The position numbers and the translations under genes were made by a program. DNA of 15,191 nt from the NCBI GenBank assembly GCA_003650975.1, contig QMSU01000006.1:1-15191 (forward strand). The letters are read 5' to 3'. The notes under the pieces are model-generated. The model saw nothing but the letters and a program-made list of their open reading frames with translations. It was not told the DNA's origin and did no database searches. Position 1 is the stretch's first letter. Every line of letters starts with the position of its first letter. Shown piece after piece: positions 1-15,191 of the stretch. Origin of the DNA: Thermoplasmata archaeon (GTDB taxonomy: Archaea > Thermoplasmatota > E2 > UBA202 > JdFR-43).

Positions 1-1467
1 CCCTTTGATTTCAGGGTGAGGAGGGAGGTTCTCGGATACGAGGTGATCAAGGCTCCCATCTTCCGCATGGCGCATCTCCTCTTAAATGCCACCGGCTACC
101 AGTACTACACACTCTTTTACACACCCTCCGAGCGCGACATAAAATTCGAGGAGCTCGGGAACGAATACTACGGGAGCATTGATGCCGACGCGGTGAAAAT
201 AATCATGCATACACCACCCATGACGGATTTTACCACGGATTGCAAAATCACCGATGGAAGCATGATATTCAACAACTCCCTGTGGGCATTCTGGGGAAAT
301 CCCACCCGGGTGTGGAACACATCGGGCCCGGAAACACTGAAGGGTGCACGGGATGTTCCTCCCGCAGGATGGGTTGAAATCCGCGGCGTTCCCTATGATT
401 TTACACCCAGATATGAAAAGGGAACTATGGGCAGAGGCGCGGAAGCGAAGGTTCTCTGGAGCTATCCGATAGGAGAACGAAACTGCGATTATGCCACACT
501 TGCAGCGGGCGACCGCATCGTCTATGCCTCCTTTGAAAGCACACTGTATGCTCTCACGGAAAACGGCTCTCTTCTCTGGCAGAAGGAGTTGGATGACGCC
601 ATACGTGACATTGCTGCGGATGAAAGCGGCGTGTATGTGGCAACCGACAGCGCATCCTATGCGTTCTCCCCCACAGGAACACAGATGTGGCGGAGGGCGG
701 GGGGAAAAGATATCGCAGTGGGAAAAGAGGTGTATGTCTCTGGCCCCGAAGGCGTCTACGGCGAGAACAAGGTGTCAGATACACCGGCAGATTTTGTTAC
801 CTATGACCGCACGCTCTACATCGCCAGCGGCTCCACGCTTCTCACCGACAGCTGGCAGTTCGAAGCAGAGGGGACACTGTTTGACGTGGTGGTGAAAAGA
901 AACGTGTATGCAGGAAGTGCCGACGGGAACCTCTACTGCCTGGGGAAGGACGGCACACTCAAATGGACGTATACCGCAGGATGGGGCATCGTGGACGTTG
1001 AGGTGGATGACGCCGTGTATGCAGGAAGTGCCGACGGGAACCTCTACTGCCTGGGGAAGGACGGCACACTCAAATGGACATTCAGCAGCAACGCCTCGAT
1101 TCACCACATCACAAAATACGGGGATTTTATCTTTTTCGGGTCCAGCGACGGAAGACTATATGCCATCAACCGTACCACCGGGAAAGCGGCCTTCAGTTTT
1201 GCTCCTGCCTATGAGATAGAGGGAACCTATAATTACATCACCACCCCTGTGGCATCACCGGTGGTTGCCACCAACGGAAAGGTCATGTTCTCGGCGGCGG
1301 GCACCATATACTGTCTGGATGCCAGAACCGTGGAGAAAGATACCGGAGCAGATGGCCATGGCATGGGCGGTACACCCCTCATCTGGGGCATTGCAGCGCT
1401 TGTCCTCATTGCAGCGGGTATTGCATTGTTCATGGCGAAGAGAAAGAAACGCATGGACAATGTTTAA
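1..1467 (+). CDS. Membrane-anchored extracellular PQQ-type beta-propeller protein (5' end outside window)
   Basis: The reading frame is open from base 1, so the gene is truncated by the window edge; a GTG at 16 is not needed as a start. Counting from that GTG, residues 1-130 form a domain with a D-C-K-I-T-D motif followed by LWAFWGNP. This vaguely resembles the C-terminal part of C45/phospholipase-B-like Ntn hydrolases, a weak assignment. Residues about 137-445 are propeller blades with the PQQ-type pattern (A-G-S-x-D-G-x-L-Y-C/A-L, then G-x-x-x-W). One transmembrane helix (about 455-474) and a short Lys/Arg-rich tail end the protein, so the propeller should face outwards, anchored by its C-terminus. 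Two blades share an exact 66-bp repeat. No enzymatic activity can be assigned from the propeller alone; PQQ-type repeats in archaea often act as binding scaffolds. The stop lies 24 bases before the tRNA, and the tRNA promoter overlaps the gene's end. Confidence 0.8.
   Translation, partial: PFDFRVRREVLGYEVIKAPIFRMAHLLLNATGYQYYTLFYTPSERDIKFEELGNEYYGSIDADAVKIIMHTPPMTDFTTDCKITDGSMIFNNSLWAFWGNPTRVWNTSGPETLKGARDVPPAGWVEIRGVPYDFTPRYEKGTMGRGAEAKVLWSYPIGERNCDYATLAAGDRIVYASFESTLYALTENGSLLWQKELDDAIRDIAADESGVYVATDSASYAFSPTGTQMWRRAGGKDIAVGKEVYVSGPEGVYGENKVSDTPADFVTYDRTLYIASGSTLLTDSWQFEAEGTLFDVVVKRNVYAGSADGNLYCLGKDGTLKWTYTAGWGIVDVEVDDAVYAGSADGNLYCLGKDGTLKWTFSSNASIHHITKYGDFIFFGSSDGRLYAINRTTGKAAFSFAPAYEIEGTYNYITTPVASPVVATNGKVMFSAAGTIYCLDARTVEKDTGADGHGMGGTPLIWGIAALVLIAAGIALFMAKRKKRMDNV
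903..1079 (+). repeat. Exact 66-bp direct repeat (903-968 and 1014-1079) in propeller gene
   Basis: Bases 903-968 and 1014-1079 are identical, offset by 111 bases (37 codons, one propeller blade). Each copy encodes a blade core starting VYAGSADG and ending TLKWT. The 45 bases between them differ, and identity stops abruptly at both ends. This suggests a recent blade duplication or gene conversion rather than protein-level constraint, because synonymous positions are identical as well. Confidence 0.93.
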
Positions 1468-1470
1468 ATT
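1463..1470 (+). promoter_or_regulatory. TATA box for tRNA-Leu
   Basis: TTTAAATT is centred about 26 bases before the first tRNA base (1492), the normal archaeal spacing. It overlaps the last codons of the upstream propeller gene. Confidence 0.6.
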
Positions 1471-1491
1471 TCCCAACTCTTTTCACTTACA

Positions 1492-1612
1492 GCAGGGGTA
1501 GCCAAGCGGCCAACGGCGCTAGGTTCAGGGCCTAGTGGTGTAGACCTCCGTGGGTTCGAAATCGCAATGTGCCTGCAAGCGGCAGATATGCTCGGAAATC
1601 CCACCCCCTGCA
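1492..1612 (+). tRNA. tRNA-Leu (anticodon CAG) with a 38-base T-loop intron
   Basis: The acceptor stem is a perfect 7-bp pairing of 1492-1498 (GCAGGGG) with 1605-1611 (CCCCTGC), with discriminator A1612. The D stem is 1501-1503/1515-1517. The anticodon stem 1519-1523/1531-1535 encloses loop TTCAGGG, giving anticodon CAG at 1526-1528. A long variable arm (1536-1549) marks it as a class II tRNA of the leucine type. The T stem is 1550-1554 (GTGGG) with 1600-1604 (CCCAC). Its T loop, TTCGAAT, is completed only if 1561-1598 are removed. Read without splicing, the 3' half after 1560 cannot form a T stem or acceptor stem. CCA is not encoded. A T-rich stretch follows (1617-1632). Confidence 0.9.
1561..1598 (+). 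other. Noncanonical tRNA intron at T-loop position 59/60
   Basis: The junction fits a bulge-helix-bulge substrate of the archaeal splicing endonuclease. T1555-G1558 pair with C1593-A1596 (4 bp, one G-U). The 5' bulge begins AAA (1559-1561) and the 3' bulge is AAT (1597-1599). Cleavage after the second bulge base on each side leaves exons joining as TTCGAA+T, the consensus T loop. The intron itself folds: 1564-1566 with 1589-1591, 1567-1568 with 1586-1587, and 1570-1573 with 1581-1584, closing a 7-base loop. The 5' bulge is slightly enlarged (1559-1563 opposite T1592), so the motif is relaxed rather than strict. The second exon is only 14 bases. Confidence 0.82.
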
Positions 1613-1616
1613 TAAT

Positions 1617-1632
1617 CTTTTTTAAGTTTTTT
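1617..1632 (+). promoter_or_regulatory. T-rich tRNA terminator overlapping TATA box of the next gene
   Basis: After the tRNA there is a run of seven T, then AAG, then six T. The T runs fit archaeal oligo-T termination of the tRNA. The TTTTTAAG within it (1619-1626) also sits about 24 bases before the ATG at 1646 and matches the promoter of the paralogous gene at 4896, so it probably doubles as a TATA box for a leaderless mRNA. Confidence 0.55.
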
Positions 1633-1645
1633 ACAATATATGTAT

Positions 1646-2053
1646 ATGAAAAGATATCTGTTTTCCCTGGTACTGGCCGCCCTTTTACTCAGCATCCCCG
1701 GCATCAGCAGCGCTGCTCTTGTGCAGGAGCCGGATGTCACATTCGCCTTTTCCTGGTGCGATTACGGCATTGTGGTGGTAATATGGAACAATGAAGAGAA
1801 ACCCATCCACTACGTGAGTCTTGACTCCATTGACATCTCCGGCCTCATCTTCCTGGGATGGAACGGCATAGATACCCTTGCCGAGGTGAAGTCCCACAGC
1901 ATCGGGTATCTCGCCACCCCTGTGTTTGGATGGGGGAGGTGTCTTGTCACCGTTGACATAAGCTATGAATATGAAGGGATTCTCCACACCACAACACTGC
2001 ACGGCCTTTTCCTTGTGCTGGGAACAACAACCTTCCTTTTGCGGGAATGGTAA
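1646..2053 (+). CDS. Small secreted protein, paralogue of the gene at 4896
   Basis: This 135-residue protein opens with MKRY and a hydrophobic signal-peptide-like stretch (to about residue 24). A compact, probably beta-rich domain follows, and a hydrophobic segment ends in the sequence EW. I do not recognise the family. Motifs shared with the second copy at 4896-5303 are QEPDV just after the signal, GIVVV.WN.EEKP.H, YLATPVFG.G.C, YEY.G and the final EW. An ATG two codons upstream (1640) is possible, but 1646 aligns with the start and promoter spacing of the paralogue. The gene has no ribosome-binding site and probably gives a leaderless mRNA. It lies between the tRNA and the convergent glutamate dehydrogenase gene. 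The signal peptide implies export, but whether it is released or anchored is unclear. Confidence 0.75.
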   Translation: MKRYLFSLVLAALLLSIPGISSAALVQEPDVTFAFSWCDYGIVVVIWNNEEKPIHYVSLDSIDISGLIFLGWNGIDTLAEVKSHSIGYLATPVFGWGRCLVTVDISYEYEGILHTTTLHGLFLVLGTTTFLLREW

Positions 2054-2070
2054 AAATAAAAAAGAAAGAG
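2051..2070 (-). terminator. Oligo-T terminator of glutamate dehydrogenase gene
   Basis: On the minus strand, just past the gdhA stop codon (2078-2076), the sequence becomes strongly T-rich (read on the plus strand as A-rich, 2051-2070). This fits archaeal T-tract termination and lies in the 22-base gap between convergent genes. Confidence 0.5.
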
Positions 2071-2075
2071 GGGGA

Positions 2076-3413
2076 CTAGGTCCAGCCCCTGATTTTCATG
2101 GCGTCGGCCACACGCTGAATACTCACGATATAGGCCGCTGCCCTCATGTGGATGTCCTTTCCCTTGTCAAAGTACTCCTTCTGTGTGTTGTAGACGTCCC
2201 AGAATGCCTGGCTCATCTTTTTGTCGAGCTTCTCATACACTTCCTCGAATTCCCAGTAATATCCGTTGATGTTCTGCACCCACTCGAAGTAGCTCACGGT
2301 GACGCCGCCCGCATTTGCCAGAAAGTCCGGAAGCACCATCACACCGTTCTTGTGGAGAATTTCATCCGCCTCGGGTGTGGTGGGTCCATTGGCCAGTTCG
2401 AGAATAATCTTTGCCTTTATTTTGTCGGCGTTGTCTCCGCGAATGACATTTTCGAGTGCGGCCGGTACGAGGATATCCACCTCCATTTCGAGGAGCTCTT
2501 CATTGGTTATCTGCTGTGCACCGGGGTAATTGGTGACGCTTCCCGTGTTCTGCTTCACCTCCATGGTCTTGCTGTACTGGAGTCCATCCTCCACGTAGAT
2601 GCCGCCCTTGGAATCGCTCACTGCCACCACCTTGGCGTTCCTGAACATCTTCTTTATGAGCAGGTGGGCAAACTTTCCTGCATTGCCGTATCCCTGGATG
2701 GCCACGGTCACCGGATGCTCTGAAGGGGTTGTCTCCTCGAGTTTTTCCAGTTCCAGATATGATTTGTGCATTTTTCCCTCGTTTTCCTTGAGTGGCACAC
2801 CGCAGCATTTTGCCGCCTCTCTCAGCACGTACATGCCTCCCCGTGCGGTGGCATCCGCCCGTCCCTTGCTTCCGCCGATTTCCAGCGGTTTGCCGGTGAT
2901 GACACCCGGGGCATTGTAGCCCACAATCTTGCTGTATTCATCCATCATCCAGGCCATTATCTGCGGGGTGGTGTACACGTCAGGTGCCGGCACATCCTTT
3001 TCTGGGCCGATGAAGCGTCCCACTGCCCGCACCCATCCGCGTGCCAGCCGCTCCTTTTCGGCATCGCTCATTTCCTTCGGGTTGCAGATGACACCTCCCT
3101 TGCCTCCTCCGTAGGGGATGTCCACCACTGCCGTTTTCCAGGTCATCCATGCAGCAAGCGCTCTCACCGTGTCTATGTTTTCCTCAGGATGCCATCGAAG
3201 TCCTCCCTTTGTGGGCCCCCTCGCATCATTGTACTGCACTCTGAAACCCTTGAATACCTTCGTGGTTCCATCATCCATTTTCACCGGGATGCTCACAATC
3301 ATCGTTCTCATGGGCTCCCGCAACATGGCATGGGTTGCCGGATCCAGTTCCATTATCTCGGCTGCCTCATCCAGCTGTTTCTGGGCTATTTTAAAAGGGT
3401 TTAGCTCTTCCAT
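2076..3413 (-). CDS. gdhA: Glutamate dehydrogenase, hexameric NAD(P)-dependent type
   Basis: The enzyme catalyses reversible oxidative deamination of glutamate to 2-oxoglutarate and ammonia in the cytoplasm. The substrate domain shows TKGGLRW (K69), TWKTA (K93) and PYGGGKGG with the catalytic Lys at about residue 105. The C-terminal Rossmann domain has GYGNAG (241-246), then VAVSDSKGG, where the Asp may influence coenzyme choice. The ending includes [15 protein letters not shown], typical of the family. At 445 residues it is longer than the usual archaeal length of about 415-420. The extra length is mostly a charged linker (about residues 205-233) just before the Rossmann fold. The start is supported by a GGTGA-like ribosome-binding site and a TATA box at the right distance. 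The gene is divergent from the MgtE-like transporter and convergent with the small secreted gene; no operon partner is visible. Confidence 0.96.
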
Positions 3414-3417
3414 TTTT

Positions 3418-3452
3418 TCACCGCTGGTAATTCACATACCACATTTAAATAT
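3418..3452 (-). promoter_or_regulatory. gdhA promoter and ribosome-binding site
   Basis: Read on the minus strand, ATTTAAAT-type TATA sequence (3452-3443) is followed by GGTGA (3422-3418) five bases from the ATG at 3413. The TATA-to-start distance of about 34 bases implies a short leader of roughly 8-10 bases carrying the ribosome-binding site, unlike the leaderless genes around it. Confidence 0.6.
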
Positions 3453-3482
3453 TGGTTGAATAGTGCTAACACATATCACGAA

Positions 3483-3494
3483 AATAAATTAAAG
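3483..3494 (+). promoter_or_regulatory. TATA-like element upstream of the MgtE-type gene
   Basis: AATAAATTAAAG is centred about 29 bases before an ATG at 3517 and about 63 bases before the MgtE-frame ATG at 3551. The expected transcription start therefore falls at or near 3515, so the mRNA would begin close to the out-of-frame ATG at 3517. Confidence 0.45.
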
Positions 3495-3516
3495 GAAAAA
3501 CCCCTTTCATACCAGA

Positions 3517-3672
3517 ATGGAAAAGAAACCACCCCCTCAAGGCGGTATGCATGAGAATCAGAATAGCTCTGGGCAGAGAAATGGCAAAGGACTTAAAGGA
3601 GAGTGTATTCGCTCTCTCCTTTTCCACATTTGGGATTCTGCTCACGGCCATCACCCTTGGCGTTTTTACTGA
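3517..3672 (+). other. Short overlapping frame at the 5' end of the MgtE-type mRNA
   Basis: An ATG at 3517, placed where a leaderless mRNA from the TATA at 3483-3494 would begin, opens a 51-codon frame. It starts MEKKPPPQGG and continues with polar residues through about residue 28 before meaningless sequence. It overlaps the start of the MgtE frame by more than 100 bases. It may be an upstream regulatory frame, the true N-terminus with a frameshift (natural or sequencing error), or chance. Confidence 0.3.
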
Positions 3673-4762
3673 TGCTCTCAGAGATTTTCCCGCTCTCCTC
3701 ATTTTAATTCCCCCTGCCATTGCCATGAGGGGGCACATTTTTTCCTCCCTCGGCTCGCGTCTGGGAACATATCTTCACACCGGCGAACTCTCCGTGGAGG
3801 AAAAAAGCGGAACAGCCACTGAGAACATATACGGATCGTTCACCCTTTCATTTTCCATGAGTTTATACCTCGGCGTGGTGGTGTGGTTCATTGCAAATCA
3901 CCTTGGCATCGGCGGTGGGGGACATATATCCTTTCTCTCCATCATTTTGATCTCGTACCTTGCCGGTTTTCTCTCGGCCATCATAATGACTGCCGTGACC
4001 TTTACCATCGCCTTTGCCAGCTACCGGAAGGGGTGGAATCCCGACAATGTCACCGCTCCCCTTATCACTCTTGCAGGAGATGTGATAACTCTCCCCCTTC
4101 TCTTCCTCTCATTCCATATTGTCACCGGCATCGGAATCTCCGTACAGACACTTATCTTCCTGCTTTTCATTGGAGCCACCATACTGAGCTTTTACCCCTT
4201 CAGATGCGGAATGCCACATTTCCGCAGAATCGTGCGGGAGAGCCTCCCCGTGTTTATGCTCTGCGGCCTTCTGAGCACCTTTTCAGGAACCCTCCTCGGG
4301 TCGAATTCAGAGGCCCTCCTCTCCTACGCAGCCCTCATACTGATACTGCCCGCGTTTCTCGAAGACGGCGGCGCCATCGGCGGCATACTCGCCGCCCGGT
4401 TCTCCTCGGCACTTCATACTGGAGAAATAAGCCCAGGCGCCGTGCCAAAAAAGGTGTTGCCGCTCTTTCTCACCATGCACATAATAGGGTTCATCATGTT
4501 CCCCCTCATCGGTATATTTGGATTTGTCATAGCAACGTTCTTCTCGGTTTCCGCGAGCATATACGAAATGGTACTCATTTCTCTTATTGCGGGGGAATTG
4601 CTCATCTTTATCGTAAATTTCCTTGCCTTTTATCTCTCCATGTTTTCATTCAGGATGGGTATCAATCCCGATAACGTGGTCATTCCCGTACTCACCAGCA
4701 CCATGGATTTTGTGGGGACCATCTGTCTCCTAGGTATTGCCTTCATGCTGCATGTGGTGTAA
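3551..4762 (+). CDS. SLC41/MgtE-type divalent cation transporter (two MgtE membrane domains)
   Basis: This 403-residue integral membrane protein has about ten hydrophobic segments in two homologous halves. In the first half, PPAIAMRGHIFSSLGSRLGT and, later, NPDNVTAPLITLAGD match MgtE membrane-domain signatures. In the second half the same elements recur as LPAFLEDGGAIGGILAARFS and NPDNVVIPVLTSTMD, with the acidic and DN residues that line the ion path in MgtE. There is no N-terminal MgtE_N or CBS gating domain. This fits SLC41-like archaeal transporters, which probably import Mg2+ or a related ion. The start is uncertain: 3551 or 3581 in this frame both lack a convincing ribosome-binding site, and an overlapping out-of-frame ATG lies at 3517. 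The gene is divergent from gdhA. Confidence 0.9.
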   Translation: MRIRIALGREMAKDLKESVFALSFSTFGILLTAITLGVFTDALRDFPALLILIPPAIAMRGHIFSSLGSRLGTYLHTGELSVEEKSGTATENIYGSFTLSFSMSLYLGVVVWFIANHLGIGGGGHISFLSIILISYLAGFLSAIIMTAVTFTIAFASYRKGWNPDNVTAPLITLAGDVITLPLLFLSFHIVTGIGISVQTLIFLLFIGATILSFYPFRCGMPHFRRIVRESLPVFMLCGLLSTFSGTLLGSNSEALLSYAALILILPAFLEDGGAIGGILAARFSSALHTGEISPGAVPKKVLPLFLTMHIIGFIMFPLIGIFGFVIATFFSVSASIYEMVLISLIAGELLIFIVNFLAFYLSMFSFRMGINPDNVVIPVLTSTMDFVGTICLLGIAFMLHVV

Positions 4763-4773
4763 CCGGGTGTGCA

Positions 4774-4844
4774 ATGCCAGCCAGAACATACGGATCATGA
4801 ATTCATACCTCAACAATCCGGGCATCATCATTTTTTACTGGCAT
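4774..4844 (+). repeat. Short inverted repeats in the gap after the MgtE-type gene
   Basis: The 133-base gap 4763-4895 contains ATGCCAG (4774-4780) matched by CTGGCAT (4838-4844), and between them a 10-bp perfect palindrome ATGAATTCAT (4797-4806). A six-T run (4831-4836) may terminate the transporter mRNA. The significance of the repeats is uncertain. Confidence 0.35.
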
Positions 4845-4866
4845 GCCTGCCACGGTGTCGCATAAG

Positions 4867-4874
4867 TTTTTAAG
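4867..4874 (+). promoter_or_regulatory. TATA box for small secreted paralogue
   Basis: TTTTTAAG is centred about 26 bases before the ATG at 4896, predicting a leaderless mRNA. The same TTTTTAAG element precedes the paralogue at 1646, and a TATATG sequence close to the start is also shared, so the promoter seems to have been duplicated together with the gene. Confidence 0.6.
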
Positions 4875-4895
4875 TACTATCCGGTATATGGTAAT

Positions 4896-5303
4896 ATGAA
4901 GAGGAGATATGTTGCAGCGGCAATTCCCCCGCTTTTTATCATGTTATCTCTCTCAGGCATCGGTGGTACGATTCAGGAACCGGATGTGGCGGCTCATTTT
5001 TCATTTTTTGACTGGGGGATTGTGGTGGTGTTATGGAATGGTGAGGAGAAACCGCTGCATAACATTTCCATCGAACGTATTGAAATCGGAGGATATGTGT
5101 TTGCAGGGGCACCCACCGTGAGTTCCGTAAAAGAACTGGAGGCCCACCAGATGTGCTATCTTGCCACTCCGGTATTTGGTTTCGGCCAGTGTGTGGTGGC
5201 GCTCACCCTGTGCTATGAGTATGGTGGAGAAAGGTATACCACCGAAATGTATGGCTCTTTCATGGTATTTGGGGGTATCGTTCTCCTCCTGAATGAATGG
5301 TAG
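4896..5303 (+). CDS. Small secreted protein, second paralogue
   Basis: The 135-residue protein has MKRRY, a hydrophobic signal-like stretch to about residue 25, then TIQEPDV and a domain that matches the protein at 1646-2053. Shared motifs are GIVVV.WN.EEKP.H, an I.I.G..F.G region, YLATPVFG.G.C, YEY.G and the final EW. The C-terminal 20 residues are hydrophobic, which could be a membrane-associated hairpin or a buried beta strand. The two cysteines of the second half (CYLATPVFGFGQC) could form a disulfide, but the first of them is not conserved in the paralogue. Function is unknown. The paralogues flank the gdhA/MgtE pair in the same orientation, about 3.2 kb apart. Their divergence is substantial, so the duplication is not recent. 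Confidence 0.75.
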   Translation: MKRRYVAAAIPPLFIMLSLSGIGGTIQEPDVAAHFSFFDWGIVVVLWNGEEKPLHNISIERIEIGGYVFAGAPTVSSVKELEAHQMCYLATPVFGFGQCVVALTLCYEYGGERYTTEMYGSFMVFGGIVLLLNEW

Positions 5304-5320
5304 ATATGTGTTGCCATGCA

Positions 5321-5336
5321 ATCGAAAAATTTCGAT
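5321..5336. promoter_or_regulatory. 16-bp inverted repeat just upstream of a TATA-like box
   Basis: ATCGAAA, AA, TTTCGAT is a perfect 7-bp inverted repeat with a 2-base centre. It abuts ACATTTAAGTTC (5337-5348), a good TATA-like sequence, so it occupies the BRE/operator position of a possible promoter firing rightwards from about 5368. It lies 18 bases after the stop of the secreted paralogue and could alternatively be part of its terminator. Confidence 0.5.
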
Positions 5337-5367
5337 ACATTTAAGTTCTCATGTAAATAATAGAGGA

Positions 5368-5427
5368 TATTGGAGGGGTGGGGTAGAGACCTTTTATTTA
5401 ACCTTACTCCCTCCAATACCTCCAATA
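5368..5427 (+). repeat. Inverted repeat with two alternative 3' arms (possible RNA switch or small RNA)
   Basis: TATTGGAGGG (5368-5377) is perfectly complementary to CCCTCCAATA (5409-5418). Its first nine bases are also complementary to CCTCCAATA at 5419-5427, the second unit of a tandem repeat. Only one pairing can form at a time, giving two mutually exclusive hairpins. The repeat begins about 26 bases after a TATA-like box. No protein frame is apparent here. The following gene has its own TATA box, so this could be an independent small RNA or a leader. Confidence 0.45.
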
Positions 5428-5460
5428 CTATATCGCCTGTCAGTATTAAAATTTTCACAA

Positions 5461-5472
5461 TTCATAAATAAT
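5461..5472 (+). promoter_or_regulatory. TATA box for EF-Tu-domain-like gene
   Basis: TTCATAAATAAT is centred about 24 bases before the ATG at 5491, which supports a leaderless start there rather than any upstream codon. Confidence 0.5.
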
Positions 5473-5490
5473 GCCTTTTCTATTATACAT

Positions 5491-5742
5491 ATGGAGGCGG
5501 AAATCGGATATGTAGAGCACTATTTCTCGAAAATAGGAGTGGCTGCCATAAAAATAACAGATGGTATGCTGAAACCGGGCGACAGAATCCTCATCAGAGG
5601 AGCAACAACCAATTTTGAACAGGTGGTCACATCCATGGAGATAAACCGGCAGAAAATAGACGAGGCAAAACCGGGCGACGAAATAGGTATAAAGGTGATG
5701 GAGAAAGTGAGGGAAGGAGACAGGGTATATAAAGTGGAATGA
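5491..5742 (+). CDS. Small EF-Tu domain 2-like beta-barrel protein
   Basis: The 83-residue protein is a single beta-barrel of the EF-Tu/IF2 domain 2 type. It has GYVEHYFSKIGVAAIKI, then LKPGDRILIRGATTNFEQ, V.SMEIN, AKPGDEIGIKV and EGDRVYKVE. These follow the strand pattern of domain 2 in translational GTPases, but there is no GTPase domain. Stand-alone archaeal proteins of this kind are usually annotated as translation elongation factor-like; their role is not established. The frame is open upstream to 5293, but the start at 5491 gives the expected family length and sits at the right distance from a TATA box; the upstream part shows no protein-like pattern. It is convergent with alba, with nine bases between the stops. 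Confidence 0.8.
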   Translation: MEAEIGYVEHYFSKIGVAAIKITDGMLKPGDRILIRGATTNFEQVVTSMEINRQKIDEAKPGDEIGIKVMEKVREGDRVYKVE

Positions 5743-5751
5743 TAAAAACGC

Positions 5752-6015
5752 TTAGGACTCACCCACTTTTCCCAGTAAAATCTCTATGGCGGATACGTTT
5801 CGGTCTTCAAGTTCCTCGGTGAATATTTTGATGTCCTTTACCTCCACGCCCTCCAAAAATTTGTTCATGCTTATCTGGCAGGCATCCACAGCCGTAGAAA
5901 TGCTGCGCCCCCGTGCCTTCACCATCACTTCACTGGGTCCCTTTTCGAATTCTGTCACGATGGCTGTTGCGTACTTTATTGGTGCCTTGTTTCCTACAAA
6001 TATTACCGATTCCAT
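5752..6015 (-). CDS. alba: Alba DNA/RNA-binding chromatin protein
   Basis: The 87-residue protein has the Alba fold signature: VFVG/VIFVGNKAPIKYATAIVTEF, VMVKARGRSISTAVDACQI, then VEVKDIKIFTEELE and SAIEILLGK. Lys residues in the NKAPIKY segment correspond to the DNA-contacting and acetylatable region of Alba proteins. It binds nucleic acid as a dimer and helps organise the archaeal chromosome or RNA. The frame is open to 6132, but the start at 6015 (MESVIFVG) gives the standard length of about 90 residues and lies about 25 bases from a TATA box. The mRNA is then leaderless. Confidence 0.93.
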   Translation of the reverse strand: MESVIFVGNKAPIKYATAIVTEFEKGPSEVMVKARGRSISTAVDACQISMNKFLEGVEVKDIKIFTEELEDRNVSAIEILLGKVGES

Positions 6016-6034
6016 TGATTTGGCAATGAATCTG

Positions 6035-6044
6035 TTTATATAAA
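6035..6044 (-). promoter_or_regulatory. alba TATA box
   Basis: TTTATATAAA is centred about 24-25 bases upstream of the alba ATG at 6015. It is the most canonical TATA box in the window, consistent with high expression. The rest of the gap between alba and the next gene (to 6166) shows nothing further. Confidence 0.7.
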
Positions 6045-6166
6045 TTTTTTGCAGGAGAATGGCAGGATGTTCCCCTGTCTTTGCATGTTTTAATTGCCTT
6101 CTGTGCGGCATGTCAGAGCGTGTGATTGGCATTCAGGCTGAGGCGGCTGTCACCTCATACCACCAA

Positions 6167-6204
6167 TTTTTTAAATATGCGGATGATTCCCCACAAAAAG
6201 GAGA
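6167..6204 (+). promoter_or_regulatory. Promoter and ribosome-binding site of the protease-like gene
   Basis: TTTTTTAAATA (6167-6177) is a TATA box about 39 bases before the ATG, leaving a leader of about 12 bases. This leader carries AGGAGA (6199-6204), seven bases before the ATG at 6211. This is one of the few non-leaderless genes here. Confidence 0.65.
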
Positions 6205-6210
6205 GATACG

Positions 6211-7695
6211 ATGAAAGGATCCGTTCAGATGGTATTTGCAATCATAACTCTTTTCAGTGTCATGGGGGCTACATCGGGTCCATCGGGCACCACAGATGGA
6301 TTCAGCAGGCTGGCCGTGACGACTCTGGATGACTACAGTCCTCTCGTGGATATCGCCGTCACAATTGAGATCCTTGCGATACGGGCACTTGATACCATTG
6401 ACACGGCATCTGGAGCAGATTTTTTTGTCACACTCACCATAAACGGTGTGGCATACAGAAGCCCGGTCTGGAATGACAGTGACGTGCTGTACCCATACTG
6501 GAATCTGACAGTGGATGTCCCTGATGACATAAAGACGGTTACCATCACCATGGCGCTCACGGACTGGAATACCGATGGTCCGGTACTGTGCGATATCGGC
6601 AGCGGCAAGAACAGCGATTCTTCCGGTTACACGGTGACAGTGGTGTATGATATCGCAACAGGAAGGTGGAGTGGAGACGATTTTATCGGCGATGCCAGCG
6701 GCTACGGAAGGGCTTCTGGCTGTGATGACGGCAGTATTTATGAGAACGAAAAAGATTGTGAAATGTGGTTCACCATTTACCAGAATGATTACGATCACGA
6801 TGGATTGCCGTACTGGATGGAAACCAATGAATACGGCACAGACCCCACAGTTGATAACCGCGGTGAAGACCCCGATGGGGACAACATTCCCATCGAATGG
6901 GAACACCGCTGGGGATTTGACCCGTTCCATGCGGATGCGCATACCGTACTTGACCCGGATAACGACAGCATCACAAACATGGAGGAATTCCTTACTTCCT
7001 CTGCATGGTCAGACCCCTTCAGGAGGGACATATTTCTGGAGGTGGATTTCATGGACCGGTCATCGGTGGGAAAGGCATCCTGCATGCCAGACAATGCGGT
7101 GGAACTGCTCAAAAACCCATTCCACAGGAGAAATATTGTATTCCATGTGGAAACAGGAGGATTTGTCCCGATGGATGGATTCACCGACCCGGGAGAAGTT
7201 CTTGATATCTATCGGCACCATTTTATTCAAGGTGACCGGGATGCATGGAGGCGGAGCGTATTTCACTACGGCATTTTCGTCCACAACTGCTTTCCCACGG
7301 GATATTCATTTGCAGGAGACGGTCCCACCTTCTGGGGGTATTTACCTGGCACAAATGCTTTTGTAGTCTCCGCCTCCATGATGGAGCGTTATCACCTGCT
7401 GAATCCTGGAACATCGCTGGATTTCTTCTATGCCTCGGTCATCATGCATGAAATGGGGCACAATTTTGGCATCAAACTGGGAACGCCCATGGGATGCGAC
7501 AACCAGTTCACCAAGTATCCCTGGCAGCTGGGGTGGTATCTCTACCGCAACTACAAAAGCATCATGAATTACCGGTATACCTACGAGATTCTGGATTATT
7601 CGGATGGCTCGCACGGGAAGCGGGATTTCGATGACTGGTCATATATCAATTTGAGCTATTTTGAGCTGCCACCTTGTGAAGCGATGGCATGGTGA
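6211..7695 (+). CDS. Secreted calcium-repeat protein with a metzincin-like zinc protease motif
   Basis: The 494-residue protein starts with a signal peptide (about 1-22). Residues about 45-180 are beta-rich, perhaps C2-like. Three Asp-rich calcium loops of the thrombospondin type 3 kind follow: DYDHDG (193-198), DPDGDN (220-225) and DPDNDS (248-253). The C-terminal half carries HEMGH (413-417) followed by NFG, the zinc-binding core of metzincin/gluzincin proteases, and SIMNY (450-454), resembling the Met-turn of metzincins. The usual third zinc ligand of HExxHxxGxxH is missing: position 423 is Leu. The protein may use another ligand (for example D427, H/D residues near 459-471) or be inactive. 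It is probably released or surface-attached; no C-terminal anchor is seen. It is not in an operon: the next gene has its own TATA box. Confidence 0.8.
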   Translation: MKGSVQMVFAIITLFSVMGATSGPSGTTDGFSRLAVTTLDDYSPLVDIAVTIEILAIRALDTIDTASGADFFVTLTINGVAYRSPVWNDSDVLYPYWNLTVDVPDDIKTVTITMALTDWNTDGPVLCDIGSGKNSDSSGYTVTVVYDIATGRWSGDDFIGDASGYGRASGCDDGSIYENEKDCEMWFTIYQNDYDHDGLPYWMETNEYGTDPTVDNRGEDPDGDNIPIEWEHRWGFDPFHADAHTVLDPDNDSITNMEEFLTSSAWSDPFRRDIFLEVDFMDRSSVGKASCMPDNAVELLKNPFHRRNIVFHVETGGFVPMDGFTDPGEVLDIYRHHFIQGDRDAWRRSVFHYGIFVHNCFPTGYSFAGDGPTFWGYLPGTNAFVVSASMMERYHLLNPGTSLDFFYASVIMHEMGHNFGIKLGTPMGCDNQFTKYPWQLGWYLYRNYKSIMNYRYTYEILDYSDGSHGKRDFDDWSYINLSYFELPPCEAMAW

Positions 7696-7731
7696 AGTGC
7701 GGTTCCACGGAATGCCATGGCTGACCACAGA

Positions 7732-7740
7732 GATTAAATA
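7732..7740 (+). promoter_or_regulatory. TATA box for SDR gene
   Basis: GATTAAATA is centred about 25 bases before the ATG at 7761, indicating a leaderless start. Confidence 0.55.
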
Positions 7741-7760
7741 GCCGGTTATTCTTGTGAACG

Positions 7761-8723
7761 ATGAGAGTTCTCGTGACGGGCGCAAGCGGGTTCATCGGCA
7801 CCCATGTGGTCACCGAACTTCTTGCCAACGGGTATGGGGTGAGGGCACTCGCCCGGCACCATAAAATTGACATTGAAGGTGTTGAGGTGGTGCGGGGGGA
7901 CATCACCAAACCCGAGAGCCTTCTCCCCGCTGTGGATGGCGTTGATGCGGTGATTCACAATGCGGCATATGCCATGGACTGGGGCAAACGGCACCTCTTT
8001 TACAGGGTGAATGTGGAGGGGACACGCAATGTTGCCGAGGCATGTAGGAAGATAGGGGTGATGCGGATGGTTCTCACAAGCTCCGCGGGGGTGTACGGTT
8101 TTCCCAACACCACGGCAACGATAACAGAACGCAGTGCCCTTCGGCCCCTCAATGCGTACGGAAAATCAAAACTTGAATCAGAACGCGTGCTCACTGCCTA
8201 CAGGGACATCACCGCATCGGTTGTGCGCCCACCGCTGGTGCTGGGGGCGGGCTCACGGGCCGCCGGCATACTGCTCTCAAAAATTGAACAGGGGAACATG
8301 ACCTATGTGGGTGAGGGGACACAGCATATCTCAATTGCCCATCCTGCAGATGTGGCCCGGTGCCTCCGGCTGGTGCTGGAGAGGGATGAGCGGGGTGAGG
8401 TGTACAACGTGGTAAGCTTTGTGTGCACCATCAGAGAACTGTTCGAGGAAGCGGCCGCACAGCTCGGGGTGGAAAAACCGAAAAGACATGTACCCTACCG
8501 GGTTGCCTATGCGATGGCCCTTCTTTCTGAGACATTTTTCAGGAATCCCCCCCTCACCCGATTCCGCATCGTATCCATGGGGACCACCAGAACCATCAGT
8601 GCGGAGAAAGCCTCTCGCGAGCTGGGATACGCACCGCGATTCGATCTGCAGAAAACCGTGGAAGATATGGTCATGTGGTACAGGAAAAAAGATATCCTCG
8701 CTCATGAAGGAACGCCCATGTGA
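7761..8723 (+). CDS. Extended short-chain dehydrogenase (NAD-dependent epimerase/dehydratase family)
   Basis: The 320-residue protein has the extended-SDR pattern. TGASGFIG (6-13) is the nucleotide-binding glycine motif, D48 of RGDI sits after the fourth strand, NAA (67-69) follows, S107/S108 lie in LTSSAG, and YGKSK supplies catalytic Tyr133 and Lys137. The C-terminal half (PPLVLGAG, ISIAHPADVARCL, YNVV) is the substrate-binding part and resembles the 3-beta-hydroxysteroid dehydrogenase/NDP-sugar epimerase group. The substrate cannot be read from the sequence: a nucleotide sugar, an isoprenoid or a sterol-like alcohol are all possible. No sugar-pathway genes are nearby. The start is fixed by the TATA box and by the glycine motif beginning at residue 6. 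Confidence 0.88.
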   Translation: MRVLVTGASGFIGTHVVTELLANGYGVRALARHHKIDIEGVEVVRGDITKPESLLPAVDGVDAVIHNAAYAMDWGKRHLFYRVNVEGTRNVAEACRKIGVMRMVLTSSAGVYGFPNTTATITERSALRPLNAYGKSKLESERVLTAYRDITASVVRPPLVLGAGSRAAGILLSKIEQGNMTYVGEGTQHISIAHPADVARCLRLVLERDERGEVYNVVSFVCTIRELFEEAAAQLGVEKPKRHVPYRVAYAMALLSETFFRNPPLTRFRIVSMGTTRTISAEKASRELGYAPRFDLQKTVEDMVMWYRKKDILAHEGTPM

Positions 8724-8747
8724 AGTGAAGGCCAATCCGAGGTAACC

Positions 8748-8755
8748 TTTATATT
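8748..8755 (+). promoter_or_regulatory. nadA TATA box
   Basis: TTTATATT is centred about 23 bases upstream of the GTG at 8774. There is no ribosome-binding site, so a leaderless mRNA with a GTG start is implied. Confidence 0.55.
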
Positions 8756-8773
8756 GGTGGTGGAATATCAATT

Positions 8774-9664
8774 GTGGAAAAACTGGAAAAACTGAAAAAG
8801 GAGAGAAATGCGATTATTCTTGCACACAATTACCAGCGCCCGGAGGTGCAGGATATTGCCGATTTTGTGGGTGACTCACTCGCCCTTGCCATGAAAGCGA
8901 GGGAAACCGATGCCGAGGTAATCGTGTTCTGTGGTGTGGATTTTATGGCGGAGTCGGCAAAGATAGTAAACCCGGAAAAGGTGGTGCTGTTCCCCGATGA
9001 GGGTGCCAAGTGTCCCATGGCGGCCATGGTGGATGCCAGTTCCCTTGCCCATCTGAAGGAAAAATACGGGTACGATGTGGTTTCATATATCAACACATCG
9101 GCCGAGGTGAAGGCAGCAAGTGATGTGTGCTGCACCTCCGCAAACGCCGTGAAGGTGGTGCAGTCCATGCCGGATGGTGTGATATTCACGCCCGATGAAA
9201 ACCTCGGAAGTTACGTCAAACGATTTGTCAGCGATAAGGAGATCATTCTCTGGCCGGGATTCTGCCCCACCCATATGGGAATAACGGTGGATGACATTCT
9301 CGAACTCAAACGCGCACACCCCGCTGCAGAAGTGCTCGCTCATCCTGAATGCTCGCCCGCGGTGATTGACTGTGCCGATAAGGTGGCATCCACGGAGGGT
9401 ATGGTGAATTATGCGAAATCTTCATCATCATATGAATTCATCATTGCCACCGAAAGGGAACTCTGCTACCGGCTGAAGAAGGAAATGCCGGAAAAGGAAT
9501 TTTACCCTCTGGATGTGGCCATCTGCCCCACCATGAAAAAAATCACCCGTGCAAAGGTGGTGCGGAGTCTGGAGTTCATGAAACCGGAGGTACGGCTCAG
9601 TGAAGATATCATCAGAAGGGCCGCTGCACCGCTACAGAGAATGATTGAAATCGGAAGAGAGTAG
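8774..9664 (+). CDS. nadA: Quinolinate synthase
   Basis: NadA condenses iminoaspartate with dihydroxyacetone phosphate to quinolinate in de novo NAD synthesis. The 296-residue length matches the compact archaeal/Thermotoga type. Visible motifs include AHNYQRPEVQDIADFVGDSL near the N-terminus, VFCGVDFMAESAKI, PDEGAKCPMA, WPGFCPTHMGI, HPECSP, the STEGM segment and CPTMKK. The three [4Fe-4S] ligands are expected at Cys80, Cys164 and Cys251, with spacing like Thermotoga NadA. The start is GTG, in line with the TATA box and the family N-terminus. L-aspartate oxidase/dehydrogenase and NadC are not in the window. The last 33 bases overlap the 3' end of the convergent regulator gene, and a cysteine desulfurase gene follows beyond that, which could supply sulfur for the cluster. 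Confidence 0.96.
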   Translation: MEKLEKLKKERNAIILAHNYQRPEVQDIADFVGDSLALAMKARETDAEVIVFCGVDFMAESAKIVNPEKVVLFPDEGAKCPMAAMVDASSLAHLKEKYGYDVVSYINTSAEVKAASDVCCTSANAVKVVQSMPDGVIFTPDENLGSYVKRFVSDKEIILWPGFCPTHMGITVDDILELKRAHPAAEVLAHPECSPAVIDCADKVASTEGMVNYAKSSSSYEFIIATERELCYRLKKEMPEKEFYPLDVAICPTMKKITRAKVVRSLEFMKPEVRLSEDIIRRAAAPLQRMIEIGRE

Positions 9665-9955
9665 TTCTCTGATGCTCCGGCACAGGGTGCAGATGTGGTC
9701 TTCATTAAATTCCCCGTTCACCATCATGGTTGCCATCTCGTCTATTTTTTCCTCAATTGTGGGGTTGCTCATTATGATTTCGCGCTGCTTTCCACGGAAC
9801 GAGGTGATGTAGTGGCTCACCGCACTCTGGGTGATGCCGAGAATCCGGGATATCTCCACCTGTTTCATACCATGATTCCGGGATAGTTTTATGGCAATTT
9901 CCGCCCGTATGGCGGGGATGATGGTGCTGGCAAGCTCTTCACAGGGGAATTTCAT
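9632..9955 (-). CDS. HTH transcriptional regulator, COG2522-like, with C-terminal CxxC
   Basis: The 107-residue protein begins MKFPCE, then an IIPAIRAEIAIKL helix and a helix-turn-helix (about 29-55: MKQVEISRILGITQSAVSHY). This matches the N-terminal half of the archaeal COG2522 regulator family, including the early PCE motif. A C-terminal helical part carries CTLC (Cys89, Cys92), which could bind a metal or cluster or act as a redox switch; a thiamine-binding ThiN domain is absent. It lies between nadA and the desulfurase gene, transcribed towards nadA and overlapping its 3' end by 33 bases. It is divergent from the desulfurase gene, separated by only 41 bases. That placement suggests it controls the desulfurase gene and itself, possibly in response to iron-sulfur or NAD status. 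The target is inferred. Confidence 0.85.
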   Translation of the reverse strand: MKFPCEELASTIIPAIRAEIAIKLSRNHGMKQVEISRILGITQSAVSHYITSFRGKQREIIMSNPTIEEKIDEMATMMVNGEFNEDHICTLCRSIRELLSSDFNHSL

Positions 9956-9996
9956 AAGGGAAAACCTTAAAACCTTTTTAACTATTACGGTGTAAT
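9956..9996. promoter_or_regulatory. Interlocked divergent promoters of the regulator and desulfurase genes
   Basis: In 41 bases there is a tandem repeat AAAACCTT (9961-9968 and 9969-9976, the second reading AAAACCTT). A plus-strand TATA-like CTTAAAA (9966-9972) is 28 bases before ATG 9997. A minus-strand TATA-like GTTAAAAAGG (9982-9973) is about 23 bases before ATG 9955. Both genes would be leaderless, and the two TATA boxes are so close that preinitiation complexes should exclude each other. The repeats are candidate binding sites for the adjacent HTH regulator. Confidence 0.55.
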
Positions 9997-11145
9997 ATGA
10001 AGGTTTACTTTGACAATGCAGCCACCACCCGCACCTGCGATGAGGCGATTGATGCCATGCTCCCCTTTTTCACCACAAAATTCGGCAACGCCTCCAGCCT
10101 TCATTCCTGGGGGAGAGAGGCACGGGAGGCACTGGAGAAAAGCAGGGAAACGGTTGCTGCATTTCTCGGGGCAGATGCCGATGAGATTATCTTCACCAGC
10201 GGCGGTACTGAAAGCGATAACATTGCCATCAGAGGAATTGCCTCTCGTCACGGCAGCGGCCACATCATCACAAGCGCTGTGGAGCATCCGGCGGCGCTCG
10301 AAACCTGCAGATATCTTGAAAAGAAGGGTTTTTCAGTCACCTATCTCCCCGTTGATCGGTACGGGATGGTGGATGTGGAAATGCTGGAACGTGAGCTACG
10401 GGATGACACCATTCTCATCTCAATCATGCATGCAAACAATGAGATAGGAACCATTGAACCGATAGAGAAAATAGGGCGTATTGCGAGGAAACATGGCATT
10501 CCATTTCACACCGATGCGGTGCAGAGTGCGGGGAAACTCCCCATTGATGTCAAGAATATGCCCGTGGATATGCTGTCCATTTCCTCTCACAAACTCCATG
10601 GCCCCAAGGGAGTGGGCGCCCTCTACGTGAAACGGGGCGTGAAACTCGAGTCTCTCATGCACGGCGGGGGGCATGAAAGGGGTCTTCGCCCCTCCACAGA
10701 GAATGTTGCCGGCATTGTCGGTTTTGCCCGCGCGTGTGAAATTGCGCTCGATAGCATGAAAGAAGATGCTGCAGCAATGGGGAAATTGAGAGACATCATC
10801 ATCGGCGGCGTGCTTGAAATAGAGGAATCGTATCTCACAGGCCATCCCACCGAGCGACTGCCCAACAATGCGAGCTTTTACTTCCGTGGCATAGAGGGAG
10901 AAAGCCTCATTTTGATGCTGGACAGTATGGGAATTGCCGCCTCCACCGGCTCGGCATGCTCCTCCAAAAAACTCCAGGCATCCCACGTGCTGCTCGCCAC
11001 CGGCATCCGACCAGAGGACGCACACGGTTCACTCCGCATCTCGCTTTCGAGGTACAACACCCGCGAGGAGGTTGACTACTTCCTGGAAACGCTCCCCGGA
11101 GTGATTGAAGAACTGAGGAAGATTTCACCTCTGTGGCCAAAATAG
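9997..11145 (+). CDS. nifS: Cysteine desulfurase (NifS/IscS family)
   Basis: The PLP enzyme removes sulfur from cysteine for iron-sulfur cluster assembly and thiolation. Across 382 residues it has MKVYFDNAATT at the N-terminus and SGGTESDN. AVEHPA carries the PLP-stacking His97, and Asp173 and Gln176 lie in HTDAVQ. The PLP Lys199 is in SSHKLHGPKG, the SRGSACSS-equivalent STGSACSS holds catalytic Cys321, and RISLSRYNT lies near the end. The short active-site loop with Cys embedded after STGSA places it in the group I NifS/IscS class. The neighbour nadA encodes a [4Fe-4S] enzyme, recalling the nifS-nad gene groupings seen in some bacteria. No IscU scaffold is adjacent. IscS is an equally valid name. 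Confidence 0.95.
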   Translation: MKVYFDNAATTRTCDEAIDAMLPFFTTKFGNASSLHSWGREAREALEKSRETVAAFLGADADEIIFTSGGTESDNIAIRGIASRHGSGHIITSAVEHPAALETCRYLEKKGFSVTYLPVDRYGMVDVEMLERELRDDTILISIMHANNEIGTIEPIEKIGRIARKHGIPFHTDAVQSAGKLPIDVKNMPVDMLSISSHKLHGPKGVGALYVKRGVKLESLMHGGGHERGLRPSTENVAGIVGFARACEIALDSMKEDAAAMGKLRDIIIGGVLEIEESYLTGHPTERLPNNASFYFRGIEGESLILMLDSMGIAASTGSACSSKKLQASHVLLATGIRPEDAHGSLRISLSRYNTREEVDYFLETLPGVIEELRKISPLWPK

Positions 11146-11155
11146 GATACAAACG

Positions 11156-11164
11156 TTTTTAAAT
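11156..11164 (+). promoter_or_regulatory. TATA box for small membrane protein
   Basis: TTTTTAAAT is centred about 24 bases before the ATG at 11184, giving a leaderless mRNA separate from the desulfurase transcript. Confidence 0.55.
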
Positions 11165-11183
11165 CACCCCGGGCTACCTGCTG

Positions 11184-11519
11184 ATGGCGCGCTCGCTTTT
11201 CGGGGATGATTCCAGATTCCTGCACTACATACTCTATGCAGATGCTGTTCTGGTCACCTTCTTTCTTGCTAGGGTGGTGATTCATGAGTTTGGAGAGGAG
11301 ATAATGCTTCCTCTGGTGGCAGCAGCGGGTGTGACGCTGATTCTTCTGGACAACCGCAGGTGTGCCAGGGCCGTTGCACGGATGGCAGTACGCATGAACC
11401 CAGATATCACACGCCACAGAATGTATGAGACCCTGCTACGATTATATGGTGAGGGCATCCACTGGGTCATCGGTGCCGTACTTGTGGGCACAGCCGTGTA
11501 CTCATTCCTTCTATTTTAA
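11184..11519 (+). CDS. Small membrane protein with three hydrophobic segments
   Basis: The 111-residue protein is not recognised. Hydrophobic segments lie at about 13-32, 38-55 and 92-111. The middle loop (about 56-85) is rich in Arg (NRRCARAVARMAVRMN) and so should face the cytoplasm. The protein ends directly after the last hydrophobic segment (FLLF). It overlaps the 3' end of the convergent zinc-ribbon gene by nine bases. No catalytic motif is visible, and function cannot be inferred from the neighbours. Confidence 0.7.
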   Translation: MARSLFGDDSRFLHYILYADAVLVTFFLARVVIHEFGEEIMLPLVAAAGVTLILLDNRRCARAVARMAVRMNPDITRHRMYETLLRLYGEGIHWVIGAVLVGTAVYSFLLF

Positions 11520-11723
11520 CTTATTCCAGCACTTTTCGCAGTATCTCTTTTCACATACGGGGCACTCGTACACCTTTCCCGTATATTCAGGGCTGAGCAT
11601 GTTGGTGCCGCACCGGGCACAGGTCGCCTCTTCTTTATACGTATCCAGACATGTGGTGCACACGATGGTATCCGGCGTGAGCATGCTGCGGATTTTCTCC
11701 CTCAATATTTCGTCCTCCTCCAT
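11511..11723 (-). CDS. Small double zinc-ribbon protein
   Basis: This 70-residue protein has eight cysteines in four CxxC pairs: Cys22/25, 35/38, 54/57 and 62/65. The first two pairs (CTTC, CARC) and the last two (CPVC, CEKC) would each bind one zinc ion. The second unit, with only four residues between its pairs, is tight and recalls treble-clef or RING-like knuckles. An acidic helix (residues 1-15) precedes the fingers. Such proteins in archaea may bind nucleic acid or protein partners; the role is unknown. A TATA box (TTTAAAAATATA on the plus strand, 11753-11764) lies about 34 bases upstream of the start. The start codon overlaps an AACATGGAGGAGG context without an upstream ribosome-binding site. 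Confidence 0.8.
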   Translation of the reverse strand: MEEDEILREKIRSMLTPDTIVCTTCLDTYKEEATCARCGTNMLSPEYTGKVYECPVCEKRYCEKCWNKLK

Positions 11724-12015
11724 GTTCTGCCTCGCATATAATCGCGCGGCGCTTTAAAAATATAGTGTATTATTCTGATTGGTGCTGTCACGGTAAGAAA
11801 GCAAGAACGTAAAAATGAGGACGGGCCATGTCATCCTGCTCAGGGGGATGAAGATGCCCCACTAAACTTAAAAGACAAATTATTCTGGCTCTCTGGTATT
11901 ACCATACACAATTGTTGCAATACTAATTGAACCGGCACTGACAGATCTGGATGCACCTCTCCGTGGAATGGCAAATCTGCAACCGTCATTCCCCTTCATG
12001 TTCATCACCAAAAAC

Positions 12016-12023
12016 CTTAAATG
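12016..12023 (+). promoter_or_regulatory. TATA box of the giant surface gene
   Basis: CTTAAATG, preceded by AAAAAC, predicts transcription starting around 12043-12047. This leaves a leader of about 35-39 bases, long for this genome. Confidence 0.5.
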
Positions 12024-12042
12024 AGAAATTCACATTGTAAAT

Positions 12043-12061
12043 TGATAGACACTGTCTATCA
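12043..12061. promoter_or_regulatory. Perfect 19-bp palindrome, probable operator
   Basis: TGATAGACA and TGTCTATCA are exact reverse complements around a single C. The site overlaps the transcription start predicted from the TATA box at 12016-12023 and lies before the ribosome-binding site. A dimeric repressor bound here would block initiation. In RNA form it could only make a hairpin with an unusably small loop unless inner pairs open, so a DNA operator is the better reading. Confidence 0.7.
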
Positions 12062-12069
12062 CAGCTCAA

Positions 12070-12074
12070 GGAGG
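12070..12074 (+). promoter_or_regulatory. Ribosome-binding site of the giant surface gene
   Basis: GGAGG, seven bases before the ATG at 12082, is a strong Shine-Dalgarno sequence, in contrast to the leaderless neighbours. It fixes the start codon. Confidence 0.75.
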
Positions 12075-12081
12075 CGAGAAA

Positions 12082-15000
12082 ATGGATAAAAAAATAATGA
12101 TTGGTTTGGTGATAGGGAGCATAATGATTGTGAGTGGTATAACCCTTTCTGGATATCCGGCTCCGAGAGGAACAGACGTTTCAATTAAGTCTGCGGCACT
12201 GGTTCAAAACGAAATTTCTCTAACTCTTATTCCCGGAACCCAGCCCGGCAAGCCGCAGGTGTTGCTTGCGGCATATAATGACAATCCGTACTCCTTTGGA
12301 AGTGGTATTGGGTATGGCTACAGCACCGACGGTGGAGCAACATGGACCACCGGAAATTTACCGTTTCCTTTTAACCCTCTTACCGGCATGAATATGGACC
12401 AGGAGTTTGACCCGACGGCAACTTCAGACACGCTCGGCAACCTCTACATCGGTCACATTGCATCGGAAATAGGAGGCAGCAGCGGTCTCTATGTCCATAA
12501 ATCAACCAATGGCGGAGGTACATGGTTGTCGCCAGTTACGGTTGCTCTGGATGGGCCACCTTCGGGCGACCCTGATCCGCTCTACCGATTCAACGATAGA
12601 TGCCAGATGACTGCTGACACATTCTCCGGAAGTCCGTATACGAATAATATCTATATTACTTGGATAAAGGACAGGGGATTTCATATGCCCCAACCATGGA
12701 GTGATGTGTACTTTTCATATTCGACAAATCAGGGCGTGAGTTTCAGTTCAGCGGTAAGAATAAATGACATTGGCCATGACATGGGCAATATGCCCATCCC
12801 CGCTGTGGCACCAAACGGAACCGTATATGTGGTGTGGATGGATTATAATGTGACATCCGGCGGAAATGGAACCATCTATCTCGATAAATCATTTGATGGG
12901 GGTGTTACCTGGGGGACAGACCAGTTTGTTGCACAGATTAACCTCCCACCGCTCCGTCTGAATACTGCCGCGGGATTCACAGACGTTTTAGCCAAGGGTG
13001 GCACTCCGATTGCAGTCTCGCCCACCAATTCAAGTGAACTGTACATCGTATATGCCGCTGACCCTGATGGGAACGGTACTGATGAGGCTGACATATTTTT
13101 CATCAAATCAACTGATGGTGGAAGCTCGTGGAGTTCACCGCTGAGGGTGAACGACGATTCGACCAAAAATGACCAGTTTTTACCGTGGATGGATGTGAAA
13201 TCTGATGGGACAATCGATATTGCATGGTACGACCGCCGCAACGATGTGAACGATTCCCTGTGGGATGTATATTTTGCAAAGAGTACCGATGGCGGCAGCA
13301 GTTTCTCGCAAAATATTCAGCTGAATGACATCAGTTTTCCCACGCCAACAAATCTCTGGATGGGCGAGTACCTCGGGCTGGCAGTCGACAGCAACTACGC
13401 CTTTGTTGCCTTTACTTCTTCATTGACTGATGTAGTAACCGGCGACGTTTATTTTGATAAAGTTCCCAACAGCCTCAGCACGGTGTATGTTGATGATGAC
13501 TACAATGCCTCCACACCCGGATGGCAGATTGACCATTTTGACACCATACAGGGGGCAATAGATGCAGTGGATGTCAACGGCACGGTGATTGTGTACAATG
13601 GAACATATACAGAGAACATTGTGGTGAATAAGAGTATCACGCTCCAGGCAGGAAGCAACCCTGTGATTGACGGGAATGGAACAGGAGATGTTATATACAT
13701 TTCTGCTGATTGGGTGACCATCAATGGATTCACCATACAAAATAGTGGAACCAACTGGGGCGATGCGGGAATCGAAATAGCCACATCAAACCAGTGCAAC
13801 GTCTCTCGCAATAACATTTCAACCAGCAATGCTGGTATCGTGCTTTCTTCTTCCAACAACAATGTTGTATTAAATAATTCTATTATAAATAACCAATATG
13901 GCATAGTGGGTTCTTCTTCATCCAACAACACCATATCAGGCAACACTATCAACTCGAATAATTACGGAGATGGGATATATCTCTCATCTTCTTCCAACAA
14001 CACCATATCACACAACACTATCACATCAAATAATGCTGCGGGAATATATTTTGACCCATCCTGCAACTACAATACCATCTCAGGCAACAATATCTCCTCG
14101 AATGATGACGGCATAGATATATACGGCTCTGTTTCCAACAATTACAATACCCTCTCTGGCAACACCATATGGAATAACAGCGGCTATGGGATATATTTTG
14201 ACTGGTCGAGGAGTAATACCATCTCGAATAACACCATTAGCTCAAATAATTATGATGGTATATGGCTTTTTGGATCAGACAATACAACTGTTTTCGGAAA
14301 TAATATCTTAAGTAATAATGAAGATGGCATTTATATCGAGGAGTCTGATAATAATAACGTCTCAGATAATATCATTAGTAACAATGGCTGGAGGGGAATT
14401 TATATCGAGGAGTCTGATAATAACACTGTATCAGATAACACTATCGGCAACAACAGTGTTTATGGCGTATACATCTACTCTTCCATTTACAACACTCTCA
14501 CCGGCAACACTCTCACTTACAATTTTGATGGCATACGACTCGGTTTATCTAACCACATCACCATCACAAACAACACCATCGCTAACAGCAATTATAGTGG
14601 CATATGGGTTTCATCTTCTTCTACCAATAACACTATTACGAACAATACCATCAGCCATAATCGTTACGGAGTGCAGTTCAGCGATTCTAATCACAGTACC
14701 ATCGCAAACAACAGTATCAGTAACAGCAGTTGGTATGGTATGATTTTTGATAATTCCAATAACAATACCGTCTCCGGCAACACTATCAGCAACAACGGCT
14801 GGCGCGGTCTTCATCTCTATTCTTCCAGCGACGGTAACCTGATTTACAACAATTATTTCAACAACACCAACAACGCCTATGATGACGGAAACAATACGTG
14901 GAATATAACCAAAACATCCGGTACCAACATCATCAACGGTTCGTACCTCGGGGGAAATTTCTGGAGCGATTATGCCGGGAGTGATACCAATGGCGATGGA

Positions 15001-15191
15001 CTCGGAGACACAGACTTACCATATAACTGTTCAGGAAACATTGCCAATGGCGGAGACTGGCATCCACTGGTTACTCCCTCTACACCCTCCATTGATTATA
15101 TCACCATCACCTTCGGCACAGAAAACGAAATCCCGCCGGGAAACATGTCCACGGGTTTCACCTTCACCATGTATGCCACCGCATTCAACAC
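12082..15191 (+). CDS. Giant surface protein: Asp-box beta-propeller, NosD-type beta-helix, further domain (3' end outside window)
   Basis: The frame is open from the ATG to the window edge (over 1,030 codons) with no stop. Residues 1-28 are a signal or N-terminal membrane segment. Residues about 40-460 contain six BNR/Asp-box motifs (S-T-D/N-G-G-x-x-W/F) near 81-88, 141-148, 214-221, 270-277, 343-350 and 401-408. This indicates a six-bladed sialidase-type propeller, although no sialidase catalytic set was identified. From about 468 (VYVDDDYN, then a TIQGAIDAV segment) a right-handed parallel beta-helix of NosD/PbH1 type runs to about 970, with repeats of the form N-T-I-x-x-N-x-I-x-x-N-x-x-G-I. 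GGNFWSDYAG and DTNGDGLGDTDLPY close the helix as in NosD-like archaeal surface proteins. A further beta-rich domain begins near 1003. N-x-S/T sequons are extremely dense in the helix. It probably acts outside the cell in glycan binding, adhesion or polysaccharide processing. Confidence 0.9.
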   Translation, partial: MDKKIMIGLVIGSIMIVSGITLSGYPAPRGTDVSIKSAALVQNEISLTLIPGTQPGKPQVLLAAYNDNPYSFGSGIGYGYSTDGGATWTTGNLPFPFNPLTGMNMDQEFDPTATSDTLGNLYIGHIASEIGGSSGLYVHKSTNGGGTWLSPVTVALDGPPSGDPDPLYRFNDRCQMTADTFSGSPYTNNIYITWIKDRGFHMPQPWSDVYFSYSTNQGVSFSSAVRINDIGHDMGNMPIPAVAPNGTVYVVWMDYNVTSGGNGTIYLDKSFDGGVTWGTDQFVAQINLPPLRLNTAAGFTDVLAKGGTPIAVSPTNSSELYIVYAADPDGNGTDEADIFFIKSTDGGSSWSSPLRVNDDSTKNDQFLPWMDVKSDGTIDIAWYDRRNDVNDSLWDVYFAKSTDGGSSFSQNIQLNDISFPTPTNLWMGEYLGLAVDSNYAFVAFTSSLTDVVTGDVYFDKVPNSLSTVYVDDDYNASTPGWQIDHFDTIQGAIDAVDVNGTVIVYNGTYTENIVVNKSITLQAGSNPVIDGNGTGDVIYISADWVTINGFTIQNSGTNWGDAGIEIATSNQCNVSRNNISTSNAGIVLSSSNNNVVLNNSIINNQYGIVGSSSSNNTISGNTINSNNYGDGIYLSSSSNNTISHNTITSNNAAGIYFDPSCNYNTISGNNISSNDDGIDIYGSVSNNYNTLSGNTIWNNSGYGIYFDWSRSNTISNNTISSNNYDGIWLFGSDNTTVFGNNILSNNEDGIYIEESDNNNVSDNIISNNGWRGIYIEESDNNTVSDNTIGNNSVYGVYIYSSIYNTLTGNTLTYNFDGIRLGLSNHITITNNTIANSNYSGIWVSSSSTNNTITNNTISHNRYGVQFSDSNHSTIANNSISNSSWYGMIFDNSNNNTVSGNTISNNGWRGLHLYSSSDGNLIYNNYFNNTNNAYDDGNNTWNITKTSGTNIINGSYLGGNFWSDYAGSDTNGDGLGDTDLPYNCSGNIANGGDWHPLVTPSTPSIDYITITFGTENEIPPGNMSTGFTFTMYATAFN
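13801..14850 (+). repeat. Degenerate tandem repeats encoding beta-helix coils
   Basis: About fourteen to sixteen units of roughly 60-75 bases encode coils rich in NNT, NIS/TIS and GIY/GIW. They are degenerate at DNA level, with AAT/AAC-rich codons and a lower GC content than the rest of the window. Some neighbours are near-copies, for example the two units containing IEESDN (14336-14360 and 14405-14425). The repeats open long false frames in other registers. Confidence 0.8.

Follow-up and report, generated by a model that had tools for sequence, protein, structure and literature searches.

A T-loop intron in an archaeal tRNA-Leu(CAG) gene and its relatives at the same site across the order

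The gene at positions 1492..1612 (forward strand) of the DNA analysed here is very probably a working tRNA-Leu(CAG) with a bulge-helix-bulge (BHB) intron at its T loop, spliced by the tRNA splicing endonuclease together with the RtcB ligase and belonging to an order-wide family of introns that occupy one and the same site. This reading draws on the sequence, predicted folds, covariation, the distribution of the introns among genomes and intronless orthologues. A 59/60 intron of the BHB type in tRNA-Leu(CAG), as suggested in an earlier sequence-only reading, is still the best account of the locus. About 120 T-loop introns, many of them alike, occupy this single site across an order in which they were not expected. 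The DNA, here called the window, is the whole stretch of 15,191 nt from contig QMSU01000006.1 (GCA_003650975.1) of a Thermoplasmata archaeon (lineage E2; UBA202; JdFR-43). To our knowledge, 59/60 introns have been known mainly from Thermoproteales-type Crenarchaeota, and we recognised no report of T-loop introns in Thermoplasmatota among the best-ranked matches in the open-licence literature.

The gene, its intron and its short second exon lie where the sequence-only reading had placed them. On the forward strand, exon 1 (tRNA positions 1-59, 69 nt) spans 1492..1560, as judged from the sequence and from intronless orthologues, and is followed by the 38-nt T-loop intron at 1561..1598, delimited by the fold and by intronless relatives. 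Exon 2 (1599..1612, 14 nt) supplies T60, the 3' strands of the T stem and the acceptor and, as its last base, the discriminator A73. The acceptor (GCAGGGG/CCCCTGC), the T stem (GTGGG/CCCAC; 1550..1554 paired with 1600..1604 in the fold), the D arm, the anticodon arm with CAG, a long variable arm and the discriminator A are all present, and excision of the intron gives a normal 83-nt tRNA with a 7-bp acceptor, a 5-bp T stem and the loop TTCGAAT. The cut could fall at 57/58, 58/59 or 59/60, a shift of one or two bases that leaves the spliced product unchanged; among these equivalents 59/60 is presumably preferred by the BHB cutting rule. A TATA-like TTTAAAT can be read 29 to 23 bases upstream (1463..1469), and a T-rich, terminator-like stretch 3' of the gene (1618..1632), both on the forward strand. 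Elsewhere in the window, two small proteins encoded at 1640-2053 and 4896-5303 look paralogous by eye, with a signal-like start and the shared motif ...QEPDV...GIVVV.WN.EEKP. Few long closed reading frames are listed for ~11760-15191, and our guess is that the fragments there are shadow frames of a long repetitive protein that runs off the contig end.

The locus is the top match in the window by our full-tRNA script (score 47, central helix 4/4). None of 60 random windows from a first-order Markov model combined a score of at least 47 with a 4-bp central helix (best random score 45.8), this threshold being chosen only once the gene had been seen. The concern that standard tools may miss such a gene proved justified for two of them: ARAGORN reported no tRNA at the locus, and the Rfam tRNA model gave 18.3 bits for 1492-1552, under its 29-bit cut-off. 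The tRNA sets of these genomes are therefore easily under-annotated, given that ARAGORN overlooks tRNA-Leu(CAG) and others. No Rfam intron family was found in the window, where the sole match at E up to 1 was a weak tmRNA elsewhere. Self-splicing group I and II introns have a catalytic core of about 200 nt or more, and we rejected such an intron on the grounds that the introns of this family (13-50 nt) are too short and match nothing in Rfam.

In the unconstrained fold of the precursor, both the 7-bp acceptor and the 5-bp T stem are kept and only the T loop is lost. The earlier view that the intron, if left in place, destroys T stem, loop and acceptor alike therefore holds for the loop and fails for the two stems. 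The T stem is predicted to be extended by a helix between exon TTCG(A) and intron (U)CGGA, and then by an intron hairpin (H', 1564..1591). The predicted junction is a bulge-helix-bulge with a central helix of 4-5 bp, in which the exon strand TTCG (tRNA positions 54-57; 1555..1558) pairs with the intron strand CGGA (1593..1596), as indicated by the fold and by covariation at position 57. On the 3' side, a canonical 3-nt bulge (AA/T, 1597..1599, the slash marking the splice site) follows from the fold and the general bulge rule, and on the 5' side the fold gives an enlarged, irregular bulge (AA/ATC, 1559..1563) with a predicted A1559-U1592 pair. The motif had been described as a relaxed bulge-helix-bulge, which suits its 5' side but not its 3' side. 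None of 200 shuffles of the whole precursor folded as well (z -2.87), and three of 200 did so for the T arm alone. When six T arms of the window's genome were folded singly, the central helix appeared in five of the six minimum-energy folds, the exception being Ala(CGC); it is also missing from the centroid of the Leu(TAG) arm, and the Lys(TTT) arm is no better folded than many of its shuffles (37/200).

Based on prediction and covariation, the transcript would fold with its T stem intact, and exon TTCG would pair with intron CGGA to set the BHB atop that stem. The endonuclease would then cut in both bulges and RtcB would join the 69-nt and 14-nt exons, and only the spliced product would be able to form the T loop, receive its modifications there and dock with the D loop. 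TTCR is among the most uniform stretches of tRNAs, and an intron of this kind could rebuild the splice motif in almost any tRNA because it carries the complement of TTCR. Such rebuilding would explain both the many isoacceptors and the single position.

Comparison with related genomes, which the sequence-only reading had also suggested, supports the proposed splice product. Leu(CAG) was seen in 15 same-family genomes (the window's own included); 12 of these genes are intronless by eye, and two others carry a 13-nt intron in the same place. The predicted 25-nt spliced junction is exactly encoded in four of the six intronless sister-species genes tested. Aligned with the best intronless orthologues, the spliced tRNA agrees in 76 of 84 columns; of the other eight, one holds a base beyond the tRNA. 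By glutamate dehydrogenase, the nearest named record is Thermoplasmata archaeon M10_bin2222 (83% identical), whose genome has exactly the same four matches to our DNA pattern as the same-family genome G004.

The window's genome (1.56 Mb, 313 contigs, 85% complete) contains 32 tRNA genes as seen by us: 30 Rfam matches, including an Arg(TCT) that occurs identically at two contig ends, to which BLAST and inspection by eye added Leu(TAA) and Glu(TTC). A complete T-loop intron is present in 11 of the 32, namely Leu(CAG), Leu(TAG), Leu(TAA), Arg(CCG), Arg(TCG), Ala(CGC), Glu(TTC), Met(CAT), Lys(TTT), Cys(GCA) and Ser(TGA), and both Leu(TAA) and Glu(TTC) have an additional anticodon-loop intron. In tRNA-His(GTG) (L358; G000:C154:1-300) the contig ends soon after the T loop; this gene may carry a T-loop intron as well, as the bases after the T loop do not give a T stem.

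We consider it highly improbable that the insertion killed the gene and left CUG to be read by tRNA-Leu(UAG) through wobble. Leu(UAG) could in principle read this codon. However, T-loop introns also interrupt Leu(TAG) and Leu(TAA) in this genome, so that only two of the five leucine tRNAs seen, GAG and CAA, would still work. Moreover, no helix of the gene is broken, the predicted fold pairs the insert with the exon, CTG is used 50 times across six presumed genes of the window, and the TATA-like and T-rich flanks are in place. A second, intact Leu(CAG), which the sequence-only reading had named, together with the lack of a spliced transcript, as the sign of a pseudogene, was not found by BLAST in the 85%-complete assembly, where the matches were Leu TAG, GAG and TAA. 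Both a pseudogene and an assembly artefact were rejected on the evidence that the same insertion site, with covarying sequence, recurs in 21 of 22 genomes.

T-loop introns are indeed the rule in the window's order. In a set of 80 genomes of the class, a first DNA pattern matched 12, all of them in the order (12/22 against 0/58 in the others), and the reversed pattern gave no match in the same set. A covariance model built from 31 introns gave 119 matches in 21 of the 22 order genomes. The 109 matches outside the window's genome were fetched; 106 passed a scripted tRNA test, two of the remaining three are tRNAs by eye and one is a truncated repeat copy. Together with the 11 of the window's own genome, this amounts to 117 verified T-loop introns in tRNAs with 28 anticodons (assigned by script) and 15 amino acids. 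They are 13-50 nt long (median 32), and 18 of the genes have a second intron in the anticodon loop. The 117 were obtained from 119 script rows by dropping L254 (a 5'-truncated repeat copy) and the second pick in L284; Gly(TCC) of G011 (L278) and Lys(TTT) of G008 (L349), with T-loop introns recognised by eye, stand outside this number. All intron counts are lower bounds, because the first pattern is blind to introns without GCA near their start or longer than ~45 nt and the covariance model overlooks some of the shortest (Lys(TTT) of the window's genome and the 13-nt intron in Leu(CAG) of G001). The counts also lean toward the central helix, since the scan required at least three of four central pairs and the model contains the helix.

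Under stricter filters, the model rang in 22 genomes of a phylum sample of 214, 17 in the order and five beyond it; some order genomes that are strong in the order search, such as G014 and G016, seem absent from this sample, and the outside share is five of 192-197 genomes. One of the five, G118, belongs to a distant family of the same phylum and has five T-loop introns (L366-L370; four confirmed by script, one by eye) of a different sequence family, which suggests a second, seemingly independent expansion at 59/60. G242 (L371), G171 (L372) and G256 (L373) each have one Lys(TTT) with a T-loop intron, and by eye these three genes seem to contain a D-arm intron too. In G113, tRNA-Trp(CCA) (L374) combines a 98-nt anticodon-loop intron with a 33-nt T-loop intron. 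Outside the class, the pattern matched 11 times in 10 of 309 genomes; the eight loci fetched failed the tRNA test, which did not cover those in G271 and G334 and the second in G366.

The central helix is supported by covariation. In the 31 introns of the model set, tRNA position 57 and intron base -6 form A-U in 16 cases, G-C in 13 and G-U in one, with one unpaired. For the 117 introns the figures are A-T 51, G-C 42, G-T 6 and unpaired 18 (Fisher's test on the A/G by T/C table, 2.4e-19, uncorrected for relatedness). Shifting the partners of the four-pair helix in the model alignment reduced the paired cells from 99% to 67% or less, and the three other central pairs, partly imposed by the search pattern, are weaker proof than position 57. 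The H' helix as aligned is paired in just 76% of cells, because two intron subtypes are out of register. By eye, many introns of 45-50 nt (L256, L259, L275, L282 and others) share an inner stretch near GTTGCGTTTCC / ATTTCC, and have two alternative partners for the 5' GCAACTTG; the 30-nt introns are without the inner GTTGCGTTTCC stretch.

The introns of different tRNAs resemble each other, and for this reason the family has probably spread, always to one site. Among the 88 introns of at least 28 nt, compared without their last six bases, identity reaches 75% or more in 199 of the 3497 pairs that join different amino-acid families, where three base shuffles gave 0.33 such pairs on average; part of this similarity is structural, since the shuffles do not keep hairpins. 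How the introns moved can be approached from their nearest relatives, which for 63 of the 88 lie in another anticodon (18 in the same genome, 9 in the same genus and 36 in another genus). Transposition within a genome by reverse splicing, reverse transcription and recombination, as suggested for Thermoproteales, is a serious candidate that we rate somewhat short of an even chance. It is consistent with the 18 introns whose closest kin sits in a different anticodon of the same genome and with the case of G008, where Leu(CAG) and Ala(CGC) share one and the same 13-nt intron sequence. However, the 36 with their nearest relative in another anticodon of another genus fit it less well, and imply that many events are old or that the sequences are constrained by their hairpins. 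Moreover, 25 of the 88 have their closest kin in a gene with the same anticodon (for 19, within one genus), which is the pattern expected from plain inheritance. We know of no enzyme for the transposition step.

A possible vehicle is seen in the same-family genome G001 (L375/L376, G001:C4:16300-39400). Here the T loop of a complete tRNA-Arg(CCT) contains a 30-nt intron, and 22 kb away the segment between the anticodon loop and the 3' end of this tRNA recurs, together with the intron, as a 75-bp exact direct repeat. The 22 kb between the repeats encode a tyrosine integrase, small and large terminase, portal, a Mu-F-like head protein, major capsid and tape measure, and by its coordinates the integrase reading frame overlaps the far repeat. 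Judged by its gene content, the element is a tailed-virus-like provirus with an att-like repeat. Because integration swaps in the element's own copy of the tRNA 3' part, a single event of this kind could introduce a 59/60 intron or delete one. That the introns arrived within viral or plasmid attachment sites, and are lost by excision or by intron-free re-integration, is thus a possibility, and to our minds a rather doubtful one. Gain at an attachment site has been proposed before for another archaeon, Caldiarchaeum, at another tRNA position (PMC3293823; restated in PMC8371274, in the passages cited). The model would fit the preference for one site. However, it has a single provirus behind it, the intron of which may have been picked up from the host, and none of 16 pattern matches in the viral contigs scanned for intron-bearing att sites is a tRNA (T-stem pairing 3-5 of 5). 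Att sites are tRNA-specific, and spread between isoacceptors within one genome, such as that of the near-identical 34-nt introns in Ala(CGC) and Thr(CGT) of G012 and G003, would consequently need another step, which the model leaves unexplained.

The same provirus bears on the idea of Randau and Soell that introns are kept as a shield, breaking the attachment site against integration. This idea is already in print (PMC3293823 and PMC4390854, in part), and the introns do lie in the 3' part of the tRNA preferred by archaeal integrases according to passages of PMC8371274. We regard it as unlikely here: the tRNA gene occupied by the G001 provirus has an intron, which lies within the repeat, so the intron was no bar to integration in that case. 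Returning to the order-wide family, we tentatively suggest, as a combined picture that is possible but not probable, a mobile intron family with one target (the TTCRA T loop). Such introns would re-create their splice motif in nearly any tRNA, be removed by an ordinary alpha'2 endonuclease, of a class regarded as narrow in specificity, and travel between cells in the att sites of tailed proviruses.

We infer from gene content which enzymes would splice these introns. RtcB is encoded in the window's genome; a search of this 85%-complete assembly for the splicing endonuclease (PF01974) found none, and the question of the endonuclease class, raised in the sequence-only reading, was addressed through relatives. 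PF01974 was above cut-off in 16 of the 22 order genomes; of the 37 other genomes sampled from the class, 36 had it. It was not over cut-off in six of the 22, including the 99%-complete G019, which has eight T-loop introns. In the order, purQ adjoins the endonuclease gene in all 13 loci examined (16 genomes have the gene), and purQ was likewise not found in the window's genome. With the neighbour absent too, a missing stretch of assembly is likelier than loss of the endonuclease, and an empty search proves little. In the two chains of the order that were tested, about 340 residues comprise two N-terminal-type and two catalytic-type domains; the comparison made with one of these chains showed a match to the alpha'2 enzyme of A. 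fulgidus and the EndA chain of M. kandleri. The relatives of the window's genome thus encode a plain alpha'2-like endonuclease, as read from sequence, with two repeats in one chain rather than separate subunits. Alignment of the catalytic repeat with five relatives outside the order showed no large insertion, and alignment with the A. fulgidus, A. pernix and M. kandleri chains no obvious special loop (places of CSL and ASL not mapped).

Passages of PMC6379350 list the alpha'2 class as narrow in specificity, note that T-loop introns exist in archaea and describe the A. fulgidus enzyme as removing bulge-helix-loop introns at 37/38 from full-length precursors. For Euryarchaeota with alpha4 or alpha2 enzymes, single introns at the canonical position are reported in the cited parts of PMC4090602, and both this source and PMC4033280 hold, in part, that these organisms have, or their enzymes cut, canonical introns only. 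A 59/60 intron had been called unusual for a euryarchaeon; this agrees with the cited part of PMC4090602, though passages of PMC4033280 name two Euryarchaeota with multiple-intron tRNAs, and within the window's own order it is the rule (21 of 22 genomes). A narrow alpha'2 class and the lack of an extra loop sit against cutting of the irregular 5' bulge and of 13-nt introns. However, homodimers able to cut bulge-helix-loop motifs are described in a study of the Ferroplasma enzyme (PMC8707768, in the passages cited), and this ability might suffice for the T-loop introns of the order. The presence of about 120 T-loop introns in an order with alpha'2 enzymes is at odds with the rule given in those parts of the reviews and offers a natural test of what such enzymes can cut. 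The one-site habit, the covarying helix, the intron-free orthologues that differ by a few substitutions and the provirus with the intron in its att-like repeat make intron gain itself directly testable.

Several known systems resemble this family in part. The archaeal non-canonical BHB introns of Thermoproteales, Thaumarchaeota, Caldiarchaeum and Asgard (PMC8450103, PMC3293823 and PMC11291895, as far as the cited passages go) are likewise short and outside 37/38, with several introns per genome and some two-intron genes, and T-loop or T-arm sites are in print for such introns in parts of PMC6379350 and PMC3293823. According to passages of PMC8450103, the intron model of tRNAscan-SE was trained partly on euryarchaeal non-canonical introns. 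In the published cases, as cited, the sites are various, whereas in the window's order 59/60 is recurrent, the order survey being limited to 59/60 and 37/38. Moreover, relaxed motifs are tied to (alpha-beta)2 and epsilon2 enzymes in the cited parts of PMC6379350, PMC4090602 and PMC4033280, and the order has an alpha'2-like one. An earlier intron system of another phylum is similar in having very similar introns across isoacceptors; the order differs in its single target site, where the conserved TTCR serves as the exon strand. The attP-borne model for tRNA-Thr of Caldiarchaeum, as outlined in passages of PMC3293823, shares with our case a mobile element at a tRNA gene and the gain of an intron. 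There, however, the position is 24/25 and the sequence a 1.8-kb recombinase-bearing one; in G001 the provirus is tailed-virus-like and occupies the 3' part of tRNA-Arg(CCT), with a T-loop intron within its repeat. As for Micrarchaeota (ARMAN), the one match in five MAGs titled Micrarchaeota, Marsarchaeota or Nanoarchaeota (L206, in a MAG named Micrarchaeota) fits a tRNA of unsettled isotype with a 15-nt T-loop intron; that group has an epsilon2 endonuclease, in contrast to the alpha'2-like enzyme of the window's order.
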